Shown in pieces: positions 1 to 64,000 of a DNA stretch of 64,000 nucleotides. Origin of the DNA: a virus; the IMG/VR virus record IMGVR_UViG_3300032397_000003, positions 1 through 64,000 of that record. One strand, 5' to 3'. The position numbers were made by a program, and so were the translations under genes. The stretch's first letter is position 1; each line of letters opens with the position of its first letter. The notes under the pieces are model-generated. The model did not search any database. It was not told where the DNA came from and saw nothing but the letters and a program-made list of their open reading frames with translations.

Positions 1-99
1 CATCAGAGAATACAGAAATATTCTTAGATTCATTATAAAACTTAATAAATTCTTCAAATATTTTTAAAGTACCTTCTTCTAATCTTTTATATCTTTTCA
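1..99 (-). CDS. N-terminal part of a tagged small protein, cut by the window edge
   Basis: Read on the minus strand, the first codons give MKRYKRLEEGTLKIFEEF and stay open to the window edge, so only 33 residues are visible. The start matches the M-K-R-Y-K-R tag shared by many proteins in this window. The next gene begins only 4 bases downstream, which fits one operon. Nothing of the body is visible, so its function cannot be given. Confidence 0.7.
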
Positions 100-103
100 T
101 CTA

Positions 104-610
104 TTACACTCTATCCATAACATTTTTCATAATTCTAACTAAAGTCTTTTTCATACCTTTAGCTACGTCTGTTATTTCCATTTCAGGGTAACTGTAGGGA
201 GCCATTAGGCCACGATACAAAGCAGCCCCTATTAAATTAATAAATTGTGGTTGAGTTGGTAAGAATTTTGCATTAATAAATTGAGTTCCAAGCGCTATCG
301 CTTCTTGTGCTGACTTTATATTATTTATACCACTGACAGCTTCTTTGATATCTTTTTTCTTAGAGCTTTTTTTACATCCTTCTTTAAAATCTTCTATTTT
401 AAGACTTGATGTAAAATCATTGATCTGTTTCAAAAATTCGTCACCATGTTTATTATCTGCAAATACTATTCCTTTAAGTAATTCAATAAACTTACCTTGT
501 TCATCTTCATTACTGATATCTTTCATATCTATAAGTGCTTTTACTGCTTCTAATGTTTTATCTTCTTCAGCATCTTCTTTTATTTTAAATTTTGGTACGT
601 ATTTTTCCAT
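104..610 (-). CDS. tagged hypothetical protein (168 aa)
   Basis: It begins MEKYVPKFKIKEDAEED, a variant of the tag (E-K-Y instead of K-R-Y) followed by an acidic stretch. The N-terminal half is charged and helical-looking. The C-terminal part is more hydrophobic (about residues 105-150) and contains a YRGLMAPYSYPEME stretch. The start follows a GAGGG ribosome-binding site and abuts the stop of the upstream gene. I recognise no enzymatic motif. A virion-packaged protein is an inference from the tag only. Confidence 0.75.
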   Translation of the reverse strand: MEKYVPKFKIKEDAEEDKTLEAVKALIDMKDISNEDEQGKFIELLKGIVFADNKHGDEFLKQINDFTSSLKIEDFKEGCKKSSKKKDIKEAVSGINNIKSAQEAIALGTQFINAKFLPTQPQFINLIGAALYRGLMAPYSYPEMEITDVAKGMKKTLVRIMKNVMDRV

Positions 611-1051
611 TTATTTTCCCTCTTTATTTAATTCGTCTTGGAAGTCTGTTTTTGTAGTGTAGTAGGCATTGTTCTCAAAAAAATGATCGCTTGATATCTT
701 CCTCGCAAACATTTCTTGAATAGCTTTTATGACTTTATTATCTTCATATTTTTTATCTAAAGATACATGTTCATATTCAATCTGTGATCCTATATCTAGT
801 TGTTCTTTCGTTATTTTAGAACAATCCCCTTTAGATTTACCACCGGATAGTATAACTGATAAAATTGCATAAACATATTGTTCTGCTATATCCGAATCTA
901 TTTTTAATTCCTCTTCTGCCCATTTATGAAACTGTTCATGATCTTTAGGAAAAGGATTAGATATAATAAATTCCTTTATTTTTAATGGTAGAGATTCGTC
1001 GGTTAAATCTAATAGTGAATCTTCCTCTTTAAATCGTTTATATCTTTTCAT
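611..1051 (-). CDS. tagged protein, DUF5661-like (146 aa)
   Basis: The protein starts MKRYKRFKEEDSLLDL, one of the clearest tag copies. The body has a segment with FHKWAEEELKID near residue 41 and a later IEYEHV...KISSDHFFENNAYYT pattern (about residues 92-130). This resembles DUF5661, small proteins with conserved E-H and D-H pairs of unknown function. That family link is from memory of the pattern. The gene sits between two other tagged genes and probably shares their transcript. Confidence 0.75.
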   Translation of the reverse strand: MKRYKRFKEEDSLLDLTDESLPLKIKEFIISNPFPKDHEQFHKWAEEELKIDSDIAEQYVYAILSVILSGGKSKGDCSKITKEQLDIGSQIEYEHVSLDKKYEDNKVIKAIQEMFARKISSDHFFENNAYYTTKTDFQDELNKEGK

Positions 1052-1081
1052 AGTACCTCTTTATTATTAAAAGTGTAGATT

Positions 1082-1276
1082 TTATATCTCATGAATTATG
1101 TTAAGTATCTTATCTGCAGCCCGCTTATTACCCGTTTTTAAAAGATCATCGGCTATTATTTGTAACAATTTACTTGCGTCTTTATGTTTTAAATAGTCCA
1201 TAACATGCTGACTTATTTCTAAATGGCTTGTTGACTCTCTAAATCTTTTAAAATTAAAAGGTATATATCTTTCCAT
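1082..1276 (-). CDS. tagged small protein (64 aa)
   Basis: It begins MERYIPFNFKRFRES and is followed by two short amphipathic helices (SQHVMDYLKHKDASKLLQII and KRAADKILNII). Nearly all of the protein is tag plus a small helical domain. A TTATTAGTA element (phage promoter motif on the minus strand) lies 24 bases before the start, so this gene heads its own unit. No function is recognised. Confidence 0.75.
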   Translation of the reverse strand: MERYIPFNFKRFRESTSHLEISQHVMDYLKHKDASKLLQIIADDLLKTGNKRAADKILNIIHEI

Positions 1277-1299
1277 TATTATCCCTCAACAACATATCT

Positions 1300-1308
1300 T
1301 TATTAGTA
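1300..1308 (-). promoter_or_regulatory. TACTAATAA-type promoter motif
   Basis: Minus-strand TACTAATAAA, 24 bases before the start of the tagged gene 1082-1276, in the short gap behind the preceding gene. Confidence 0.55.
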
Positions 1309-1319
1309 AAATGAAATCT

Positions 1320-1538
1320 CTAAAACTTTTTTGTAAAACTGAATTCTGCTGATTTAATACTACCTACACCTAATTCTACTTGTGGATTTATATCTACTTT
1401 AATACCTGCTTTAAATGTTACATCATCAGGTAATTCAGTTTCATACTTAACTTCTGCATCTAAGGATTTAATTTCTAATTCTTTATCTTGTATTAGTTTT
1501 TTAATATTTATTTTTGGTTTTAATTTAAATTTAAACAT
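1320..1538 (-). CDS. small beta-rich hypothetical protein (72 aa)
   Basis: The protein is rich in alternating charged and hydrophobic residues (FKFKLKPKINIKKL, then several short strands ending in AEFSFTKKF). This suggests a small beta sheet, perhaps a fragment of a beta-barrel-like fold. It has no tag. Its start overlaps the end of the upstream tagged gene by 8 bases, which implies translational coupling. I do not recognise a family. Confidence 0.65.
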   Translation of the reverse strand: MFKFKLKPKINIKKLIQDKELEIKSLDAEVKYETELPDDVTFKAGIKVDINPQVELGVGSIKSAEFSFTKKF

Positions 1539-2031
1539 TATTTTTATCCATGTTTTTAATAGAAACCAAATTATTTTTTGTTACTTCAAAGAATACTGCA
1601 CCATCTCTTGTAATACACCCATCATATTTATCAAATATTTTTGTTTCATTGTAGAGATAATTTATAAACTCTATATTATCCCATGCTTGTGCAGATTCAA
1701 CTATATCTTTTGGATTAAGGGAATTGTAAACATTGTTAAACTCTTCTTCTTTAGATGGAAATTCTTCATAGTCATCAGGAATAAAAGGATCCCATTCATT
1801 GAGAAATATAATAGCATAGTTAACTAATTCTATAACTCTCCTATCATTCTTTTTTCGGAGGTCTAAAGTTCTGTTAGTTGCTTTAAATATTCGTTGAATA
1901 TTTCCATAATGATTTGAACGTTCAGGATTGTTGGAACAAAATATAACAGGTTCATCCCCTTGTCTTGTATCCCTTCTATAATTGTAAAAAAATTCTTCTT
2001 TTTCTCTAAAAAAAGATTTATACCTTTCCAT
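1531..2031 (-). CDS. tagged protein, possibly ADP-ribosyltransferase-like fold (166 aa)
   Basis: It starts MERYKSFFREKEEFF. The body shows VIFCSNNPERSNHYGN near residue 29 and ends with KYDGCITRDGAVFFEV and VSIKN. This order (a serine-containing strand, A/S-x-x-Y-G, then a YDG strand and a final I-x-x-I) loosely resembles the small ADP-ribosyltransferase-like folds in phage head proteins, and the neighbour at 18723-19202 fits that pattern better. No catalytic R-S-E triad is certain here, so I treat the fold as a guess. The stop is directly followed by the gene at 1320-1538. Confidence 0.7.
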   Translation of the reverse strand: MERYKSFFREKEEFFYNYRRDTRQGDEPVIFCSNNPERSNHYGNIQRIFKATNRTLDLRKKNDRRVIELVNYAIIFLNEWDPFIPDDYEEFPSKEEEFNNVYNSLNPKDIVESAQAWDNIEFINYLYNETKIFDKYDGCITRDGAVFFEVTKNNLVSIKNMDKNNV

Positions 2032-2214
2032 TTATTTGGAACCCATTTGTAATTTTTTGATTTTAAAATTTATATTTGCTATCTCTTCAAGCATTAAACC
2101 ATAAGATATATTCATACCTTTTTCTTTATATTCAAAAGCTTGAGATTCTTTTTTTCTAAGCTTTCTATTTAGATCCTCTAGTGTTTCTGCTTTTTTTGGT
2201 TGATACTCTTCCAT
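2032..2214 (-). CDS. tagged small coiled-coil protein (60 aa)
   Basis: It begins MEEYQPKKAETLEDLNRKL, a looser tag variant (E-E-Y-Q-P). The rest is a predicted helix rich in K, E and L (NRKLRKKESQAFEYKEKG, then ANINFKIKKLQ). It abuts the next gene exactly (2031/2032). No function is recognised. Confidence 0.65.
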   Translation of the reverse strand: MEEYQPKKAETLEDLNRKLRKKESQAFEYKEKGMNISYGLMLEEIANINFKIKKLQMGSK

Positions 2215-2216
2215 AA

Positions 2217-2606
2217 TTAAATACCTTTTTCCGCTAACAGTTTCTTTACCAAAGTTAATAAATCTGATAATAAGAATGGTTTCTGTAAAACAGCATTAGC
2301 CCCCAATGTATAAGCAATGTTAAGGTACTCCGCACTACTCACTCTCCCACCACCTGAAATAGCAATTATTACTATATCTGGACAAAATTTTCTAACAGCT
2401 ATAATAACCTCTATTCCATCAGTATCTGGCATCAATATATCAGTAATTACGCAATCAGCATTACAGTTAGTGAAATAATCTTCTATATCTCTAAGAGATT
2501 CTGGAATTATAATATCAAATCCATTATAGGTTAAATATTCTTTAATGGCAATTTTTATTATTTCATCGTCTTCTAATAAAATTATTTTAGGATTATTTTT
2601 TAGCAT
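2217..2606 (-). CDS. stand-alone response-regulator receiver domain
   Basis: This 129-residue protein is a complete CheY-like receiver domain with no output domain. The acidic pair E-D-D-E lies near residues 12-15, the phospho-acceptor Asp is in ITDILMPD (about residue 55), the conserved Ser is in AISGGG (about residue 84), and the Lys is in LQKPF (about residue 107). The full catalytic set is therefore present and phosphorylation is plausible. No histidine kinase is visible in the window. It sits between tagged head-type genes and membrane proteins. It may be a captured host signalling domain or a decoy, but its role is unknown. Confidence 0.85.
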   Translation of the reverse strand: MLKNNPKIILLEDDEIIKIAIKEYLTYNGFDIIIPESLRDIEDYFTNCNADCVITDILMPDTDGIEVIIAVRKFCPDIVIIAISGGGRVSSAEYLNIAYTLGANAVLQKPFLLSDLLTLVKKLLAEKGI

Positions 2607-2607
2607 A

Positions 2608-3390
2608 TTAGTCCACGTTGTGAAATTTATAAGTTTGTCTTGTGATCTTGCTTATTTTTTCTTCAAAAGTTTCTTTAATTTTTTGCATTTCTGTCTCCCT
2701 TTCAATAGTAATTTTTCTAGCTTCTTCAAAGCATTCAACTAAAGCGTGTCTATTTATAGTTCTGGTTGCTCTGATTTTATCAAAATTCTTAATAAATGCC
2801 TTTTGCGGATACCTACTCCTAAATAGCTCATCGATCTCCCCTTCTATTAAGGATATATTTGTTTTAATTAGATCAGAATAACTTAATGAAGAATACTCAG
2901 AAAAGTGATTATTTTTACACATCCCTCTAAAGGTAGTAGCCACCCTTAATTCTATTAAGTCTAGGAAGTTTTCAAAATTAGAGAAATAAGTACAATAATT
3001 ATCTTCATCTATCCCAACTTCTCTCAAAAGGGATATCATAATATTTATTAAAACTAATTTTATTGATTTTGATTTTTTATTGAAGAATACCATTTGTTCT
3101 TTTAGAATATCAGAACGCATATTATGTATAAGATATAATAATTGAGCTTGTTCTAAAAGAACATGAAATAAAGCGGCATCTACTGGAGAAATGTTAGGAT
3201 CATATTGTCCATTTTGATTATGTGAACCAATATTTACAGTAACTCCTTGCCCCTTGAACTCATCTGACTTTTTTCCAAAGAAATCCTTCAATAGTTTAAA
3301 AATGTTTTGTGAGATTTTAAAAAAAGCATAAGTCACAGCAGTACCATATGCTAAAAATTCTCCTATTTGTTTAGCATCATAATTACTCAT
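2608..3390 (-). CDS. hypothetical protein with N-terminal membrane segment (260 aa)
   Basis: Residues 8-27 (IGEFLAYGTAVTYAFFKISQ) form a likely membrane helix or amphipathic anchor. A glycine- and asparagine-rich linker follows (about residues 47-66), and the long helical remainder ends in a coiled-coil (ERETEMQKIKETFEEKI). It overlaps the next gene by 8 bases and forms a unit with two other membrane proteins (3383-3799, 3803-4285). A lysis or membrane role is possible but not shown. No lysozyme or amidase motif is present. Confidence 0.7.
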   Translation of the reverse strand: MSNYDAKQIGEFLAYGTAVTYAFFKISQNIFKLLKDFFGKKSDEFKGQGVTVNIGSHNQNGQYDPNISPVDAALFHVLLEQAQLLYLIHNMRSDILKEQMVFFNKKSKSIKLVLINIMISLLREVGIDEDNYCTYFSNFENFLDLIELRVATTFRGMCKNNHFSEYSSLSYSDLIKTNISLIEGEIDELFRSRYPQKAFIKNFDKIRATRTINRHALVECFEEARKITIERETEMQKIKETFEEKISKITRQTYKFHNVD

Positions 3391-3799
3391 CTGTACCTTT
3401 CAATTCTTTTATAATTTCTCCCACCCTTCTTCTATAAAGCAGGATAGATTCTTTTTCTATTCTAATTTCTCTCCATATTGCAAAGTTTAAACTAAGGAAA
3501 TATAAACTCTTACCATGTTCAGCAATTAAATATAAGAATAGACTTGGATCGGCTATCCCTCCAAGTGTTTCATCACCACTACTTTTTACCCATGTATATA
3601 ATGCAGCAAAAAATAATGATTCAACTATAAGAATACCATCTACAAGTATTCTCGTTTTTAAGGTTATTAACTCTACCCCTGTTTTATATTTAAAATAATG
3701 ATATATACTTTTTAAATAAATAGCAAATAAGACATTTACAGTTATAGTAAATAAATTTAAATAATCAAACAATCTATCATATTGAAGTACTGTTAACAT
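3383..3799 (-). CDS. multi-pass membrane protein, holin-like candidate (138 aa)
   Basis: Three hydrophobic segments are visible, at about residues 13-33 (LFTITVNVLFAIYLKSIYHYF), 50-70 (ILVDGILIVESLFFAALYTWV) and 84-104 (PSLFLYLIAEHGKSLYFLSLN). A charged cytoplasmic-type tail (RRRVGEIIKELK) follows. Size and topology fit a class I holin or another small phage membrane protein. No endolysin gene is visible nearby to support a lysis cassette, so the assignment stays open. Confidence 0.65.
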   Translation of the reverse strand: MLTVLQYDRLFDYLNLFTITVNVLFAIYLKSIYHYFKYKTGVELITLKTRILVDGILIVESLFFAALYTWVKSSGDETLGGIADPSLFLYLIAEHGKSLYFLSLNFAIWREIRIEKESILLYRRRVGEIIKELKGTDE

Positions 3800-3802
3800 A
3801 GG

Positions 3803-4285
3803 TTATGCTGGCTCATCTGAACAAGTATCTTCCTTTTTAACAGTATTTTTTCTATTGTTATTATAAAGTAACACAAGAGATGATATAAAGGTAAGCACTG
3901 TTGCTAAATCTGCTGTACTAATCATATCAGAAGTATATGTTCCTGCTTTAATCGCTTTCCATGCTGCATATATTTTTACAAATAACATAGCAGAAGCAAG
4001 TAAACAGAACACAGTAACAAAGAAATATATTGGCTGAAACTTACCACCACCATAGAAAAAACTAAAAGGAAATAATGTTTGCCATTTCTTTTCTGCTATT
4101 CTTGTACTTTTTAAATCTTGAGTTAGCTCTTTCTTAATCTTATTAACCTTTTTCACAGGCTCACTCACTTTATCTATCACTTTATCTATCACTTTATCAG
4201 CTTGTCCTACAATATCTTTTAAATTAACCTTAGATACTATTGATATCAATTTAGTTTTCGCAAATCCCAATATTAAATTCCACAT
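3803..4285 (-). CDS. membrane protein with two C-terminal transmembrane segments (160 aa)
   Basis: An N-terminal amphipathic region contains a short tandem repeat (V-I-D-K repeated, about residues 32-42, from a 12-base repeat near 4170-4200). It is followed by two hydrophobic stretches at about residues 93-113 (FFVTVFCLLASAMLFVKIYAA) and 127-145, and a polar tail. A promoter motif lies 24 bases upstream of the start, so it heads the 2217-4285 unit. Holin or spanin-like roles are possible. I see no decisive motif. Confidence 0.65.
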   Translation of the reverse strand: MWNLILGFAKTKLISIVSKVNLKDIVGQADKVIDKVIDKVSEPVKKVNKIKKELTQDLKSTRIAEKKWQTLFPFSFFYGGGKFQPIYFFVTVFCLLASAMLFVKIYAAWKAIKAGTYTSDMISTADLATVLTFISSLVLLYNNNRKNTVKKEDTCSDEPA

Positions 4286-4308
4286 ATTAATTACCTCTCA
4301 AATATAAC

Positions 4309-4316
4309 TATTAGTA
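4309..4316 (-). promoter_or_regulatory. TACTAATA-type promoter motif
   Basis: Minus-strand GATACTAATAG, 24 bases before the membrane-protein gene 3803-4285, in the 38-base gap after the fibre gene. Confidence 0.5.
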
Positions 4317-4323
4317 TCTTATT

Positions 4324-6168
4324 TTATACAATTATTAAATCCCATAATAATCCCCCAGATATTACAGGAACAAGAATCTCTGCAACAACTTGATTATTTT
4401 TACTTATCTCATAATAAGGGGTATTATCAAGGCTACTGAACATATTAGTATTATCAATAAGACTTATTTCTACATAACCGTTTGAATCAGGGCTTACAGA
4501 TTTTTCAAGTTTATCCAGCATTATATTATTTTTATATCTAACAGTAGGTGTATTTGCTTTTAATTTAACTTTAATAGGGGTAGTATCTACTGCTCCATCT
4601 ACTCTTCTTGAATACCAGTAAACATCACATAAATTAAATGAATCCTCTGGAGAGCCGGCAAAATCATAAGATATTGATAATTCTTGAATAGATGGGGATG
4701 TCGATCCATCATCAGAATGTAAGAATATTTTTAAGTTAAACGATATCCCCACCGCTGTGAAACTTGCGATATTTGCCACTATCTCAGCAACCGTGTTTGA
4801 TTGAGCATAAGCCCCACTACTTGCCACCCATGCGGTACTATTCCAGTAAACATAACTAGAGCCACTTTTTAAAATATATTTAATATTATCAAGACCCGCC
4901 TTTGTAACTGTCTCGATAAATCCAACAAGAGATTCCATTCTTAGGTTTGCAACCAGAGATATTGCGGGATTTGTATCAGTATAAATTTGAGCTGTTAAAC
5001 TTGCCTGTAGTGCGCTGATTGACGATTGTGTACCTGAGTTTTGAAAATGTATTTTAAACTGACCATAAATTTCTCCAAGGACAGGTAACGTCGCCAAATG
5101 CGCTTGAAATGTCGATTTATCGTTCGCCTGTGCATATGCCCCGTTACTTGTAACCCAAGCACTTCCCGACCAATATAAATAATTCCCCGACCTACCGATT
5201 TGTAGTGTATATCTTGGAGCTGATATTTCTGTTGTTGTGAATGTGTCAAAACTAATTAAAGTCCCTGCTCCAGTATACTCAAACTCTGGTGATGTTATTA
5301 CAGAGTCAACATATATATAATCTGAGACCGTATATCCCGGCGTATAATTTGCCGTATGCTGTGGAGTATCAAAACAAAGAATGTCATTGAACGATCCGTC
5401 GGAGTTCAAATTATTGCCATAGTTAAGTGCTATTTTTATTGCTGTTAAAACAGAAATAGTTCCTGTCCCAGTTATAGTTGAGCCGAGCTGAACACCATTT
5501 ATAAATAGCCTCGATGCTCCAGCGGTAAAGTCCCAGTTGAATTCAATTTCGTATTCAGTTCCAGCGGTCGGAAGAAAAAAACCTATAGCCCCGTCATAAA
5601 TAGCGCCGCTGGTAGAGTTATATAGGTTAGCAAATATCTTACCTTCTGCTGAATTATGATACAGTGCTATCTCGTTAGCTTCTCCAGCCCCTGCCTGTAA
5701 TATATTAAAAATTGGTCTGTGTCCTGATGGAGCACCTGAATAGTTCGGTGTGTACTTTAATTTTATCGCGCCCGTTTGTCTGGTAGTGTATTTACTGGCA
5801 GATGGATAAGATACACCCCTTACTGTACCGCCAGTCACAACCATTTTTCCGCCGGAAATAGTTGGTACCCCCACAGGTGTACCCGTTAAGGTTCCTCCAC
5901 CCCAGTTACCATCTATTACAGACGTATAAGACACACCAAATGTTGCACCACTTTGTCGTTGGTCTTTTTGTCTCAATGAACCGCCGACAAATTCAGCTTT
6001 TGCGCTGTCGTATGTGTAACCCGTATCCGCTGAAAAATCAAGCGGAAAGTTTTGTCCAGGGTTTGAGGTAAGTTTTAGTTTCGCCTCCCCCCCTGAAAGG
6101 GCTACTAGTGCTGAATCAAATACATAATCAGCAGAATTGTTAAATGGATATACCGTAGTTACACTCAT
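4324..6168 (-). CDS. large virion fibre/adhesin protein with LamG-like and repeat domains (614 aa)
   Basis: Residues about 105-275 look like a concanavalin/LamG-type sandwich (PIFNIL..., then EFNWDFTAGASRLFINGV). Two copies of a repeat follow with the signatures YLYWSGSAWV and YVYWNSTAWV, each followed by a GAYAQ(A/S)N helix start (about residues 325-400 and 430-500). The C terminus is a further beta domain. Glycine- and threonine-rich composition and repeats are typical of receptor-binding appendages. The middle (about 5.0-6.1 kb) is far more G+C-rich than its surroundings, near 48% over 5101-5160, which suggests transfer. A promoter motif lies 25 bases upstream of the start. Confidence 0.8.
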   Translation of the reverse strand: MSVTTVYPFNNSADYVFDSALVALSGGEAKLKLTSNPGQNFPLDFSADTGYTYDSAKAEFVGGSLRQKDQRQSGATFGVSYTSVIDGNWGGGTLTGTPVGVPTISGGKMVVTGGTVRGVSYPSASKYTTRQTGAIKLKYTPNYSGAPSGHRPIFNILQAGAGEANEIALYHNSAEGKIFANLYNSTSGAIYDGAIGFFLPTAGTEYEIEFNWDFTAGASRLFINGVQLGSTITGTGTISVLTAIKIALNYGNNLNSDGSFNDILCFDTPQHTANYTPGYTVSDYIYVDSVITSPEFEYTGAGTLISFDTFTTTEISAPRYTLQIGRSGNYLYWSGSAWVTSNGAYAQANDKSTFQAHLATLPVLGEIYGQFKIHFQNSGTQSSISALQASLTAQIYTDTNPAISLVANLRMESLVGFIETVTKAGLDNIKYILKSGSSYVYWNSTAWVASSGAYAQSNTVAEIVANIASFTAVGISFNLKIFLHSDDGSTSPSIQELSISYDFAGSPEDSFNLCDVYWYSRRVDGAVDTTPIKVKLKANTPTVRYKNNIMLDKLEKSVSPDSNGYVEISLIDNTNMFSSLDNTPYYEISKNNQVVAEILVPVISGGLLWDLIIV

Positions 6169-6192
6169 AGCTCCCCTCTAATTTCTATCTAA

Positions 6193-6201
6193 TTATTAGT
6201 A
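6193..6201 (-). promoter_or_regulatory. TACTAATAA-type promoter motif
   Basis: Minus-strand TTACTAATAATTAG, 25 bases before the fibre gene 4324-6168 and just behind the small gene 6222-6392. Confidence 0.55.
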
Positions 6202-6221
6202 ATAATTTATTCTAAAAATTA

Positions 6222-6392
6222 TTATTCAGTAGCAACTGGTTCTGCTATTACTTGTTGACTAGCTTGTATTTGAGAATTTGCTTGTTCTTGTAATTTACCT
6301 ATCAATCCCATAGACATCTTTGCAGGCATTTCTCCAAGTGATTGTAAAATAAGATTTGTTTCTTCTCCAGTAACTTTAAACATAAAATCCAT
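6222..6392 (-). CDS. small structural-cluster protein (56 aa)
   Basis: A minus-strand reading frame begins MDFMFKVTGEETNLILQSLG and ends in a Q- and A-rich tail. It has an AAAGGAG site 9 bases before the ATG. The sequence GEMPAKMSMGLIGKLQEQ looks like a small helical phage protein commonly found next to tail genes. I cannot assign a role. Confidence 0.7.
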   Translation of the reverse strand: MDFMFKVTGEETNLILQSLGEMPAKMSMGLIGKLQEQANSQIQASQQVIAEPVATE

Positions 6393-6419
6393 AATTGTAT
6401 CTCCTTTAATTTTTTAATA

Positions 6420-6632
6420 TTAGTATGCTTTAGTTTGTTTTACTACATTCCAAGTACTATCTTTCTTTACAAAGATATTTTTAACTGTTACCCAATTACT
6501 TCCTTGTTTAATCCAACATTTTATAGTGGACACTATCTCTTTAAAAATAGATTCTTTTATAATTTCAAATATAACATCATTGTCAAAATTATTTGAACTC
6601 AATTCAATTGGATTGTAATTTAAATTTCTCAT
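6420..6632 (-). CDS. small hypothetical protein in tail cluster (70 aa)
   Basis: I place the start at the ATG that overlaps the upstream stop codon (ATGA), giving MRNLNYNPIELSSNNF; an upstream in-frame extension would run into the neighbouring gene. The C terminus, GSNWVTVKNIFVKKDSTWNVV, repeats a W-V-x-V-K-x-x-(F/W)-V-K pattern often seen in phage tail proteins. It is translationally coupled to 6629-7432. Confidence 0.65.
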   Translation of the reverse strand: MRNLNYNPIELSSNNFDNDVIFEIIKESIFKEIVSTIKCWIKQGSNWVTVKNIFVKKDSTWNVVKQTKAY

Positions 6633-7432
6633 GCTTTTAAAATATCCATTGATCCTATTAGTAATCCACTGGATGTAGTAGAAGTTAATACAGAAAACAT
6701 TATACAACTTCCTGCTGAAATTTCAGGTAATCCTAATCCAGCATAATCTAATATAGCCCCTGTATTAGCAAGTATAATAGGAACTTCCACTATTTGTTTT
6801 ATTGCTGTTACTCCAAAATTTCCTGCTGTTCCTGTAGTAGCTGAAAGTGTAACTGTTTGAATAGACTTAATTCCTATATCTCCTGAAGCAGGTAATATAG
6901 GCAACATACAGCTTGTTGGTCTTGTTGCTGCCAATGCTACAGTAGTTGTTCTTCCTGTTACATCTGCATGATTAGTATAAGTTATAGTTGATGTTACTGC
7001 TGTTGATCCCGTTGCTGCATACCATTCTAGATACCACTGAACATTACTTCCATTTGCTAAACATCTATTTTGAGAAACTGGTGTAGTTATATCTAAATTT
7101 ACAGTTTGAGCAGTTGCTAAAGTCCCATTCAATCCACCCATATGAGAAAGTCTATCCATTATAAATATATTACCAGCTACTCCTAAAGATAAAGAAACTT
7201 TACCTACGTATAGCTTTTCAGTAGTAACAGAAGGTAATATAAAACTCCCTGGTAGATAATCTGTACATTCTGCTGAAGTAGTAGGTATTGCCCCTGCTGT
7301 AGTATTACCTGCCGATCTCCATAAAGAAGAAATAACCCCGGCGGTTAATGAAGCATTTGAAATTTTAAATATTTTATAATTTGTAGATGATGCTAATGCA
7401 TTTACTAAAGTGTCCCTATTTGTTATAGCCAT
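6629..7432 (-). CDS. putative virion structural protein (267 aa)
   Basis: The protein is Thr-, Ala- and Gly-rich with predicted beta structure throughout and no charged coiled-coil. The opening MAITNRDTLVNALASS, the middle MDRLSHMGGLNGTLATAQTV and the W-Y-L-E-W-Y segment match a phage family that I remember as unannotated structural proteins near tail fibres. The start has GGAG at the end of the preceding small gene (GGAGATATAATCATGG). It may be a tail or decoration protein. Confidence 0.7.
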   Translation of the reverse strand: MAITNRDTLVNALASSTNYKIFKISNASLTAGVISSLWRSAGNTTAGAIPTTSAECTDYLPGSFILPSVTTEKLYVGKVSLSLGVAGNIFIMDRLSHMGGLNGTLATAQTVNLDITTPVSQNRCLANGSNVQWYLEWYAATGSTAVTSTITYTNHADVTGRTTTVALAATRPTSCMLPILPASGDIGIKSIQTVTLSATTGTAGNFGVTAIKQIVEVPIILANTGAILDYAGLGLPEISAGSCIMFSVLTSTTSSGLLIGSMDILKA

Positions 7433-7434
7433 GA

Positions 7435-7587
7435 TTATATCTCCTGTACATATTTGAAATCAAATGCTGAATCTAATTCTTCTAATAATACATAAGTATT
7501 TATTTCATCTATTTCTTTAATAGTGTATTCCAAATCAAATTCTATATTGAATGGTTCTTTTATTGTTATCTTTTGTCCTATTTGCAT
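7435..7587 (-). CDS. small hypothetical protein (50 aa)
   Basis: A minus-strand frame encodes MQIGQKITIKEPFNIEFD and an acidic C terminus ending KYVQEI. Its last codons provide the GGAG site for 6629-7432, and an AGAGG site precedes its own ATG. The first residues suggest a small beta domain. No homologue is recognised. Confidence 0.65.
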   Translation of the reverse strand: MQIGQKITIKEPFNIEFDLEYTIKEIDEINTYVLLEELDSAFDFKYVQEI

Positions 7588-7596
7588 ACTACCTCT

Positions 7597-7842
7597 TTAT
7601 ATTTGAAAGTAAATTGTCCCTTCATCATATGTATTAGTTGTTGGGGGTTCTGATGTCCCATATACTATTTTATTATTATGTTTTATCGTCATTTCTACAA
7701 GAGTTGCTAATATAGCACTATTATCAGGATTTAATAAATCTTTTGATCTTAGGCTATCTTTAACAGTATCCCTATCAATTCTTAAAACACCTTGAGGAGT
7801 TACTTTTGTTTTTATATCTAGTAAATCTGTTTGATTTGACAT
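7597..7842 (-). CDS. small tail-cluster protein (81 aa)
   Basis: It begins MSNQTDLLDIKTKVTPQGVL and ends YGTSEPPTTNTYDEGTIYFQI. The ending resembles the G-x-x-P-P-x-x-x-x-x-D-G-x-I-Y-F-Q motif common at the end of phage fibre-associated small proteins. It lies in the same operon as the giant fibre. Probably a virion part. Confidence 0.65.
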   Translation of the reverse strand: MSNQTDLLDIKTKVTPQGVLRIDRDTVKDSLRSKDLLNPDNSAILATLVEMTIKHNNKIVYGTSEPPTTNTYDEGTIYFQI

Positions 7843-7863
7843 TAGTCTATTATCCCCCCTTAA

Positions 7864-8109
7864 CTACTCTTCTAAATCAATATCGTCAATAGTTATACTA
7901 CTGATTGCTTGCTGCTGTTTTATATGCCTCTCTTGATTACCCACAAAACTTTTTAAATATCCTTTCACCATAATAGTTAAATGGTCTATTATTTGTTCAT
8001 TAGTATCAAGTATAATATGATTTTCTTCGCCTATCTCATACTGTGATAATATAACATCCTTAAATCTTTTTAAGTCTTTGTTTTTAATATCAATCTTTAG
8101 TCTTGCCAT
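7864..8109 (-). CDS. small acidic hypothetical protein downstream of the giant fibre (81 aa)
   Basis: The start is the ATG overlapping the stop of the giant fibre gene (TAATG), giving MARLKIDIKNKDLKRF. An upstream in-frame extension would lie inside the fibre gene. A GAGGT site is 11 bases before the start. The C terminus is acidic (ITIDDIDLEE). It could be a fibre-assembly helper by position only. Confidence 0.6.
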   Translation of the reverse strand: MARLKIDIKNKDLKRFKDVILSQYEIGEENHIILDTNEQIIDHLTIMVKGYLKSFVGNQERHIKQQQAISSITIDDIDLEE

Positions 8110-11100
8110 TAGTTTAATACCTCTATAACTGAATTTGTACTTGTAATAGTATTCCCTGCTCTTGCTGCACTCCATTGATAAGTTGCATTTAATTGACCGG
8201 TTGCTGTTGTATCTATTGTCACTGCTGAAGTAGTTACTATTTGTCTTCCATAGACTGTCATATCTGCTGAAGAAGCCGCATATATAGTAGTTGAACCTTG
8301 TACAAATATAGTACCCGTAGCACCTGTAGTTCTACAAGTCATTATCAGCTCAGCAATAAACAAACTATTTGTTAAAGTTACAGGAAAAGCATCATCAATT
8401 GAACTTGCTACCGTAACACTCCCTACTTTTATTCTAACTGAAGCTGTGTCGGCGGCGGTACAAGATATATGACCATACATTTTAAGTCTTATAGTTTTTC
8501 CTGCTACCCAGAAATTAGCTGGGAGTAATGAAACCCCCACCCCCGTTCCTATTACACTTGTTTCTGTAGTTGTATTCCCAACGGTAGCACTTGCTGTCTG
8601 AGTAAATATAACACCTGACAAACTCTTTGTTATTCCAGCAGATTGCGATCTTATACAGGCTTGAGTTGAATCGTTCCATATGTCACCAGACACCGGACTT
8701 GTCGGAGCTGTTCCAGCATTCATACATAAAGATGCTCTTACTGTAGAACTTGCACCTATGTGTACTAATGCTGTTGGAGCTGTGACGTTCACACCAAGAT
8801 AACCAGCGTTAGATATACGCATTCTTTCCGAGCCATCTGAGGTAAAGTCTCCTACTGTATTGGTTTTAAAATATATAGCACCTTTAACAAGATGTTCTGT
8901 CGCCGAATCATTCTCAACCAATGCCCCGAATCCACAACCTGGAACCCATTCTGCAGCTCTACCACTAGGATCTGGTTTCTCATCTTTCCAACCATAGAAA
9001 TAGAACAGCCCAAGATTGTCACCTTGATTAACTACTACTGGAGATGCTGATGTCCCCCTTGACCTTCTGAAATTCATATAGGGTGATGAACCTGCGGATG
9101 CTGCTGTATATCGTGTTGCCTGAACACCCGTTGTAGAGGCTGTTCCTTCTATATCTAATGCCATTGCTGGTATAGTTGTACCAATACCTAACTTTCCGGC
9201 AAGATAGTTATCTGCTGTTCCTACCATATAAATATTCCATCTATTTGTTGCAGATGCTAAAGATCCATAAAATCCATAATTGTTTGTTGCTCCAGTCATA
9301 GCAGACGGGACGTAATATCCTATTTGGTTAGTAATAGATGAGCCTGAACCAATTGTTGGATTTAATAATGAATAATGATACATTAGATTTAAAGCAAAGG
9401 ATGCAGCTTCTGTTACTGGTGCTGATATAAAAGAATAGGCATTAGAAGTAACATCAGATTTAATAGTTCCGCCTTGATAAACAGCATATTGTGTTGTAGC
9501 TCCAGTCATTGCTTTTGCAAATGTTGCACCTACAGCAGTCGAAGCACTAGTACCCTGAGCAATTCTTCCATCACTATAAAAACGAAATTTCTCTGAAATA
9601 TCTGTTGTTCCATCTGCTGTGGATATTTTTATATCCGCTTTCGGGTAAACTCCAGACTGAGTTCCATTCGCTACTGATTCAATACTAGAACAGATATTTC
9701 CTGTGACATGGTCAGAATCGTTTGAATACCATTGTATTGTTCCATAAACATTAGTTGAAGCTACTATAGTATCATTTCTTTGTAGGGTTATTGTTGGATA
9801 AGTACCTTCTGTCATTCCAGATAAATGTAAACCTATAGATGATCCGAATGTTAATGGTGTTGAAGTGCCTATACCTATATTTCCCAAATTATCTATTCTC
9901 ATTTTCTCGGTTAATGTCCCTGAAGTTAGAGTTGATAATGATAGATATCCTTTAGTTGAAGTATCTATTGCATCATATTTTCTACCAGCTATACCAGCAA
10001 AGGGTACTTGAGTTGTACTGGTGTAAACACCGCCAAGAGTTAATTGTCCGCCTAAATCAATACCTTGTGAATTTGTTGTTCCGATAAAAGCATTACCAAA
10101 TGAATTTGTAATAGTATTGACATCATTTATAGCAAGTTTTTGTACAGGGGAAGTAATACCAATACCAACATTCCCCCCGAAATAATTTATTCCACTTACT
10201 GAATAAATAGAATAATTGTTTGTACTAGCTCCAGATATTCCTCCAATGTAAATACCATATTTTGATGATCCTGTTGCAGTAGTATTTGCAGATAGATTTA
10301 TTCCATATGAAACTGTACTTGCATCTGAATGATACCCATTCATACTTCTTATAGTTAAGCCACTTATTGTTCCAAATTTACCAGCCCCTGTTCCAAAAAT
10401 ACCAAGATCGGCACCGATAAAGTTTGTTACATTCCCTGTTCCTAAAATACCACCAGTAAAAACAAGTCCTGATAGATTGGTTACAAGACCAGCTCCATTG
10501 TTATAGGCAGAACCTGTCATTGCTCTAATATCTGTATGGTTATATACAGATAACCCTGTAGTAGTTACGGTAACAGTTGTAACACATCCAGTAGAACCTG
10601 TGTCTGTAAATGAATTAGTTCCTGTCTTTGCCTCTGCAACTTTTGCTGTTAATGTAACTGTAGCAGAAGCAACTGTAACGGTCCAATTTGTAGTTATAGT
10701 TGCATCCAGATTAAGTGCTGTATTGATCGCTGTTGCAAGAAGATTAACAGTAGTCTCTGTCAAATTACTTACAGCTACAACTGAAGAAACACCTCTAATG
10801 GAAAAAGTAATATTTCCGGCACTAGTTGGTACTACTGTTGCAACAATTCTAATGACTTCTGCTGTCGCTACATTTGTAGATGCATAAGATACAAAGTTTA
10901 CCCCATCTTCTGCTACTGTAACAGCTCCTGTAGTTGCTCCAAAAGTAGATATAAGTGCATAACCTTTTGAAGCAATAGTTGAATTTGAAAGAGTAGTGGC
11001 AGCATCTATTTGACTCGCTGGAGAAGTCATTCCAGCACCTATCCCGACAAATTTTCCAAGGAATATTTTATCACCATAGAACTCGGCAACCGTCCCCGAT

Positions 11101-14100
11101 GTGATAGTGTTAATCGGCGTTGCTGTAAATCGTATAAATGCACCATGATTTGACGGCGTCCAGTTACCAGAAGAGAACGCTCCGAAGCCTGCTTGATTTG
11201 CAAACCGGGATGTTCCATCATATCCACCCATCTGGAAATTAAAAAGAGTATCACTGTCAAGAATCGCTTTCGGACTTGCAATAGTCCCTCTATATTTTAC
11301 TGATCTTATTACATTCGATGTGTTGCTATCATAATAGTCGGACATTTCAAGGACTTGGGCATTACCTTCTTTAATAAAGTCCATATTACCGGAAGAAAAA
11401 GCAGTAGTCCCTACCAATAAATCACCAGCTTCATTTATCTGAAATTTTAGCCCCTGCTCTATAACACTAATATTTGTTATTGATCCATCAAATGTTGAAG
11501 TAGGTGTAAAAATTAAATCAGCATTGTCAGCAAGACAAGTAATTGCTGACATATAATTTCCTGCACCCATAGTAACGGAAACTGCTGCCCCACTCGCTGT
11601 TCCTATTTTTGGAGTTATTGTTCCAACTGTATTTCCAGCAACAGTATAATAAACCTTATATCTCCTACCAGCTTTAATCGAAACTGATGTAAGATTAACA
11701 TTCGCAAGAACAGCATTTGCTGTTGATCCTGATGTGTGGACAAAAGCACCCCCAACAATCGCCCAGTTTGTCCCCGTCCAGTTATTTGCCCCTGAGAAAT
11801 TCCTATCTACGACATTTATTATAAGTTCAGAACTTTCAGCTTTAAATACTTCAAACTTACCTGTTGGAGCTGCTGTACCTATACTAAATTTTCCCGCTGA
11901 AGTAATCCTTGCACGTTCATTAGCTGCAAGTGTTCCACCTGTAAAGAATGTTAAATCTTTTCCAGTAGTAGCTGTACCTATAGATAATACCCCTGAATTT
12001 GTATAGAGATAACCATCATTAGGTCCATTGATAGTCCAAGGAACTCCTGAGAATCCTGAACTGTTTATACCCATATCTATAAATCTTGAAGTATCTGAAC
12101 CATTATCAGCAGTAGCAATCCAATCACTTGAAGCTGAAGCGCCATTACTTAAATTTTGAATATTATTCTGAATATAACTATTCTGAGTATCCCATGTATT
12201 TATTCTCATATTAGGAAAAGTTGGTCCAGTACCCGTTCCATAAACACTTAAAGAACCATCAAGATAAGAAAAATCTGCTTTTGAAACTCCAGCAGGGTCT
12301 TTAATCACTAGAGGTAATCCCGCCTTCATTTGAATTGTTGTAGTTTTTACCGCATAGGAATCATCTATAATAATATTATTTTTATGATATGTTTCCCCTG
12401 AGATACCAACACCACCTGCAAAAATTACACTTGCATCTGTAGTAGAAGTTGCTGCCTTAGTTCCAAGAAAATTTACTTGACCTGTAGTTAAGTTAGTGGA
12501 GTTTCCTCTTATATTTAAAACTCCACTAGCTACAGTGTCTCCTATTATAGTTTGTCCACCAGATTTACCTGTTATAAGATCATTTGATACTGCTTTTACT
12601 GTTTGAGTAACACCATTACCAAAAGTATTATCTCCAGTATTTGTACCACTTGTATTTCCTGCAACAGTATATTGAGCTGCTGTTAAATGGTAATATTCTT
12701 CTGTGGGTACACTTCCAGTTCCCCCTTGTAATCCGGCTAAATTACCATGAAGAGTTATAAGTGGTGATACTATATAAGAATTTCGTGTTGAACCAGAATG
12801 TACAAAATTTACAGTTGTTGTATTATTTGAAGTTGCATACATTATAACCCCAATTTTATCGGTTGCTACAACAGTATAGGCTGGTTGAGTATTAAAAGTA
12901 GTATAAAGAGCATAATTAGTTGTTGTAGAAGTAATTGTAGGACTTATACTACTAAATAATTGTTTCCATACAGAAAATGCAACAGTACTCTCATTAGAAT
13001 ATCCGGAAGGAGTTTCAATAGTTACTACTGTATTTGATGTTCTTGCTGTTATTCTATAAAGTCCTAATGGAGTTTGTAAGTATGAATCTGTAATTATAGT
13101 TTCACCAGTATCTATTTCAGATGTTGCAAAAGGTGTTCCAGTAGAAGCGGTAGCAGTCCTTGAAGTTAATGTTCCTGTTATAGTAACTGTTCCTGATGCT
13201 GGTCTTACTCTTCTAATAGAAGTTGATAAAGTACTTATTCGTCCTCCAGTAGTAGAAGAAACAGAGGCATATTTAGCAAATTCCCAAACTCCTGCATCAA
13301 TATTAGTTCTACCTAATGCAATATTATATAAATAAGCTTCTCCTAATACTGTATTATTTGTACAATTCCAAGCATCAACTATTTCTGAAGCCATATCTGG
13401 TATTTTAGATAAAGTGCATACTTCATTTATATTATTGGTACTTATAGGAATTATTGTTGTATCATTAAAATAAAAATTTATACCATTTGATGCAGAAGAA
13501 GTAGCCGATGCTCCATTTACCCAAGCTGCTCCATTATATCTTAAAATTTGATCTACTGTTGGAGTAACAATATTTGTATCAGACATAGCAGATAATTGAT
13601 TTATTTGTCTTGGATTAACATATATAGAACCTACCGTTGCATTCTTTACTATAACTCTACCAACTCTTGCTATTATAGAAGGTGCTGTGGGAGATATATT
13701 TGTTAATGCTCCAGCAGTAGTATCAGATAAAAATAGATCATCTCCTGTATTCCAAGAATCAGTATTATAATCATGCACTACTCCCCTAACAGTAACAAAT
13801 CCTTCTTCACCTATATTTATATTTTGTGTTAATACCCCTACAACATAAGCAGTTGTAAGAGAATCCCCTTTAGCTAAAGCAATAGTAGGAAATACTCCGG
13901 AAGCTCCTGATAAATATACAACTTGTCCATTTAACATATTTCCAGAAGTATTATTTATTGCTCTAATTAGAGTTTCCTGCCCTATTTGTAAATTAACATC
14001 ATTATCAATATTTACTGAAAGAGTTTTATAAGTATTATCGTAATATAATTTTCCTTCTGAGAAAGCTCCTACAGTTGGATTACTATTGAATTGGAATCCT

Positions 14101-15275
14101 TGTACAGTAGGTTTTCCATTTATTATAGATTGAGGGGTTGTTTGATCTAAATTTAATTTACCTAAATTGAGTTCATTAATACCACCTAAAATATCTTTTT
14201 TTGTAGTAGTTAAAGATGTATCTGTAGAAGAACCTAATTTAACAGCAGTAGAAACATTAGCATCTGTAAATCCCCCACCTATATAAGCAACTCCTGAACC
14301 AATATTTATATTATCATTTAATGTATGAGGATATAATGTAGTAGAAACTCTATTCCATAGATTTTCAGCTCCTACTGAATCATCTACATATTTTTTATTT
14401 GCTACTTGATAATCTGTAGAAGGAACTCCTGAAGATAATGGAATAGATGAAAATGTTTTTATTCCATCTACTGTTTCATTACCTGTAGTATGTACAACAC
14501 TATTATCATTTGCTTTTAATGCTAATTGATCATAAGCTAATTTTTCACTTATATAATGAGTATCATCTGGAATTACTTGAAATGTAGTTCTTTTATTTGC
14601 AACATCTTCAGGAGTAAACCCTAAGGAGGCTTGAGCACCTATATCAGATAATACTTCTGAATATGATCTACCAACTAATCCAGAAGGTGAAAATTTTGCA
14701 TAATCATTATCCACTACTCCTGACATAGTTATTTGAACAGCGTTTGTATCAGCTATTCCAAAAGTTAACGCAGATTGAAATCCGGTATGACCAGAAGTTG
14801 CATAAGATAGGTTAGTTAATACAGAGTGATCTAATGTTCCACCACCTATTCCAATCCAGACTGTACCATCCCATATAAAATTGATAGCACTACCAGGAGT
14901 TATAACAATTGTATTAACTGTTATATTATTTGTTGAAGTATCATTATTTATAACTATAAAAGATTTACCTGATACAATTGAAGTAGGTGCTTGTAGTGTT
15001 TGAGAATTACCTGTAGTAGTAAGAGTAATTACAGTCCCTGAGTAGGCATCTATTTTTAAAGTAGTTACTGCTGCATCTATTGCAGGATCAGTAATAGCAT
15101 CTAGAGTTAAAGCTGTTGTAGGAAAATATACAAGTGTGTTCCAATCACTTGTTCCATTTCCTATTTTCATTTTATATGTATTTGTTTCATATCCCATTTC
15201 CCCTTGTGCAAGGGTAGGATTAGTTAATCCCCAGTTAACAGAAGTGTCTCTTCTTATTTGAAACTGAACTGCCAT
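8109..15275 (-). CDS. giant tail fibre/receptor-binding protein (2,388 aa)
   Basis: I chose the ATG at 15275 because GGAGGAG lies 6 bases upstream, inside the end of the preceding gene; the frame opens 18 bases earlier. The N terminus (QFQIRRDTSVNWG...LAQGEMGYET...KMKIGNGTSDWNTL) is the classic phage tail-fibre attachment module. Many G-I-G-T-x-x-P and (V/K)-(G/S)-I-G repeats follow (for example KLGIGTTIP, NIGIGTSTP, KFSIGTAAP), typical of trimeric beta-helical fibres. The C terminus ends TITSTNSVIEVLN, as in trimeric fibre tips. No S74 chaperone catalytic motif is seen. The 3' two thirds (about 8.2-12 kb) are clearly more G+C-rich than the 5' part, suggesting mosaic acquisition of tip domains. 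Confidence 0.9.
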   Translation of the reverse strand: MAVQFQIRRDTSVNWGLTNPTLAQGEMGYETNTYKMKIGNGTSDWNTLVYFPTTALTLDAITDPAIDAAVTTLKIDAYSGTVITLTTTGNSQTLQAPTSIVSGKSFIVINNDTSTNNITVNTIVITPGSAINFIWDGTVWIGIGGGTLDHSVLTNLSYATSGHTGFQSALTFGIADTNAVQITMSGVVDNDYAKFSPSGLVGRSYSEVLSDIGAQASLGFTPEDVANKRTTFQVIPDDTHYISEKLAYDQLALKANDNSVVHTTGNETVDGIKTFSSIPLSSGVPSTDYQVANKKYVDDSVGAENLWNRVSTTLYPHTLNDNINIGSGVAYIGGGFTDANVSTAVKLGSSTDTSLTTTKKDILGGINELNLGKLNLDQTTPQSIINGKPTVQGFQFNSNPTVGAFSEGKLYYDNTYKTLSVNIDNDVNLQIGQETLIRAINNTSGNMLNGQVVYLSGASGVFPTIALAKGDSLTTAYVVGVLTQNINIGEEGFVTVRGVVHDYNTDSWNTGDDLFLSDTTAGALTNISPTAPSIIARVGRVIVKNATVGSIYVNPRQINQLSAMSDTNIVTPTVDQILRYNGAAWVNGASATSSASNGINFYFNDTTIIPISTNNINEVCTLSKIPDMASEIVDAWNCTNNTVLGEAYLYNIALGRTNIDAGVWEFAKYASVSSTTGGRISTLSTSIRRVRPASGTVTITGTLTSRTATASTGTPFATSEIDTGETIITDSYLQTPLGLYRITARTSNTVVTIETPSGYSNESTVAFSVWKQLFSSISPTITSTTTNYALYTTFNTQPAYTVVATDKIGVIMYATSNNTTTVNFVHSGSTRNSYIVSPLITLHGNLAGLQGGTGSVPTEEYYHLTAAQYTVAGNTSGTNTGDNTFGNGVTQTVKAVSNDLITGKSGGQTIIGDTVASGVLNIRGNSTNLTTGQVNFLGTKAATSTTDASVIFAGGVGISGETYHKNNIIIDDSYAVKTTTIQMKAGLPLVIKDPAGVSKADFSYLDGSLSVYGTGTGPTFPNMRINTWDTQNSYIQNNIQNLSNGASASSDWIATADNGSDTSRFIDMGINSSGFSGVPWTINGPNDGYLYTNSGVLSIGTATTGKDLTFFTGGTLAANERARITSAGKFSIGTAAPTGKFEVFKAESSELIINVVDRNFSGANNWTGTNWAIVGGAFVHTSGSTANAVLANVNLTSVSIKAGRRYKVYYTVAGNTVGTITPKIGTASGAAVSVTMGAGNYMSAITCLADNADLIFTPTSTFDGSITNISVIEQGLKFQINEAGDLLVGTTAFSSGNMDFIKEGNAQVLEMSDYYDSNTSNVIRSVKYRGTIASPKAILDSDTLFNFQMGGYDGTSRFANQAGFGAFSSGNWTPSNHGAFIRFTATPINTITSGTVAEFYGDKIFLGKFVGIGAGMTSPASQIDAATTLSNSTIASKGYALISTFGATTGAVTVAEDGVNFVSYASTNVATAEVIRIVATVVPTSAGNITFSIRGVSSVVAVSNLTETTVNLLATAINTALNLDATITTNWTVTVASATVTLTAKVAEAKTGTNSFTDTGSTGCVTTVTVTTTGLSVYNHTDIRAMTGSAYNNGAGLVTNLSGLVFTGGILGTGNVTNFIGADLGIFGTGAGKFGTISGLTIRSMNGYHSDASTVSYGINLSANTTATGSSKYGIYIGGISGASTNNYSIYSVSGINYFGGNVGIGITSPVQKLAINDVNTITNSFGNAFIGTTNSQGIDLGGQLTLGGVYTSTTQVPFAGIAGRKYDAIDTSTKGYLSLSTLTSGTLTEKMRIDNLGNIGIGTSTPLTFGSSIGLHLSGMTEGTYPTITLQRNDTIVASTNVYGTIQWYSNDSDHVTGNICSSIESVANGTQSGVYPKADIKISTADGTTDISEKFRFYSDGRIAQGTSASTAVGATFAKAMTGATTQYAVYQGGTIKSDVTSNAYSFISAPVTEAASFALNLMYHYSLLNPTIGSGSSITNQIGYYVPSAMTGATNNYGFYGSLASATNRWNIYMVGTADNYLAGKLGIGTTIPAMALDIEGTASTTGVQATRYTAASAGSSPYMNFRRSRGTSASPVVVNQGDNLGLFYFYGWKDEKPDPSGRAAEWVPGCGFGALVENDSATEHLVKGAIYFKTNTVGDFTSDGSERMRISNAGYLGVNVTAPTALVHIGASSTVRASLCMNAGTAPTSPVSGDIWNDSTQACIRSQSAGITKSLSGVIFTQTASATVGNTTTETSVIGTGVGVSLLPANFWVAGKTIRLKMYGHISCTAADTASVRIKVGSVTVASSIDDAFPVTLTNSLFIAELIMTCRTTGATGTIFVQGSTTIYAASSADMTVYGRQIVTTSAVTIDTTATGQLNATYQWSAARAGNTITSTNSVIEVLN

Positions 15276-15276
15276 A

Positions 15277-15465
15277 TTATGCTCCTCCTCCATCTAAAAC
15301 TTGGGAAATTAAATATATACTTGCTGCTGCTCCACCGTCTAATTGGGTTATAGGTACTCCAGAAATAGTTACCCACGTGGTATCTTTTCTTCCATAAGTA
15401 TTTCCATCTGAAGGGGCTTCAGGCACACCACTCCCTGATCCAAAAGCTGTTATTTTTGTTCCCAC
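15277..15465 (-). CDS. small virion protein preceding the giant fibre (62 aa)
   Basis: The protein is MGTKITAFGSGSGVPEAPSD then NTYGRKDTTWV, a short module that often begins phage fibre or collar proteins. It could be a detached N-terminal domain of the fibre. Its final codons LDGGGA carry the GGAGGAG ribosome-binding site for the fibre, and its stop precedes the fibre ATG by a single base, so the two are translationally coupled. Confidence 0.65.
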   Translation of the reverse strand: MGTKITAFGSGSGVPEAPSDGNTYGRKDTTWVTISGVPITQLDGGAAASIYLISQVLDGGGA

Positions 15466-15474
15466 AAATTATCC

Positions 15475-15804
15475 TTACTTTGTTTTTGAATATGATAATA
15501 AAATTCTAGCTACTCTATTTGCAATAACTCTTTTCTTTGCTTGAAAAGAAACAGGATTTGATTCTGCAGCTCTTGGTAAATAATCATCTATAGAGTCTAT
15601 TCCGGAAGAAACACCTTCTCCTATCAGATTCATACATAATCCTACATTCATTGCTTTTTTCTTTAAAATAAGTGTAACACATTTAGCAATAGTTTCTTGA
15701 GCATCTTGGGTAGTATTCACCATCATAGAAATTTCTTGCATCTTTTCTGTTTTTTCTAAAAATTGTTCTTTATCATTTGGTTTTTCTACTTTGTATTTTT
15801 TCAT
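15475..15804 (-). CDS. hypothetical protein with a weak tag-like start (109 aa)
   Basis: It begins MKKYKVEKPNDKEQFLEKTE, which resembles the tag (K-K-Y-K) but lacks the P/R-F continuation. The body is helical with two cysteines, and ends SFQAKKRVIANRVARILLSYSK. A promoter motif lies 24 bases upstream and a strong terminator just beyond that, so it begins a new transcription unit. Its function is unknown. Confidence 0.65.
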   Translation of the reverse strand: MKKYKVEKPNDKEQFLEKTEKMQEISMMVNTTQDAQETIAKCVTLILKKKAMNVGLCMNLIGEGVSSGIDSIDDYLPRAAESNPVSFQAKKRVIANRVARILLSYSKTK

Positions 15805-15827
15805 AATCCCTCTTATACATTTTATAA

Positions 15828-15836
15828 TTATTAGTA
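15828..15836 (-). promoter_or_regulatory. TACTAATAA-type promoter motif
   Basis: Minus-strand TATACTAATAATT, placed between a strong terminator (15855-15890) and the gene 15475-15804, 24 bases before its start. Confidence 0.65.
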
Positions 15837-15854
15837 TATTTATTTGAAATAAAA

Positions 15855-15890
15855 TAAAAAAGCTACTATTATTTAGATAGTAGCTTTTTT
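15855..15890 (-). terminator. strong intrinsic terminator
   Basis: AGCTACTAT (15861-15869) pairs perfectly with ATAGTAGCT (15877-15885) around a 7-base loop. A-runs on the left and six T on the right give a U-tract in both directions. On the minus strand it ends the transcript of 16015-17768 and is followed directly by a new promoter. Confidence 0.85.
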
Positions 15891-16014
15891 GTCCTGAGGA
15901 GGCGAAAAGTTTTTCTTCCTTGTCGGGTTAAACATTTAAGTTTCTTAAAACTTTGACCTGTACTCCGGTGCATATATAAACAAGAGAGCACTGTTAGGGA
16001 ACTCTTGTGATAAG
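15891..16014. other. gene-free 3' region with small inverted repeats
   Basis: No open frame with a ribosome-binding site is visible. ACAAGAG (15980-15986) pairs with CTCTTGT (16002-16008), and AAGTTT (15938-15943) with AAACTT (15948-15953). Together with the terminator this could be the 3' end of a structured transcript or a small RNA, but I see no promoter directly in front of it. Confidence 0.4.
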
Positions 16015-16395
16015 CTATTTTAAAGAATTCCTATAATTTATAAATTCTAAAGTTAAATTTGAAGATGCTGTAAGTTGATAAGCTTTAATAATAAATTTAT
16101 AACATCTACCAAAACTTGTAAAATCATCTTGTAATGAATAACCTGAAGGGAGTCTTACAAATACAAAAGAGGATGGATTTAAAGTGTACTCAGCATATTC
16201 TTCTGCATCTTTTAAAGATAACCATTCTACACCAGCATTGCAATCATTTATAACTTGTATTTGTTGGGGATATTGATATCTAGTATCTGTATCGCCATTG
16301 ATAGCTGGAATGGTTTTAATAATCTCTATATCTAATTCTATGGGATTCCCTATATTTAAACTAGACGCAGTAATTACCTCTCTCTTATTGATCAT
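16015..16395 (-). CDS. third, divergent member of a tandem paralog set (126 aa)
   Basis: The ATG overlapping the upstream stop (ATGA) gives MINKREVITASSLN; a longer frame starting with TTG is less likely because an AGAGG site fits the ATG. The pattern, a short N-terminal strand, R-Y-x-Y-P-x-x-(I/V)-x-(V/F)-x-N-x, then an F-V-x-(L/I)-P segment and a final K-A-Y-x-L-T-A-S-S, parallels the two proteins at 16995-17378 and 17391-17768. It has nearly the same length. A small beta-sandwich decoration protein is an inference. Confidence 0.65.
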   Translation of the reverse strand: MINKREVITASSLNIGNPIELDIEIIKTIPAINGDTDTRYQYPQQIQVINDCNAGVEWLSLKDAEEYAEYTLNPSSFVFVRLPSGYSLQDDFTSFGRCYKFIIKAYQLTASSNLTLEFINYRNSLK

Positions 16396-16985
16396 TTTGA
16401 AAAAATCCTCTTGTACCAAGGTTTTTTAACATCTTGTTTATTTGATTTTAATTCTTCTATTTCTTGTTTTAACTCATCTCTTAGTGATCTGATTACATTT
16501 AAAATCTCTACATCTTTTAATCTTAAAGATTCTATTTTTTCATCAATACCTGCTATATTAACTTGAATAGCAGTTAGATCATCAAATATTAAGGAGTCTA
16601 TATTTTCTTGAATATCTTTAAACTTATTAACTTTAGAATCTAACATTTTTGCTTCATCTTCTATAGATGTAAATCTATCATACCAAACGGTGGTAAGTTT
16701 ATGTTCTTGATCTTTTAATTTCTGGTCAAAAGAAATTTCTAAAACATCTAATTTTTCCCTTAGATCAATTTCATTGAAGTAGAGTATATCTATTATTTTT
16801 AGATTGTATTCATCTAATCTATCTTTAATATATTCATGCTTTTCTTCTATATCTCTTAAACAATCATTTCTATTTATTTGAATAGTATTAAATACTTCCA
16901 TAAACTGTTCACTATATAAAGAAGTAACTTGAAAATTACTCTCCTCACCAGTATCAGAAATAATTCTTAATTCATTTTGGTTCAT
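16392..16985 (-). CDS. coiled-coil protein (197 aa)
   Basis: After about 30 residues the protein becomes one long predicted coiled-coil (residues 35-185) full of D, E, K, L and I, ending KPWYKRIFSK. It lies between the tandem paralogs and is coupled to 16015-16395 by overlap. A fibrous structural or assembly role fits the shape. No family is recognised. Confidence 0.7.
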   Translation of the reverse strand: MNQNELRIISDTGEESNFQVTSLYSEQFMEVFNTIQINRNDCLRDIEEKHEYIKDRLDEYNLKIIDILYFNEIDLREKLDVLEISFDQKLKDQEHKLTTVWYDRFTSIEDEAKMLDSKVNKFKDIQENIDSLIFDDLTAIQVNIAGIDEKIESLRLKDVEILNVIRSLRDELKQEIEELKSNKQDVKKPWYKRIFSK

Positions 16986-16994
16986 TACAAACTC

Positions 16995-17378
16995 CTATCT
17001 ATTTGGTTGATATCCAATGCACTCAATTGTCATTCCTACCGCTGCTGAAGAACCTGTTGGAGCATATATTAAAACTTTATAAGCTGTAGGCAATATTACA
17101 AGAGCAGTAAGTATTAAAGAAGTTGCTGCTGGTATTGTAAAAAAATCATAGTTAGTTGAATCAGCAGTATAAAGAGCTATCTCTTCATCAGATGAAAATA
17201 TATTAGCTTTTACATCTATACCAGAAGTATTTACAAAATTTATTTTTCTAGGATAATACCTTCTATTTTCAGAAGCCCCTGAAGGACTAGTATCTGCTAT
17301 ATCTAAATATGTTGTTACTATTGTTACTGTATGAGCATCAAGTTGTGCTTTAGTAACTGGAAATATTTTGTTCTTCAT
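16995..17378 (-). CDS. tandem paralog of 17391-17768 (127 aa)
   Basis: It begins MKNKIFPVTKAQLDAHTV and shares nearly the whole sequence plan with its neighbour: RRYYPRK(I/V)NF, NTSG, ANIFSSD, TNYDFFTIP, SLILTA, ILPTAY and a final IECIGYQP. The two are an obvious recent duplication. Its beta-rich composition and place in the structural region suggest a small capsid or tail decoration protein. Confidence 0.75.
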   Translation of the reverse strand: MKNKIFPVTKAQLDAHTVTIVTTYLDIADTSPSGASENRRYYPRKINFVNTSGIDVKANIFSSDEEIALYTADSTNYDFFTIPAATSLILTALVILPTAYKVLIYAPTGSSAAVGMTIECIGYQPNR

Positions 17379-17390
17379 TTAATTCCTCTA

Positions 17391-17768
17391 TTATCTGTAA
17401 GGCTGGTATCCGATGCATTCTATATTCATTCCTGTAGAAGCTGTACCTGATCCTATTACTTTTATTTGATATGCAGTAGGTAATATAGAAGATGCTGTTA
17501 GTATTAAACTAGTTCCATTCGGAATAGTAAAGAAATCATAGTTTGTAGGAGAACCTGAATAAGCCATTATTTCTGCATCAGAACTAAATATATTTGCACT
17601 TATAGTTGTACCCGAAGTATTAAGAAAATTTACTTTTCTAGGATAATACCTTCTTGCTTCATATGCGCCAGAAGGACTTACATCATTGATGTCTATATAA
17701 GTATCGATTGATTTTTCTAAACCAGAATCAATCTCCGCTTTACTCACCGTAAAAACTTTATTTTTCAT
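17391..17768 (-). CDS. tandem paralog of 16995-17378 (125 aa)
   Basis: It begins MKNKVFTVSKAEIDSGLE and shares the blocks RRYYPRKVNF, ANIFSSDAEI, TNYDFFTIP, SLILTA and IECIGYQPYR with the next gene. A promoter motif lies 31 bases upstream. Tandem copies probably arose by unequal recombination and may provide related surface proteins. Confidence 0.75.
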   Translation of the reverse strand: MKNKVFTVSKAEIDSGLEKSIDTYIDINDVSPSGAYEARRYYPRKVNFLNTSGTTISANIFSSDAEIMAYSGSPTNYDFFTIPNGTSLILTASSILPTAYQIKVIGSGTASTGMNIECIGYQPYR

Positions 17769-17798
17769 TTATGTATTTCCTCATTAAACCTATTTTAA

Positions 17799-17807
17799 TT
17801 ATTAGTA
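17799..17807 (-). promoter_or_regulatory. TACTAATAA-type promoter motif overlapping a stop codon
   Basis: Minus-strand TTTCTTACTAATAATTAA. The TAC TAA of the motif is the last codon and stop of the small gene 17802-17954, and the motif lies 31 bases before the paralog gene 17391-17768. Confidence 0.55.
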
Positions 17808-17954
17808 AGAAATGTTTTCTTTTTCCATTTTGTTTCTAATTTCCCTTATTCTTTGAATAGTCTCCTGATAGTCATCTAACATATCAGGAGATAAAGCATA
17901 CTGCTTTTGTATATTTTTAAGATGCTCATATTCTCTATTTAGTTGGTCTATCAT
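17802..17954 (-). CDS. small coiled-coil protein (50 aa)
   Basis: The frame starts MIDQLNREYEHLKNIQ and is one amphipathic helix rich in Q, E, R and K. Its ATG overlaps the stop of the SWIM protein gene (ATGA), so it is coupled to it. Its stop codon lies inside a promoter motif. It may be a partner of the upstream protein. Confidence 0.65.
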   Translation of the reverse strand: MIDQLNREYEHLKNIQKQYALSPDMLDDYQETIQRIREIRNKMEKENISY

Positions 17955-18736
17955 TTCTTTAAAAATTTATTGACCATTCCAGTCATGTTGTTTATATAGA
18001 TGTTTAATCCACTGGAAATAAGTATCCCAAGATGCTTGCAAATGAAGTTATCGTCTTTGTGATATTGATTCCATCTCTTAGGCTCCCTTAATTCTGGGTA
18101 GATTGCTGCATCAAAAGTGGTGAGTATATAATTGGATCCCTGAAGCTGAAATGCTGGGCAATTACAAGATAACTTAATATCGGCAACATTTAGTATCTCT
18201 TTTATTTCTTTTACAGTCATTTCTTTTTCTATATAACCAGGTTTTGTCTCAGCTAATTTAAAGAAATCAAGAATTCTTATTTCTTCTGTGTATGATCTAA
18301 CTTTTTTTGTTGTATCTACATCAGGAAAAGCTATTGCTATAGACATAGATTTATATGTAGGAACACTTAGAAATGTAAACTGAATAAAATCTTGCTTTCT
18401 ATTCACTTTCATTGATTTTATCTTTACTGATCTTGCTCCAGATCCTTTTATTCTCTGTCTATCTAATCTAAACTTATCTGTTAATGTAGAAGTTCCTGCA
18501 TGTTTCTTCAAATCCGATAATCGAAGGTTTTCTTCTAATTCAGATTCTTGTATAAGCCGAATCTTTGCCATTGGGATTTCACGTCCTGTATCTGTAATTA
18601 TTACAACATCACCTTTTTTGTTAATATAATCACTTGCATATACAGCTTTTTTATTTTTGAATTTACCGAAGAGGAAGGTATCCCCTGGTTTAAGAGGTAT
18701 TACTATATCTTCAAAGAATGGTTTATAGCGATTCAT
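17951..18736 (-). CDS. tagged protein with SWIM-type zinc finger (261 aa)
   Basis: I start at the ATG giving MNRYKPFFEDIVIPL, a clear tag copy, rather than at an in-frame codon 30 bases upstream. Next comes an SH3/KOW-like segment (GDTFLFGKFKNKKAVY). The C-terminal half contains a SWIM-like zinc site, C-N-C-P-A-F (about residue 188) and I-C-K-H (about residue 234), with a REPKRWNQYH segment between. SWIM fingers bind DNA or protein. A related plus-strand gene (30364-31014) has lost most of these ligands. Head packaging is inferred from the tag. Confidence 0.75.
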   Translation of the reverse strand: MNRYKPFFEDIVIPLKPGDTFLFGKFKNKKAVYASDYINKKGDVVIITDTGREIPMAKIRLIQESELEENLRLSDLKKHAGTSTLTDKFRLDRQRIKGSGARSVKIKSMKVNRKQDFIQFTFLSVPTYKSMSIAIAFPDVDTTKKVRSYTEEIRILDFFKLAETKPGYIEKEMTVKEIKEILNVADIKLSCNCPAFQLQGSNYILTTFDAAIYPELREPKRWNQYHKDDNFICKHLGILISSGLNIYINNMTGMVNKFLKK

Positions 18737-19202
18737 AATAATTTTTAACCTGCTCTTCAGTTTCAAAATATTCTATATTTTCAGGTTTATAATTAACCAT
18801 TTCCCTTCCTTTAATTACAAATCCATCGTAGCCTTGCTTTATAAGCTCTTTATCCATTGAAGTATGTTTTTCAAAAAATCCTGGATCATATTCTCTATCA
18901 TGACCTTTCTTTTTACAGAAGTCTATAATAAGTTTTTGTCTAAATATTTCTGCTGAATTTATTGATTGTACAATAACAGGTTTTTTAGGTGTGGCATTTA
19001 TCACAAAGTAAAGTTTACCATATTGTTTAGCCATCGACTTATTGGATAATGGTACTGTATATAATCCTTTGCCCCATGAACCATACACTTCATTATCTGA
19101 GCCAACTGATTTCATTCCTCTATAAGTAACATTAGCTTTTTTCCATTTAAGATAATCTCTTTGATCGAAATCTTCATTAAAGTATGGTCTATATCTTTCC
19201 AT
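18723..19202 (-). CDS. tagged ADP-ribosyltransferase-like protein (159 aa)
   Basis: The protein starts MERYRPYFNEDFD. Behind the tag are T-Y-R-G-M-K-S (about residues 25-31), G-K-G-L-Y-T (44-49) with a following A-K-Q-Y-G (about 58-62), and a C-terminal I-K-Q-G-Y-D-G-F-V-I then M-V-N-Y-K-P-E-N-I. This order of an R-G strand, a G-x-G-L-Y-x-(S/T) strand and a final strand with an acidic residue is typical of small ADP-ribosyltransferase folds in phage and bacterial toxins. I cannot verify the catalytic Glu; the E in GREMVNY is the best candidate. T4 Alt, a tagged and injected ADP-ribosyltransferase, is the functional analogy. Confidence 0.7.
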   Translation of the reverse strand: MERYRPYFNEDFDQRDYLKWKKANVTYRGMKSVGSDNEVYGSWGKGLYTVPLSNKSMAKQYGKLYFVINATPKKPVIVQSINSAEIFRQKLIIDFCKKKGHDREYDPGFFEKHTSMDKELIKQGYDGFVIKGREMVNYKPENIEYFETEEQVKNYYESL

Positions 19203-19427
19203 CTATTTACCTTTGTCTGATAATCCAGCTAATTGATCTTTCTTTTTAGTAATCTTATTTTGTATAGCATTGATCTGATTTTTAATTCTTTGTTTAGCAT
19301 CAAGAGTCATTCCATCTTTTTCAGATTGATCTCTTAATCTACTTATTGATAACTGCATAGCTTCAATGCTTTTATGTAAGTTATCTTGTAAATCTTCACT
19401 GAATACAAAAGGTTTATATCTATTCAT
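19203..19427 (-). CDS. tagged coiled-coil protein (74 aa)
   Basis: It begins MNRYKPFVFSEDLQDN and continues as a single predicted coiled-coil (HKSIEAMQLSISRLRDQ, then KQRIKNQINAIQNKITKKK). It ends directly before the ADP-ribosyltransferase-like gene. The tag plus helix composition could be a scaffold- or core-associated peptide, but this is inference. Confidence 0.7.
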   Translation of the reverse strand: MNRYKPFVFSEDLQDNLHKSIEAMQLSISRLRDQSEKDGMTLDAKQRIKNQINAIQNKITKKKDQLAGLSDKGK

Positions 19428-19568
19428 TTAAGCCTCTTTAAGATTCTTATCTTCAATCTGTTCATACTTGGTATTACAATAGTAGCATTCATATTGATCT
19501 ACCCGCATCGAAGCTATTACATAACCACCTTTGAAAATTAAATCTTTACCACATTTACATTTTTTCAT
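19428..19568 (-). CDS. small zinc-ribbon protein (46 aa)
   Basis: The minus-strand frame encodes MKKCKCGKDLIFKGGYVIAS, and later C-Y-Y-C. The two C-x-C / C-x-x-C pairs form a compact zinc ribbon. The stop touches the tagged gene 19203-19427. The start has GGGG in TAGGGGCTACTATG upstream. Its function is unknown. Confidence 0.65.
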   Translation of the reverse strand: MKKCKCGKDLIFKGGYVIASMRVDQYECYYCNTKYEQIEDKNLKEA

Positions 19569-19576
19569 AGTAGCCC

Positions 19577-19780
19577 CTATTTAAACCTTTCATCATCTAT
19601 TTCATTGATAGCTTTCCTAATCTTAGGATCTTTAGTTCTGTTATACTCATCCTGTAACATCATAATCAATGCAACAGTATCCTGAAAAGATACTTTCAAT
19701 GTTCCTGTATCAGAAATATATTTTTTATTTTTTATATACTTACGAATTGTATTTTGTGTATCTACAGATATATCCATCAT
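19577..19780 (-). CDS. small helical hypothetical protein (67 aa)
   Basis: It begins MMDISVDTQNTIRKYIKNKK and ends RTKDPKIRKAINEIDDERFK. The composition is charged and helical, with no cysteine or membrane segment. It lies tightly between two small structural-region genes. No family is recognised. Confidence 0.65.
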   Translation of the reverse strand: MMDISVDTQNTIRKYIKNKKYISDTGTLKVSFQDTVALIMMLQDEYNRTKDPKIRKAINEIDDERFK

Positions 19781-19784
19781 ATCC

Positions 19785-19985
19785 TCATTTATAAATCATA
19801 TAGTCATTAGCACTATCTACTTTATCAGGTTGATCTTCATCCCCAAAATCAAAAGGTTCATATCTTTCAATATGGTCTTCTTCTATGGATTCCCAATCTT
19901 TATCCCAGAACCATTTTGACTTATCATCATCTTTGCTTCTAAGATAGAAAATATATTTCCGTTGTTTTTCGCTCTGACTAGGCAC
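19785..19985 (-). CDS. small protein with an internal copy of the tag (66 aa)
   Basis: The first 37 residues (MPSQSEKQRKYIFYLRSKDD and on) have the look of a short head-protein segment. Then I-E-R-Y-E-P-F-D-F-G-D-E-D appears, which is the tag motif in an internal position without its own Met. This is either a tagged protein extended at its N terminus or a fusion of two small genes. It overlaps the next gene by one base. Confidence 0.65.
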   Translation of the reverse strand: MPSQSEKQRKYIFYLRSKDDDKSKWFWDKDWESIEEDHIERYEPFDFGDEDQPDKVDSANDYMIYK

Positions 19986-20281
19986 TAGGACTTCTTAATC
20001 TCTTTAGGCATACATTTACCAGCAGAAGCACTCCATCCATAATCTTTAGCACAAACACCTTTAAGTTTGGCTGAATTATCAGCATTAGCACATGATCCAC
20101 CACCAGCAGTTTTTCCAGGACAATCTTCTTCAACTTCTATCTCAGGAAGTTTACAAGATTCACATATCATCCCTGTTCCTTCTATACTTTCTTTTTTCTT
20201 TTTGTCACAAGCTTCTTTCTTGTCACATTTTTCACAATCACACTGACCATCTTCTTCAAAAAACTTTTTGTATCTACTCAT
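19985..20281 (-). CDS. tagged cysteine-rich protein (98 aa)
   Basis: It begins MSRYKKFFEEDGQCDCEKCD. Cysteine clusters follow (C-D-C-E-K-C-D-K-K-E-A-C, then C-E-S-C, C-P, and later single cysteines near G-V-C-A-K-D and K-C-M-P). It probably binds metal or forms disulfides. The combination of tag and cysteine-rich body is unusual. No known family is recognised. Confidence 0.7.
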   Translation of the reverse strand: MSRYKKFFEEDGQCDCEKCDKKEACDKKKKESIEGTGMICESCKLPEIEVEEDCPGKTAGGGSCANADNSAKLKGVCAKDYGWSASAGKCMPKEIKKS

Positions 20282-20294
20282 CTTAATTACCTCT

Positions 20295-20720
20295 TCATTC
20301 TAGTATGTCAATTGTTATGTCAAGAGTGTCGTTATATAGGTAAGTAAAATCTATATCAATAATAGCGTCTTTAAAGGAAATCTCATCCGGTAAGTCTACC
20401 CAATAATCAAATGATCCTTCTACTTTTCCAAATATCGTATTTATTAGTTCATTTAAATTTTTAAATATTTTATCTCCTTTTAGTTGATAAGCAGTAGCCA
20501 TAAGTCCCTCTATTGAAATATCAATTTTGCCTTGATAGGAACTATTACCTTTTCTTTTAAGTTGTTTACCAAAAACCTTTTCTATATTCCATAAATCTTT
20601 TCCAAACAGATTGGCATATTGTTCTTTCATATCTGTAAGATTTATCTCATACACCTTACCGGCTATTTTGCTAATTATCACTTTATCATCCATTTCTTTA
20701 AATCGTTTATATCTTTTCAT
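20295..20720 (-). CDS. tagged hypothetical protein (141 aa)
   Basis: It starts MKRYKRFKEMDDKVIIS. The body has mixed alpha/beta character with W and Y residues in F-D-Y-W-V-D-L-P-D-E-I. It ends in strands of D and I (IDFTYLYNDTLDITIDILE). The stop of 20720-21178 overlaps its start by one base. No enzymatic motif is seen. Confidence 0.7.
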   Translation of the reverse strand: MKRYKRFKEMDDKVIISKIAGKVYEINLTDMKEQYANLFGKDLWNIEKVFGKQLKRKGNSSYQGKIDISIEGLMATAYQLKGDKIFKNLNELINTIFGKVEGSFDYWVDLPDEISFKDAIIDIDFTYLYNDTLDITIDILE

Positions 20721-21178
20721 TATCTTCCTCCGTTCATTTTCTTATCTAAGATAAAATCTGTATATGTAAACATTCTTGGATTTCTGAGATATTCCCCGCT
20801 GATATCACGCATTACCACCAGACTACCTGAAGTCATTGTAATTAAGGATGATTTTAAATATATAGGGGGGGTAAGTTTAGCGGGGGCAATATAAGTATGT
20901 ACTCCTTTTCTTTTAGCTCTACCTAACCATGTAAATTTTAATTTTTTAACTCTTGTGGCTGAAAGGTCTATTGTAGGATATTTACTATTATAAGTAATTA
21001 TATAAATGTTTTGAGCTAACCCCATTACTTTTTGAATATATACATGTCGAAATTTTTCTAATCCAAGATCGTTTATTAAAGTTTGTCCTGCTGTCACAAA
21101 TGGGGTATCGAGTCCAAAATCATGGACGGGATTAAAACTATACTCACTTGTTTCAACTTCAATTAGCCTATATTTCAT
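20720..21178 (-). CDS. hypothetical structural-region protein (152 aa)
   Basis: It begins MKYRLIEVETSEYSFNPV and contains beta-strand-like stretches (FRHVYIQKVMGLAQNIYIIT) and a basic patch (VKKLKFTWLGRAKRKG). Its ending overlaps the start of the tagged gene 20295-20720. I do not recognise a family. Confidence 0.65.
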   Translation of the reverse strand: MKYRLIEVETSEYSFNPVHDFGLDTPFVTAGQTLINDLGLEKFRHVYIQKVMGLAQNIYIITYNSKYPTIDLSATRVKKLKFTWLGRAKRKGVHTYIAPAKLTPPIYLKSSLITMTSGSLVVMRDISGEYLRNPRMFTYTDFILDKKMNGGR

Positions 21179-21184
21179 AATCCT

Positions 21185-22264
21185 CTAAAATAATGTCTTG
21201 TTATATTTCAATATGCTCTTTGAAAGATATTCCTCCACAGTGCAGTAATTATTAGTAAGTAAAATTTCAGAAACAAAATTCTCATCCGTATCTTCTACAT
21301 TTATATTTATAACTGTTAGCTTAACCCCACTATCCCTTAATTTTAATACCATTTTCAAGCCCGCCAAATCGTTATCCGGGATGACATACACCTCTTTAAA
21401 TTTTTTAAGATATTCAAGTTGTGCATCTGAAATCTGACTCCCGAAAGTGCAGCTACAATTTTTAGATACTTTATCCCACAGCTTCGGTATAGAGCCTATT
21501 CCTTCGGTAAGGTATAATGGTTCATCATAATTTAAATGATCTATATTAAAGATTGTGTTCTTGACAAAACTACCGGATTCATACTTCACTTTCTTATCAA
21601 GTAAATAAAATAACACCCTATCTACAATTATTTCATTACCTTTATATAACTTATAATCAGATATATGAATATTATTATTTTTACAACATTCTTTAAAATC
21701 TTTACTTAATTGTTCATATGTAATATCATGTGAATCATAATAAGTTTGTAGATATTCAAATTGCATTAGTTTTCTAAACTCCACACATTTGATGTTTTTA
21801 TTTGTATCCTGTATACAATAAGCAAAATAATCTGAATAGGGATCGGTAAATGATCTAACTATCTTAAATTCTTTACAGAACTCTTTTGTAAATCCTCTTT
21901 GTTTTAAATAATAAAAATCTTCTGGATTATCAATCTCTTTATGTATAAATCTATAAGTCATAGAACTATCTATGCTTGATTTTTTTACTTCTGGTTTATT
22001 TGGAGTAGTTACTTGTGGAGGAGTATAAGTATAATTACTTCCTCTTTCTTTTAAGAGAGTTGATATATGTTTTGTTACTCCACACTTATAACAAGATATA
22101 ACACCACTATTTACATTTACGGATGCATTACCATAGTCCTTGTCCTGATGGAAAACACATATAATAGATAACCACCCCTTTGAATTAGGGTGTCCTTGAT
22201 ATTTAATGTTCAGCGTATTAAGTGCTTCCATAACATTAACATTTTTATTGAGAGTGTTTAACAT
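21185..22264 (-). CDS. DnaG-type DNA primase with CHC2 zinc and TOPRIM domains
   Basis: The N-terminal zinc-binding motif is C-V-F-H (about residues 30-33) with C-Y-K-C (about 54-57). A TOPRIM core follows, with L-T-E-G-I-G-S (about residue 253) and the D-x-D motif in I-P-D-N-D-L-A-G (about residue 290). These are the hallmarks of DnaG-type primase, which lays RNA primers on the lagging strand. At 359 residues it is short, comparable to other phage primases. It lies in the late-strand block, away from the replication genes on the plus strand, together with a small zinc protein (22258-22467). Confidence 0.85.
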   Translation of the reverse strand: MLNTLNKNVNVMEALNTLNIKYQGHPNSKGWLSIICVFHQDKDYGNASVNVNSGVISCYKCGVTKHISTLLKERGSNYTYTPPQVTTPNKPEVKKSSIDSSMTYRFIHKEIDNPEDFYYLKQRGFTKEFCKEFKIVRSFTDPYSDYFAYCIQDTNKNIKCVEFRKLMQFEYLQTYYDSHDITYEQLSKDFKECCKNNNIHISDYKLYKGNEIIVDRVLFYLLDKKVKYESGSFVKNTIFNIDHLNYDEPLYLTEGIGSIPKLWDKVSKNCSCTFGSQISDAQLEYLKKFKEVYVIPDNDLAGLKMVLKLRDSGVKLTVININVEDTDENFVSEILLTNNYCTVEEYLSKSILKYNKTLF

Positions 22265-22467
22265 CCATATCTCTCTATCTGTTCAATATAGGGATAGATT
22301 GTTCTTATAAATGTTTGTTTATAATCACAATCTTTGTTACTACACCTATGTTCATTTTCAGGGGGATTAGCGGTGGGACTTACAGCATTTAAAATTAAAT
22401 TCCCTCTTTCACATTTGGGGCATTCAAAATACACCTTAATAGTTTTGATTTCTTTTCTAAGCTCCAT
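22258..22467 (-). CDS. small zinc-ribbon protein (69 aa)
   Basis: A C-P-K-C pair (about residues 16-19) and a C-S-N-K-D-C pair (about 42-47) form a zinc ribbon, followed by aromatic strands (TFIRTIYPYIEQI). It overlaps the primase start by 7 bases, so it is translationally coupled. It may be a detached zinc domain that works with the primase. Confidence 0.7.
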   Translation of the reverse strand: MELRKEIKTIKVYFECPKCERGNLILNAVSPTANPPENEHRCSNKDCDYKQTFIRTIYPYIEQIERYGC

Positions 22468-22483
22468 GGGAACTCCTTATGTT

Positions 22484-22597
22484 TTATTTAACAAGCAGTT
22501 TAATAGCGATAACAAAAAATATAAAACATGAAATCATTATTGGAAATAATAATAAAAACAATAAAGCTTCTATTATGTAAAGAAAAATTCTAAGCAT
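22484..22597 (-). CDS. tiny membrane peptide (37 aa)
   Basis: A minus-strand frame encodes MLRIFLYIIEALLFLLLF, then a second hydrophobic run ending in ...FFVIAIKLLVK. Almost the whole peptide is hydrophobic with basic ends. The start overlaps the upstream stop by 8 bases. The ribosome-binding site is weak, so this call rests on length and hydrophobicity. Confidence 0.5.
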   Translation of the reverse strand: MLRIFLYIIEALLFLLLFPIMISCFIFFVIAIKLLVK

Positions 22598-22838
22598 GTT
22601 TCATCCATATCTCTTTTATTTTTTCAAAGTCTTCCGCCGTTAGGAAAAATTTACTATTATCCTCAGTATTAACTATTACATATTGATCATCAAATGGTTT
22701 AAATGAATCCAGTCCATCAACAGAAAAGAAGCCCTCTTCACACAAAAGGTAACTTCCCGAAGAGTGTAGTACTAATTCAAAGTTATCAAACTCGAAAACA
22801 TTCTCCTCTTCATCCTCTACTTGTAGTTGTAGTCCCAT
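22590..22838 (-). CDS. acidic hypothetical protein (82 aa)
   Basis: I start at the ATG giving MGLQLQVEDEEENVFEF, which has GGAG 9 bases upstream. The protein is acidic and beta-like, with a WMKH ending. It is translated from inside the 3' end of 22810-23205 (overlap of 29 bases). Its function is unknown. Confidence 0.65.
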   Translation of the reverse strand: MGLQLQVEDEEENVFEFDNFELVLHSSGSYLLCEEGFFSVDGLDSFKPFDDQYVIVNTEDNSKFFLTAEDFEKIKEIWMKHA

Positions 22839-23205
22839 TATCTTTTCTCCTCTGAGTAAATATTTTATCAAGCCATTCTTTAGACTTACTTATTTTTATT
22901 TCTGTAGGTGTTGGTTCTTTTTCTTCTTTCTTATTTGTATCATCATTGATCTTGTATAAGTCTTGAAAACTTGCAACTTCTTCTAAATCTTTTATTGATT
23001 CCCATGTACCATCTTTGATTAAATGAATTATTTTAAATCTATCTATTTGATCCTTTAAGTGAACAAAATCAACCACTTTAAATTCTTTATTTAAAAATTC
23101 TAAAAATTTAAAATATTCTAATGATTCCCTTTCATCAGGATTCTGTGATGAAATAAAGATGATTCTATTATAAGGATTTTGAAAAAAAACTATCCAATCC
23201 ATCAT
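22810..23205 (-). CDS. hypothetical protein (131 aa)
   Basis: Starts MMDWIVFFQNPYNRIIFISS, then an alpha/beta-type mix and a basic tail (KSKEWLDKIFTQRRKDNG). It overlaps the previous and next genes by a few bases in a packed run of small genes. No motif is recognised. Confidence 0.65.
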   Translation of the reverse strand: MMDWIVFFQNPYNRIIFISSQNPDERESLEYFKFLEFLNKEFKVVDFVHLKDQIDRFKIIHLIKDGTWESIKDLEEVASFQDLYKINDDTNKKEEKEPTPTEIKISKSKEWLDKIFTQRRKDNGTTTTSRG

Positions 23206-23342
23206 ACCACTGTTAAATTAAAAAGTTTTTTATAGTTATTCACAAATACACCAAAATTATACATATGGGTATAATTGTCTGTCCATATTTGATAAATTTC
23301 ATGTAAACCAATTTCTTGATTTTTTACAAAATGTTTTATCAT
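23202..23342 (-). CDS. small hypothetical protein (46 aa)
   Basis: The frame encodes MIKHFVKNQEIGLHEIYQIW and ends YKKLFNLTVV. It overlaps both neighbours in an ATGA style, which suggests a real coupled gene. No family is recognised. Confidence 0.55.
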   Translation of the reverse strand: MIKHFVKNQEIGLHEIYQIWTDNYTHMYNFGVFVNNYKKLFNLTVV

Positions 23343-23701
23343 TCATCTTCTCCTAGTTGCATCATAGTTTTGAAAATATTTCTATTTTGTCTTTTAAAAT
23401 ATTTCTTTGTAGCAGGTTCTTCGCCATTTTTAATAGATACAAATTCTCTTAATAACATACCTGATGGTTTAGCAGTAACTTCAATATTAGATTCAATACC
23501 TTTATCATTAGTTGTTTCTAGGTACTTTAGATTTAGTGAACAGAGATAAGGAATAATTATTTCATTATCTTCTTTATTAAAAGATTCTAAAGTTGCATAT
23601 GTGAGTATAGCGAAAAGTACATCACGACAAGTTGACTTATCCTTCGAGCTTAGTGCAACTATTTTATCAAACGCTTGAGACTCTTCTGGAGAAAATAACA
23701 T
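23339..23701 (-). CDS. hypothetical protein (120 aa)
   Basis: It begins MLFSPEESQAFDKIVALSSK and is mainly helical, with a basic C terminus (PATKKYFKRQNRNIFKTMMQ). It is the first of a run of small genes before the tagged nucleotidyltransferase. No motif is recognised. Confidence 0.65.
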   Translation of the reverse strand: MLFSPEESQAFDKIVALSSKDKSTCRDVLFAILTYATLESFNKEDNEIIIPYLCSLNLKYLETTNDKGIESNIEVTAKPSGMLLREFVSIKNGEEPATKKYFKRQNRNIFKTMMQLGEDE

Positions 23702-23711
23702 TCAATACTCC

Positions 23712-23846
23712 TTAACCTTCTAATTTTATGAGTTTTTTAAACTTACCTGGTTCTGTTTCCTTGAGTCTAAAAGAACAATCTTTTTGCATCTCTTCTAGTT
23801 GTTCTTTTGTTACTTGTTGTCCATCCACTTCAAACAATTGTTCCAT
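23712..23846 (-). CDS. small acidic helical protein (44 aa)
   Basis: The frame gives MEQLFEVDGQQVTKEQLEEM and ends FKKLIKLEG. A GGTGG site precedes the start inside the end of the upstream gene. The composition suggests a small helix-turn-helix-like or scaffold peptide. No family is recognised. Confidence 0.55.
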   Translation of the reverse strand: MEQLFEVDGQQVTKEQLEEMQKDCSFRLKETEPGKFKKLIKLEG

Positions 23847-23848
23847 TA

Positions 23849-24511
23849 TTAGTCCACCTCTATTTTATTCCATTTGTCTTCTAAGTTATATTTATTTAGA
23901 ATTTTTAATAATTTAGTTTTATCGTATTGATTTTCATTTTTAACTATTCGTAACCGTTCTCTATATTTAGATTTACCTAAAAATAACATTATAGCAATAA
24001 GATATTCCAAAGAAAAAATCTTAAATTTCTTACCTTTAATTTCAACTTTGTTTGAGTGATCAAATGCATCTTGTGTTATAGCATCCCCAGGAACTAAAAA
24101 TTGAATAGGATTTCCTTTAATAATTAAAAATTCCCCTTCTTCTTTAGCCCTATATTTCTTTTTAAGAAAATCATATAAATCAGTCAAACTAAATAATAAA
24201 CCTTTCTGTTGTTTCTTTATGAATACATCTATGTCATCCGTTAGATGAGGGGTACTATAGTAAAGTAATGCTGTTGCTCCACCTATTACATAATCTTCAA
24301 TTATATCATTTTTTTCTACTTCATTTAGCATATCTATAACTTCAGGCATTTGAAAAGATTCGGAAAACTTATATCTTATCTTTCCAAAGAATAAAGCTTT
24401 TTCCTGTAATCGTATTAAGGCTTTAAACTTATCAAAGTAAGAACTATTTAATAGTTTTAATTGATAAATATCCTTAGATTCTTCAAATTTATGTGGTGTA
24501 TATCTTTCCAT
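23849..24511 (-). CDS. tagged nucleotidyltransferase-fold protein (220 aa)
   Basis: The start is MERYTPHKFEESKDIY. The core has D-Y-V-I-G-G-A-T-A-L-L (about residues 73-83) followed by L-T-D-D-I-D-V-F-I (about 90-98), the G-G and D-x-D motifs of nucleotidyltransferases such as MNT and AbiEii-type enzymes. A later strand (LIIKGNPIQFLVP) and Y-L-I-A-I-M fit the family. It is preceded by a bipartite promoter (24527-24559), unlike most other tagged genes. A packaged enzyme that modifies host RNA or protein is possible. Confidence 0.75.
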   Translation of the reverse strand: MERYTPHKFEESKDIYQLKLLNSSYFDKFKALIRLQEKALFFGKIRYKFSESFQMPEVIDMLNEVEKNDIIEDYVIGGATALLYYSTPHLTDDIDVFIKKQQKGLLFSLTDLYDFLKKKYRAKEEGEFLIIKGNPIQFLVPGDAITQDAFDHSNKVEIKGKKFKIFSLEYLIAIMLFLGKSKYRERLRIVKNENQYDKTKLLKILNKYNLEDKWNKIEVD

Positions 24512-24526
24512 TATTTTCCTTTATAC

Positions 24527-24559
24527 TTATAATATATAGAAATTTCTACCAAAATTAAA
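24527..24559 (-). promoter_or_regulatory. bipartite early-type promoter
   Basis: Minus-strand TTTAATTTT, exactly 9 bases, then TTCTATATATTATAA, in the gap between the portal gene and the tagged nucleotidyltransferase (start 24511). It matches six other copies in this window. Confidence 0.7.
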
Positions 24560-24561
24560 TT

Positions 24562-26646
24562 TTATTTATCAATTAAATCCTCTACATCATTTTTTTGTCC
24601 AAAAATATACTCTTCATATTTGTCTGTAAGTTTTCTTTCCTTAGTAACTTGTTCTTTGAGAATCTCTCTTTCTTCTATTGATTCTACTTCCATTTCAATT
24701 TTTTCAAATTCTTCCCTTAATCTAGTTACCCCTTTTTTTCTTACTTCTACAAAATCATTTAGATTAAAGTCACTATATTTATTTTTACTCTTAAAAAAAT
24801 GTTGTCCTCTCATAGAACCCTCTCTTAAAGAAGATTCCATAAAACATTCAAAACTAATATCATCTACTGTTTCTTTTAGTTTTCTTCTACCTAGTTTTCT
24901 TTCAAGAAGTCTCCAAGTTTTTCTTCCTCTTCTTTGTCTTTCCTTTAAACTGTATTTACCTTCTTCATTCATTTCTGGTCCTTCATCAACTAAATTACCA
25001 TCAGCATCTAAATTTCCTGAATCATCTAAGGAAATATCATCTTCAGGCTCATCACCAAAACCTTCTTCCTCGTCTGGTATAGTTTCACCCGCTTCTTTAG
25101 CTCTTAAAGATTCATCTACCCAAAAATCAACTACTTGACTATCATAAGGTAGAAATTTATTATATATTGTTTTTATAAGTTCTGGTGGGAGTTTTTCTCC
25201 TCCAGTAACTCTATCTTCTAATGCTACTATAACATTATTCGCTAAATCAAGTAATGAACTTTGTGCTGATATAAGATCATTATTTGTTTGTGATTCTGGA
25301 TAAGGCATAGATAATGAAAATTCTATTTCATCTAATTCAAATTCCCCTGTATGTATTAAGTGAATTTTTATTAACTGAGATATATTATTTAATAATATGG
25401 ATTGGAATCTATATATAAGTCTAGCAAAAGGTTTGAATTGTTCAACATAAGATGTACCTGATTCTCCAAAACTAGAATCACTGGGGTCTATAAGTTTTCT
25501 AGGTAATAGACAAGCATTATAAATATCATCCTTAAGAAGTTCAATATCATCAATACCTTTTAATTCTATATCTGCTGCTATCTGCTCATACTCAAACAAA
25601 TCTTTGATTGTAACTATGATATCTCCAATTCCTGGTAATTCTTTTTTAGATGTACCAAATCCTGAATTTAACATTTCATTTAAAAACTCAGTAGCTTTAG
25701 CAAATTTTTCTGTAGGACTTACAATATTTGGTAAATCCAATTTGTAAATTTGTTTAGGGAACATTGCTCCTCTAGCTATTATCTGCATAGCCATAGCAGC
25801 ATCATACTGTCTATATGGAGCCATAGCGTGAATAAAAGTTGGTATACCAAATGGGACAAATGGACTTTTATTTGTTATATTTCTAAAGTGTAAAAATTTC
25901 CAAGGAGGAAGTACTTTATCTTCTACAACAAAACCAAGTAAGTACTCTTTAAAATAAGAAGCTGAATTTTTTTTATTCTGAATCATATCTATCAGATCAT
26001 TTACAGAACTTATAGAATTTCTATAGTCATGCAGTTTATGTTGTGAATCCATTAAAGCAGCATGAAGATCAACCGGAGAAAATTCCATACGTTCTTTTAA
26101 ATACCTAATAGGAATTCTTTTTATTTCATTAACCCCTACATTATCAAATCCCAGTACCCATCCTGCATTACCATATTGCACTATATCAGCAACAGTTGGT
26201 CTGAGTAACTCATTAAGATTTATATCATCAAAAAACTTTTCAATATACTTCTTAACTTTCTCCTTTGCTTCTACAAATATTATTTGGTTGTTTGAGTCTG
26301 CTTGAAGTACCTCATCTGTCATGATCTCCATGGACTTAGTAATTGGGGAGCAGTTAAAGAACAAAAGATCACAATCGTCATACACTGAAAGCATGTTAAC
26401 CCAAGAATCATTAGCTTCGTCATGGCATCCCGACATCCAGTACCGCCAGAGTTCCTTAACATCGTTTGGGAATTTCTCCGTTTGCATCCTTTCAAAGGGC
26501 TTATTCTTTTCATCTACCCCTTTTACAGTCTTGATAATATCAATTTTATTTTCAATCTTTTCAGCTTCTGGATTTATTCCAAAACCAAACATTTTTTTTA
26601 ATCTGTTAGTTATAGCACTTGATTGATCTATTTTTTTATCTGTCAT
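24562..26646 (-). CDS. portal protein, T4 gp20-like (694 aa)
   Basis: The length, the N-terminal alpha/beta region and the stretch AMAMQIIARGAMFPKQIYKLDL (about residues 280-300) followed by F-G-E-S-G-T-S-Y-V-E-Q (about 395) are characteristic of T4-type portals, which form the DNA-entry ring of the head. The C-terminal 200 residues are acidic and coiled-coil, with a DEPEDDISLDD run. It is likely the vertex initiator. A promoter motif lies 28 bases upstream. No terminase or major capsid gene is in this window. Confidence 0.8.
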   Translation of the reverse strand: MTDKKIDQSSAITNRLKKMFGFGINPEAEKIENKIDIIKTVKGVDEKNKPFERMQTEKFPNDVKELWRYWMSGCHDEANDSWVNMLSVYDDCDLLFFNCSPITKSMEIMTDEVLQADSNNQIIFVEAKEKVKKYIEKFFDDINLNELLRPTVADIVQYGNAGWVLGFDNVGVNEIKRIPIRYLKERMEFSPVDLHAALMDSQHKLHDYRNSISSVNDLIDMIQNKKNSASYFKEYLLGFVVEDKVLPPWKFLHFRNITNKSPFVPFGIPTFIHAMAPYRQYDAAMAMQIIARGAMFPKQIYKLDLPNIVSPTEKFAKATEFLNEMLNSGFGTSKKELPGIGDIIVTIKDLFEYEQIAADIELKGIDDIELLKDDIYNACLLPRKLIDPSDSSFGESGTSYVEQFKPFARLIYRFQSILLNNISQLIKIHLIHTGEFELDEIEFSLSMPYPESQTNNDLISAQSSLLDLANNVIVALEDRVTGGEKLPPELIKTIYNKFLPYDSQVVDFWVDESLRAKEAGETIPDEEEGFGDEPEDDISLDDSGNLDADGNLVDEGPEMNEEGKYSLKERQRRGRKTWRLLERKLGRRKLKETVDDISFECFMESSLREGSMRGQHFFKSKNKYSDFNLNDFVEVRKKGVTRLREEFEKIEMEVESIEEREILKEQVTKERKLTDKYEEYIFGQKNDVEDLIDK

Positions 26647-26669
26647 TGTATTCTCTCATAAAAATTATT

Positions 26670-27863
26670 TTATTTATTAGTATTAAAAAATTCTTCATGT
26701 TTATTATAATGTTTTTGTAAAAAATACTCTTCTTCCAATCTTTCATAATTTTCAATATACCACTCAATTTTATCTTTGTTTTCTTCGACAAATTTTAAAT
26801 AAATATTTCTTTGCTTTGAATATTTAGTCTTATTAGCAGGAATTTGTAGTATCTTTAGAATTCTATAAAAAGAGGCATAACCTAAAATATGATTATGATT
26901 TTTATTATATAATTCAAATAATTCAGTTATTTCAATTATATCAAAATAATATTGTAGTATGAAAGATATATCTAATTCAACATATCCTGCATGGGATTTA
27001 CCTACATTCACTTTATTTTCTATTCTCTTCTTCCCACCTTTTTCTCCTGCTCTTTTCATTATAGATGGATCATCATTTTTAGTTTTCATTTCTTTTTCTT
27101 TTTGCTTTACTATAATATCTGGATTATCTTTAAAAGCTTGTTTGATATTATTTATTTTTTCTTGTTTTTGATCTGGAGTTTTATTTTCCCAATTTTCAGA
27201 TAATTTTTTATTTGCATTAAGTTTTATGTCTGGATTTTGCTCTAAGGTTATTTTTAAATTTTTAACTTGATTCTCTACTATTTCAGGATTATCCTTTTTT
27301 GTTTTACTAGCTTTTTTTCCAGCATTTTTCATTATAGAGGGATCATTTCTTTTAGTTTCCATTTCTTTTACTTTCTTTTTCTTCTCGTAGTCTGGAATGT
27401 TATTTATAGTTTTTTTATAATTTTGTACCCGTTTCTCCTCATTTTCTTTAGATAACCCCCTACCACCATCTCCTCCATTTCTCATATTGGTTAAAATACC
27501 TAATTTTTTATCAGCTCTACCAATCATTTTTATAAAAAATCTTTCCAATAAATAAGAAGTTTCTTCTTCTAAATTTTCACAAATTTTATAAATTACAACC
27601 TCTTTTCCTTCACGATGAATCTTATTTATTGTATTAACTTTATGTCTATTGTATTTTGGTTTTTCTTCTTGAATCGATTCTGCTTCATATTTTTTAATTC
27701 TATTAGCTTCATTTAAATGATCGTTCAGTCTTAAATCTTTTCCTTTACCAATATAAAATGGGGCACAGGGAAAGTCGATACCAATCCCATTTTCTTGATA
27801 ACTATAAATTCCTGGTTTTAATGGATTACAATAAACGTATACATAAAATCTTAAATCATTCAT
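26670..27863 (-). CDS. GIY-YIG homing-type endonuclease with repeated DNA-binding modules (397 aa)
   Basis: I start at MNDLRFYVYVYCNP because an AGGT site precedes it; an in-frame ATG 21 bases upstream has none. The YVYVY strand and the F-Y-I-G-K-G motif (about residues 37-42), plus a later R-N-G-G-D-G-G-R-G, mark the GIY-YIG nuclease domain. The rest is basic, with two similar modules (E-M-x-T-K-x-x-D-P-S-I-M-K-x-A-G) like NUMOD DNA-binding repeats. It is a free-standing homing endonuclease between the portal and a phosphoesterase. Its last codons form the portal promoter. A C-terminal relic of a relative lies at 60021-60119. Confidence 0.85.
   Translation of the reverse strand: MNDLRFYVYVYCNPLKPGIYSYQENGIGIDFPCAPFYIGKGKDLRLNDHLNEANRIKKYEAESIQEEKPKYNRHKVNTINKIHREGKEVVIYKICENLEEETSYLLERFFIKMIGRADKKLGILTNMRNGGDGGRGLSKENEEKRVQNYKKTINNIPDYEKKKKVKEMETKRNDPSIMKNAGKKASKTKKDNPEIVENQVKNLKITLEQNPDIKLNANKKLSENWENKTPDQKQEKINNIKQAFKDNPDIIVKQKEKEMKTKNDDPSIMKRAGEKGGKKRIENKVNVGKSHAGYVELDISFILQYYFDIIEITELFELYNKNHNHILGYASFYRILKILQIPANKTKYSKQRNIYLKFVEENKDKIEWYIENYERLEEEYFLQKHYNKHEEFFNTNK
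26674..26682 (-). promoter_or_regulatory. TACTAATAA-type promoter motif overlapping the end of a GIY-YIG gene
   Basis: Minus-strand AATACTAATAAATAAAA, 28 bases before the portal start. The motif overlaps the last codons (Asn-Thr-Asn-Lys-stop) of the GIY-YIG gene. Confidence 0.6.
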
Positions 27864-27901
27864 ACTATTACCTATTCTTATCATTTAATTTTAATAGAAA
27901 A

Positions 27902-28004
27902 TTGCCGTAATCTATTATTTATTAGTATAGAAACTTTGGAAGAATATAAAAGGATAAGACTCTTATATTCTTATCAGTCGGCAAACCTATCCAAAATTTC
28001 TATA
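27902..28004. repeat. interleaved inverted repeats, candidate structured RNA/terminator region
   Basis: TATAGAAACTTTGG (27926-27939) pairs with CCAAAATTTCTATA (27991-28004) with one mismatch. Inside, AAGAATATAA (27940-27949) pairs with TTATATTCTT (27963-27972). TTGCCG (27902-27907) can also pair with CGGCAA (27979-27984), which crosses the outer stem. It lies just after the A1-like gene and before the GIY-YIG gene on the minus strand, so it may act as a terminator or processing site. Confidence 0.5.
27919..27927 (-). promoter_or_regulatory. TACTAATAA-type promoter motif
   Basis: Minus-strand TATACTAATAAATAAT, upstream of the GIY-YIG gene. It touches the left arm of an imperfect inverted repeat (27926-27939 with 27991-28004). 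Confidence 0.5.
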
Positions 28005-28007
28005 CTA

Positions 28008-29567
28008 CTATAACTTCCATTCATTATTGATATATACTATTGCTTGTTTCATACCATTTTCAAATAGTATACCATTTCCATGTAACCAAGATGAAGCACC
28101 ATCACTATTATATAATTGTTGTAATTCACAAAGACAAGGTATCTGTAATACATCCCTCCAAATATTATATGAATGACTATGTCCTATAATAGCTTTATTA
28201 TATGCTATTTCTATTCCTCTAAAACTACCCTTTGATCCATTACTTCCAGCATGCCCATGAGTATTCATTTCACATCCATTGATAATAAAAGATTGCCCTT
28301 TTCTCAGAAAAATATGATTACTGATAGTAAAATGTTTTTTAAGATACTCTTCAATTGGATTTTTATTATTGGCTAAATAAAGAAATAATTCAGCTCCTAT
28401 TTTCATATTTGCTACATCTTTTACAAATTCCCCTTCCTCTAGATATCTATTTACAAAATAATTATGATTAGAATGTATATGATAAAATTTTATATCTGGG
28501 AATTCTTTCTGCCACTGTTCTAAAAAATTACCTAAATAATTTAATTCTTTTTCTAAAGATTGTTGATGTTCATCTACTTGAGTTCTTAATCCATTTTTAT
28601 TTTTTGTATGAGGATTTATAGATAAAGCATCGAAACTATCATGTATAAATATATTTTTAGGTTCACATAGAGAGGTAACTTCTTTAAATAGTGTCATAGC
28701 TTTTTGAGATTCTACTCCTATATGAGGTTCACATATAAGTGAGTTTACTTTTAAATTTGTAACTTTATTATTTGTATAATATTTATTTAAATCTTGAAAT
28801 CCTTTACCGTCAAAGCGAATTGCACGTTGATGAAAGATTTTATCATCCTTTACTTCTATAATCCATCCAGCTAAACAATTATCTTCTTTAGCTATTTGTC
28901 CTTGTCTTGTATTTGCATAAGTAGGTGTACATATAGTTCCAGTACTTAATACAATATGAGGTGTTTCATTATGTTGTTTTGGAATAGTATTTAACATTTG
29001 TTTTGAATGAGCTATGATAAGAGATTGTTTTTTACCCCCATATCTTTGTAATCCTGATAAGGGTAATATCTGTTGGGGACTTAACATAAAATCTTTTGCT
29101 ATAAGATTACTATTAAAAATATACTCAGTTATAAAATATTTTGAATATTTTTCTATAGTAGCTTCTGAAAATGAATCGTTACTATTAACCCCCCTCATAA
29201 CAAATAAGAGTGGTTGAGCTTGATTAAATTCACAGTAATTAAGTATAGACTCCCAGAATAATTCATTTATTTTTGAATTAGGTATAATAGATGATATAAA
29301 ATATTTCTTATTCTTTTCTTTATTTGTAAATTTTATATCTATGTCTTCTCTAGCTACAGTATTTTTATTTGTTATTAGTTCCTTCTTAGCCAATGTAAAT
29401 GAACCATAATACTTATCTATTAAAGATTCATTATATTTACCATGGCTCCTATAATAACCTCTAGTTATTTCTTTATTATTTTTTTTAAAAAACTCATTAT
29501 GTAAACACTGAATATCCTCTAGTACTGATTTCTTTGTTCCAGTTAAAAGTTTTTGATTGATTGTCAT
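28008..29567 (-). CDS. metallophosphoesterase, T5 A1-like (519 aa)
   Basis: Metal-binding signatures in order are F-I-H-D-S-F-D (about residue 305), H-S-N-H-N (about 364), T-H-G-H-A-G (about 435) and G-H-S-H-S (about 462), as in calcineurin-type phosphoesterases. The N-terminal part, with R-G-Y-Y-R-S-H-G-K-Y, is a DNA-binding-like head domain. Length and plan resemble phage T5 A1, needed for host DNA destruction and second-step DNA transfer. That link is from memory of the family. It points away from the plus-strand island, with divergent promoter motifs between. Confidence 0.75.
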   Translation of the reverse strand: MTINQKLLTGTKKSVLEDIQCLHNEFFKKNNKEITRGYYRSHGKYNESLIDKYYGSFTLAKKELITNKNTVAREDIDIKFTNKEKNKKYFISSIIPNSKINELFWESILNYCEFNQAQPLLFVMRGVNSNDSFSEATIEKYSKYFITEYIFNSNLIAKDFMLSPQQILPLSGLQRYGGKKQSLIIAHSKQMLNTIPKQHNETPHIVLSTGTICTPTYANTRQGQIAKEDNCLAGWIIEVKDDKIFHQRAIRFDGKGFQDLNKYYTNNKVTNLKVNSLICEPHIGVESQKAMTLFKEVTSLCEPKNIFIHDSFDALSINPHTKNKNGLRTQVDEHQQSLEKELNYLGNFLEQWQKEFPDIKFYHIHSNHNYFVNRYLEEGEFVKDVANMKIGAELFLYLANNKNPIEEYLKKHFTISNHIFLRKGQSFIINGCEMNTHGHAGSNGSKGSFRGIEIAYNKAIIGHSHSYNIWRDVLQIPCLCELQQLYNSDGASSWLHGNGILFENGMKQAIVYINNEWKL

Positions 29568-29597
29568 TGAATTTTTAATTCTCCTTTAAAAGATTGT

Positions 29598-29607
29598 TTA
29601 CTAATAA
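29598..29607 (+). promoter_or_regulatory. TACTAATAA-type promoter motif (plus)
   Basis: TTACTAATAA, 36 bases before the plus-strand gene 29644-30354. Confidence 0.55.
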
Positions 29608-29621
29608 TATTAAAATATTTT

Positions 29622-29633
29622 TTAATTAGTATA
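29622..29633 (-). promoter_or_regulatory. TACTAATTAA-type promoter motif (minus)
   Basis: Minus-strand TATACTAATTAA, about 55 bases before the A1-like gene. It forms a divergent pair with the motif at 29598-29607. Confidence 0.5.
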
Positions 29634-29643
29634 AGGGATAAAT

Positions 29644-30354
29644 ATGGAAAGATATAAACGAAAATATGATGAAAATATTTTTATGGGCGAGACGATGTCA
29701 ATGTTAGAAATGGTTTTACATCCTGATAATTATGTAAATTTAATAAAAGATAAAATAATTAGTTTTTATAATAAAAACATATTTACAGATATAAATGATT
29801 TAATAGTATCACTAAATAGTTACTTAATAGATGAAAAAATACAATTTAAGTTATCAGATAAAAAACTATCTAAATATGATAGTGGTTTACAATCAGCTAG
29901 ATATTATCCCAAAGCTAATGTAATAGTAATTTTATATACTGATGACATTTTAAATGCCTTTAAAATGAGAGGTCAAACTAATGACTATTCAGATTTTAAA
30001 TGGTTTTTAGAAGACTTTGAAGAATTTCTTGGGCATGAAACAATTCATCGTATGCAATCATTTAAAGATAAAGTTAATAACATAAAAGCTACATCGACCG
30101 AAAATGAAAAGGAACATTATTCACAAACTAAAGAAATAATGTCCTATGCATGGCAAATTGTGCAAACATTCAAAATGTATGGGAAAGATGAAGATTATAT
30201 AAAATTTATATTATCAAGTAAAAGAGATGAACCAAATGTAAAAGTTATAAATTTTATTCCTGTATTTAAAAAATATTATAATTTATTTGATAAAGATTCT
30301 AATGTAATGAAATTACTATATAAATATATTTATTTATATATTGATAATAAATAG
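29644..30354 (+). CDS. tagged HExxH metallopeptidase-like protein, plus-strand copy (236 aa)
   Basis: The start is MERYKRKYDENIFMGE. A zinc-peptidase motif H-E-T-I-H-R-M-Q lies at about residues 131-138, and a likely third ligand Glu in K-E-I-M-S-Y-A at about residue 164. The same two blocks (H-E-x-(I/V)-H-R-x-Q and E-I-M-x-Y-A) occur in the 236-residue minus-strand protein 33483-34193, so the two are paralogs. Head-packaged proteases that act on host proteins or on the prohead are possible roles. Confidence 0.75.
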   Translation: MERYKRKYDENIFMGETMSMLEMVLHPDNYVNLIKDKIISFYNKNIFTDINDLIVSLNSYLIDEKIQFKLSDKKLSKYDSGLQSARYYPKANVIVILYTDDILNAFKMRGQTNDYSDFKWFLEDFEEFLGHETIHRMQSFKDKVNNIKATSTENEKEHYSQTKEIMSYAWQIVQTFKMYGKDEDYIKFILSSKRDEPNVKVINFIPVFKKYYNLFDKDSNVMKLLYKYIYLYIDNK

Positions 30355-30363
30355 GTATAAATA

Positions 30364-31014
30364 ATGGATGATCAATCAAATAGATTAACAAAATCATCGG
30401 GATTTACAATAGCCGATATCGTGAAATTATCTTGGAAATACTACCGTTCCAAAGAAGGTGATAATAAAAATACAAGAATGAAAGTAGATATCAAATCTGC
30501 TAGAGTCACAAAAAGACAAAATTATCAGTATGATCCTTCTACAAAACAGTTTGAACAAACTGGGCGTGATATTCGTTTGGATTTTATTGTGGCATCTGAT
30601 CCTAAATCATATAAGAAAACTGACAACATTAAAATACATAAATATCCCGTGACGTTTATCATTCATTCTTTAGAATTAGGGATGTTTTCAACTTTCAAAC
30701 TTCGTGAAGGGGGTTTGAAAAAACCTATATTTGCAAATCCCAGTATGTCCTCTCAACAAATAGGAGAAAAAAATATTAGGAATGGAGTGGATATGCATTT
30801 TGTGTATTCCCTTATGTTTGTTTATAAAAAGTATAATTTATTATTTGGAAGGAACTATACAAGTAGACCCCCCATAAAAACTAACCCTAAAATGATACCT
30901 TATTTTGGAAAACATTCATTTTTCATCGTAAAATTTATTCTACCAAAATTGATTGGAACTAATGGTGGGATACTTGCTAATGCAATATATAAGAATGATG
31001 GAAAAAACAAATAG
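30364..31014 (+). CDS. degenerate SWIM-like paralog of 17951-18736 (216 aa)
   Basis: The segments K-V-D-I-K-S-A-R-V-T-K-R-Q (about residues 40-52) and the C-terminal R-P-P-I-K-T-N-P (about 167-174) match the V-K-I-K-S-M-K-V-N-R-K-Q and R-E-P-K-R-W-N blocks of the tagged SWIM protein. Where that protein has C-N-C-P and C-K-H, this one has A-N-P and G-K-H, so the zinc ligands are mostly lost and only the His remains. It has no tag. It may use the fold without zinc. It ends within a bidirectional terminator. Confidence 0.55.
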   Translation: MDDQSNRLTKSSGFTIADIVKLSWKYYRSKEGDNKNTRMKVDIKSARVTKRQNYQYDPSTKQFEQTGRDIRLDFIVASDPKSYKKTDNIKIHKYPVTFIIHSLELGMFSTFKLREGGLKKPIFANPSMSSQQIGEKNIRNGVDMHFVYSLMFVYKKYNLLFGRNYTSRPPIKTNPKMIPYFGKHSFFIVKFILPKLIGTNGGILANAIYKNDGKNK

Positions 31015-31041
31015 AGGGCCTAGTCGTTTAAGCCCTCTATT
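31010..31041. terminator. bidirectional terminator between converging genes
   Basis: AATAGAGGGC (31010-31019) pairs with GCCCTCTATT (31032-31041) around a 12-base loop. It lies between the stop of the plus gene 30364-31014 and the minus gene 31049-31558. U-tracts are weak on both sides. Confidence 0.7.
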
Positions 31042-31048
31042 AACTTAA

Positions 31049-31558
31049 TTACTTAGTGATTCTTTTGTATCTTTCTCTAACTACCGGAGGAGCATCCTTG
31101 TCAGCATCTCCATCAATATCATTCATATCAAGAGCAGGGGCACCTTCTTCTTCATCAAGCTCCTTTTCATCATCCTTTTTTTCTTCATCATCTTCTTCAT
31201 CTACTTTCTGCATAATACCATCTGTGATTTCTTCTACATCATCAGAATCTTCCTCTGATTCCATAAAATCATCAAAATCACTTGATGCTTCTAATTCCCA
31301 TACTGTATCAATAAGGGTAGCTACTGCTGGGTCTGTTGCTCCTATTGTATCAATAATTGAACCAATTACATCTTCTACTTGATCGATTGCATCTTCAATA
31401 ACAGAAGAATCTACTTCATCTTCTTCTCTTAATTTTCTTACTTCCCTTCTTATAGCATAAAGTTCTTTAATTGCTTTTTTTAAAGTTTTAGCTGTAGAAG
31501 GTTTTTCTTTTTTACTCTCACCAAATAGTGAAGTGTATAGTTTGTATTTTTTTGACAT
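31049..31558 (-). CDS. very acidic protein with RYKR at its C terminus (169 aa)
   Basis: The protein starts MSKKYKLYTSLFGESKKE, has a central helical part and then a strongly acidic run (E-E-D-S-D-D-V-E-E, E-E-D-D-E-E-K-K-D-D-E-K-E). It ends V-R-E-R-Y-K-R-I-T-K, a copy of the tag core at the wrong end. The acidic, helical character is like prohead core or scaffold proteins (compare T4 gp67 and gp68), but I have no sequence match. A promoter motif lies 29 bases upstream. Confidence 0.7.
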   Translation of the reverse strand: MSKKYKLYTSLFGESKKEKPSTAKTLKKAIKELYAIRREVRKLREEDEVDSSVIEDAIDQVEDVIGSIIDTIGATDPAVATLIDTVWELEASSDFDDFMESEEDSDDVEEITDGIMQKVDEEDDEEKKDDEKELDEEEGAPALDMNDIDGDADKDAPPVVRERYKRITK

Positions 31559-31586
31559 TTGAGTTATCCCTCTTTTTGTTAATTTT

Positions 31587-31595
31587 TTATTAGTA
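31587..31595 (-). promoter_or_regulatory. TACTAATAA-type promoter motif
   Basis: Minus-strand TATACTAATAAAAAAT, 29 bases before the acidic gene 31049-31558. Confidence 0.6.
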
Positions 31596-31612
31596 TATAA
31601 TTTTTAAATAAT

Positions 31613-32152
31613 TTAATTCTCATTTACAAATGTATTTATCGCTTCCCGTATACTACTTGATAGAATCCCTCTATATAATGTTAATTCGTATTGTTTATTG
31701 ATAACCTGTTTTACAAATAAACTACCGAATAGTTTTGTACATTCCATAATAAGAGGGATTTTATTTCCATTCTCATCTTTGATTATTTCTACAATAATAT
31801 CCCCTCTTTTAATAGCAATAGCTTCTTCATCTATATTACCTGATAAAGGAACTTTTAATTGTATTGGAAGCAAATCCCAAATATCGATAGCGTCTGTATT
31901 TATTTGTTGATTGATACCATCATAAGTTTCAAACATCTGAACATTGGAAGCATAAGGATGTTTTATAATAACATTATTAAGTATGTAACTAGCTACAGAT
32001 TCTTGAGTTTCCCCCATTACATCCGCTACTGTTTTTGTAATTCTTAAAATCTTACATTCAGTACCAAGTAATGTTTTAATATTAAAATCATTTAATTTTC
32101 TTAAAACCGGACTGAGTTTCTCACTCAGAGAATCCACAATAGAATATGCCAT
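31613..32152 (-). CDS. putative structural protein (179 aa)
   Basis: It starts MAYSIVDSLSEKLSPVLRKL and has mixed alpha/beta content with ELTLYRGILSSSIREAINTF near the C terminus. It lies 2 bases from the next gene and in the block with 32436-33482, so a tail or neck part is plausible. No known family is recognised. Confidence 0.65.
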   Translation of the reverse strand: MAYSIVDSLSEKLSPVLRKLNDFNIKTLLGTECKILRITKTVADVMGETQESVASYILNNVIIKHPYASNVQMFETYDGINQQINTDAIDIWDLLPIQLKVPLSGNIDEEAIAIKRGDIIVEIIKDENGNKIPLIMECTKLFGSLFVKQVINKQYELTLYRGILSSSIREAINTFVNEN

Positions 32153-32154
32153 CT

Positions 32155-32436
32155 TTATATCCTATTTATTAAGGCTAGGTGTAAACTATTTTTAAAATCT
32201 TTTTTTACTATATCATTAGCCGATCCTTGACCGAAATTATCAATAACATCCAAAATATTATACTGCTTCAATGGGCCTAATTTAATAGTTCTAACTTTTT
32301 TAGCCCACTTAGCATTATCCTTATCTGAGTTTATTTTCATAAACTCTTCAAATATATCATTTATTATTTTAGCATTAACATCTGATTTAGGATCCACTAC
32401 TGTCATTACTTCTTTATATCTTTGATATCTTTTCAT
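32155..32436 (-). CDS. tagged small protein (93 aa)
   Basis: The start is MKRYQRYKEVMTVVDPK. The short body is helical and basic. Its start overlaps the stop of 32436-33482 by one base. No function is recognised apart from the tag. Confidence 0.7.
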   Translation of the reverse strand: MKRYQRYKEVMTVVDPKSDVNAKIINDIFEEFMKINSDKDNAKWAKKVRTIKLGPLKQYNILDVIDNFGQGSANDIVKKDFKNSLHLALINRI

Positions 32437-33482
32437 TATGCCCCCGTTGTAAAAGTTAAACTATAATCATCTTCTAAATTTATTCCATCACAGGATTTAG
32501 CTGAAGTATTTATTAGTATATTATATTCAGTTAAAGATGTTAAATTACTTCTAGGATTTATAGTAAGAATTTTTGAAGCTATATCAAAACTCATATCTGC
32601 ATCAATATAAGGAACCATATCTAAATTACTATAAACACTATCTTCGTTCATAGCAACATTAAAAGTTAAAACTATATTTGTGCTTCTTGCAACACCTGTA
32701 GCATTATTTACAATATTAGAAGTAATAGTTGGTATAGAAGGGGAATGTGCAGTATCCAATAAAATATTCTGTTCTAGATTTTTTTGATTTTCTAGTTGTG
32801 ATAAACGGAGTATTATGTCATCCACGTGATATACAATCTTAGGAATATTTATACCCCCAGTGGTATCTTGAGTGGGACTATTTTGCATATTAAGAACTAT
32901 ATATGAGCACTTGACGTCAACAGTATGGGTAACCGGGTAGAGTTTTCCAACTGCAAACTGAGATTCTATATCGAAGGCTAGCTGTCCTCTTTCTGTTGTA
33001 TAATTTAAATCTATAACCATAGAACATAATACACCATTTAAAGTAACTGGCACATCTAGTCTTGTTAAACAAGATTCGTCTGCCGCAAATAGAGTCATTC
33101 CCCTCCAGAAGTCATATGGAGTAGTAAAGAAGGTTGTTAGTGGTATCGTAAGTAGCATAGGAATAAAGGAAACATAAGCACCAACTAATTCACTATAGAA
33201 ATTACCATTTACTTGATAGTGGCTACGATAATCGAGCGGGGCGTCGTCCGAAATATTGTACGCTGTGAACGGAAACTTTCCATTACTTGTTTTAAAGGCA
33301 TCTATTGATCTTCTGATAGAATTAGCATCATCAGAAGTATCGGCTAGAATTATTCTTTTTCTAGCCTCTACCGGGGTTTCATTAGGATATACCATTTGAG
33401 AAAAATATAATATAACCCTCTCTAATACAGCTTGAACTGCATAAGGATAGTTTACCGAAGAGGAATAATAACGTTCTGACAT
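32436..33482 (-). CDS. virion structural protein with C-terminal Ig-like domain (348 aa)
   Basis: The first 220 residues (MSERYYSSSVNYPYAVQAVL, then beta-rich strands) look like a tail or baseplate component. The last 90 residues (NNATGVARSTNIVLTFNVAM, then SLTEYNILINTSAKS and YSLTFTTG) match the SbsA/Big_5-type Ig-like fold found in surface and virion proteins. It is flanked by tagged genes on both sides. Likely a structural protein with a carbohydrate- or protein-binding arm. Confidence 0.7.
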   Translation of the reverse strand: MSERYYSSSVNYPYAVQAVLERVILYFSQMVYPNETPVEARKRIILADTSDDANSIRRSIDAFKTSNGKFPFTAYNISDDAPLDYRSHYQVNGNFYSELVGAYVSFIPMLLTIPLTTFFTTPYDFWRGMTLFAADESCLTRLDVPVTLNGVLCSMVIDLNYTTERGQLAFDIESQFAVGKLYPVTHTVDVKCSYIVLNMQNSPTQDTTGGINIPKIVYHVDDIILRLSQLENQKNLEQNILLDTAHSPSIPTITSNIVNNATGVARSTNIVLTFNVAMNEDSVYSNLDMVPYIDADMSFDIASKILTINPRSNLTSLTEYNILINTSAKSCDGINLEDDYSLTFTTGA

Positions 33483-34193
33483 TTATACTAACCTCAAATC
33501 ATATCTAACAGGATCATTTATATATTGTACAATATATTTCCTAAATTTTAAAAAAGCATTCCTATTATGCTTATTCATTTCATTTATATAAAAAGTAATA
33601 TGTAATGATTGACTTCTTGCAAAATTGCCTGATTTTAACATTTCCATAATATTATTATTACTATATCCTGAATATCTTAAACTTTCTATATACATATAAG
33701 CATAAGCCATAATCTCTTGTGGATTTTTCATATATTCAATATCTATATCATTATCTATTGATGAGCCTTCAAAATTATAAAAATTTATTTTATCTCCAGC
33801 TCTAACATAATATTGTCCACGATGAACTAATTCATGTGATAGTAGTATAATTAATTCTTTTTCAAATTGATTAAAAACATCAAGATTATCTTTAGATGTA
33901 TAAAAATAAAAATCATCTGTTAGATAGATAATTATATTATCTTTATTTATAACTCCTTCCACTACTCCTTTATTTACTTTCATTGAATCTATAATAACAA
34001 ACTGTATTTTATAGGTATAAAACTTTTCATTAAATAACTGAAGTGCATCACCTTTAAAAAAAATTAAAGTCCTTTTTAATTGCTTTAATTCATCTTTTAA
34101 AATATCTAAATATTTATCTACATGAACAACTGCTTCATTAAATCTTCCTAGTTGATGATAATAAGGATCAAATTTTCTTTTATACCTTTTCAT
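33483..34193 (-). CDS. tagged HExxH metallopeptidase-like protein, minus-strand copy (236 aa)
   Basis: It begins MKRYKRKFDPYYHQLGRF. The motif S-H-E-L-V-H-R-G-Q lies at about residues 120-128, and Q-E-I-M-A-Y-A at about 159-165. Same length and same blocks as the plus-strand protein 29644-30354. The catalytic H-E-x-x-H and a likely third Glu ligand suggest an active zinc protease. The two copies lie on opposite strands about 3 kb apart. Confidence 0.75.
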   Translation of the reverse strand: MKRYKRKFDPYYHQLGRFNEAVVHVDKYLDILKDELKQLKRTLIFFKGDALQLFNEKFYTYKIQFVIIDSMKVNKGVVEGVINKDNIIIYLTDDFYFYTSKDNLDVFNQFEKELIILLSHELVHRGQYYVRAGDKINFYNFEGSSIDNDIDIEYMKNPQEIMAYAYMYIESLRYSGYSNNNIMEMLKSGNFARSQSLHITFYINEMNKHNRNAFLKFRKYIVQYINDPVRYDLRLV

Positions 34194-34571
34194 TTATACT
34201 GCATCCTGTTGTTTTTGATTCTTCTCATTCTCGTCTTCGTCATCTAATCCAATTGTAACTGGTTTAGCTTTAGGACCATCTTCTGGTTTTTGTGAAGAGG
34301 CAAATCCCGTACTGAGGATATCTTCATTTATAAGCTCCTCATCAAGAAGTGAATCTAAGAATTCTTGAAAATTAGCCTCTTTACTTTCTATAAATTTTTC
34401 AGCACAAAGTTTATTGTTTTCACAAAGTATATCAAACATCATTTCTTTTATGAAATCTAAATTTGATTCTTGTCCTAGAAACTTTGCCTCTCTCTTACAA
34501 TCTAAATATGTTTTATTTATTAGGGAGGCTTTACATCCCCATTCATATAAACAATGTGCTAATAAATTCAT
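34194..34571 (-). CDS. hypothetical protein with acidic tail (125 aa)
   Basis: It starts MNLLAHCLYEWGCKASLINK with three cysteines in the first 25 residues and ends in an acidic K/Q-rich tail (GLDDEDENEKNQKQQDAV). It abuts the metallopeptidase gene. A short adapter or chaperone-like role is possible, but nothing specific is recognised. Confidence 0.65.
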   Translation of the reverse strand: MNLLAHCLYEWGCKASLINKTYLDCKREAKFLGQESNLDFIKEMMFDILCENNKLCAEKFIESKEANFQEFLDSLLDEELINEDILSTGFASSQKPEDGPKAKPVTIGLDDEDENEKNQKQQDAV

Positions 34572-34579
34572 GTTATCAC

Positions 34580-35068
34580 CTATCTTTTAAGGATATCGAA
34601 TAAACTTTTCCTTGTAGAATCCTGTTCAACCTTTATTTCATCTTGAATCACTTCATCTTGAATAACTTCTTTTTCAACTTCAGGTTCTTTGGTAGATTCT
34701 ACTCCTGATTGTTTTTCTAATATCTCTTTCACTAAAAAAGCATTACTTCTATTAGTTGTAATTATTGCATAATCTCTACATATCTCACATATCTCCACTC
34801 TACTCATAATAAATAATTGAGCTTTAGTATATATAGGCATATTATCTATATTAGGAACTGATTTATAAAGCACTTCATTAGAATCGTAATTCTTTCTTTC
34901 ATAATCAACTAATCCGGATTTATTAGCATCTGTTTTTATAAAAGGAACAAGCTTCTCTGCTACATTAGGATAGGATATCCAATCCTTTGTTAAATTTATA
35001 CCTGCTATCTGCATTGTATATTCTTTTACTGAATCTGTTAATCTATACTGGTGTACTATTCTAGCCAT
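34580..35068 (-). CDS. hypothetical structural-region protein (162 aa)
   Basis: It begins MARIVHQYRLTDSVKEYTMQ. A short tandem repeat (E-V-I-Q-D, twice) lies in the acidic C-terminal tail. Two cysteines are present in E-I-C-E-I-C-R-D. A promoter motif lies 26 bases upstream, so it starts the unit 31613-35068. No family is recognised. Confidence 0.65.
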   Translation of the reverse strand: MARIVHQYRLTDSVKEYTMQIAGINLTKDWISYPNVAEKLVPFIKTDANKSGLVDYERKNYDSNEVLYKSVPNIDNMPIYTKAQLFIMSRVEICEICRDYAIITTNRSNAFLVKEILEKQSGVESTKEPEVEKEVIQDEVIQDEIKVEQDSTRKSLFDILKR

Positions 35069-35093
35069 GTGATACTCCTTTACTTTTCATTTT

Positions 35094-35102
35094 TTATTAG
35101 TA
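35094..35102 (-). promoter_or_regulatory. TACTAATAA-type promoter motif
   Basis: Minus-strand TTTTCTTACTAATAAAAAA, 26 bases before the gene 34580-35068. It shares an extended TTTCTTACTAATAA form with 17799 and 58519. Confidence 0.6.
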
Positions 35103-35123
35103 AGAAAACTTTTAATTATTGTT

Positions 35124-36161
35124 TTATTGAATAAAACATTCTGTTATACTCCATACATCATGCCCTTCCTCATCATCTATATCAATAGAATCACCTTCAT
35201 TATACTTTAAAGGTATAGAATCTTTAAAATATAATATTAAGCCAGCCTCATGTTCTTTACATCTAATTAAATTTTTAATTCTTTGCTTTAAAATATTATC
35301 TACAAAAATAAATATTCTTCTATCATAATCTTCATCCCATTCTATAATAGTACCTTTATATACAGAATAACCAAATTTATATACAGTATCCTTAGTTCTA
35401 TCCAAATATATTTTATAAGAAATATTTTTATAATAAATTTGATTAGATTGATAAGGATTATTATTAACAATAATTAAGTAAGAATTTACATCATAATCCC
35501 AAATCCATTTAAAATCTTCTTTAGTGTTTTCCTTAGTTTTATACTTATCCCTAAGAAATACTATATAACTATATTGTTTATCTGATTTAACTTGATTAGT
35601 TAAAATATCATTTATATCATTTATTTTTGGTTCTTTAACTTCTTTTTTTATATCATTAATTATATCAAATCCTTTTGTAATAGTTTTATAATCCACTAAA
35701 CTATTTTTATATAATAAATTCTTTTTATCTACTTCACTTCTATTTATATCTATGGTGGGACAATTAGGAAAAAGAAAATATTCACTATCTTTATATGAGT
35801 AAACCTCTGTTATTTTCCAACTATCTTTTTGAACAGATATATATTGATCTACTGTATATTTAGAGGGTATATTATCTTTAAATAATATCCTTATTTCACC
35901 TTTATTTTGAAAAATACAATATACATTAAAATGTATGGAACTGCTTAAAGAATTTGAGCATGCTAGTAACCTAGTATCGTAATCTTTATCCCATATAACA
36001 ATAATATTTCTATATCTATTAAAAGAAAATCCATAAGGATAATTATCATCAGATAATACTTCTACCTTCTCTTTCTTATAAATAACATAATTATCTTGTA
36101 TTTGATCTTGAGATTTTTCCTTCCAATTTTTAACCAATTGGTTATATTTTTCAATATTCAT
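35124..36161 (-). CDS. protein with two internal repeats (345 aa)
   Basis: The two halves share a plan: Y-G-F-S...N-I-I-V-I-W-D-K-D-Y-D-T-R-L and then I-L-F-K-D-N-I-P-S-K-Y (first copy, about residues 43-115) versus F-G-Y-S...G-T-I-I-E-W-D-E-D-Y-D-R-R-I and L-Y-F-K-D-S-I-P-L-K-Y (second copy, about 260-330). Each ends with W-(K/S)-I-T-E. This is an internal duplication of a beta-rich domain. I recognise no family. It lies next to the AEP-like gene. Confidence 0.65.
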   Translation of the reverse strand: MNIEKYNQLVKNWKEKSQDQIQDNYVIYKKEKVEVLSDDNYPYGFSFNRYRNIIVIWDKDYDTRLLACSNSLSSSIHFNVYCIFQNKGEIRILFKDNIPSKYTVDQYISVQKDSWKITEVYSYKDSEYFLFPNCPTIDINRSEVDKKNLLYKNSLVDYKTITKGFDIINDIKKEVKEPKINDINDILTNQVKSDKQYSYIVFLRDKYKTKENTKEDFKWIWDYDVNSYLIIVNNNPYQSNQIYYKNISYKIYLDRTKDTVYKFGYSVYKGTIIEWDEDYDRRIFIFVDNILKQRIKNLIRCKEHEAGLILYFKDSIPLKYNEGDSIDIDDEEGHDVWSITECFIQ

Positions 36162-36271
36162 TTTTCCTCTCCTTTTGTTATAGTTATTTTATCTCTTCCT
36201 ATTTGGAAAATTTTATTTTTTTTAAAACTGTAATTTTTATGGTATTTTTTAGTAATTACTTTACCCAACAT
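36158..36271 (-). CDS. tiny lysine-rich peptide (37 aa)
   Basis: The minus frame encodes MLGKVITKKYHKNYSFKKNK and ends KGEEK. It overlaps the upstream gene by 11 bases and the next gene's start (ATGA). Its last codons give the GGAGAGG site for 35124-36161. It could be real or a coupling device. Confidence 0.45.
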   Translation of the reverse strand: MLGKVITKKYHKNYSFKKNKIFQIGRDKITITKGEEK

Positions 36272-38126
36272 CAGTCATATATACCTCATCTATCCGTAAT
36301 TCATCGATATAATCATAAATTCTATTTAAAAATATCTGATATAATAAGTAATTGTTTTTTGTTATAGTATTCTTAATTAAATTAAGTAAGGTATTTAATA
36401 TAAAATAAGATACTTTATTCATAGATACAAGAATAGTATTATTTATATTCATAGTAAGATAAAATAATCTACAAGAATTATTTTGAGGTAATACTGAACT
36501 ATATTTCCATCCTCTATCACAATATATAAATTGTTTAAATACACTACTATATTTAAGAATATTATTTATAATACCAAATACATCTCTTTCTTTTAATTCA
36601 GGGTAATGGTCTTTAAGTCTATCTGCATATTTAATTGAATATTGCATACCTTTTAAATATTTTAAAGATTTCCCTTCATAAACTTCTTTTGGATTTATAC
36701 AATTATAATACATACTTCCTAACATTTCAAGAAATATAATAGATATATCTTTTTTATTTCTATCTGATATTTTTAAACCACTCTTAGAAATTATAGTATT
36801 TAATATTTGATTGTTTAAAACAGTTTCTTTTATGTTATTTGGAATAAGATATATATTAGATATAAATGCTATTTCCTTATACTCATTAGAATATCCATTA
36901 GGTATTTGTCTACATGTATTATACATATCGGTAACTATTGATAGTAATTCCGAGTCACTCCAATTAGCTAAATCTCTAGATCCATTTTTACAAACTTTTA
37001 TAGCGTTGAAAATTTCAAAAATAGACCATCCACTAAATTTTCCTGCTGATATAATATCACACATACCTTCATGTCTATACTCTGCTGTTAAGTCTATAAT
37101 TTTAGATTCATTCTTTAAATGTAGAGTTCTATCATTTAAAAATTGATTGTAATCAGTTCTTCTAGCAGAACCTTTACTTTTTCTTTTATATAAAGAACTG
37201 GCTATATTTTTTTTACCACCCTCTTTAATTATTGAAAGGTTTATAATATTATTTATTTCGGGGGGTGATTCTAATTTTGGAATTGATATAGAAGTTCTAT
37301 TCCTTCTAGCATAATCCCTTGCTTCGGTGGGAGTTAAAATTTCACCTGTTTCAGATATAGTTTCATATTGATAGGAATGAGGAAATCTCATTCTTACTGG
37401 TAATTCAAACTTTGTATTATTTTCTTTATTAAAATTATTCAACCAAGATTTTTTTTCTTCCCATGTATATATAGAATCTAATTTTATATATATATGATGT
37501 CCTCCTTCCGGACACACTTCTTCAAGAACAGGTTTACAATTATAATTTTTTAAGTAGTTCTTTAACTTAGTTACTACCTCATCTGTTTTTACAATATTTC
37601 CATCATGACAATCTATATCTAATACAAGCATATTAGAATTTTCTTTAATAGAGGAGCCAACTGTATTAGAGGCTTGTTTTAATGTTTTAACATATTCAGG
37701 AGAGGCAATATTATTTTTAACTCTAGGATTTTTTGTTTCTAAAGGATAGACATGAGAAAGAATATGGTCTTTAATCTCACACATTTTTCTTACTCTAAAT
37801 GATTTCTTTAAATATATATCATAAACATTTGTTTCATACCATCCAGCAGTAGTAGTAATCCAATTAAAAATTTTTAGGGGTTTAGTGGTTAAAGGATTAT
37901 TTTCTGATCCTATTGCTTTAAGATTTACATAACTTAAGATATATTCTTTTTCTAAATCATAACCTAAAAATTCAAAATGATCATAAAGATCATTTATTTC
38001 TTTTTGTTTAAAATGTTTATTCTTTAGTTTCCTTTTAAATTCATTATCTTTTATTTTATTGGATAAAAATTGATTAGGTCTTTTTTCATTAGTTTCTAAT
38101 GTTAAAGTTGAAAAGTCTTTTATCAT
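36261..38126 (-). CDS. AEP-type primase-polymerase candidate (621 aa)
   Basis: The segment N-M-L-V-L-D-I-D-C-H-D (about residues 163-173) and the later E-G-G-H-H-I-Y-I (about 208-215) recall motif I (h-D-h-D) and motif II (x-x-H) of the archaeo-eukaryotic primase superfamily. The C-terminal half is helical with Y and N clusters and no Walker motifs, so no helicase is fused. The call is tentative. It would be a second primase besides the DnaG-type one at 21185-22264. The gene is followed by the tiny gene 36158-36271. Confidence 0.5.
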   Translation of the reverse strand: MIKDFSTLTLETNEKRPNQFLSNKIKDNEFKRKLKNKHFKQKEINDLYDHFEFLGYDLEKEYILSYVNLKAIGSENNPLTTKPLKIFNWITTTAGWYETNVYDIYLKKSFRVRKMCEIKDHILSHVYPLETKNPRVKNNIASPEYVKTLKQASNTVGSSIKENSNMLVLDIDCHDGNIVKTDEVVTKLKNYLKNYNCKPVLEEVCPEGGHHIYIKLDSIYTWEEKKSWLNNFNKENNTKFELPVRMRFPHSYQYETISETGEILTPTEARDYARRNRTSISIPKLESPPEINNIINLSIIKEGGKKNIASSLYKRKSKGSARRTDYNQFLNDRTLHLKNESKIIDLTAEYRHEGMCDIISAGKFSGWSIFEIFNAIKVCKNGSRDLANWSDSELLSIVTDMYNTCRQIPNGYSNEYKEIAFISNIYLIPNNIKETVLNNQILNTIISKSGLKISDRNKKDISIIFLEMLGSMYYNCINPKEVYEGKSLKYLKGMQYSIKYADRLKDHYPELKERDVFGIINNILKYSSVFKQFIYCDRGWKYSSVLPQNNSCRLFYLTMNINNTILVSMNKVSYFILNTLLNLIKNTITKNNYLLYQIFLNRIYDYIDELRIDEVYMTDVG

Positions 38127-38127
38127 A

Positions 38128-38472
38128 TTATTTTACACCACTAAAACAGTATAGAGCTTTTTTAAGTTTTAAGGTAATAGATTCTTTTACATCAGTTGGA
38201 CCTTGTACTAGGATGGTTCCTGTTTTATAGAAGTTAATATTTCCTTTTCTAAATACCAATTGAGTGAATTTATTATCCTCACTTATTCTCCATGTACCTA
38301 TTAACTTTTGTTCTAATATAAAAGGTTTTAAATCATCTATGTTTCCATAAAATAATAACTCTTGATCTTCTAAAGAGGGAGTTGGTATTCCTTCAAGCTC
38401 TAAAATTAAATCTGCGATTTCATTAAGATTCATTTTAGAAATTTTTAATATTATTTCTGTTTTTCTGTCCAT
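38128..38472 (-). CDS. hypothetical protein with a structured leader (114 aa)
   Basis: The protein starts MDRKTEIILKISKMNLNEIA and has mixed alpha/beta content (LIGTWRISEDNKFTQLVFRK). Its ribosome-binding site AGGAGGG lies 7 bases before the ATG but inside a hairpin (38480-38501), and a promoter motif lies more than 200 bases upstream. Translation is therefore probably controlled by the leader. The downstream gene is the AEP-like protein. No function is recognised. Confidence 0.65.
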   Translation of the reverse strand: MDRKTEIILKISKMNLNEIADLILELEGIPTPSLEDQELLFYGNIDDLKPFILEQKLIGTWRISEDNKFTQLVFRKGNINFYKTGTILVQGPTDVKESITLKLKKALYCFSGVK

Positions 38473-38690
38473 AAGAAAACCCTCCTGTTTTATTCAGAGG
38501 GCTTTCATTAAAAGCTTTATCTAATATAGTCTCATTGTTAAACTCATCAAGTAGCTCTGGAAGGAACTTGTTTTACTACAATGAAACTAAATATTCATTA
38601 AATTAGTAAGACTGTATAAATTATGCTTTCCAGAGCATTTTGCTACATGAATTTACAGAGAAATATTCCTCTGAGTATTGTTATTATTTA
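38473..38690 (-). promoter_or_regulatory. structured 5' leader, candidate riboswitch-like RNA
   Basis: No gene lies between the promoter motif at 38688 and the start at 38472. GCTCTGGAA (38554-38562) pairs with TTCCAGAGC (38628-38636). TAGTCTCATTGT (38527-38538) pairs with ACAATGAAACTA (38578-38589), and CAAGT (38548-38552) with ACTTG (38566-38570). The first stem crosses the second, giving a pseudoknot or two alternative folds. The SD hairpin closes the leader. Confidence 0.6.
38480..38501 (-). promoter_or_regulatory. hairpin that sequesters a ribosome-binding site
   Basis: On the minus strand CCCTCTG pairs with CAGGAGGG (one bulge), and GAAA/TTTC extend the stem after one mismatch. The AGGAGGG of the hairpin is the ribosome-binding site of 38128-38472. 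Confidence 0.65.
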
Positions 38691-38697
38691 TTAGTAA
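38688..38697 (-). promoter_or_regulatory. TACTAATAA-type promoter motif with long leader
   Basis: Minus-strand TTCTTACTAATAAATAAT, 216 bases before the gene 38128-38472, far longer than for other genes. Confidence 0.55.
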
Positions 38698-38716
38698 GAA
38701 AATTTTTAATAATATT

Positions 38717-38992
38717 TTAAATTTTTTGTTTTAAATCTTCTATAATTTCTGCTTTTAACATTCCATCTACATTTCTATAAATTTCTATACCTTTTAGAAT
38801 ATAGTATGATATATCTGGATTATTAAAACATAGTTCGATTACATCTTTTTTAGCATAATCATAATTAAGATATATTTTTTTATTTGCTCTCCAATTTTTT
38901 TTAATTGTATCTCCAATATGAATAGTCCAAAATTCTCTAGCCCCTATCTTAGAACTTTTAAGAGCAAGTGGATCACTATGCAATTCCTTCAT
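38717..38992 (-). CDS. hypothetical protein (91 aa)
   Basis: It begins MKELHSDPLALKSSKIGARE and is helical with YYILKGIEIYRNVDG near the middle. A promoter motif lies 14 bases upstream and a terminator ends the previous gene just before it. No family is recognised. Confidence 0.65.
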   Translation of the reverse strand: MKELHSDPLALKSSKIGAREFWTIHIGDTIKKNWRANKKIYLNYDYAKKDVIELCFNNPDISYYILKGIEIYRNVDGMLKAEIIEDLKQKI

Positions 38993-39005
38993 ATAATATC
39001 CTTAT

Positions 39006-39014
39006 TTATTAGTA
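39006..39014 (-). promoter_or_regulatory. TACTAATAA-type promoter motif
   Basis: Minus-strand TATACTAATAAATAAGG, only 14 bases before the gene 38717-38992, directly behind the terminator at 39023-39056. Confidence 0.55.
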
Positions 39015-39022
39015 TAGACTAT

Positions 39023-39056
39023 AAAAAGTGAAATGTATTTTTTATGTACATTTCAC
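39023..39056 (-). terminator. intrinsic terminator
   Basis: GTGAAATGTA (39028-39037) pairs perfectly with TACATTTCAC (39047-39056). Five A on the left become a U-tract on the minus strand. It ends the gene 39095-39427 and is followed by a new promoter motif. Confidence 0.8.
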
Positions 39057-39094
39057 CTTATTTAATTATTATTTCATAACTTTTTTATAAAAAT

Positions 39095-39427
39095 TTAAAT
39101 TTTTTCCTCTTTTTTATAATTAAATACAAGTTTATCAGCAGGAATAATACCTTTAAGCATTATCATCATCTGATTCTCAGGTAGGTCCTCTCTTTCTGTT
39201 CTTAATACAGATTCTTCTTTATTAAGAATAAATCCAAACAATAGACATAATCTAAAAGCATTGATTTTATCATTTATAGGTAGATTCAATTCAGTAAAGA
39301 AATTATCTAAATCCCGATAATACAAAAAGTTCATGAATTTTTTAGTTTCTTCTTGTATAGCTTGCATCTGTAAATTAGCTTCTTTTTCTGTTGATACTTG
39401 TAGACGATTTCTTTGTTTTCTTTTCAA
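39095..39427 (-). CDS. hypothetical helical protein (110 aa)
   Basis: It starts with a basic helix (MKRKQRNRLQVSTEKEANLQ) and contains R-D-L-D-N-F-F-T-E-L-N-L-P and P-A-D-K-L-V-F-N. Likely a small DNA- or RNA-interacting helical protein, but no family is recognised. It is transcribed leftward from the divergent region. Confidence 0.65.
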   Translation of the reverse strand: MKRKQRNRLQVSTEKEANLQMQAIQEETKKFMNFLYYRDLDNFFTELNLPINDKINAFRLCLLFGFILNKEESVLRTEREDLPENQMMIMLKGIIPADKLVFNYKKEEKI

Positions 39428-39455
39428 AGTTAAAACTCCTTTATTTAATAATTAT

Positions 39456-39578
39456 CTATTCTATTAGATTATAAATTAGTAATCTATTTAATTTGCCCTT
39501 TGACATTAGTATTGAAATTTGAGAATAAATAGAATACACATTTTCATTTCTAATTGTTTTATATTTGACTATTCTCAT
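39456..39578 (-). CDS. small basic protein (40 aa)
   Basis: The frame encodes MRIVKYKTIRNENVYSIYSQ and ends LLIYNLIE. An AAGGAG site lies 7 bases before the ATG. It is the first gene of the leftward unit, with a bipartite promoter upstream (39615-39647). Its function is unknown. Confidence 0.6.
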   Translation of the reverse strand: MRIVKYKTIRNENVYSIYSQISILMSKGKLNRLLIYNLIE

Positions 39579-39614
39579 TTATTCACTCCTTATCTAAATT
39601 TCTATTCCTTGTAA

Positions 39615-39647
39615 TTATAATATATAGAAATATTTATTAAAATTAAA
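39615..39647 (-). promoter_or_regulatory. bipartite early-type promoter (leftward)
   Basis: Minus-strand TTTAATTTT, 9 bases, TTCTATATATTATAA, in front of the leftward small gene 39456-39578. It stands back to back with the rightward copy at 39656-39688. Confidence 0.65.
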
Positions 39648-39655
39648 ATTTATTT

Positions 39656-39688
39656 TTTAATTTATTCATTATTTTCTATATATTATTA
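39656..39688 (+). promoter_or_regulatory. bipartite early-type promoter (rightward)
   Basis: TTTAATTTA, 9 bases, TTCTATATATTATTA, in front of the first rightward gene (39720). It is the divide between leftward and rightward transcription in this window. Confidence 0.65.
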
Positions 39689-39719
39689 GAGAAGGGAAAT
39701 TAAAATAGGAGAAAATAGT

Positions 39720-39902
39720 ATGGAACTATTAGAATTACACCAATATGTAAATAAGTTAAAAGAAGGATCATTTGAAGGTTGGTCAGAAGATGAAAGGCTT
39801 GCATATCTGACAGCTTGTATTTCTATTGAAAGGAAGATTGAAGAATTAACCAAGGAAAGTAGTATTAAATTTTTAAAAGAAATGATAAAAGAGGAGAAAT
39901 AA
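39720..39902 (+). CDS. small helical early protein (60 aa)
   Basis: It starts MELLELHQYVNKLKEGSFEG and is acidic and helical. AGGAG lies 9 bases upstream of the ATG. It is the first gene of the rightward early unit. Its small size and position fit a host-takeover protein, but no family is recognised. Confidence 0.65.
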   Translation: MELLELHQYVNKLKEGSFEGWSEDERLAYLTACISIERKIEELTKESSIKFLKEMIKEEK

Positions 39903-39903
39903 A

Positions 39904-40158
39904 ATGGATAATTTAGAGGATCGTTTTATAAAAGAAACTGGACAAGATGTATTTATATCAAATTCCTATAATGAAGATTATTATAGTGCTAATTATGTTG
40001 AATGGTTAGAAAATTTAAACGATAACGATACTGATAATGTCTTTATTCAAGAAGTCTATAAAGCACTAGGATGGCAAGGTGGTACTATTCATCAAGTAGT
40101 TAAAGAAATTGAAAGATTAAAGAGTTGTGAAAGTAGTTATAAAGCAATATCAAGATAA
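39904..40158 (+). CDS. acidic early protein (84 aa)
   Basis: It starts MDNLEDRFIKETGQDVFISN and is acidic with a helical C terminus (KALGWQGGTIHQVVKEIERL). It is coupled to the previous gene by a 1-base gap. No motif is recognised. Confidence 0.65.
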   Translation: MDNLEDRFIKETGQDVFISNSYNEDYYSANYVEWLENLNDNDTDNVFIQEVYKALGWQGGTIHQVVKEIERLKSCESSYKAISR

Positions 40159-40169
40159 GGAGAATTAAA

Positions 40170-40589
40170 ATGAGTGATAAATATTTTAAAGATAAAGCAG
40201 AAGAGTGTTTTAATGAAATTTTAGGTAACTTTAATGATAAAGGTAGTAAATTATATACTTCAGAAATAGAACATATAATTTACATGGCTTTAAAAGAAGT
40301 AGCAAGAGATCAAAGATATGCTTGTATAGAAGAGATAACTATAAATTGTATAAGTAATAATTTACCAGAAAATTTTCAATATCGTAAAGTTAAAGGTTTA
40401 TTACATAATGCTGAAATAAAAGATAAGGAAATTAACACTGTCTCAGAACTTCATAAATGTATTGGTTGTGGTAAAACTGGAGAAGATGTTACATTTGGAC
40501 CTGATCCATATAGTGAGGATGTAAATGGGGATAGTACTACTGTTTGGGAGTGTACTAATTGTAGAAATATAAGTGCTAGTGATATATAA
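40170..40589 (+). CDS. early protein with C-terminal zinc ribbon (139 aa)
   Basis: The first 85 residues are helical. The end carries C-I-G-C-G (about residues 98-102) and W-E-C-T-N-C-R-N (about 129-136), a zinc ribbon. A GGAG site precedes the start. It may be a nucleic-acid-binding or adapter protein. No family is recognised. Confidence 0.65.
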   Translation: MSDKYFKDKAEECFNEILGNFNDKGSKLYTSEIEHIIYMALKEVARDQRYACIEEITINCISNNLPENFQYRKVKGLLHNAEIKDKEINTVSELHKCIGCGKTGEDVTFGPDPYSEDVNGDSTTVWECTNCRNISASDI

Positions 40590-40598
40590 GGAGAAAGT

Positions 40599-40895
40599 AT
40601 GAAAAGAAATTATTGGCCACTATTTATATTGTTCACAATCATTGGGTCTGTAGCAATATATTATATGCTTAAAAGTCCTGAATTACAAATATTAGGATTT
40701 AATATGTTTTTCTCTTGGTTTTTAGTTAATGCCTTTGGAGGAATATACTTTAGTAGTCTACCTAGAGATGAAAATTCTATTATCTCATATTATTATGTGA
40801 CCAAATGTATTTATTGTGATAGTGTTATTATAGATTCAAATATCTGCACTGGTTGTGGAAGTGAAATTTTTTATGAAGAGAGTTACAAATGTTAA
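40599..40895 (+). CDS. membrane protein with a zinc-ribbon tail (98 aa)
   Basis: Two hydrophobic segments (about residues 6-24, YWPLFILFTIIGSVAIYYM, and 33-52, LGFNMFFSWFLVNAFGGIYF) are followed by a zinc ribbon C-I-Y-C...C-T-G-C-G. It overlaps the helicase gene start by 7 bases. The combination of membrane anchor and zinc ribbon is unusual. Its function is unknown. Confidence 0.65.
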   Translation: MKRNYWPLFILFTIIGSVAIYYMLKSPELQILGFNMFFSWFLVNAFGGIYFSSLPRDENSIISYYYVTKCIYCDSVIIDSNICTGCGSEIFYEESYKC

Positions 40896-43015
40896 CAGAA
40901 GAGCAGAAGTTAATAGTACAAAACGATGATCAACATATCCTTTGTGTAGCCAATGCGGGAACTGGAAAGACATTTACGGTAATAGAAAAGTTAGATCACC
41001 TTATAAATAAACAAAATATCCTTCCTGAGAGAATATTACTCACTTCTTTTTCAAGAGTTGCAAGTAATGAACTATATGAGAAAGCTTTAAAGAAAGTAGG
41101 TATACAGAAAGCAGATAAGATTATGATTGGAACACTTCATGCAATTTGTTATAAAGTAGTTTTAGAGAATTTGGATAAATGTAATCTTAAAGCTATAAAT
41201 ATAGTTAATGAAAGTTATCTTTCAGCTATTGCTTTTAATAAACACCCTGATATCTTTAAAGCTAGAAAGGAAGCTGTAAAAGTCACTTCCATGTATAGAA
41301 GAGAGCTATTATTAGGAAAAGAACAAAGACCAGACAGAATGGGATTAGCTGAGTTTAATGCTATTAAAGAAGCTCAAACAATTATGGAAGCGGATAATAA
41401 AATATTGTTTGATGATTTAATGATTAAGACAGTGCAATTATTTAATAAGTATCCTGAGATAAATAAAACATGGACTGATAAGTTTGATATAATAATATGT
41501 GATGAGGTACAGGATACAAATTTAATTCAATGGACTATAATTGATTTACTTAGAACATTTGAAACAAGAACAATGATGGTTGGAGATGCAAAGCAAAACA
41601 TATATGCCTTTAGGGGATGTCAGCATGGATATATGACACAACATAGGACTAGAAATAATTCAAAAGTATTTACTCTATCTGAAACATTTAGATTTGGACA
41701 AAACTTTGCTAATCTTTCAAATAGAATTATTGAGAATTTAGAATTAGATTCTATTTATAAAAAAGAAACAGTTACAAATGTTGATTGTACAAATGAACCT
41801 GAGTTTCATGCTTTATCCACTGAGAGTCAAGTTCAATTTATATTTGAAGATATAGTAAAGAAACAAGCAAGTGGTATATCTTATAAAGATTTTAATATTG
41901 TTTATCGCTACAATAAAGAATCACTTCCTTTTATGAAGAAGTTTATAGAAGAAAGAATTCCTTTTGAAACTAAGTCAGGGGATATATTTGAAAGAGCGGA
42001 ATTAAAATTTGTACTTAGAAGTTATGGACTTCTTGTAGATTTTAGAATATCAGATTGTATAGAACTTTTTGGAATGTTTCCTAATTTTATAGGTGACAAA
42101 ACTTTGACAAAAGTTTATAATGATTGTCCTACAAAAGGTTCAGTAATTGAACTACTAGACTTTGCAGTAAGATTTGATATTGAAGGAGTTGGATTTAAAA
42201 AGAAACAATCATTATCAGAAATGAAAGCAAGATTTAATGCTCTTAATAGATATATACATTCTGAAGTAAAAGATAGACCACAGTTTATTGATATAGCAAA
42301 TATTATGAATATGGATGAGACTAAGTTTATGTTGAAAGAGTCTGAGGAGAATGAAAATCCATCAGAAGATAGATATGCTTTTTTAGATTTTTTTCAAGAA
42401 AATTATAATAAATCAGAATGTAAAAATCCTCTTGATTGGTTTACTGAAGTTTCTTTAAATGGGCACAAAGTAAAAGAAAAGGTTAATGATAAAGTTCAAC
42501 TTAAAACTATTCATGGATGTAAAGGACAGTCATTACCAATTGTTTATCTTGTAGCTAATAGAATTTGTGATCCTATGTTTATCAATAATGAAGAGGATAT
42601 TGAAAATGAAAAGTATGTTCTTTACGTTTCGACATCTAGATCGGAGAAATACTTAGGAATATTTATCTCTAATCCAAAACAATTTAGATTTAATTTTATA
42701 TTTCCAGAAAATTGGGTTAAAAAGTATCTTCAAAATGAAGATGATAAGATTGAAAATGTAAATGGTTTTAATATTGCAGAATCTATTCTAAATACATTAA
42801 AAAATAATTATAAGATTAAGAAAAAAAGTTATAAGTCTGTAATAAATGAAAAATGTATTCCGGTAAGTAATACAGAAAGAGCAATTCAATTTTCACAAAA
42901 AGGTGAAAATATATGGCTTCCGATTAGTTTACTTGGATATGATGATAATAGATTTTTTCTTGAAGATTGGGTTATAACTAAAAATAAATATGGAAAGTAT
43001 GTTGAAAAATACTAA
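40889..43015 (+). CDS. UvrD/Rep-type SF1 helicase (708 aa)
   Basis: Motif Q and Walker A appear as E-E-Q-K-L-I-V and A-N-A-G-T-G-K-T (about residues 21-28). Walker B is I-C-D-E-V-Q-D-T-N (about 204-212), and later motifs are G-D-A-K-Q-N-I-Y-A-F-R-G (about 232) and T-I-H-G-C-K-G-Q-S (about 537). This is a complete superfamily 1A helicase, similar in length to UvrD. It would unwind DNA in repair or replication. The start codon overlaps the preceding gene. Its stop forms part of a TACTAATAA motif. Confidence 0.85.
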   Translation: MLTEEQKLIVQNDDQHILCVANAGTGKTFTVIEKLDHLINKQNILPERILLTSFSRVASNELYEKALKKVGIQKADKIMIGTLHAICYKVVLENLDKCNLKAINIVNESYLSAIAFNKHPDIFKARKEAVKVTSMYRRELLLGKEQRPDRMGLAEFNAIKEAQTIMEADNKILFDDLMIKTVQLFNKYPEINKTWTDKFDIIICDEVQDTNLIQWTIIDLLRTFETRTMMVGDAKQNIYAFRGCQHGYMTQHRTRNNSKVFTLSETFRFGQNFANLSNRIIENLELDSIYKKETVTNVDCTNEPEFHALSTESQVQFIFEDIVKKQASGISYKDFNIVYRYNKESLPFMKKFIEERIPFETKSGDIFERAELKFVLRSYGLLVDFRISDCIELFGMFPNFIGDKTLTKVYNDCPTKGSVIELLDFAVRFDIEGVGFKKKQSLSEMKARFNALNRYIHSEVKDRPQFIDIANIMNMDETKFMLKESEENENPSEDRYAFLDFFQENYNKSECKNPLDWFTEVSLNGHKVKEKVNDKVQLKTIHGCKGQSLPIVYLVANRICDPMFINNEEDIENEKYVLYVSTSRSEKYLGIFISNPKQFRFNFIFPENWVKKYLQNEDDKIENVNGFNIAESILNTLKNNYKIKKKSYKSVINEKCIPVSNTERAIQFSQKGENIWLPISLLGYDDNRFFLEDWVITKNKYGKYVEKY

Positions 43016-43018
43016 TAA
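43010..43018 (+). promoter_or_regulatory. TACTAATAA motif at the helicase stop codon
   Basis: TACTAATAAATAG, where TAC TAA is the last codon and stop of the helicase gene. It could be a first promoter for 43180-44709, but it may be chance. Confidence 0.35.
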
Positions 43019-43179
43019 ATAGTTGATTTTTATATACATTATAAGTTAATGGGGGGGGGTATGGTATGTAACCGTGAAAGGTTATGAGAAAAATCAGTCT
43101 ATACTAATTAAAAAGTTACAAGGGTAACAAACAAAAATTTAAGTCACTTATATGTGGCAAACAAAGGAAGAGGTATCAA
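43016..43179 (+). promoter_or_regulatory. long leader of the SSB candidate, with G-tract and hairpins
   Basis: This 164-base gap has no gene. It holds a run of 9 G (43051-43059), a hairpin TAACC/GGTTA (43069-43084), a promoter motif at 43100, and a hairpin GTTAC/GTAAC (43115-43128). TGTAAC in the first can also pair with GTTACA in the second. A mini frame MGGGYGM runs over the G-tract. It may be an autoregulatory leader, as in T4 gene 32. Confidence 0.5.
43100..43112 (+). promoter_or_regulatory. TACTAATTAA-type promoter motif
   Basis: TATACTAATTAAA, about 68 bases before the SSB candidate, between the two hairpins of its leader. Confidence 0.6.
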
Positions 43180-44709
43180 ATGTCAACAGAGAATCAATCA
43201 CCAGCAGTAGATGTATTTGCACAAGCTCTCGCAAAAAGAAATCAACAAAAAACAGAACAGGAAGAAGCTAAAAACAATCAAGGGTCTTATGAGTATGAAC
43301 AAGTGGAAACAGTTGGTCTAGTCAGAGATAAAGAGATTGTTGGTAGAATTATGGGTGCTCCTGTAGAAGTAAGAACATTACCTACAGACTGTAAACTTAT
43401 TCTTCAATCAAGTATAGTAAAAGCTGATAAAAAAGGTTATGTTAAAATTACTTGGCCTATGATTGAGAAAAAAGGAAAAAATGTACCTGATCCAGAATGG
43501 ATTGTATCAAAACTTTATGATACAGTATTTAAAAAGAAATGGGTAAAGTTCTCAGAAGGTATTCTAAAAGATGCTGATGGAAAAGTTTATCCTGCTGATC
43601 ATAAAACAGCAAGACAGAAAGATGGCATGTATGTTTATGATCATGCTCGTACAAAGATTTACGAAGAAATGGATGGCAATACAAAAGTAGGTGATCTTTA
43701 TCCTCCTAAGTTTGCCCCAGGTCAAAGAGTAATTTGTAATTGGATTGATAGACATGATTCATGGTGTAAAGATAACAAACATTCAAAGGTACTTACAGCA
43801 TCAAAGAAACCTTATGAGAAAATAGCAACAGATGGGACTAAAACAACTATCTATTTTTCTGATACAGGAATTCCTGGTGGATTGTATGATAAGATTTTTG
43901 AATACTCTCAAGCTGTTGGAACTATGGATAATGATCTTGTAATTACAAAGATTGAAAAAGATTATAAAGTATTTGATAGTACAGATACAAAGTTTATTAC
44001 TCCTGAATCAGCAAAACTTGGAGTAAAGACAAAAATATCAGAGGAAGAAAAATCTTATGCTCTTTATGATCTTGATAAATTGTATGCAGTATCTTCTTAT
44101 TCAAAGATTAAAAAACATCTATCACCTTTATTTAAACTTTGTGATGCAGAACTCAATACAAATTTCATGACTGAGCTTGAAGAACTTTGTAAAATAGAAG
44201 AAGCAGAAAGAAAAGCTAAAAAAGATGAAGTAAGTGTTTATTATATCAATCCTGAATCAGGGGCTTATGGTATTACTACAACTGAAGATTTACATGAGTT
44301 AATAGAATCAGATGAAAATGTAATGGAAGTAACAAAAGAACAGCATGACCAATTTGTTGCTCAAGAGTCCAAACTAAATCCTGAAGTTGCTACAACTCAA
44401 CTAGTTGATGCTACTCCAGAAGAACCTAAAGTACAAACAGCTTCAAGAAGAGGGGCTTCAGTAGAAACTTCTAAAGTAACTGAAGATCAGTGTAAAGCTA
44501 ATTTTCCAAATTGGGAAAAACTTTCAGATGAAGACAAAAAATTTATGTTTGAATTTATTGTTAAGTTTGATGGTAATGTTCCTGTATATAAGGACAATAC
44601 TCCACTTGGTTGTGCTGATGAGACATGTGTATTTCCAGGAACTGATAGAATGACTATTGTACCCGTGGAAGTTCATACTTGTCCAGTATGTGGAAGATTT
44701 TTAGAGTAG
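43180..44709 (+). CDS. ssDNA-binding protein candidate, gp32-like (509 aa)
   Basis: The N-terminal basic and Q-rich stretch, a central beta-rich core with V-K-I-T-W-P and W-V-K-F-S-E, and G-I-P-G-G-L-Y-D-K-I-F-E (about residue 230) followed by N-D-L-V-I-T-K match the plan of T4-type gp32 DNA-binding proteins. The C-terminal part (about residues 380-509) is extra, with A/E-rich linkers and a terminal C-P-V-C-G zinc pair. The gene has its own promoter, a structured leader and its own terminator, as expected for an abundant, regulated SSB. Confidence 0.55.
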   Translation: MSTENQSPAVDVFAQALAKRNQQKTEQEEAKNNQGSYEYEQVETVGLVRDKEIVGRIMGAPVEVRTLPTDCKLILQSSIVKADKKGYVKITWPMIEKKGKNVPDPEWIVSKLYDTVFKKKWVKFSEGILKDADGKVYPADHKTARQKDGMYVYDHARTKIYEEMDGNTKVGDLYPPKFAPGQRVICNWIDRHDSWCKDNKHSKVLTASKKPYEKIATDGTKTTIYFSDTGIPGGLYDKIFEYSQAVGTMDNDLVITKIEKDYKVFDSTDTKFITPESAKLGVKTKISEEEKSYALYDLDKLYAVSSYSKIKKHLSPLFKLCDAELNTNFMTELEELCKIEEAERKAKKDEVSVYYINPESGAYGITTTEDLHELIESDENVMEVTKEQHDQFVAQESKLNPEVATTQLVDATPEEPKVQTASRRGASVETSKVTEDQCKANFPNWEKLSDEDKKFMFEFIVKFDGNVPVYKDNTPLGCADETCVFPGTDRMTIVPVEVHTCPVCGRFLE

Positions 44710-44730
44710 ATTAAATTTTGTTTTATATCA

Positions 44731-44765
44731 AAATATCTATCTTGAAATATAGATAGATATTTTTA
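44731..44765 (+). terminator. intrinsic terminator after the SSB candidate
   Basis: AAATATCTATCT (44731-44742) pairs perfectly with AGATAGATATTT (44751-44762) around an 8-base loop, followed by T-rich sequence. The bipartite promoter of the next unit begins inside its last bases. Confidence 0.8.
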
Positions 44766-44794
44766 ATAAAGCAGAATTTTTCTATATATTATAA
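44762..44794 (+). promoter_or_regulatory. bipartite early-type promoter
   Basis: TTTAATAAA, 9 bases, TTCTATATATTATAA. The second block matches exactly, the first in its TTTAAT part. It precedes the gene 44836-45015. Confidence 0.7.
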
Positions 44795-44835
44795 AAATAA
44801 GGAGCTACTTATCTTTATAATTTAGGGGTTAAAAA

Positions 44836-45015
44836 ATGATATTAAAAACATGCCAAGAATGGCAAGAAGAATCAGATGTAATAGTTTATGATCCAGATGG
44901 ATGGGATAAAAAGAATTATGACTATTCATGGTTTGAAGAGAAGATATCTTTAGTAGAATTTGAAAAGAGATTTATTAAAAGTATATGTAAGAGGAAGAAT
45001 GACAGAACTATATAA
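44836..45015 (+). CDS. small conserved phage protein preceding the HNH gene (59 aa)
   Basis: The sequence is MILKTCQEWQEESDVIVYDP then a W-(D/F) and Y-rich middle ending KSICKRKNDRTI. The pattern K-T-C-x-E-W-x-E-E-S-D-V and D-P-D-G-W-D is one I remember as conserved in large phages next to HNH proteins. It overlaps the HNH gene by 17 bases. Unknown role. Confidence 0.65.
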   Translation: MILKTCQEWQEESDVIVYDPDGWDKKNYDYSWFEEKISLVEFEKRFIKSICKRKNDRTI

Positions 45016-45562
45016 ACTCAAAATACTAACTGAAGATGAATTTATAGAAAAATGTAGATCAGGTAAGTGTCTTAGACAAACCATCAAATCAAAACAATGT
45101 GAGAAAGAAACAAAACAAATTCAATGTTATAAAAAATATGTTTTAAAAAAAGAAAAAGATTGGAAGAAAGACCATGAAGAGAAGGATTATGAATGGGAGT
45201 CTCTCAAAGAAACTATAAAATTAAGGGACATGAGTTGTTTATTTGTAAAAATAGCTACTGTTCAAGAATTGAGTATCTTGGAGAAAAAAGAAGGGTGGTG
45301 GCTTCAAAAATTTATAGACGGGGCACATTTGATTTCCCGTGCAGAAGCCCCATCTCAAATTTACAATGTTAATAATGTTATTTTATTAAATAGATATATA
45401 CATTCTTGTTTAGATCAATTTATAAACCCTTTAACAGGGGAGTCTATGGGTATAGAAGGGAAAGCACAATGGATTACAAGAATAATGCAAGAAAATAAAT
45501 TATGGGATTCAAATTATGATTATTGGAATTTTAGACAAGATTTGCTTGGTATTACTAATTAA
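44999..45562 (+). CDS. HNH-type endonuclease-like protein (187 aa)
   Basis: I start at the ATG giving MTELYKLKILTEDEF, because AGAGGAAG precedes it; an in-frame TTG 39 bases upstream is less supported. Residues about 113-160 contain D-G-A-H-L-I-S-R...N-N-V-I-L-L-N-R-Y-I-H, the H, N and second H of an HNH nuclease, though the usual zinc-binding cysteines are absent. Its last codons (Thr-Asn-stop) lie inside a TACTAATTAA promoter motif. Either a homing-type or a recombination/packaging endonuclease. Confidence 0.65.
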   Translation: MTELYKLKILTEDEFIEKCRSGKCLRQTIKSKQCEKETKQIQCYKKYVLKKEKDWKKDHEEKDYEWESLKETIKLRDMSCLFVKIATVQELSILEKKEGWWLQKFIDGAHLISRAEAPSQIYNVNNVILLNRYIHSCLDQFINPLTGESMGIEGKAQWITRIMQENKLWDSNYDYWNFRQDLLGITN

Positions 45563-45564
45563 AA
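45552..45564 (+). promoter_or_regulatory. TACTAATTAA-type promoter motif overlapping the HNH stop
   Basis: TTACTAATTAAAA. ACT AAT TAA are the last two codons and the stop of the HNH gene. It may serve the gene 45645-45911. Confidence 0.45.
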
Positions 45565-45585
45565 TCTTGGATAGGTTTTGCAGGA

Positions 45586-45648
45586 ATGTGGTCAAGTGAA
45601 TATACTTATGATGACTTTTATAAAGAAATAACAGGAGAAGGGAAATGA
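45586..45648 (+). CDS. possible tiny coupled peptide (20 aa)
   Basis: The frame encodes MWSSEYTYDDFYKEITGEGK and its stop overlaps the next ATG. AGGA is only one base before the ATG, so the ribosome-binding site is doubtful. It may be a spurious frame. Confidence 0.3.
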   Translation: MWSSEYTYDDFYKEITGEGK

Positions 45649-45911
45649 ATGAACAACTAAAGAAAATATTAGATAAGAAACCTCCAACATTTGAGGAATT
45701 TCTTGATCCTAAAAATGGGTATATTACTGAAGATTTGTATAATCATTTAGTTAAAAAAGAACAACCAACAATGATTACAATTACTTTAGCAGAATATAAT
45801 ATGTTAAATGAAAGAGATTTCTGGCTCAATTGTTTAGAGAACGCAGGAGTAGATAATTGGGAAGGATTTGATTTAGCTTGTGATTTAAGAGATGAATATT
45901 TAAATGAGTAA
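45645..45911 (+). CDS. small acidic early protein (88 aa)
   Basis: It starts MNEQLKKILDKKPPTFEEFL and continues with helical and acidic sequence (WLNCLENAGVDNWEGFDLAC). A GGAGAAGGG site precedes the ATG. No family is recognised. A short protein-interaction domain is plausible. Confidence 0.65.
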   Translation: MNEQLKKILDKKPPTFEEFLDPKNGYITEDLYNHLVKKEQPTMITITLAEYNMLNERDFWLNCLENAGVDNWEGFDLACDLRDEYLNE

Positions 45912-46017
45912 AGAATTATTATTTGTACAATGTGAATTAAAGAGAAGACATGAAGATTTAGAGTTAGCTATAAAAAATTATAAAGGAGAAAAATTAAATG
46001 AATCAAATGATGATTGA
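45904..46017 (+). CDS. small coupled peptide (37 aa)
   Basis: The frame gives MSKELLFVQCELKRRHEDLE and ends KLNESNDD. It overlaps the previous stop and the next gene start. There is no strong ribosome-binding site, so the evidence is coupling only. Confidence 0.4.
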   Translation: MSKELLFVQCELKRRHEDLELAIKNYKGEKLNESNDD

Positions 46018-46441
46018 TAGTGTAATTGAAGAAATAAAATTAGATTTAGATTTTAGTGCTGCTGGGAGTAAAAGTTTTAGAAATCATGTACTTTGGGTTT
46101 TACCTAACTTTTTTAAAAATATTGATAATTTTCCTTCAGATAATTTAATATTAAGTTCACATTCAAAACTTTCAGCATTATTTTTTAATTATTGTTTATT
46201 TGATAATATTCCAGGTAGGAGATTACATTATCCTCAATTTTTAATTTTAGAATTATTTCAAGGTATTTCTAATAATACTTTTAATTTTAAAGAGCTTGCA
46301 AAATTACAGGAGAATATTTTAAAAAGAGCTACCTATCCGCATAGTATCTGCATAGATGGTGAAGGTACTGTTAAGGATAATGAAGTGTGGTTAGAGAATA
46401 AAAATAAAAAATTTAAAGTTATAAAATTTATAAATTTATAA
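45998..46441 (+). CDS. hypothetical early protein (147 aa)
   Basis: It begins MNQMMIDSVIEEIKLDLDFS. The middle has aromatic, membrane-like runs (ALFFNYCLFDNIPG) and the C terminus is basic. GGAG precedes the ATG. No known family is recognised. Confidence 0.65.
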   Translation: MNQMMIDSVIEEIKLDLDFSAAGSKSFRNHVLWVLPNFFKNIDNFPSDNLILSSHSKLSALFFNYCLFDNIPGRRLHYPQFLILELFQGISNNTFNFKELAKLQENILKRATYPHSICIDGEGTVKDNEVWLENKNKKFKVIKFINL

Positions 46442-46458
46442 AAGGAGATATATTAAAA

Positions 46459-46773
46459 ATGGTTAATCAAGTTTTGGTAGATGAATTAGTTAGTGATATA
46501 CAATCAGGTAAAAAAGATTTACGAGAATGTATAGAAGATTATGAAAGACAGTTAGATGAAGAAGATGGAACTTTTGCTATACAGTTAATAAGGGAACAGG
46601 AAATTTCTTATGAAGCTGAAATAGAATCTTTAGAAGATGATATAAGTTCTTTAGAAGAAAGATTAGATAGTAAAAATTATCTTATAGAAGAATTAAGAGT
46701 CACTATAAGTAATCAAGAAAAAGAAATATATAGGTTAGAACTTATTATAAAAGATTTTGGTGATAGTAGATGA
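46459..46773 (+). CDS. coiled-coil early protein (104 aa)
   Basis: From about residue 30 to 100 the sequence is one long coiled-coil (EAEIESLEDDISSLEERLDS, then ELRVTISNQEKEIYRLELII). GGAG precedes the start. It is coupled to the next small zinc protein (ATGA). A tether or adapter role is plausible. Confidence 0.65.
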   Translation: MVNQVLVDELVSDIQSGKKDLRECIEDYERQLDEEDGTFAIQLIREQEISYEAEIESLEDDISSLEERLDSKNYLIEELRVTISNQEKEIYRLELIIKDFGDSR

Positions 46774-46916
46774 AACAAGAAAAAGAAAAACCAGTCAAAT
46801 ATTATGAATTTTTTTGTAGTAATGAAAATTGTAATCATGAGTGGTTAAGTAAGAATGAGGATAATATTTGTCCTGAATGTAAAGGAACAATACTTGAGTT
46901 CGCAAAATTACGCTAA
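46770..46916 (+). CDS. small zinc-binding protein (48 aa)
   Basis: The frame encodes MKQEKEKPVKYYEFFCSNEN with C-x-x-x-x-C, H and a later C-P-E-C. The four or five ligands make a zinc ribbon. Its stop lies next to the RecA promoter motif. Its function is unknown. Confidence 0.6.
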   Translation: MKQEKEKPVKYYEFFCSNENCNHEWLSKNEDNICPECKGTILEFAKLR

Positions 46917-46927
46917 TACTAATTAAA
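46915..46927 (+). promoter_or_regulatory. TACTAATTAA-type promoter motif
   Basis: AATACTAATTAAA, 23 bases before the recA start. Confidence 0.65.
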
Positions 46928-46949
46928 AAACATATAAGGAGAATAAAGA

Positions 46950-48176
46950 ATGTCATCAGTACAAGACATGGTTAAAGAAAAAATGAAGATTCTAGAAGGC
47001 GGTGCTTTAAAAGAACTTCATAAAACATTTGGAGAGAATTCCTATTATATAGGAAAGAAAACAATTCCTCAAGTACCTTTGATATGTAGCTCAGGGTCAT
47101 TGAATCTTGATGAAGCATTAGGAATTGGAGGATGGCCAGCAGGAAGAATTATTGAGATTGGTGGTCAAGAATCATCAGGTAAATCCACTCTTACTCTTAT
47201 TAACATTGCAGAGTGTCAAAGAAAAGGAATGTTATGTGCTTATGTGGATGCAGAGCAATCATTTGACCCGGGATGGGCAGCTAAATTAAATGTTGACGTG
47301 GAAAATTTACTTGTAGTACAACCTGACTATTGCGAAGAAGCTTTTAATATGTTAAGAGTTATTTTAGATTCAAGTGTAATGAGTTTAGTAGTAGTTGACT
47401 CAACTAATTCAATGATTCCTAAGAGACTTTTTGAAGGCGATCCAGGGGATTCAGGAATGGGATTAGCAGCAAGAATATTTTCGCAGGAACTTCCTATTAT
47501 TAGAACTAAATGTACAAATACAGGAACGACTGTTATATTTCTTTCGCAAGTAAGAAGTAAGATTGGGGGATATGGTAATCCGGATGTAATCGGGGTAGGA
47601 AATGCTCTTAAATTCTATTCAAGTATTCGTATTAAGACTTCTAAAGCAGAAGTAGAAAAAACTGATGAAGAAGGACAAGAAAAAGTTGATGTAAATATGT
47701 CTATCTTTAAAAACAAAGTTGGTATTCCATTTAAGAAAGCATCTTTTACTCTTAATACAGGTAAGGATGGTGAGTATGGAATAGATACTATGAAAGAGCT
47801 TATAGAGTATGCTATTAGATATGAGATGGTTAAGAAAGCAGGTTCATGGTTTTCTTATATGCCAGTAGGAGGAGCTGAAGAAAAGCTTGGACAAGGTATG
47901 CCCAATGTTAAAAAGTTCTTTAAAGAAAATCCTGTAGTATTTGAAAAAGTAAGAGGGGATATTCTACAGAAGATTCAAGATGCAAGAAATGTTGCTGTAG
48001 GAGTTACTCCAGATTCTTTCAATAGTGTTATGTCTGCTGTAGAAGATAAGCCTAAAAGAAGAAGTAAAAAAGAGGAAGCTGTTGAAGAAAAAGTATTAGA
48101 TATTAAAGAAGCTGAACTTATTCCTGATGCAGAAACTCTAGAATATATGAAAGAAGTAGGAGAAATAGATAAATAA
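46950..48176 (+). CDS. recA: RecA/UvsX-type recombinase (408 aa)
   Basis: The Walker A motif is G-G-Q-E-S-S-G-K-S-T (about residues 71-80). Walker B V-V-D-S-T-N lies near residue 150. V-I-F-L-S-Q-V-R and the loop region (G-Y-G-N-P-D-V-I-G-V-G-N-A) fit RecA. The C-terminal 60 residues are acidic and charged. The length is close to RecA proteins. It has its own promoter motif and GGAG site. It would pair strands during recombination-dependent replication together with the SSB candidate and the Rad50-like protein at 51549. Confidence 0.9.
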   Translation: MSSVQDMVKEKMKILEGGALKELHKTFGENSYYIGKKTIPQVPLICSSGSLNLDEALGIGGWPAGRIIEIGGQESSGKSTLTLINIAECQRKGMLCAYVDAEQSFDPGWAAKLNVDVENLLVVQPDYCEEAFNMLRVILDSSVMSLVVVDSTNSMIPKRLFEGDPGDSGMGLAARIFSQELPIIRTKCTNTGTTVIFLSQVRSKIGGYGNPDVIGVGNALKFYSSIRIKTSKAEVEKTDEEGQEKVDVNMSIFKNKVGIPFKKASFTLNTGKDGEYGIDTMKELIEYAIRYEMVKKAGSWFSYMPVGGAEEKLGQGMPNVKKFFKENPVVFEKVRGDILQKIQDARNVAVGVTPDSFNSVMSAVEDKPKRRSKKEEAVEEKVLDIKEAELIPDAETLEYMKEVGEIDK

Positions 48177-48178
48177 AG

Positions 48179-48211
48179 TTTAATTTTATCGAAAAATTCT
48201 ATATATTATAA
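48179..48211 (+). promoter_or_regulatory. bipartite early-type promoter
   Basis: TTTAATTTT, 9 bases, TTCTATATATTATAA, both blocks exact, right after the recA stop. It drives the repeat protein gene 48269. Confidence 0.7.
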
Positions 48212-48268
48212 GTAGATAGTAAGATTAAACTTTTACTGTCTACTAAATATTTTAACTAAGGAGAAATT

Positions 48269-49921
48269 ATGAAAAAAATTGAGAAATTAACAAAAAAGCA
48301 AGAAGCACAATTAGAAGTTTATAGAGATAAGTGGCTTGCTATAGGTTTATCTACAGAGCAACCTTCTTTTGAAAGAACAAAAGAAATAATAGATAATGTT
48401 TATATTCATTTATTAGAAAAACCTATTGTTCCTGTAGTAGTACTTGATAATCCTTATGATACATGGGTAGCAGTTTGTATACATGCTTCAGAAAGGAATC
48501 AAGTTGGGAATCAAGTTAGGAATCAAGTTTGGAATCAAGTTGAGAATCAAGTTAGGAATCAAGTTGGGAATCAAGTTAGGAATCAAGTTTGGAATCAAGT
48601 TGAGAATCAAGTTAGGAATCAAGTTGGGAATCAAGTTTGGAATCAAGTTGAGAATCAAGTTTGGAATCAAGTTGAGAATCAAGTTGAGAATCAAGTTTGG
48701 AATCAAGTTGAGAATCAAGTTGGGAATCAAGTTGAGAATCAAGTTTGGAATCAAGTTGATAATCAAGTTAGGAATCAAGTTTGGAATCAAGTTGAGAATC
48801 AAGTTGAGAATCAAGTTGAGAATCAAGTTAGGAATCAAGTTGAGAATCAAGTTGAGAATCAAGTTAGGAATCAAGTTGAGAATCAAGTTTGGAATCAAGT
48901 TAGGAATCAAGTTGGGAATCAAGTTGAGAATCAAGTTGGGAATCAAGTTGAGAATCAAGTTAGGAATCAAGTTGAGAATCAAGTTTGGAATCAAGTTAGG
49001 AATCAAGTTGAGAATCAAGTTTGGAATCAAGTTAGGAATCAAGTTGAGAATCAAGTTGAGAATCAAGTTTGGAATCAAGTTGAGAATCAAGTTGGGGATC
49101 AAGTTGAGAATCAAGTTGAGAATCAAGTTTGGAATCAAGTTTGGAATCAAGTTGGGAATCAAGTTAGGAATCAAGTTGAGAATCAAGTTGAGAATCAAGT
49201 TGAGAATCAAGTTTGGAATCAAGTTTGGAATCAAGTTGAGAATCAAGTTAGGAATCAAGTTAGAGATCAGAAAAATTTATTAAATTTTGTCTATCCATAT
49301 TTAGATGGAAATTTAATGTCAGGATATTTTTCTTTTTATGATTTCTGTTTAAATGAATTAAAAGTAGATTTAGATATTAAATTTAAAAATATCTTTAATG
49401 TTTATAAAGATACTTCCGAATTATCTTTAATTTATCCTTTTGATGATATCTGTTTTGTTTGTTCTAAACCAATAGAGATTTATTTTAACGAAAACAAAGT
49501 ATTACATAATTCTAATGGGGCAAGTATTAAATATAAAAATGGATTTGAATTATATCATCTTAATGGAGTTAAAGTAACAAAGGAAATTGTAAAAATTAAA
49601 CCAGAAAAAATTACTGTTAATATGATTTTACAAGAACAGAACGTAGAAGTAAGGAGAGAGCTTCTGAGAAAACTTGGTATAGATAATTTTATTAAAAAAC
49701 TTAAAACTAAACCAATTGATACCCCAGAAGATAAAGTATATGAACTTTATAAATTTAAGATCGGAAATGATATAGACGCTACGTATCTTAAAATGTTAAA
49801 TCCCTCTTTAAAAGATACTTATCATTTTGAAGGGGTAGCTAATAGTTGTAAAACAGTAGAGGAAGCACTTGCATGGAGAGATTCAGAAGATGTATATATT
49901 AAACCAATAGAATTGACATAG
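48269..49921 (+). CDS. DUF6745-like protein with a 64-fold NQVx tetrapeptide array (550 aa)
   Basis: The N terminus has Y-R-D-K-W-L-A-I-G-L-S-T-E (about residues 17-29), then a helical part. From 48497 to 49264 the gene is an exact 12-base tandem array of 64 units encoding N-Q-V-x. The variable residue is E in 26 units, W in 15, R in 14, G in 8 and D once. The C-terminal domain (Y-F-S-F-Y-D-F, I-C-F-V-C-S-K-P-I-E-I, L-H-N-S-N-G-A-S-I-K-Y, and E-V-R-R-E-L-L-R-K-L-G) matches DUF6745 as I remember it, a family with similar D-Q-V-x repeats. The function is unknown. The bipartite promoter suggests early expression. Confidence 0.75.
   Translation: MKKIEKLTKKQEAQLEVYRDKWLAIGLSTEQPSFERTKEIIDNVYIHLLEKPIVPVVVLDNPYDTWVAVCIHASERNQVGNQVRNQVWNQVENQVRNQVGNQVRNQVWNQVENQVRNQVGNQVWNQVENQVWNQVENQVENQVWNQVENQVGNQVENQVWNQVDNQVRNQVWNQVENQVENQVENQVRNQVENQVENQVRNQVENQVWNQVRNQVGNQVENQVGNQVENQVRNQVENQVWNQVRNQVENQVWNQVRNQVENQVENQVWNQVENQVGDQVENQVENQVWNQVWNQVGNQVRNQVENQVENQVENQVWNQVWNQVENQVRNQVRDQKNLLNFVYPYLDGNLMSGYFSFYDFCLNELKVDLDIKFKNIFNVYKDTSELSLIYPFDDICFVCSKPIEIYFNENKVLHNSNGASIKYKNGFELYHLNGVKVTKEIVKIKPEKITVNMILQEQNVEVRRELLRKLGIDNFIKKLKTKPIDTPEDKVYELYKFKIGNDIDATYLKMLNPSLKDTYHFEGVANSCKTVEEALAWRDSEDVYIKPIELT
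48497..49264 (+). repeat. 12-bp perfect-period coding tandem repeat, 64 units
   Basis: The unit is AATCAAGTT plus a variable codon. The phase is unbroken over 768 bases. The variable codon is almost only GAG, TGG, AGG or GGG, with one GAT; the last unit has AGA. The N of one unit is D. The other forward frame and a reverse frame stay open only because of the repeat. Confidence 0.95.
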
Positions 49922-49933
49922 GAGAAAATTAAA

Positions 49934-50248
49934 ATGAAGAAATTTCAACAAGGGGATTTAATTCTAAAAGAGAGCAAAGTTTCTAAAAAAGAATATGGTA
50001 AAAAACTTAATCATTTGATATTACAACAATCAGATGTAAGTAATCATAAACATCAAATAACAAATGGAACCGCTATACTTTATTCTACACAAAGAGCAGA
50101 TGAATTTTATTTAGAGGTGACTTCAGAGAAAGCTGTATTAGCTCATGAAGAACATACCTCCGTAAACATCCCTAAAGGAAAATATTTTATTTATGGAGTA
50201 AGAGAATTTGATCCATTTGAAGATGTAATAAGAAGAGTAAGAGATTAA
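49934..50248 (+). CDS. conserved partner of the DUF6745-like gene (104 aa)
   Basis: It has Q-Q-G-D-L-I-L (about residues 4-10), S-N-H-K-H-Q-I (about 36-42), A-H-E-E-H-T-S-V-N-I-P-K-G-K-Y (about 73-87) and R-E-F-D-P-F-E-D-V-I-R-R-V-R-D. From memory the pattern Q-G-D...G-H-x-H...H-E-E-H...G-x-Y...R-E-Y-x-P is found beside DUF6745 genes in bacteria. The His residues could bind metal in a cupin-like fold. It lies 12 bases downstream with GGAG. Confidence 0.65.
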   Translation: MKKFQQGDLILKESKVSKKEYGKKLNHLILQQSDVSNHKHQITNGTAILYSTQRADEFYLEVTSEKAVLAHEEHTSVNIPKGKYFIYGVREFDPFEDVIRRVRD

Positions 50249-50271
50249 AAATGTAATTAAGGAGAAATAAA

Positions 50272-50538
50272 ATGGAAAGATCATGGAATAATGAATTTAA
50301 AGAGATACAACAAAGTTATGAGTTTGGATATCAAAAAATTAAAGTAATAGAGGATATTAACTATATGGATTCTAATTATAGTGATATTACTTGGTTAGAA
50401 GGATGGGAAAGAAATTATGTTGAGGAGAAAGTACAAGAGTTATTAGAAGAGTATAAAAGATTTAATACTTATCCTAAAGTGTATTATAAAATATGGATGA
50501 GACCTATAGGTCTAGTATTTGTAAAAGATGTAGAATAA
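50272..50538 (+). CDS. small hypothetical early protein (88 aa)
   Basis: It starts MERSWNNEFKEIQQSYEFGY, which shares M-E-R but not the Y-x-P tag. A helical C terminus ends WMRPIGLVFVKDVE. GGAG precedes the start. No family is recognised. Confidence 0.65.
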   Translation: MERSWNNEFKEIQQSYEFGYQKIKVIEDINYMDSNYSDITWLEGWERNYVEEKVQELLEEYKRFNTYPKVYYKIWMRPIGLVFVKDVE

Positions 50539-50550
50539 GGAGAAATACAA

Positions 50551-50727
50551 ATGAATAGTTTACTTCAATCAATAGAAGCAGAAAATAGTTTTTCTAAATT
50601 AGATCATAAGATAGATGTATGGTTAAAAGATCATCCTTTATCATCTAAAATACAAGACAGTGTACAAATAGCAAAAGAAGATATTGTATCATTTAATAAA
50701 ATGTTTTATGAGAGGTTATTTATATGA
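50551..50727 (+). CDS. small hypothetical early protein (58 aa)
   Basis: The frame encodes MNSLLQSIEAENSFSKLDHK and ends NKMFYERLFI. GGAG precedes the start and its stop overlaps the next gene. A helical character is seen. Its function is unknown. Confidence 0.6.
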   Translation: MNSLLQSIEAENSFSKLDHKIDVWLKDHPLSSKIQDSVQIAKEDIVSFNKMFYERLFI

Positions 50728-50957
50728 ATCTTGAAAGAAGAGAAAAATTCAAACAGATTAAACAGATTGATAGATTAGGTAGAACACTAAAGGGGGATGA
50801 ACTTCTTATTACTTTATCCAATGGTAAACAAATAAGAACTTTTGGTGATATTGAATGTTTAACTGTAGATAGATTTGGAGATGAAGAACCAATTAAAGCA
50901 AGTCTACTAACTACAGAATTAGCAATTAAGATAGAACAGTTTAGTAATCAATTATAG
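50724..50957 (+). CDS. small hypothetical early protein (77 aa)
   Basis: It starts MNLERREKFKQIKQIDRLGR and has a small alpha/beta look (SNGKQIRTFGDIECLTVDRF). It is translationally coupled to the previous gene (ATGA). No family is recognised. Confidence 0.6.
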   Translation: MNLERREKFKQIKQIDRLGRTLKGDELLITLSNGKQIRTFGDIECLTVDRFGDEEPIKASLLTTELAIKIEQFSNQL

Positions 50958-50966
50958 GAGAAGTAG

Positions 50967-51242
50967 ATGAGTTCTATTTTTTATTTCACTAAGTTTCAAA
51001 AATTTAAATATATCATTAGATATAAATTATCTAAAAGATATAAATTAAAATGTGATTTAGCTCAAAAGTTATTAGATAACCAAATTAAATATTTAAAATC
51101 TATAGATAAAAATAGGGTAATATCTCCAAGTAATATTCTATCTCTTATTGATTTTTCTTATTCAAAAAATATATGGAAAGATATTATTCAAAATCCTAAA
51201 TCAGATGACTTATACTATATAAATATGGAGAAATATAAATGA
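50967..51242 (+). CDS. small basic early protein (91 aa)
   Basis: It is rich in K, Y and I (YIIRYKLSKRYKLKCDLAQK) and ends in Y-Y-I-N-M-E-K-Y-K. AGGAG precedes the start. Its basic surface would suit nucleic-acid contact, but no family is recognised. Confidence 0.6.
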   Translation: MSSIFYFTKFQKFKYIIRYKLSKRYKLKCDLAQKLLDNQIKYLKSIDKNRVISPSNILSLIDFSYSKNIWKDIIQNPKSDDLYYINMEKYK

Positions 51243-51556
51243 TAGTTCAAAACATAGACATAAAAGGTAATAATTATGAGAGTATGGATACCGTTCCAGA
51301 ACCACTATCCACTTATATATCTTGGATATATCCTGAAATTTATGATCCTATTGATAAATCATATATTGAATTATCTTTAATACATACTAGGGCAGCTGAC
51401 AGTATAAGAATAAATTATGACTCTACAAGAGATGGTTGGGTAATTAAACAAGCGTCTGTTTTTGAATTTAATTGTGATGATAAAGTTTGTGATCAAGATT
51501 GGAAAGAAGTTGCTTTTATAGAAGCATGGGCAAGGGAGACTAAAAAAGATGATTAA
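51239..51556 (+). CDS. hypothetical early protein (105 aa)
   Basis: It starts MIVQNIDIKGNNYESMDTVP and shows beta-like strands with W and Y residues (STYISWIYPEIYDP, DGWVIKQASV). It overlaps the previous gene (ATGA) and the Rad50-like gene. No family is recognised. Confidence 0.6.
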   Translation: MIVQNIDIKGNNYESMDTVPEPLSTYISWIYPEIYDPIDKSYIELSLIHTRAADSIRINYDSTRDGWVIKQASVFEFNCDDKVCDQDWKEVAFIEAWARETKKDD

Positions 51557-53705
51557 AAAATTGTATATTCGGGATTTCAGAAACATCAAAGAATTAATTA
51601 TAGAACCATCTGAGTATGTTAATCTTATATCAGGTAATAATGGGGAAGGTAAATCTTCTATTCTCTACGCTATTGAATATTGTCTTACAGATAATCTTAA
51701 TGAAAAGATTTCAGAGTATGTAAGATGGGGGTGTGATAAGTTTTTTCTTGAAATGACTTTTGATCATTCAGGTAGTGAATATGTAATTAAAATTGAAGGT
51801 GATAAAACAGCTAAGAAGGAATTAAAAGTTGATGGTAATACTTATAAAAATTCTGAAGCTACAAAAAAGTTAGCTGAAATAATTGATCCTAATATTATCA
51901 GATATTCTTCTATAAGTGAACAGGGCAAGACAGCACAGATATTATTTGATACTCCCGCTAATAGACTTAAAAAACTTAAAGAGATTTTAGGTATAGACAA
52001 GATATCAGAACTATGTCAAGATTTAAAAGAGGATATAGATAAAAAACAAATTGAAATAAATCTTCATGATAAAGAGATGAAAGTTTTAGAAGATAAGACT
52101 TATAACTTTATTACTGTTGAAAAATTACCTAATATAGAAGATATAAAATCTAAGTTTGATATACTTGAAAAAGATAAAAAGAATTATGATCTACAATCAG
52201 TAATATATGAGACATATTTAAAAGATAAAAAATTATATGAAGATTCAATTATAAATTTGAATACATATGATAAAGAGACTAAACAGTTTAAAGATAAAAT
52301 AGTTGAATTAGAATCTTCTCAAAAAACATATGAAGATAATACCTCTGTGGATGATTTAAATGAAAAAATAATTAACTTAGAAAAAGAACAAATTCAAATT
52401 CAAAATGAAAGAGATGCTTATCAAAGAATAAGTTTAAAAATACAATCTTTAAGAAGTTCAATTTTATCAGAAAGTAATGAATTGCTTTTATATCCTTTGA
52501 GAAGATTATCCACTTGTAAATATACAAATGAAGATTTGTTAATTGTAGAGGATTTATTAACCAAAGATAAAATAAATATAGCATCAGTAAAAAAATCTTT
52601 ACAGTTAGCAAAAGAAGGTAAATGTCCAACTTGCGGGCAAGATTATATAGTTAATGCTGATGAATTAAAAGTAATGATAAATGCTTTACAATTTACTATA
52701 TTAGATAATGAAGAGAAAATAAAAGAAATAAAAAAAGAAATAGAAGATTACAATAAATCTTTTAATGAACAAGAAAAAATTAAAATAAGAAGACAAAACT
52801 GTCAAAATAAAATAGATGATTGTCAATCTGAATTGGATGGGTTACTTAATGGATTTATTGAAAGGGACTTGAATGAACCTCAAGTAGATTATAGAAATAC
52901 AATAAGTAGTTTACAAAAAAAGATTAAAGACCATAATGCTGTTAATCTTTTTAATGTTAATATATCTAATGAAGTAAGAGACTTCAAAAATAAGATAGAA
53001 ACAAATATTAAATTAAGTGAACAATTTAGAAAGGTATTACTTCCGGTTGAAGTAAATGAACCAGAAATGTATGATCATGTGGAGTATGAATTCTTAAAAA
53101 GTGAAATACTTATTTATGATGCAAGGTTAAAGGATCAAGAAAAACTAATTGCTCATAATGAGAAAATAGAGGAAGAAAAAGAATCGGATAAATTAAAAAT
53201 AAAATCTTTAATTTCATTTATAGATTCTATATCTTATAAAGTGGGGATACTAAAAGAATCAAGACAGATTCTTGATAAAGATTTTAGTGCTTGGTTAATA
53301 GATCAAGGTGCTGAGTATCTAAAAGAGAAAATGAATGAATTTTTTAGTAATGCATATGGCAAGTACGAAATTACATTTTCTCAGGATAAGAATAGTATTG
53401 ATTTTTTCTATTCAGATGGTGATAATATTTCACCTTGTTCAATGGCTAGTGGACATGAACAAAAAGTTTTAGCAGTAGGATTTCGTATCGCTTTATCTTC
53501 ATTAAATAATATAGGTCTTATGATGTTGGATGAGGTAGATTCCGATGGAAGTGGGGAGAGGTCACTTCAACTTTATGAAGCTATACTAAGTAATATGAGT
53601 GGAACACAATTCTTTGCTATAAGCCATTCAGAAGAAACTAAAGAAATGTTATTACAGCAACATGGGAGTAAGGAATTTAATGTTGTAAATGGAATGATAA
53701 ATTAA
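51549..53705 (+). CDS. Rad50/SbcC/gp46-like recombination ATPase (718 aa)
   Basis: The N-terminal Walker A is S-G-N-N-G-E-G-K-S-S (about residues 28-37). Two long coiled-coil arms surround a zinc hook, C-P-T-C-G (about residue 358). The C-terminal signature M-A-S-G-H-E-Q-K (about 631) and Walker B L-M-M-L-D-E-V-D (about 655) complete an SMC-type ATPase. The size is close to T4 gp46. It should form a nuclease complex with a gp47/SbcD-type partner, which is not visible in this window. Confidence 0.85.
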   Translation: MIKKLYIRDFRNIKELIIEPSEYVNLISGNNGEGKSSILYAIEYCLTDNLNEKISEYVRWGCDKFFLEMTFDHSGSEYVIKIEGDKTAKKELKVDGNTYKNSEATKKLAEIIDPNIIRYSSISEQGKTAQILFDTPANRLKKLKEILGIDKISELCQDLKEDIDKKQIEINLHDKEMKVLEDKTYNFITVEKLPNIEDIKSKFDILEKDKKNYDLQSVIYETYLKDKKLYEDSIINLNTYDKETKQFKDKIVELESSQKTYEDNTSVDDLNEKIINLEKEQIQIQNERDAYQRISLKIQSLRSSILSESNELLLYPLRRLSTCKYTNEDLLIVEDLLTKDKINIASVKKSLQLAKEGKCPTCGQDYIVNADELKVMINALQFTILDNEEKIKEIKKEIEDYNKSFNEQEKIKIRRQNCQNKIDDCQSELDGLLNGFIERDLNEPQVDYRNTISSLQKKIKDHNAVNLFNVNISNEVRDFKNKIETNIKLSEQFRKVLLPVEVNEPEMYDHVEYEFLKSEILIYDARLKDQEKLIAHNEKIEEEKESDKLKIKSLISFIDSISYKVGILKESRQILDKDFSAWLIDQGAEYLKEKMNEFFSNAYGKYEITFSQDKNSIDFFYSDGDNISPCSMASGHEQKVLAVGFRIALSSLNNIGLMMLDEVDSDGSGERSLQLYEAILSNMSGTQFFAISHSEETKEMLLQQHGSKEFNVVNGMIN

Positions 53706-53718
53706 AAGGAGAATGATA

Positions 53719-53973
53719 ATGTCAATGTCAAATAGAAAAATTTCAGATTTAATTAAAGAGTTACAAGATGCTTTAGAAAAACACGGTAATTTAGATTTAG
53801 TTTCATCTAGTTACGATGAAGGTAATTCATACGATTTAATTTATTATGATACTACATTAGGATTTTTTGAAGTAGATGATGAAAATATATTTATTCCTGA
53901 AGAATCTTTTAATTGTTATGAGGATGAATATGAAGAGGGTGATTTAAAAATTAATGCTATTTGTATAAATTAA
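53719..53973 (+). CDS. small conserved phage protein (84 aa)
   Basis: I start at the second ATG (MSMSNRKISDLIKELQDALE) because AAGGAG is 7 bases upstream of it, while the first ATG lies only one base from the same site. The opening R-K-I-S-D-L-I-K-E-L-Q-D-A-L-E-K-H-G-N-L-D-L pattern is common in small phage proteins of unknown function. It is acidic, with a cysteine near the end. Confidence 0.65.
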   Translation: MSMSNRKISDLIKELQDALEKHGNLDLVSSSYDEGNSYDLIYYDTTLGFFEVDDENIFIPEESFNCYEDEYEEGDLKINAICIN

Positions 53974-53985
53974 AAGGAGAATATA

Positions 53986-54162
53986 ATGCGAGAGGAACAC
54001 AAATACTTTATAAGTTATCATATGATAAGCAACAATCTATTTATGAATGATGAGATAGTAGTACCTTGTATAGAAAGCATGGAAGATATTGATAAGATAC
54101 AAAAGAAATTAAAAGAAACGTGTGGTGAAGAATGTATAATAATTAACTATCGGATGTTCTGA
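53986..54162 (+). CDS. small hypothetical early protein (58 aa)
   Basis: The frame encodes MREEHKYFISYHMISNNLFM with a C-terminal C-G-E-E-C. GGAG precedes the start. A small alpha/beta domain with two cysteines is likely. Its function is unknown. Confidence 0.6.
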   Translation: MREEHKYFISYHMISNNLFMNDEIVVPCIESMEDIDKIQKKLKETCGEECIIINYRMF

Positions 54163-54163
54163 T

Positions 54164-54475
54164 ATGAGTTTTAATGCAGAAGATTTACCTATATGTAGAG
54201 AAGTGGTAACAGGACATACATTAAGAATTAAAGATATAGATACAGATATTCAACAAGGAGATTTAATGCAAATTATTTCCCCAAAATCTATGTATCATAA
54301 ATGGATAGTAATTTTTGACCGAGTAGACACTAATTGGGGTTGTTCTGTTTCGTTTAAATTTAAAAGAGAAGATGGTACCATTAGTTTTGAACATATTTGT
54401 CCAGAACATCTTTACCTAACATGGACAGATTTTAAGTTTAAAAAATTAAATTCTTTAGAGGACGCAGAAAAGTAG
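54164..54475 (+). CDS. hypothetical early protein (103 aa)
   Basis: It starts MSFNAEDLPICREVVTGHTL and has beta strands with aromatic residues (VIFDRVDTNWGCSVSFKFKR). A 1-base gap separates it from the previous gene. No family is recognised. Confidence 0.65.
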   Translation: MSFNAEDLPICREVVTGHTLRIKDIDTDIQQGDLMQIISPKSMYHKWIVIFDRVDTNWGCSVSFKFKREDGTISFEHICPEHLYLTWTDFKFKKLNSLEDAEK

Positions 54476-54476
54476 T

Positions 54477-54490
54477 TTATACTAATTAAA
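54477..54490 (+). promoter_or_regulatory. TACTAATTAA-type promoter motif
   Basis: TTATACTAATTAAA, 26 bases before the clamp candidate. Confidence 0.65.
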
Positions 54491-54516
54491 CAAAATAAAA
54501 AAGGAGAATCAGAGTA

Positions 54517-55605
54517 ATGTCAATCAAATTAAAAAAAGAACAATTAGGCTTCATGGAGAAATATGCACTTTGTGTGGACACCAAAATGGCGGTACATGAG
54601 AAATTTCAAATATCCTGTAAAGATAATAAACTTACATTTTCACAAAAAAGTAATGTAGGATATCTAATTACTGAATTAGATTATATATCACCTGATCAGG
54701 GTAGTGTTGTATTTGATACAGTAACATTCGTATCTCTTATAAAATCTATTCCGGATCATACTGAAATAACTATTACAGAAAAGGGAATAGAATTTCTTAA
54801 AAATTCTTACGATATAGTAAACACTGATATGGAACTTGGTGATGTTGATGAGTTTATCAAAACTACAACAGAAACAAATGAAAAATTTAATTTAAAAGAT
54901 ATTGAATTATTTTCAAAGATTAAAGAATACTCAAGTGGTGATAATCTTGATACTGTTTCTTATCAAAGTAATTATTTTGCAACTTCTAATAGAAGTTATG
55001 TAACAGCCCTAGTAAAAGTAAAAGATTTCGTATTGAAAGATGATTTTAATTTTTCTCTTGATACTTTTATGTTGTTGACTACGTTTAAAGTAAAAGAAAT
55101 AGAGATAGTAAAGACAGATGACTTTTACTTTTTTAAACTTGATGGTACATTTGTATTTATACCAAAGAAGGATTATATTCTTCCTAATATGTTTCAAGAT
55201 GGAATTAAAGAGATGTATGAACATCCTTATAAGTTTACAGTACTTAAATCAAGTATCAAAGAAACACTGAATAGGATGAAGATTGTTGCAAGAAATAATA
55301 AAGAAGGTAGAATTTATCTTGAAGTAACTCCTACAACTTTAAATATTAAAAATACAGATACTCAGTTTGCACAAGAAGATATAAAAATGGAATCAGTAGA
55401 CAAAGAAATAGAATCCATAGTTATTCCAGTAGCAGTAAATTATCTCTCATCAGTAATTGATAAATGTGATGGTCAGTTTATTACTTTTTATTGTAGACCA
55501 GATATTGTAGATTCTATAACAGGGGATGTAGATGAGGCTGTATCAATGAAAGTAGAAGATGAAACTAAAAATTATTTTTATATTTTAAATCTATTGGAGA
55601 AATAA
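54517..55605 (+). CDS. DNA sliding-clamp candidate (362 aa)
   Basis: Its length fits a three-domain bacterial-type beta clamp. The first domain has a clamp-like order (A-V-H-E-K-F-Q-I-S-C-K-D-N-K-L-T-F-S-Q, then I-T-E-L-D-Y-I), and V-I-P-V-A-V-N-Y-L-S-S-V-I-D-K-C-D-G (about residues 305-322) near the C terminus recalls clamp domain III. The match is by plan, not by certain motif. It has its own promoter and GGAG. Its neighbours are replication and recombination genes. Confidence 0.55.
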   Translation: MSIKLKKEQLGFMEKYALCVDTKMAVHEKFQISCKDNKLTFSQKSNVGYLITELDYISPDQGSVVFDTVTFVSLIKSIPDHTEITITEKGIEFLKNSYDIVNTDMELGDVDEFIKTTTETNEKFNLKDIELFSKIKEYSSGDNLDTVSYQSNYFATSNRSYVTALVKVKDFVLKDDFNFSLDTFMLLTTFKVKEIEIVKTDDFYFFKLDGTFVFIPKKDYILPNMFQDGIKEMYEHPYKFTVLKSSIKETLNRMKIVARNNKEGRIYLEVTPTTLNIKNTDTQFAQEDIKMESVDKEIESIVIPVAVNYLSSVIDKCDGQFITFYCRPDIVDSITGDVDEAVSMKVEDETKNYFYILNLLEK

Positions 55606-55635
55606 TAGAGAAATGAATTTCAAGGAGGAAGTAAG

Positions 55636-56436
55636 ATGAAGGTTAATAGTTGGTTAGAAAATGAACAATTCATTTCAAAAATAAAATTTCATGACAAGTA
55701 CTATCTTGAGACTCTGTGTTTCAAGATAGCAGCTTTTCTAAAGAACGTTCCTGTGCCTGTATGCTCCACATGGGACGCTTCACATCAAAGTATATATTTT
55801 TCAATAGGAGATAATAAGCATTATCTTACTTTAGATACAAACATTTCTTATTATGATTTTGTAACTCTTATTGATAAGTGGACAAGAAATTTTTATCCTC
55901 AGTATAAAGTAGAAGTAGATACTGAGATAGAATATACTGACGAGGAGATTATGGAGTTGGTTAAAACAGGAGTAAATCTTAATGATGCCATCTTAATGAG
56001 AAAACCTTATTCATATATTGAAACAGGAATCATTGAAAAGATTTATATTAAGAGAGATGAATTTATATTTAATAAAGATGGAGAAAGAGAAATAAGGATG
56101 TCAGGTACGGGAGTTTCTAATGCCCTACCTCTTTCAAAATTTATGGAAGGTATAAGACAAATATCTAATGATGTAGAGAAGAAACAATATATAGAAGATA
56201 ATAGTAGAGTTGTACAGATTCTTAAGGATAGTAATAAAGAGATTATAATCAACTATAGCGGGAAGCAGCTCATAAATTTTTTCAGCATTAACTTCTCAGA
56301 TAATAAAAATGCCCCTCTAAATCAAATTGATGAGTTCCAATATCAGTGGGGAAATTTTAGAGTAATATTTGAGAGTAAGATTCTAAGAGATGATTGTTTA
56401 GCAGTGTATGCCAAGAAAGTAAGTAAGGAGAAGTGA
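55636..56436 (+). CDS. hypothetical replication-region protein (266 aa)
   Basis: It begins MKVNSWLENEQFISKIKFHD. There are mixed strands and helices, with T-W-D-A-S-H-Q-S and a C-terminal W-G-N-F-R-V-I-F-E. No nuclease, helicase or clamp-loader motif is recognised. Its position between clamp candidate and helicase suggests a replication or late-transcription helper. AAGGAGG precedes the start. Confidence 0.65.
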   Translation: MKVNSWLENEQFISKIKFHDKYYLETLCFKIAAFLKNVPVPVCSTWDASHQSIYFSIGDNKHYLTLDTNISYYDFVTLIDKWTRNFYPQYKVEVDTEIEYTDEEIMELVKTGVNLNDAILMRKPYSYIETGIIEKIYIKRDEFIFNKDGEREIRMSGTGVSNALPLSKFMEGIRQISNDVEKKQYIEDNSRVVQILKDSNKEIIINYSGKQLINFFSINFSDNKNAPLNQIDEFQYQWGNFRVIFESKILRDDCLAVYAKKVSKEK

Positions 56437-56437
56437 T

Positions 56438-56614
56438 ATGGGATTATTTGGATTTATAAAAGATATAGTTTTACTCCCGGTAGATGTTGTATTAGATGTA
56501 ACAATGGTTACTCCAATTGGTAGAATAGTATCAGATTCAAATAAAGAAACTCCTTTTGGAACTATTGATAGATTAGGATCTTTGGTTAAAAATTTGGATG
56601 AAACAAAAGATTGA
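56438..56614 (+). CDS. small protein (58 aa)
   Basis: The frame gives MGLFGFIKDIVLLPVDVVLD and ends GSLVKNLDETKD. The N-terminal half is hydrophobic and amphipathic, like a small membrane-associated phage protein. The start follows the previous stop with AAGGAG inside that gene. Confidence 0.6.
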   Translation: MGLFGFIKDIVLLPVDVVLDVTMVTPIGRIVSDSNKETPFGTIDRLGSLVKNLDETKD

Positions 56615-56641
56615 AAGTTATCATTACTATAGGAGAAAGTC

Positions 56642-58504
56642 TTGTATTTAATTACATATGAAAAGAATAATTTTTACATCAACCCTACTTTTGAAGAGTT
56701 TGTAGATAGAGATGAGTTTGAATCAGTTGTTGTTTATCTACAACAACTTTTTCTTTACTTTGATCAGTCTACAAAAAAGTACAAGATAGCCACTGATAGA
56801 ATAGATGAAATTATCATGTGGTTAGAAAAGGATGGGCAGAAATATGAAATTTCAAATGCTTGTGCTGAACAACTTATAGTCATACAAAACGAATATAAGA
56901 AGAGAGAGGTTAAATTTTTTAGAGATGGAAAATTTGATCCCTCTGTATTAAATGAAGGGGTGGTTCCTTTTAATTATCAACTTGACTCAATCAATTGGAG
57001 TCTTAAAAGATCAAGGGTGCTTGACAGTCACGATGCAGGATTAGGAAAGACAATTATAAATATTTGTGTGTTCTCTACTCTTTATAAACAAGGTTTAATA
57101 GATGGTATTATTATAATCGTTCCTATTGGAATGGGCTTTCACTGGCAATGTCAAATATTAGAATTTGTAAATCAATTCCAAGATTCTGATATACAGATAA
57201 TTGATAATCAGTTAAAGATTCAACCATTTGAAAAATTTAAAGATAAGAAAATTTTAATTATAAGACAAGATTTATTAGCGGATACAATAGCTTCTTATAA
57301 TAAAGGGTTTACTCAAAAGAGTGAAGGTAAAAGAAAGTCATTAAAAAATCTTAAATGGAAAACTGCTGATTATGTTGATATAAAGAAACTATGGAAAAAA
57401 GAAAATATATTTCTTTTAGTTGACGAAGCCCATGGAATGAAACATAGTAGCTCCATTAAAACAAAAGCACTTCATTCTATTAAAAAGTATTTTGATTATA
57501 GATATTTACTCACAGCTACTCCAGCAATAAATGGTATGGAAGATTTATATTCTAATTTATCTTTCCTTGATCAGGGTATAATTCCGATGGGTGAACAAGC
57601 ATTTAAAATTTGGATATCAAATAGTCTGGGTAATAAATGGGACAAGTATGCAATAAATTCTTATAATACAGAAAATGTTCAAAAGTTAATGCAGTCTTAC
57701 CAACAGGTGTTTATACAAAAACGGAAAGAAGATATTCCTGAGATTAAAACTAAAAAAATATTTAATAGAATTGAAATACCCTTAACTACAATACAAAAAA
57801 GAATTTATGAATTAGTGGTTGAAGAGGAGTTAAGTATTCTACAACAAGAATATGAGGAAATTTCTTGGAGAGTGTTATTACAAAAACTTCATTTACTTTT
57901 AGAAGTTTTTGATAATCCAGAACTTCTTAAAAAAAGAACATATAGTAGTGAAGAGTTGATGAATTTAGTATCTAAATGGAAAATGGTTAATGATAATAAA
58001 TTTATAGCTTTAAAAAGTAGGGTAGAGGATATTATAGAGAATCAAAACTCTAAGGTAATAATTTATGACATACACCCGCAGACAATAGATTCATTAGCAG
58101 AACAATTTAAATCCTATAATCCACTTGTTATACATGGGGGATTGAAAGTGAAGGATATAAATATTGATAGAAAAGAAAAACAAGATTTATTTAATTTTGA
58201 TAAAAAACATAAACTAATGATTTTATCTATGTATACAAGTAGCCAAGGAATTAACTTACAACATGGTGGGAATCATATTTTATTTAATACCTTGAGCTGG
58301 GATGCAACACTTTTTGAACAAGCCCAGAATAGAACCGATAGAGCCACTTCAAAGAAAGACTCTTTAATTGAATTGTTCTACTATCCAAGAACACTTGATT
58401 CATTGCGTCTTAATAATAATCTAAATAGGATAGAATTGAATAGTAAAATGGATAAGAATTTAACCCAGCAAGATTTACAAAGATTGCTGCAGGGAGAAAT
58501 ATAA
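56642..58504 (+). CDS. SNF2-like DEAH helicase/translocase (620 aa)
   Basis: The start is TTG, supported by AGGAGAAA 6 bases upstream. Walker A is D-A-G-L-G-K-T-I (about residues 130-137), the DEAH box is V-D-E-A-H-G-M (about 260), motif III L-L-T-A-T-P-A (about 290), and the C-terminal lobe has L-Q-H-G-G-N-H and Q-A-Q-N-R-T-D-R (about 560). The set identifies a SNF2-type superfamily 2 ATPase. T4 UvsW is the functional parallel for recombination intermediates, although its fold class differs in detail. Confidence 0.85.
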   Translation: MYLITYEKNNFYINPTFEEFVDRDEFESVVVYLQQLFLYFDQSTKKYKIATDRIDEIIMWLEKDGQKYEISNACAEQLIVIQNEYKKREVKFFRDGKFDPSVLNEGVVPFNYQLDSINWSLKRSRVLDSHDAGLGKTIINICVFSTLYKQGLIDGIIIIVPIGMGFHWQCQILEFVNQFQDSDIQIIDNQLKIQPFEKFKDKKILIIRQDLLADTIASYNKGFTQKSEGKRKSLKNLKWKTADYVDIKKLWKKENIFLLVDEAHGMKHSSSIKTKALHSIKKYFDYRYLLTATPAINGMEDLYSNLSFLDQGIIPMGEQAFKIWISNSLGNKWDKYAINSYNTENVQKLMQSYQQVFIQKRKEDIPEIKTKKIFNRIEIPLTTIQKRIYELVVEEELSILQQEYEEISWRVLLQKLHLLLEVFDNPELLKKRTYSSEELMNLVSKWKMVNDNKFIALKSRVEDIIENQNSKVIIYDIHPQTIDSLAEQFKSYNPLVIHGGLKVKDINIDRKEKQDLFNFDKKHKLMILSMYTSSQGINLQHGGNHILFNTLSWDATLFEQAQNRTDRATSKKDSLIELFYYPRTLDSLRLNNNLNRIELNSKMDKNLTQQDLQRLLQGEI

Positions 58505-58518
58505 TTTCAGGTGATTTC

Positions 58519-58530
58519 TTACTAATAATA
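58519..58530 (+). promoter_or_regulatory. TACTAATAA-type promoter motif
   Basis: TTACTAATAATA in a TTTCTTACTAATAA context, 32 bases before the AAA ATPase gene. Confidence 0.6.
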
Positions 58531-58561
58531 AAATACCTATATACTAAGAGGAAATTATATA

Positions 58562-59998
58562 ATGGCACTATATGAATCAAAATTTATTAGAGTTGAAGAG
58601 TCATTTTTAAAAGCAGATATACTAAAAGCCATATATCTGGCTAATAAGGTTATAAGCAGGAGAATAGGAGTAAAGATTTATACAGGAAGATTACCCATTG
58701 ATTTTATTACTTCTAAAGGAAAATTTTCAGGGCTAATGTGTCTTATTATAGGAAAGAAAATGATCAGGTACAATTGGGCTATAAATGACACTTCTTGTAC
58801 TATTACTTCTATAGATTTCTGGTTGAAAGGTATGACAGCAAGACCTACTTATAATCTTGAAACAGAAAGCCTTAATATAATTAAGTTAATAGATACAATA
58901 TCCTCAGTATTACAAAATGATATACAACCAGAGTATTCAGTAATAACAGAATCTTATAAAGGAAAAGTTACTGAAGATTTTACTCCTAAGACGGGTGGAG
59001 GGAAAAGTAAGGCTATATCAGATGCTTTAAAACAATGGGCGATTGATAAAGATGTATCAGACGATAGGCTACAGAATACAAGAATATCATATTTATATAA
59101 AGATTTTCAATTTTGGTTTCAGGAAATGGCTGGACCAGAATTTGAGAATATGTCTGAAATGACTTTTAGAAATTATATAATGAATTTTCTAAAAGATAGA
59201 GGATTAAAAAATATCTATATTCGCAATTTGATTTTACGAACAGGTAATAAAGAGAAAATAGTAGTTACAGATAAAGCCTCTGAGATAGCTTATCAAGATA
59301 TATCACATTTAGCTATGAATGTAGATGATATGAAAGAATTTATGGCAGATTCTTTAAGGGCAGTTGCAAGAGGATTCAGAACATCATTAATCATAGCAGG
59401 TAAGGCAGGATTTGGGAAAAGCTCCTTAACTGAAAAAATTCTAAAAGAAGAAGGAATGAGAGTTAAATCAGTTCAACAGATAAGAAATATAAAAGTGCTC
59501 TATAATTTATTTGCACAACATGGTGGCCCAAAAGATGTTATTTTACTGGATGATACTCCTGATACCTTTGATAAGAAATTTAGCGGTTACTTATCAGCAG
59601 CACTTGATGATAAACCTAAAAGAATAATTTCCTTTCCTAGTGAAATGGGGAAAGATATGCAGGATTTAAAAAAGTTTCAACCAGAACTTCTATATCAGGG
59701 TAAAATTGTAATCTTGACAAATAAAACCAAAAAAGAAATACCTACTTATTTAAAAAGTAGAAGTATTACTATAGAAGTTCAGGCTGACGTAAGTGCGATG
59801 AGCGATGACATCCGGAAAAATCTCCTAAATGTTTTACCCCAGGTTCCTATGGAGTCTAAATTGGAAGTTTTAGACTTTATTGAAAAATTAGGTAAACATA
59901 TTTCTTCCATAGATTATAGAACTTTTATGTTAGCCGTAGTTTTCAAATCAGCTGGATCACCCGATTGGAAAAAAAGAGTGTATGCGTTGCTTAAATAG
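58562..59998 (+). CDS. AAA+ ATPase with N-terminal extension (478 aa)
   Basis: Walker A is A-G-K-A-G-F-G-K-S-S (about residues 279-288) and Walker B V-I-L-L-D-D-T-P-D (about 326-334). I-V-I-L-T-N-K (about 382) and Y-L-K-S-R-S-I (about 391-397) look like sensor 1 and an Arg finger region. The N-terminal 250 residues are not recognised. It could be a helicase, a loader or a packaging-related ATPase. It has its own promoter motif. Confidence 0.7.
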   Translation: MALYESKFIRVEESFLKADILKAIYLANKVISRRIGVKIYTGRLPIDFITSKGKFSGLMCLIIGKKMIRYNWAINDTSCTITSIDFWLKGMTARPTYNLETESLNIIKLIDTISSVLQNDIQPEYSVITESYKGKVTEDFTPKTGGGKSKAISDALKQWAIDKDVSDDRLQNTRISYLYKDFQFWFQEMAGPEFENMSEMTFRNYIMNFLKDRGLKNIYIRNLILRTGNKEKIVVTDKASEIAYQDISHLAMNVDDMKEFMADSLRAVARGFRTSLIIAGKAGFGKSSLTEKILKEEGMRVKSVQQIRNIKVLYNLFAQHGGPKDVILLDDTPDTFDKKFSGYLSAALDDKPKRIISFPSEMGKDMQDLKKFQPELLYQGKIVILTNKTKKEIPTYLKSRSITIEVQADVSAMSDDIRKNLLNVLPQVPMESKLEVLDFIEKLGKHISSIDYRTFMLAVVFKSAGSPDWKKRVYALLK

Positions 59999-60020
59999 CT
60001 TATTTAAATCTTAGATAGAT

Positions 60021-60119
60021 TTTGTCGAAGAGAATAAATACAAAATTCAATGGTATATTGATAATTACGAAAGATTAGAAGAAGAGTATTATATAAATAG
60101 ATTGGCTACTAATAAATAA
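60021..60119 (+). pseudogene. relic of the C terminus of a GIY-YIG homing endonuclease
   Basis: The frame F-V-E-E-N-K-Y-K-I-Q-W-Y-I-D-N-Y-E-R-L-E matches the end of the GIY-YIG protein at 26670-27863 (F-V-E-E-N-K-D-K-I-E-W-Y-I-E-N-Y-E-R-L-E), with 20 of 23 positions identical to the following E-E-Y. It has no start codon or ribosome-binding site, and it ends A-T-N-K-stop where the intact gene ends N-T-N-K-stop. The last codons form a TACTAATAA motif. A homing endonuclease probably once sat here and was lost by deletion. Confidence 0.85.
60107..60115 (+). promoter_or_regulatory. TACTAATAA-type promoter motif in a homing-endonuclease relic
   Basis: CTACTAATAAATAAAA, 22 bases before the DHH phosphoesterase start. 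It is encoded by the last codons of the relic and matches the motif at the end of the intact GIY-YIG gene. Confidence 0.65.
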
Positions 60120-60136
60120 AATTAAAGGAGAAGCCA

Positions 60137-61117
60137 TTGCATAATTTATTAGAGGAATTTAAAGGAAAAGATATATTTATGATTTCACACCAAGATCTGG
60201 ATGGTGTAGGAGCTATAATAGTTTATAAATATTATGTGGAACCCTATGCAAATAAATCATATATTTTTTCGGGTGGTCACGACGAGATAGATACCCTAGA
60301 ATTAGATGTATTCAACGAGTACAATTTAATTTTATTTACAGACATAGCACCAACAGAAGAATTATATAATGTTTTAATTAAATTAGGAAAAGAAGTTAAA
60401 GTGTTTGATCACCATCAATCATCGTACAATACATTATTGAATGTTATCAAGGAAGAAAATTATTATTATTCTACTGAAAAATGTGGTACTAAAATTTTCT
60501 TTGATGAATTAACTAAAGGAAGAAGAACAACTAAATGTGTACATCAATTTTGTGAGTTGGTGGACACGTACGACAGATGGCAAGAGTGTTCCGCTTTATG
60601 GAAGGATGGCAAAGCATTACATAATATCTTATGGGGCAGTGTCAATTGGTCTGCTACAAATAATTTAGATAAATATGAAAAATTTATTATAAACCAACTT
60701 GAGAAAATGCAGAAAGGTAAAAACTTTTATCTTACCGCTTATGAAAATAAATTAGCTCTCGCTGCTGAAGATAAAGAAAGAGAATTTTATATAAAAGCAA
60801 AAAGAGATATATCATTTCGAGTTGATAATGAAGGTAATAACTATGCATATTTTGAGTGCCCTTCCAAAACATCCCTTATTGCTAACCGCCTATTAAAGGA
60901 TTATAGTCAATTAAAATATATAGTAGGAAGAGGAACTTATGAAGATAAAGAAGGGACTTATGATAATTCTTTATCTCTTAGATCACTAGGAGAAACAGAT
61001 GTTTCTATCATTGCTGGATTACATGGTGGAGGAGGTCATCATAACAGTTCTGGTTGTTCTATAGATGATTATGAAAAATTCCTACAATTTAAATCTGGAA
61101 AAATTCATTTAATTTAG
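60137..61117 (+). CDS. DHH-family phosphoesterase (326 aa)
   Basis: The start is TTG, with AAAGGAG 8 bases upstream. Motif I S-H-Q-D-L-D-G-V-G-A (about residues 17-26), a D in F-T-D-I-A-P (about 72-77), V-F-D-H-H-Q-S (about 90-96, the D-H-H triad) and a C-terminal G-G-G-G-H-H-N-S-S-G (about 297-306, DHHA1) are all present. It probably degrades short nucleotides or cyclic dinucleotides, as NrnA/NrnB do. A role against host nucleotide signals is possible but not shown. Confidence 0.85.
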   Translation: MHNLLEEFKGKDIFMISHQDLDGVGAIIVYKYYVEPYANKSYIFSGGHDEIDTLELDVFNEYNLILFTDIAPTEELYNVLIKLGKEVKVFDHHQSSYNTLLNVIKEENYYYSTEKCGTKIFFDELTKGRRTTKCVHQFCELVDTYDRWQECSALWKDGKALHNILWGSVNWSATNNLDKYEKFIINQLEKMQKGKNFYLTAYENKLALAAEDKEREFYIKAKRDISFRVDNEGNNYAYFECPSKTSLIANRLLKDYSQLKYIVGRGTYEDKEGTYDNSLSLRSLGETDVSIIAGLHGGGGHHNSSGCSIDDYEKFLQFKSGKIHLI

Positions 61118-61126
61118 TATTTATTT

Positions 61127-61159
61127 TTTAATTTTGTAAGTTAATTCTATATATTATAA
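61127..61159 (+). promoter_or_regulatory. bipartite early-type promoter
   Basis: TTTAATTTT, 9 bases, TTCTATATATTATAA, both blocks exact, in front of the gene 61178. Confidence 0.7.
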
Positions 61160-61177
61160 AAATAAGGAGAAATAAAA

Positions 61178-61549
61178 ATGGGACATTGGGGATTTGGTTA
61201 TGAGGAATCAGATACATATCTAGATATATTAGATTCTGTATTTGATCCAATAGTAAAAATAATAGAAGCGGACGAGTATTATCTTAATGAATATGTGGCT
61301 GCTTCAGGAATACTACTAGATTTATTATTAAATAGAAAATTAAGATATTCTCCTAATATGGATTTAGTTGAAACAGCAATAACTAATTTAATTGGTATTG
61401 CAAATGAAGGGGACTTATCTGATTGGAATCCTAATCAAGAAAGTAGAAAAGAGAGTATTCTTCTTTTAATTAAAGATTTAAAAAAGTTACACAAAAAGGA
61501 AAGTAGATCAACATCACTCTTCGATAAAATGATGGCAGATAATAAATGA
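61178..61549 (+). CDS. DUF4259-like protein (123 aa)
   Basis: It begins M-G-H-W-G-F-G-Y-E-E-S-D-T-Y-L-D, which matches the M-G-x-W-G-x-G-x-x-(E/D)-x-D opening of DUF4259 proteins (from memory). The rest is helical with a basic end. The family has no known function. The gene is coupled to the next one (ATGA). Confidence 0.65.
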   Translation: MGHWGFGYEESDTYLDILDSVFDPIVKIIEADEYYLNEYVAASGILLDLLLNRKLRYSPNMDLVETAITNLIGIANEGDLSDWNPNQESRKESILLLIKDLKKLHKKESRSTSLFDKMMADNK

Positions 61550-61983
61550 GTTTGGATGATAAGTTCTTAGGGAAGATTATTTCCTATAATCCAGACAGTG
61601 ATACACTTACTATTAAATTAAATTTCACTACGGAAGACAAAAAAGAAACTTTATTTGATTTATTTAAAAGTAATAAGATATTTTCTTTTGTTATAAGGAA
61701 AGCGTACAAAGAAACGAAGAGCACTGCACAAATTCGTACTTACTTTATGCTTCTTGGTCAAATACTTGACAAACTTGATATACCAAAAGATAAAGATGTT
61801 ATAGCTGAATTTGATAAACAGTTACTTACTACTTTATTTCCTTGTAGATTTATGGAAATTTTGGGGCAGAGCATACCCATTCCCCCGAGCAAAAGCGAGA
61901 TGTCAAAAGAAGATTTTTCTTTGCTAATTCAGAATATACTTGATACCTACAGTGCTTTAGATATTAAGATAGATAGTTATTAA
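61546..61983 (+). CDS. hypothetical protein, loosely NinB-like (145 aa)
   Basis: After a beta-type N terminus, the helices T-K-S-T-A-Q-I-R-T-Y-F-M-L-L-G-Q-I-L-D-K-L, P-C-R-F-M-E-I-L-G and M-S-K-E-D-F-S-L-L-I-Q-N-I resemble the plan of phage NinB/recombination mediator proteins. This is a weak impression. It could equally be an unknown early protein. Confidence 0.5.
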   Translation: MSLDDKFLGKIISYNPDSDTLTIKLNFTTEDKKETLFDLFKSNKIFSFVIRKAYKETKSTAQIRTYFMLLGQILDKLDIPKDKDVIAEFDKQLLTTLFPCRFMEILGQSIPIPPSKSEMSKEDFSLLIQNILDTYSALDIKIDSY

Positions 61984-61985
61984 GC

Positions 61986-61998
61986 TTATACTAATATA
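61986..61998 (+). promoter_or_regulatory. TACTAATA-type promoter motif
   Basis: TTATACTAATATA, 22 bases before the ClpP-like gene, just behind the stop of the previous gene. Confidence 0.55.
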
Positions 61999-62020
61999 AA
62001 AAATAATTAGGAGAAGTTTA

Positions 62021-62626
62021 ATGATAAAATCAAGAATGGAAGAAATAATTGATCCAGAAGCTGTTACAACTGATGATAAAGATGAGATAGTAATTAAGCT
62101 TCCTAGACCTATTATAAATAATGATTTAATTATATCAATAGATGAAGATATTGAAGAACCCAGCAACTACAGAAAAGTATTTGAAGCTTTAAGATCAGCA
62201 AAAGAGGGTGATATAGCTTATTTAAATATAAATTCATTTGGTGGTTATATATGTACTATGGCACAATTTTTTCATTTTCTTTTAAACACCAAAGCACATA
62301 CAGTTGCAAATGTTTTTACTGCCTATTCTGCAGCAAGTGTGATTGCTTTATGTTGTGATGAGATAAATATATCACAGTTTGGATCGATAATGGTACACAG
62401 CATGAGCACAGGAACTTATGGAAAAATTTCCGACGTGGAAGGTTATTCTAAATTTGCTTTGAAACAAGATAAGGACATTGCGGATACTGTTTATCAAGGA
62501 TTCCTTACCAAAGCAGAAATTATAGAAACAAATAAAGGGAAAGAATTTTGGATGAATAAAAAAGAATGTGATTCAAGATTAAAAAATTATAAAACAGTAA
62601 AACAGAGATTTTTAAATAAAAAATAA
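62021..62626 (+). CDS. ClpP-like serine protease (201 aa)
   Basis: I-N-S-F-G-G (about residues 68-73) is the oxyanion strand, Y-S-A-A-S (about residue 102) has the nucleophilic Ser, and I-M-V-H-S-M-S (about 123-129) the catalytic His, as in ClpP. A later D in the helix K-D-I-A-D-T-V would fit the third residue. ClpP-fold proteases occur as phage prohead proteases, but this gene lies with early genes on the plus strand. It might therefore act on host or phage regulatory proteins, or process tagged proteins in the head. Confidence 0.8.
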   Translation: MIKSRMEEIIDPEAVTTDDKDEIVIKLPRPIINNDLIISIDEDIEEPSNYRKVFEALRSAKEGDIAYLNINSFGGYICTMAQFFHFLLNTKAHTVANVFTAYSAASVIALCCDEINISQFGSIMVHSMSTGTYGKISDVEGYSKFALKQDKDIADTVYQGFLTKAEIIETNKGKEFWMNKKECDSRLKNYKTVKQRFLNKK

Positions 62627-62639
62627 TAAAGAGGCTACA

Positions 62640-62807
62640 ATGAAAGTATCTAAAGTGATAGAAAATTTGGAATATCTTAAAACAACTTATGGGGACTTAG
62701 AACTAGATATTTATCTAGAAGAGGATGAGGATGGTGAAATTCAATTAGACAATTTATTTTTTGCTACTGACTTGAATACTCTTACTATTCAAAATATTCC
62801 TTTTTAA
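62640..62807 (+). CDS. small acidic early protein (55 aa)
   Basis: The frame gives MKVSKVIENLEYLKTTYGDL and an acidic middle (YLEEDEDGEIQLDNLF). The opening K-V-S-K-V-I-E-N-L and G-D-L-E-L resembles a common small phage protein type. A short gap with GAGG precedes the start. Confidence 0.6.
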   Translation: MKVSKVIENLEYLKTTYGDLELDIYLEEDEDGEIQLDNLFFATDLNTLTIQNIPF

Positions 62808-62835
62808 TTTTTAATATTTTTTCTATATATTATAA
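62803..62835 (+). promoter_or_regulatory. bipartite early-type promoter
   Basis: TTTAATTTT, 9 bases, TTCTATATATTATAA, both blocks exact. Its upstream part overlaps the stop of the small gene 62640-62807. Confidence 0.7.
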
Positions 62836-62857
62836 ATAAATTCAGAAGGAAAAAGAA

Positions 62858-63592
62858 ATGCTTACATATGTTACTCAAGACGGTGACACTTTTGCTTATC
62901 ACTCAGAAGATTCATTGAGAGAGCAAAGAAAATTAAAATATGATTTGCACCTTGCTCAAAGCGGAATTCCTTCATTTTATTGGAATATCAACTTTGATGA
63001 TTATCAGGGGAGTAAAACAAATAAAGAATATCTTTACATAAAAAGGTATGCAGATAATTGTCATAAAAAAGAATTTAATCATATACACTTATTTATTTAT
63101 GGACTTCATAGTACTCAGAAGTCTGCACTTGCCTATAACATAGGGAAGGAAGCTATAAGAAATGGATTGAAAGTAAAATCTATTTTAGCAGGTACTCTTA
63201 TAGATAAGTTAATGAAATTACAAGGATTTAATTTTATACAAGAAATTTATAATGAAGTTAAGGAATTGAAAGAGTGTGACTTATTGATCGTTGACGATTG
63301 TTGGGATGTGGAAAAAGCAATGCATTGGAATGGTCTCAATAAAAATTTAATTATAGGTGAGTGGGATCAATTCTTTAGAGAGGTTTTAGCCTCCAATACT
63401 AAAATAGTAACTACATCAAACTACGATAAAAATAATATAGGACAACATTTTGGTAAATCAATTTTTGAACTTATTGATCGGAATTTTTTCCAAGTACATC
63501 TTACAGAATCTATTAAAGAAAAAAGAAAATTAAATGTTGCTCAAGTATTCGCTGATATAGAAAAACAAGAAGAGGTTAAAAGGAGGAGTTAA
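62858..63592 (+). CDS. DnaC/IstB-like ATPase, helicase-loader candidate (244 aa)
   Basis: Walker A is degenerate: Y-G-L-H-S-T-Q-K-S-A (about residues 80-89) keeps G and the K-S but not the central glycines. Walker B is L-L-I-V-D-D-C-W-D (about 143-151). T-T-S-N-Y (about 187) fits sensor 1, and I-D-R-N-F (about 206) an arginine finger region. The plan fits DnaC-type loaders. The replicative helicase is not in the window. GGA precedes the start. Confidence 0.7.
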   Translation: MLTYVTQDGDTFAYHSEDSLREQRKLKYDLHLAQSGIPSFYWNINFDDYQGSKTNKEYLYIKRYADNCHKKEFNHIHLFIYGLHSTQKSALAYNIGKEAIRNGLKVKSILAGTLIDKLMKLQGFNFIQEIYNEVKELKECDLLIVDDCWDVEKAMHWNGLNKNLIIGEWDQFFREVLASNTKIVTTSNYDKNNIGQHFGKSIFELIDRNFFQVHLTESIKEKRKLNVAQVFADIEKQEEVKRRS

Positions 63593-63594
63593 TA

Positions 63595-63756
63595 TTGGAT
63601 ATTTATGAAAAGAAGTATACTGAATTAAAAGAAGAATTTGATATTAAATATGGTAATAAACAAGTTCAACCTTTTGAGGCAGTGGATTTAAAAATACAAT
63701 TTCTTGTAGATAAGCTTGTAGAAGTTTTAGTAGAAATAGATAAATTAAAAAGGTGA
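63595..63756 (+). CDS. small helical protein with TTG start (53 aa)
   Basis: The start is TTG, with AGGAGG 8 bases upstream at the end of the previous gene. The protein (MDIYEKKYTELKEEFDIKYG, then LVDKLVEVLVEIDKLKR) is one long amphipathic helix. It lies between the loader candidate and NrdG. Its function is unknown. Confidence 0.6.
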   Translation: MDIYEKKYTELKEEFDIKYGNKQVQPFEAVDLKIQFLVDKLVEVLVEIDKLKR

Positions 63757-63760
63757 ATAT

Positions 63761-64000
63761 ATGAACAATTTAAAAATCAAAACATTGTATCCATTTTCAG
63801 CTACATGGTTAGATTATCCAGATGCAGAAAGTTATGCTGTATATGTAAGTTCAATAGGATGTAATTTAAATTGTGGAGGATGTCATAATCAGATATTACA
63901 TGACTACAAAGCAGATGAAAAAAATGAATTTATAAAAACAAAAACATTTACTCTAAAAGAATTTCAAAGTGAACTACTAGATGTATGCTATAGGAATAAA
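63761..64000 (+). CDS. nrdG: anaerobic ribonucleotide reductase activase, partial
   Basis: The first 80 residues are visible. S-S-I-G-C-N-L-N-C-G-G-C-H-N-Q (about residues 29-43) contains the C-x-x-x-C-x-x-C motif of radical-SAM enzymes. The opening Y-P-F-S-A-T-W-L-D-Y-P fits NrdG, which activates class III ribonucleotide reductase. It implies growth in anaerobic conditions and a reductase gene close by, outside the window. Cut by the window end. Confidence 0.8.
   Translation, partial: MNNLKIKTLYPFSATWLDYPDAESYAVYVSSIGCNLNCGGCHNQILHDYKADEKNEFIKTKTFTLKEFQSELLDVCYRNK

Follow-up and report, generated by a model that had tools for sequence, protein, structure and literature searches.

Bacteria usually encode a one-domain receiver beside a sensor kinase, and both transcription factors and kinase-binding proteins are known from phages. 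The locus studied here raises the question of what a large tailed phage might do with a gene for a receiver domain that stands by itself. The gene lies in the window, by which we mean the whole stretch of 64,000 nucleotides that was analysed (bases 1-64000 of a 155,573-base IMG/VR record). The earlier note had recognized a response-regulator receiver at this position and supposed that it may titrate phosphate from host histidine kinases or respond to them, an interpretation that is partly supported by the work described below.

An Intact Stand-Alone Receiver Domain

The open reading frame could be placed exactly at 2217-2606 on the minus strand; it starts with ATG and encodes a protein of 129 amino acids, hereafter referred to as REC. 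The receiver and its key positions are as follows.

2217-2606, minus strand: single-domain response regulator (receiver only), 129 aa, identified by Pfam, PDB matches, the structural model and Foldseek
2568-2573, minus strand: codons of the acidic pair E12-D13; D13 is invariant in 33 of 33 single-domain rows of the alignment
2439-2441, minus strand: codon of the phospho-acceptor D56; Asp in 33 of 33 single-domain rows
2346-2360, minus strand: ISGGG signature (residues 83-87), including the switch serine S84; shared signature in the alignment
2280-2282, minus strand: codon of the conserved K109; Lys in 33 of 33 single-domain rows

REC matches the Pfam profile PF00072 (Response_reg) with an E-value of 2.9e-16 and 60.1 bits, against a cut-off of 30.2, and the alignment spans positions 1-110 of the 111 positions of the profile. 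PF00072 is the sole Pfam domain above its cut-off in the protein; nothing is fused to it and an output domain is absent, just as had been claimed. In addition, 117 distinct PDB sequences were matched at E<=0.001. The full catalytic set that the earlier note had listed can be read from the sequence (E12, D13, D56, S84, K109), and a lost acidic pocket, which had been named there as the observation that would speak against the assignment, was looked for and not found: E12 and D13 are kept and the pocket is intact. An AlphaFold2 model computed from a five-sequence alignment (pLDDT 88.5; pTM 0.85) has the (beta-alpha)5 topology, and a Foldseek search with this model returned 575 PDB chains at E<=0.001, including the receivers of Spo0F (5e-9), NtrC1 (3e-9), BfmR and PmrA. 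The predicted structure can thus be assigned with confidence to the CheY-like fold. A comparison with PADLOC gave just a weak, partial match (E 0.0024). Taken together, these data confirm that 2217-2606 on the minus strand encodes an intact, stand-alone PF00072 receiver in a phage.

The switch of receiver domains usually relies on the coupling of a Thr/Ser residue with a Tyr at an aromatic position. Position 106 of REC is a valine and hence not aromatic, and Thr or Val is found here in 26 of the 33 rows of its clade; the classic switch can therefore not be assumed for REC, and Thr/Ser-Tyr coupling may be absent from this protein, judging from its residues.

The Phage and the Search for a Kinase

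The carrier of REC, a large tailed phage, stems from an uncultured source. Its record contains T4-like tail genes, with tblastn matches of the sheath to phages of Escherichia, Aeromonas and others, along with a UvsX-like recombinase, a helicase, an anaerobic ribonucleotide reductase and a DNA polymerase I-like gene; a candidate for the major capsid protein had no tblastn match among phages. The gene resembling an anaerobic ribonucleotide reductase (record positions 64331-66349; L002:331-2349) suggests an anaerobic host. Strong Shine-Dalgarno sites precede 83 of the 124 ATG-start open reading frames of at least 100 aa in the record, as compared with 14.7 in shuffled sequences.

The statement that the window encodes no kinase holds for the whole 155,573-base record, in which neither a HATPase_c domain (at E<=0.001) nor a HisKA domain (up to E 1) was detected. 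Several other features of this phage should be mentioned. Between about 118150 and 133172 of the record (L004, L005) there is a large block of glycosyltransferase, radical-SAM/SPASM and epimerase-like genes, four open reading frames of which were covered by Pfam, and which is partly shared with the related phage contigs G008 and G009. The window also encodes a GIY-YIG (LEM-3-like) domain protein (26670-27884), the homologue of which in G008 is 73% identical. About two dozen proteins of the phage have an N-terminal tag, M[KEN][KR]Y.[PR][FY], in common, which presumably resembles the capsid-targeting sequence of T4 internal proteins. Examples are listed here.

Window, tagged open reading frames: 611-1051, 1531-2031, 18723-19202, 20295-20720, 32155-32436
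Rest of the record, tagged open reading frames: 67712-68431, 136804-138054, 154501-155363

An Accessory Three-Gene Insertion

The genes surrounding REC fall into an insertion and its conserved borders.

1320-1538, minus strand: 72-aa conserved gene, one border of the insertion; its homologue in G004 is 72% identical
1531-2031, minus strand: 166-aa tagged protein (MERYKSF...), same insertion as REC, no Pfam match
2032-2214, minus strand: 60-aa tagged protein (MEEYQP...), same insertion as REC, no Pfam match
2608-3390, minus strand: 260-aa conserved gene directly upstream of REC, the other border; 44% identical to L042:8817-9584
3383-3799, minus strand: 138-aa protein, probably membrane-bound, in the conserved cassette, judged by synteny and its membrane-protein look
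3803-4285, minus strand: 160-aa protein of the conserved cassette, probably membrane-bound, judged by the same two features

Scans with the tail sheath yielded 16 related viral loci, each in a record of its own (12, and then 4 more), with the 77-kb record G004 being the best covered syntenic relative. G004 possesses the cassette of 160-, 138- and 260-aa proteins together with the 72-aa gene in the same order (56, 36, 43 and 72% identity, respectively), and its 72-aa gene directly follows the 260-aa gene; no counterparts of the REC, 60-aa and 166-aa genes (1531-2606) were found between these flanking homologues. Since the flanks adjoin each other in G004, REC is an accessory gene within a three-gene insertion and lies outside the conserved cassette; the idea that it is a stable part of the cassette was rejected because G004 has this cassette but no REC. 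Contamination of the record by host DNA was likewise rejected, as REC is embedded among tightly packed genes whose syntenic flanks occur in another virus record. The GC content of REC (29.2%) equals the window mean and is below that measured at the loci of its bacterial relatives (35-60%), which argues against REC being fresh DNA from such a genome.

The earlier description of this neighbourhood needs some correction. The next two genes downstream of REC are indeed tagged, but REC itself has no N-terminal tag; the products of 3383-3799 and 3803-4285 look like membrane proteins, but that of 2608-3390 does so only weakly. That REC sits in a late strand could not be established, as the same run of minus-strand genes includes a primase-like gene (21185-22264).

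REC is apparently translationally coupled to the 260-aa gene immediately upstream. This 260-aa protein and that encoded by L042:8817-9584 are conserved helical proteins with an invariant His in the stretch H[ND][LM][RK]SDILKEQ, and its H[ND][LM][RK]SD part would loosely resemble a kinase H-box. The stretch was set aside as a kinase H-box, as a HisKA search of the record stayed empty up to E 1. The model of the 260-aa protein is of low confidence and helical, and Foldseek found no PDB match for it at E<=0.001; an IMG/VR single-protein scan with its sequence returned 12 stretches, none of them a relative.

Bacterial Relatives and Their Hybrid Kinases

REC and its relatives share a signature consisting of ISGGG and a downstream YL..A..LGA...L.KP. 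Pseudomonadota were covered via plasmids only, where tblastn with REC matched 17 records, mainly from Azospirillum and all below 60% identity; Spirochaetota were left out. A scan of the genome collection with REC produced just five poor loci, which then served as entry points. In the class to which genome G016 belongs, taken to be Chlorobiia-like from the title of the entry contig ('uncultured Chlorobiaceae bacterium'), 69 of 98 genomes match REC at E<=1e-14, the best with 82 bits and 42-43% identity. The phylum of G016 has matches in 63 of 394 genomes at E<=1e-16 (60 of which were already counted in the class), that of G014 in 7 of 191 at E<=1e-14 and that of G015 in none of 299 at E<=1e-16, figures for which part of each genome's candidates was scored in the larger searches.

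A large kinase open reading frame with a G-box motif adjoins the receiver in 11 of the 12 stretches that were read from the class of G016 (L084 is the exception). Seven kinase neighbours (four within this class, three outside it) were scanned with Pfam, and HisKA, HATPase_c and a C-terminal Response_reg domain were present in all seven; these neighbours are PAS/GAF hybrid histidine kinases. Because the closest bacterial relatives found adjoin such enzymes, the suspected link of REC to host histidine kinases is strengthened.

The bacterial ISGGG-clade regulators (from the class of G016, G487, G395 and others) are, like REC, receiver-only proteins with the same catalytic residues and signature; they are 119-142 aa in length and up to 43% identical to the phage protein. 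Whereas these bacterial members adjoin a hybrid kinase, REC is found in an accessory insertion without one.

A tree of receivers (62 rows, two of which represent the same second phage receiver, REC2, described below) places REC in a single-domain clade of 33 rows (96/93) that comprises 30 single-domain proteins, two labelled as C-terminal, and REC itself. The C-terminal receivers of the kinases form a separate group (14 rows; 99/96) that stands apart from REC. By path, the rows nearest to REC are mostly single-domain proteins; no small starred set includes it, it sits on a long end branch (1.37), and strong support for its precise position is lacking.

Receivers in Other Phages

REC was found in one phage record only. 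A search of 50,697 phage records gave no match at E<=1e-5; at E<=10 there were 66 records (best E 4e-4), mostly unannotated and metagenomic, and these weak matches were not counted as phage receivers. IMG/VR scans with the single protein (14 stretches) and with the loose alignment A1 (12 stretches) yielded no relative, and a pattern-based scan with alignment A4 gave two candidates only. One of them (L108:2906-6988) is an ISGGG receiver flanked by two hybrid kinases; although its contig was classed as viral, this is probably bacterial host DNA adjacent to a provirus. The other (L109:3549-8369) is an ISGGG receiver 1.2 kb downstream of a tape measure gene of the gene-transfer-agent type, with its KPF motif altered to KAD; it may be host DNA. 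These results support the presumed rarity of phage receivers only in part. Longer phage proteins that include receiver stretches are already represented in PHROGs (profile lengths from 227 to 1030), so that finding a receiver in a phage is no novelty as such, and a further stand-alone receiver occurs on two contigs from related phages.

These two contigs, G008 and G009, whose sheath is 81% identical to that of the phage studied here, were the only positives when the 16 related virus records were searched with PF00072 (2 of the 12 and none of the 4 added later), records that are mostly fragments, so that absence from them means little.

L027:1486-1866, plus strand: REC2, 126-aa stand-alone receiver, in G009; at the matching place in G008

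REC2 lies between a tail gene and a strand switch, at another site than REC. G008 and G009 are 99.5% identical over 3.2 kb, and REC2 is therefore counted as one acquisition. BLAST detected no meaningful similarity between REC2 and REC, and tblastn with REC2 found no match in plasmids and phages; in the alignment, the catalytic positions of REC2 are still occupied by E, D, D, S and K. REC2 might have a spirochaetal look. In the tree, it groups with the N-terminal receivers of hybrid kinases (100/97), and its relatives, with identities of up to 50%, form the N-terminal receivers of PAS kinases from other genomes of the phylum to which G016 belongs. The positions of REC and REC2 in separate lineages imply at least two acquisitions in this group of phages. 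Both types of receiver are present in a single kinase operon of genome G487, in which an open reading frame with a REC2-type receiver and PAS is followed by one encoding HisKA-HATPase-REC and then by a single-domain receiver of the REC type; the first two lie in overlapping frames and are possibly one kinase split by an error.

Comparison with Known Systems

Cellular receivers provide several points of reference. MrrA, with LovK/LovR, exemplifies alphaproteobacterial receivers that are described as a hub or phosphate sink exchanging phosphoryl groups with several kinases (PMC5964349); being cellular proteins, MrrA and LovR resemble the phage receiver, from what the source describes, by mechanism only. 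The same applies to Osp of Rhodobacter sphaeroides, a single-domain receiver as well, reported as a cellular feedback inhibitor of the hybrid kinase CckA (PMC9430884). In Myxococcus, EpsW~P is reported to activate a phosphoglycosyl transferase directly (PMC12802240).

Among phage proteins, PIT4 of Pseudomonas phage LSL4 acts on the host two-component kinases FleS/PilS; in the accessible part of its description, on which this comparison is based, it is called an unknown protein with the ability to bind kinase domains and is not presented as a receiver (PMC10714779). The divergent cREC domain of jumbo phages is, in the accessible text of the report on it, never tied to histidine kinases and is linked to NAD+/ADP-ribose enzymes (PMC7824862). 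REC differs from this domain, being a conventional PF00072 receiver whose clade is linked to kinases, and a cREC-type identity was rejected on the grounds of its conventional Pfam match and the location of its relatives beside histidine kinases; no NAD+ enzyme domain was found among nine other proteins scanned with Pfam. The truncated Spo0A of gut phages, described as keeping the DNA-binding part and missing the receiver (PMC10294663), is the mirror image of the receiver-only REC, both being pieces of phosphorelay regulators. Searches for a phage stand-alone receiver or a 'phage-encoded response regulator' found no paper, most of the subscription literature lying outside the search.

What the Phage Receiver Might Do

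We lean, by a modest degree, towards the view that REC docks on a host hybrid histidine kinase and drains or misdirects the corresponding relay as a decoy or sink. The gene would have been taken up from bacteria and then retained in the phage as an accessory gene for host takeover. During infection, REC would dock on host kinases of the PAS/GAF-HisKA-HATPase-REC type, the normal partners of a receiver of this kind, and would accept phosphoryl groups, or fill the docking surface, where the host receiver would otherwise do so, with the net result that the relay is drained or misdirected. We infer the expression of REC, its docking on a kinase, its phosphorylation, and a net effect as sink or decoy rather than as activator. 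We prefer this reading because no other role would be as economical for a bare receiver that a phage produces in quantity, and because receiver proteins are already known as sinks, hubs and kinase inhibitors. Against it stand the low identity to the nearest bacterial relative found (only 42-43%), the long end branch of REC and its weakly supported place in the tree, its occurrence in one phage record, and the valine at position 106; REC could also have an effector partner in the phage or in the host.

The main rival holds that REC, once phosphorylated by host kinases, actively switches on a host output that favours the phage, such as polysaccharide synthesis, adhesion or a stress response. The complete set of catalytic and switch residues would suit such a mimic, the direct activation of an enzyme by EpsW~P, as described in the source, offers a precedent (PMC12802240), and the glycosyltransferase/epimerase block of the phage at about 118-133 kb makes a link to surface glycans conceivable. 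Yet no output partner was identified, and outside the signature the surface residues have diverged (at best, identity reaches 42-43%). We regard an activating role, and with it any of these outputs, as rather unlikely. Still less probable, in our view, is a phosphorylation-independent inhibitor that would block the autophosphorylation of a host hybrid kinase by binding to its DHp/transmitter region. The reported inhibition of CckA by the single-domain receiver Osp (PMC9430884) and the binding of histidine kinase domains described for the phage protein PIT4 (PMC10714779), which works by other means, are in line with it, but such an inhibitor would not require the conserved D56, S84 and K109.

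It is highly improbable that REC serves the membrane cassette at 2608-4285, where it might act as a cytoplasmic switch for a membrane or lysis complex, to name one example. Its place immediately downstream of the apparently coupled 260-aa gene, and the H[ND][LM][RK]SD stretch loosely recalling an H-box, could be read in this way; however, the whole cassette is kept in G004 without any REC, HisKA has no match, and the low-confidence helical model of the 260-aa protein finds no PDB match at E<=0.001. We give just as little credence to a neutral passenger, that is, a recently acquired host gene without function for the phage. Its restriction to one record of the phage group and its absence from the syntenic G004 would fit, but the catalytic residues are all kept, the GC content of 29.2% is that of the window and not that of the relatives' loci (35-60%), and a second receiver was separately acquired by related phages.

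A broader extension of the decoy or sink reading is more speculative, and we would not expect it to hold in full: T4-like phages might repeatedly have captured different receivers of one host hybrid-kinase relay as interchangeable decoys that short-circuit host sensing. It is similarly doubtful, if conceivable, that one branch took the N-terminal receiver of the kinase and the other the downstream stand-alone receiver, with hosts that are probably anaerobic.

Implications for Phage Biology

REC is a known kind of protein in an unusual carrier and context, and we consider the separate captures to be the interesting part of the finding. That related phages separately captured a different receiver suggests selection; if the repeated capture is true, it would amount to a phage strategy of counter-signalling with bare receiver domains. 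A bare, catalytically intact receiver that has no kinase from the phage at its side gives direct access to the phosphorelays of the host, and its presence raises the questions of which host relay is worth hijacking and whether the receiver acts as a sink or a switch. If confirmed, the kinase-SDRR operons of such anaerobes would be pathways relevant to phage infection.

Follow-up and report, generated by a model that had tools for sequence, protein, structure and literature searches.

The virus genome stretch analysed here, a window of 64,000 nucleotides, encodes a DUF6745 protein in which a long tetrapeptide array separates two conserved parts. Comparison with relatives showed that repeat units built on a Q/S/A-V/L core occupy a single fixed site between these parts. 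The resulting arm has been acquired, lost, changed in length and reordered through duplication and recombination, with very little change in the DNA around it, and other phages encode such repeats in trans, in small tandem ORFs beside an array-free DUF6745. Our tentative reading, to which we give a probability of roughly 40%, is that the array serves as a fast-evolving, retunable interaction arm in a conserved module of two genes, DUF6745 and that of a small protein that we call HEEH. This reading draws on the fixed insertion site, the split between cis and trans repeats, the restricted residues at the first unit position (x1), the turnover of the arrays, the HEEH partner and the precedent of Tweety gp54. 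The features concerned are listed below.

46950..48176, + strand: recA-like recombinase, directly upstream of the DUF6745 gene (context only)
48258..48263, + strand: ribosome binding site AAGGAG, read from the sequence, 5 nt ahead of the ATG
48269..49921, + strand: DUF6745 gene with embedded tetrapeptide array, 550 aa, ATG start, intact
48269..48496, + strand: N-terminal part, 76 aa, conserved among DUF6745 relatives whether or not they carry an array (tblastn and alignment)
48497..49264, + strand: tetrapeptide array, 64 x 12-bp units encoding NQV plus E, W, R or G (sequence reading, TRF and unit count)
49265..49918, + strand: C-terminal part, with the Pfam DUF6745 match at 49427-49876 (aa 387-536)
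49934..50248, + strand: HEEH protein gene, 104 aa, phrog_27831-like, small conserved partner of DUF6745
51549..53705, + strand: RecF/RecN/SMC-type ATPase (Pfam PF02463, E 5.6e-15; context only)

Sequence reading, unit count and TRF all agreed with the first-pass annotation that 64 units of 12 bp run in one phase from 48497 to 49264, inside the 550-aa ORF. TRF scored this array at 1135 and nothing else in the window above 68, so it is not a product of chance, and the whole 155,573-bp virus record held no second array of such type. Four unit types, AATCAAGTTGAG (GAG, 25 copies) and those with TGG (15), AGG (13) and GGG (8), make up 61 of the 64 units; the other three are singletons (GAT, AGA and GATCAAGTTGAG). 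The array is thus a reshuffling of four founder unit types with three singletons added, and the variable residue is E in 26 units, W in 15, R in 14, G in 8 and D in one. The NQVx unit proposed earlier holds for the 12-bp repeat as encoded here, but one unit begins GATCAAGTT (GDQV), so that the NQV part is not wholly invariant. Since the second position (N, D, S, A or G) varies among relatives, the true unit is x1-x2-Q-V. Across the 64 units the fixed Q and V codons show zero synonymous change; the array is therefore too young or too homogenised to show selection, and its lack of K, A and L is poor evidence of it.

The arrangement could in principle have been created by assembly, in keeping with the shortness of the exact repeats and with contigs that stop inside arrays (L011, L012, L016 and L019). 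We regard such an artefact as extremely improbable. The longest exact repeat within the window array is 84 bp, which reads of about 100 bp can span, and identical arrays were recovered from independent metagenomes; for example, L004 and L016, which come from two separate metagenomes, show no base difference over 6637 bp, a stretch that takes in at least 34 units. Moreover, many loci carry arrays, among them annotated phage, plasmid and bacterial records. Several further matches were set aside: a DSQL repeat on the minus strand is merely the antisense of the array, matches of the array to YpjP, GerPC, PDC-S32 and other Pfam, PHROG and PADLOC entries were compositional, below cut-off or weak, and an ARID protein found by PDB sequence search has a low-complexity PGQM repeat.

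The suggestion that the flanking domains belong to DUF6745 was borne out by the PF20530 profile, which scored 59.3 bits against the window protein (curated cut-off 27) and 61.7 bits in a whole-record search. The C-terminal part contains a hairpin-like LHxxxGxxxxYxxG motif; the literature searched held no mention of DUF6745. Among relatives drawn from IMG/VR and from annotated and whole-genome records, tblastn and alignment delimited two conserved regions, one of about 75 aa at the N-terminus and one of about 200 aa at the C-terminus, and the array lies at one fixed site, the junction of the two. This slot holds repeats with a QV core in the window and many phages, a QL core in gp38 of the M. 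abscessus prophage prophiGD102-1 and in L180, an SSL core in MW202476, an SV core in L194, L212 and L220, and an AV core in L179. No such array was present in DUF6745 of Ma-LMM01 and the other chromosomal regions checked. One apparently out-of-frame array (L020) sits at a contig edge and was dropped. A genome-wide DNA pattern scan proved too permissive, returning mostly unrelated QV repeats with only L123 relevant, and alignment A1 was too diverse to be used for the collection scan. Separately, we noted seven unrelated bacterial proteins (L059, L082, L086, L099, L119, L127 and L130) in which QVTx/QVSx tetrapeptide runs directly precede a C-terminal domain ending MTIPDKP. Cellular DUF6745 C-terminal parts are also found fused behind leucine-rich-type repeats (L193, L203, L207 and L213) and, in L208, to a stretch recognised by eye as formylglycine-generating-enzyme-like; these fusions are other variable modules on the DUF6745 core.

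The partner gene belongs to a His-rich family of roughly 100 aa with invariant GD, HxH and HxxH-like motifs (in the window protein, GDL..NHKH..HEEH..GKYF..RE...RRVRD). In 26 of 27 phage-type loci it is encoded on the strand of DUF6745 and no more than about 2 kb away, the lone exception being L008, where it was not found, and it is present in 24 of 43 cellular loci despite flanks of ~1.5 kb. The isolated phage Ma-LMM01 carries the pair as MAP_175/MAP_174, and the family is a conserved neighbour of DUF6745 not only in phages but also in cyanobacteria and Streptomyces. Its histidines suggest that the protein may bind metal; no Pfam or NCBIfam model matched it, and no PDB relative was found.

We then compared where the repeats reside. 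Each of the 12 phage loci with an array-free DUF6745 has 3-16 separate repeat runs nearby, and none of the 14 embedded-array loci, the window among them, has separate repeat ORFs (Fisher p 2.8e-6 after dereplication to 11 v 11). The sample is modest and the first scan used repeat patterns. However, three of the array-free loci (L216-L218) were found using patterns from the array-free protein only, so the association is not purely an effect of the search. A third state, DUF6745 with neither embedded nor separate repeats, was also seen. The separate ORFs (134 distinct) are tandem, mostly ATGA-coupled and mostly 50-80 aa in length; in L023 each stop codon overlaps the next start within the sequence ATGA, and the fixed ends MKLKSV...RTIHR are common to all the ORFs. 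Such QVxx-repeat microprotein operons occur in phage contigs L022-L024, L026-L031, L033, L035, L037, L039-L041, L043, L044, L048-L051 and L216-L218, and have no entry of their own in Pfam or PHROGs; in L022, L031 and L048 there was no DUF6745 within the flanks examined.

Pairs of closely related loci revealed how the arrays change; the pairwise table was dominated by repeat-to-repeat matches and served only for flank pairs. The near-identical phages L002 and L015 differ almost solely in the array and the adjacent C-terminal tract: identity is 99.4% over the upstream 2 kb, 99.6% in the N-terminal part, 100% in the HEEH gene and 99.7% over the downstream 3 kb, and the arrays have 11 v 17 units with differing codons. 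Their C-terminal parts are 91.6% identical, with 53 of the 55 mismatches inside the first 391 bp; the exchanged tract is the array plus about 390 bp of C-terminal coding region. Similarly, L005 and L011 share 6219 of 6220 upstream bases and their first 64 units and diverge thereafter, and standalone arrays diverge faster than the DNA downstream of them (83.0% v 98.6% and 77.5% v 99.6% identity). In these alignments, arrays turn over much faster than the DNA around them. The expectation of frequent changes in length and order thus found support, also in the 64 units of the window against 11 in L002 and 17 in L015, as did the remark that recA adjoins the array gene.

The L002/L015 tract and the recA, RecT or RecE-type genes close by in several loci would also fit a repeat that mainly serves recombination, with tandem 12-mers near recombinase genes promoting exchange of C-terminal parts between phages. 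We hold this to be very unlikely, as the DNA unit differs between loci (CAA or CAG for Q; GTT, GTG, GTA or GTC for V) and only the peptide is conserved, and the standalone ORFs preserve start, stop and frame.

The first-pass annotation had proposed a code-like restriction of the variable residue, and this stood in part. With equal weights for 15 embedded arrays, x1 is R in 25%, G in 25%, W in 24% and E in 19%, together 93%. Because every locus has its own codons for the repeat, those for R (AGG, CGG or AGA) and E (GAG or GAA) as well as for Q and V, it is the peptide and not the DNA that is conserved, and the same four residues recur at x1 with non-QV cores too. Against a strict code, standalone repeat proteins are less restricted (W 27%, R 24%, followed by G, E, L, M, Y, S and K, with N too), the order of x1 is near random with no strong charge or neighbour rule, and the window array merely reshuffles its founders. 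Within units, x1 and x2 are linked (WN, GD), as expected if a few founder units were duplicated, and common ancestry with concerted evolution may lie behind the shared x1 set.

These properties bear on the main alternative, which we judge somewhat unlikely, that the array is a passive spacer: a tolerated, unstable insertion in which only the frame is kept, length and order are irrelevant, units multiply via recombination or slippage, and the residues mirror a few founder units. Such a spacer would fit the four founder types and unchanged fixed codons of the window array as well as the existence of array-free DUF6745 copies, and the near-random x1 order suits it equally well, which we count against a retunable arm. 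What it does not readily accommodate is the recurrence of the identical x1 set on independent codon backgrounds and with other cores, and it leaves unexplained why repeats persist as separate, coupled ORFs beside an array-free DUF6745.

Structure prediction with AF2 gave a single continuous helix for one standalone repeat protein (pLDDT 93, pTM 0.46). In the full-length relative L013 the conserved N- and C-terminal parts were confident (about 90), and the array was modelled as a helical hairpin at a pLDDT of 48-67, a low confidence that also counts against the retunable arm. The models thus suggest a helical hairpin, one whose length could vary without disturbing the core, given its position between the two confident parts; the helix itself is weakly supported because many units contain G, N and V. 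The solenoid proposed earlier was not supported: where beta-solenoid strands would be expected AF2 shows helix, at low confidence for the array and with a possible tendency of AF2 to over-call helix in simple repeats. Foldseek returned nothing better than E 0.9 from the PDB, and matched the Ma-LMM01 protein at E 5e-16. If the array is a retunable arm, it would form a helical hairpin or rod with the x1 residues (R, G, W, E) on display; the number and order of units would set the choice of partner or the distance between the two conserved parts; and the phage would retune the arm to counter some factor of the host or of a prophage that itself varies, with a defence system as the most plausible candidate. 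PADLOC, NCBIfam and PDB searches gave no support for this reading.

Forms with an array come from phages, prophage-like regions and plasmid DNA, and array-bearing copies in bacterial genomes adjoin integrase, RecT/RecE-type, RusA or phage-like sliding-clamp genes. In two Streptomyces-type loci (L224 and L226) DUF6745 lies near STM4012 radical SAM and STM4013 hydrolase genes, an uncharacterised cluster, with two STM4015 genes in the L224 neighbourhood as well. The presence of the module in the M. abscessus prophage, a Nocardia plasmid, Streptomyces and cyanobacteria (up to 8 copies), together with the leucine-rich-type fusions of cellular copies, raises the alternative that HEEH-DUF6745 is itself a defence, an exclusion or conflict module of prophages, plasmids and chromosomes with the array as its sensor. 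This we think quite unlikely: phages of 150-170 kb carry the module, those of the window and Ma-LMM01 among them, no PADLOC model matched credibly, and the chromosomal neighbourhoods inspected by eye held no recurrent defence genes.

Among known systems, MAP_174 of Ma-LMM01 and the Streptomyces and cyanobacterial DUF6745 proteins share both conserved parts, N- and C-terminal, and the HEEH neighbour with the window protein, and their slot holds a non-repeat stretch with no exact array. The literature describes a variable-number in-frame repeat, VR2 of bbp36 in Bordetella phage BPP-1, which is non-essential (PMC2884959); its unit is 24 bp compared with 12 bp here. Diversity-generating retroelements likewise diversify a phage protein, but variation here is by unit shuffling and recombination, and no reverse transcriptase was found in the 155-kb record, which may be incomplete. 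A bolder version of our reading, which we consider unlikely, is a retroelement-free variable-recognition system of phages, in which a DUF6745/HEEH core would use shuffling tetrapeptide-repeat helices, either as one long cis arm or as a trans operon of varied microproteins, to bind changing host defences and neutralise them.

The closest design is that of mycobacteriophage Tweety gp54, which like the window protein has unique ends on either side of a central array of 12-bp/tetrapeptide units. Experiments showed that its mutants that escape defence change the number of tetrapeptides, and that repeat number tunes counter-defence (PMC9262239, PMC8549241); close phages differ in copy number (48, 26 and 15 among Tweety gp54, Che8 gp57 and PMC gp51; PMC2884959), as do the in-frame arrays here (64 in the window versus 11 and 17). 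Its variable residues are also restricted (G34 W11 Q3; S38 Y10). The core is AA rather than QV, the ends lack a DUF6745 match, there is no HEEH neighbour within the 3.1 kb examined, and no standalone clusters have been described. As its N- and C-terminal regions are not homologous to those of DUF6745, gp54 is an analogue and not a homologue; this lack of detectable homology outside the repeats, and of a HEEH neighbour, counts against the retunable arm. By analogy with this non-homologous protein, the DUF6745 arm may bind a partner, be tuned and possibly act in counter-defence. The arm marks a second, unrelated and much wider family sharing the gp54 design, and gives a hint of function for two uncharacterised families found in phages, cyanobacteria and actinobacteria, DUF6745 and the small His-rich proteins. 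This family comes with a conserved partner gene and, in some phages, naturally has its repeats on small proteins of their own, a separation that makes the roles of core and repeat testable.
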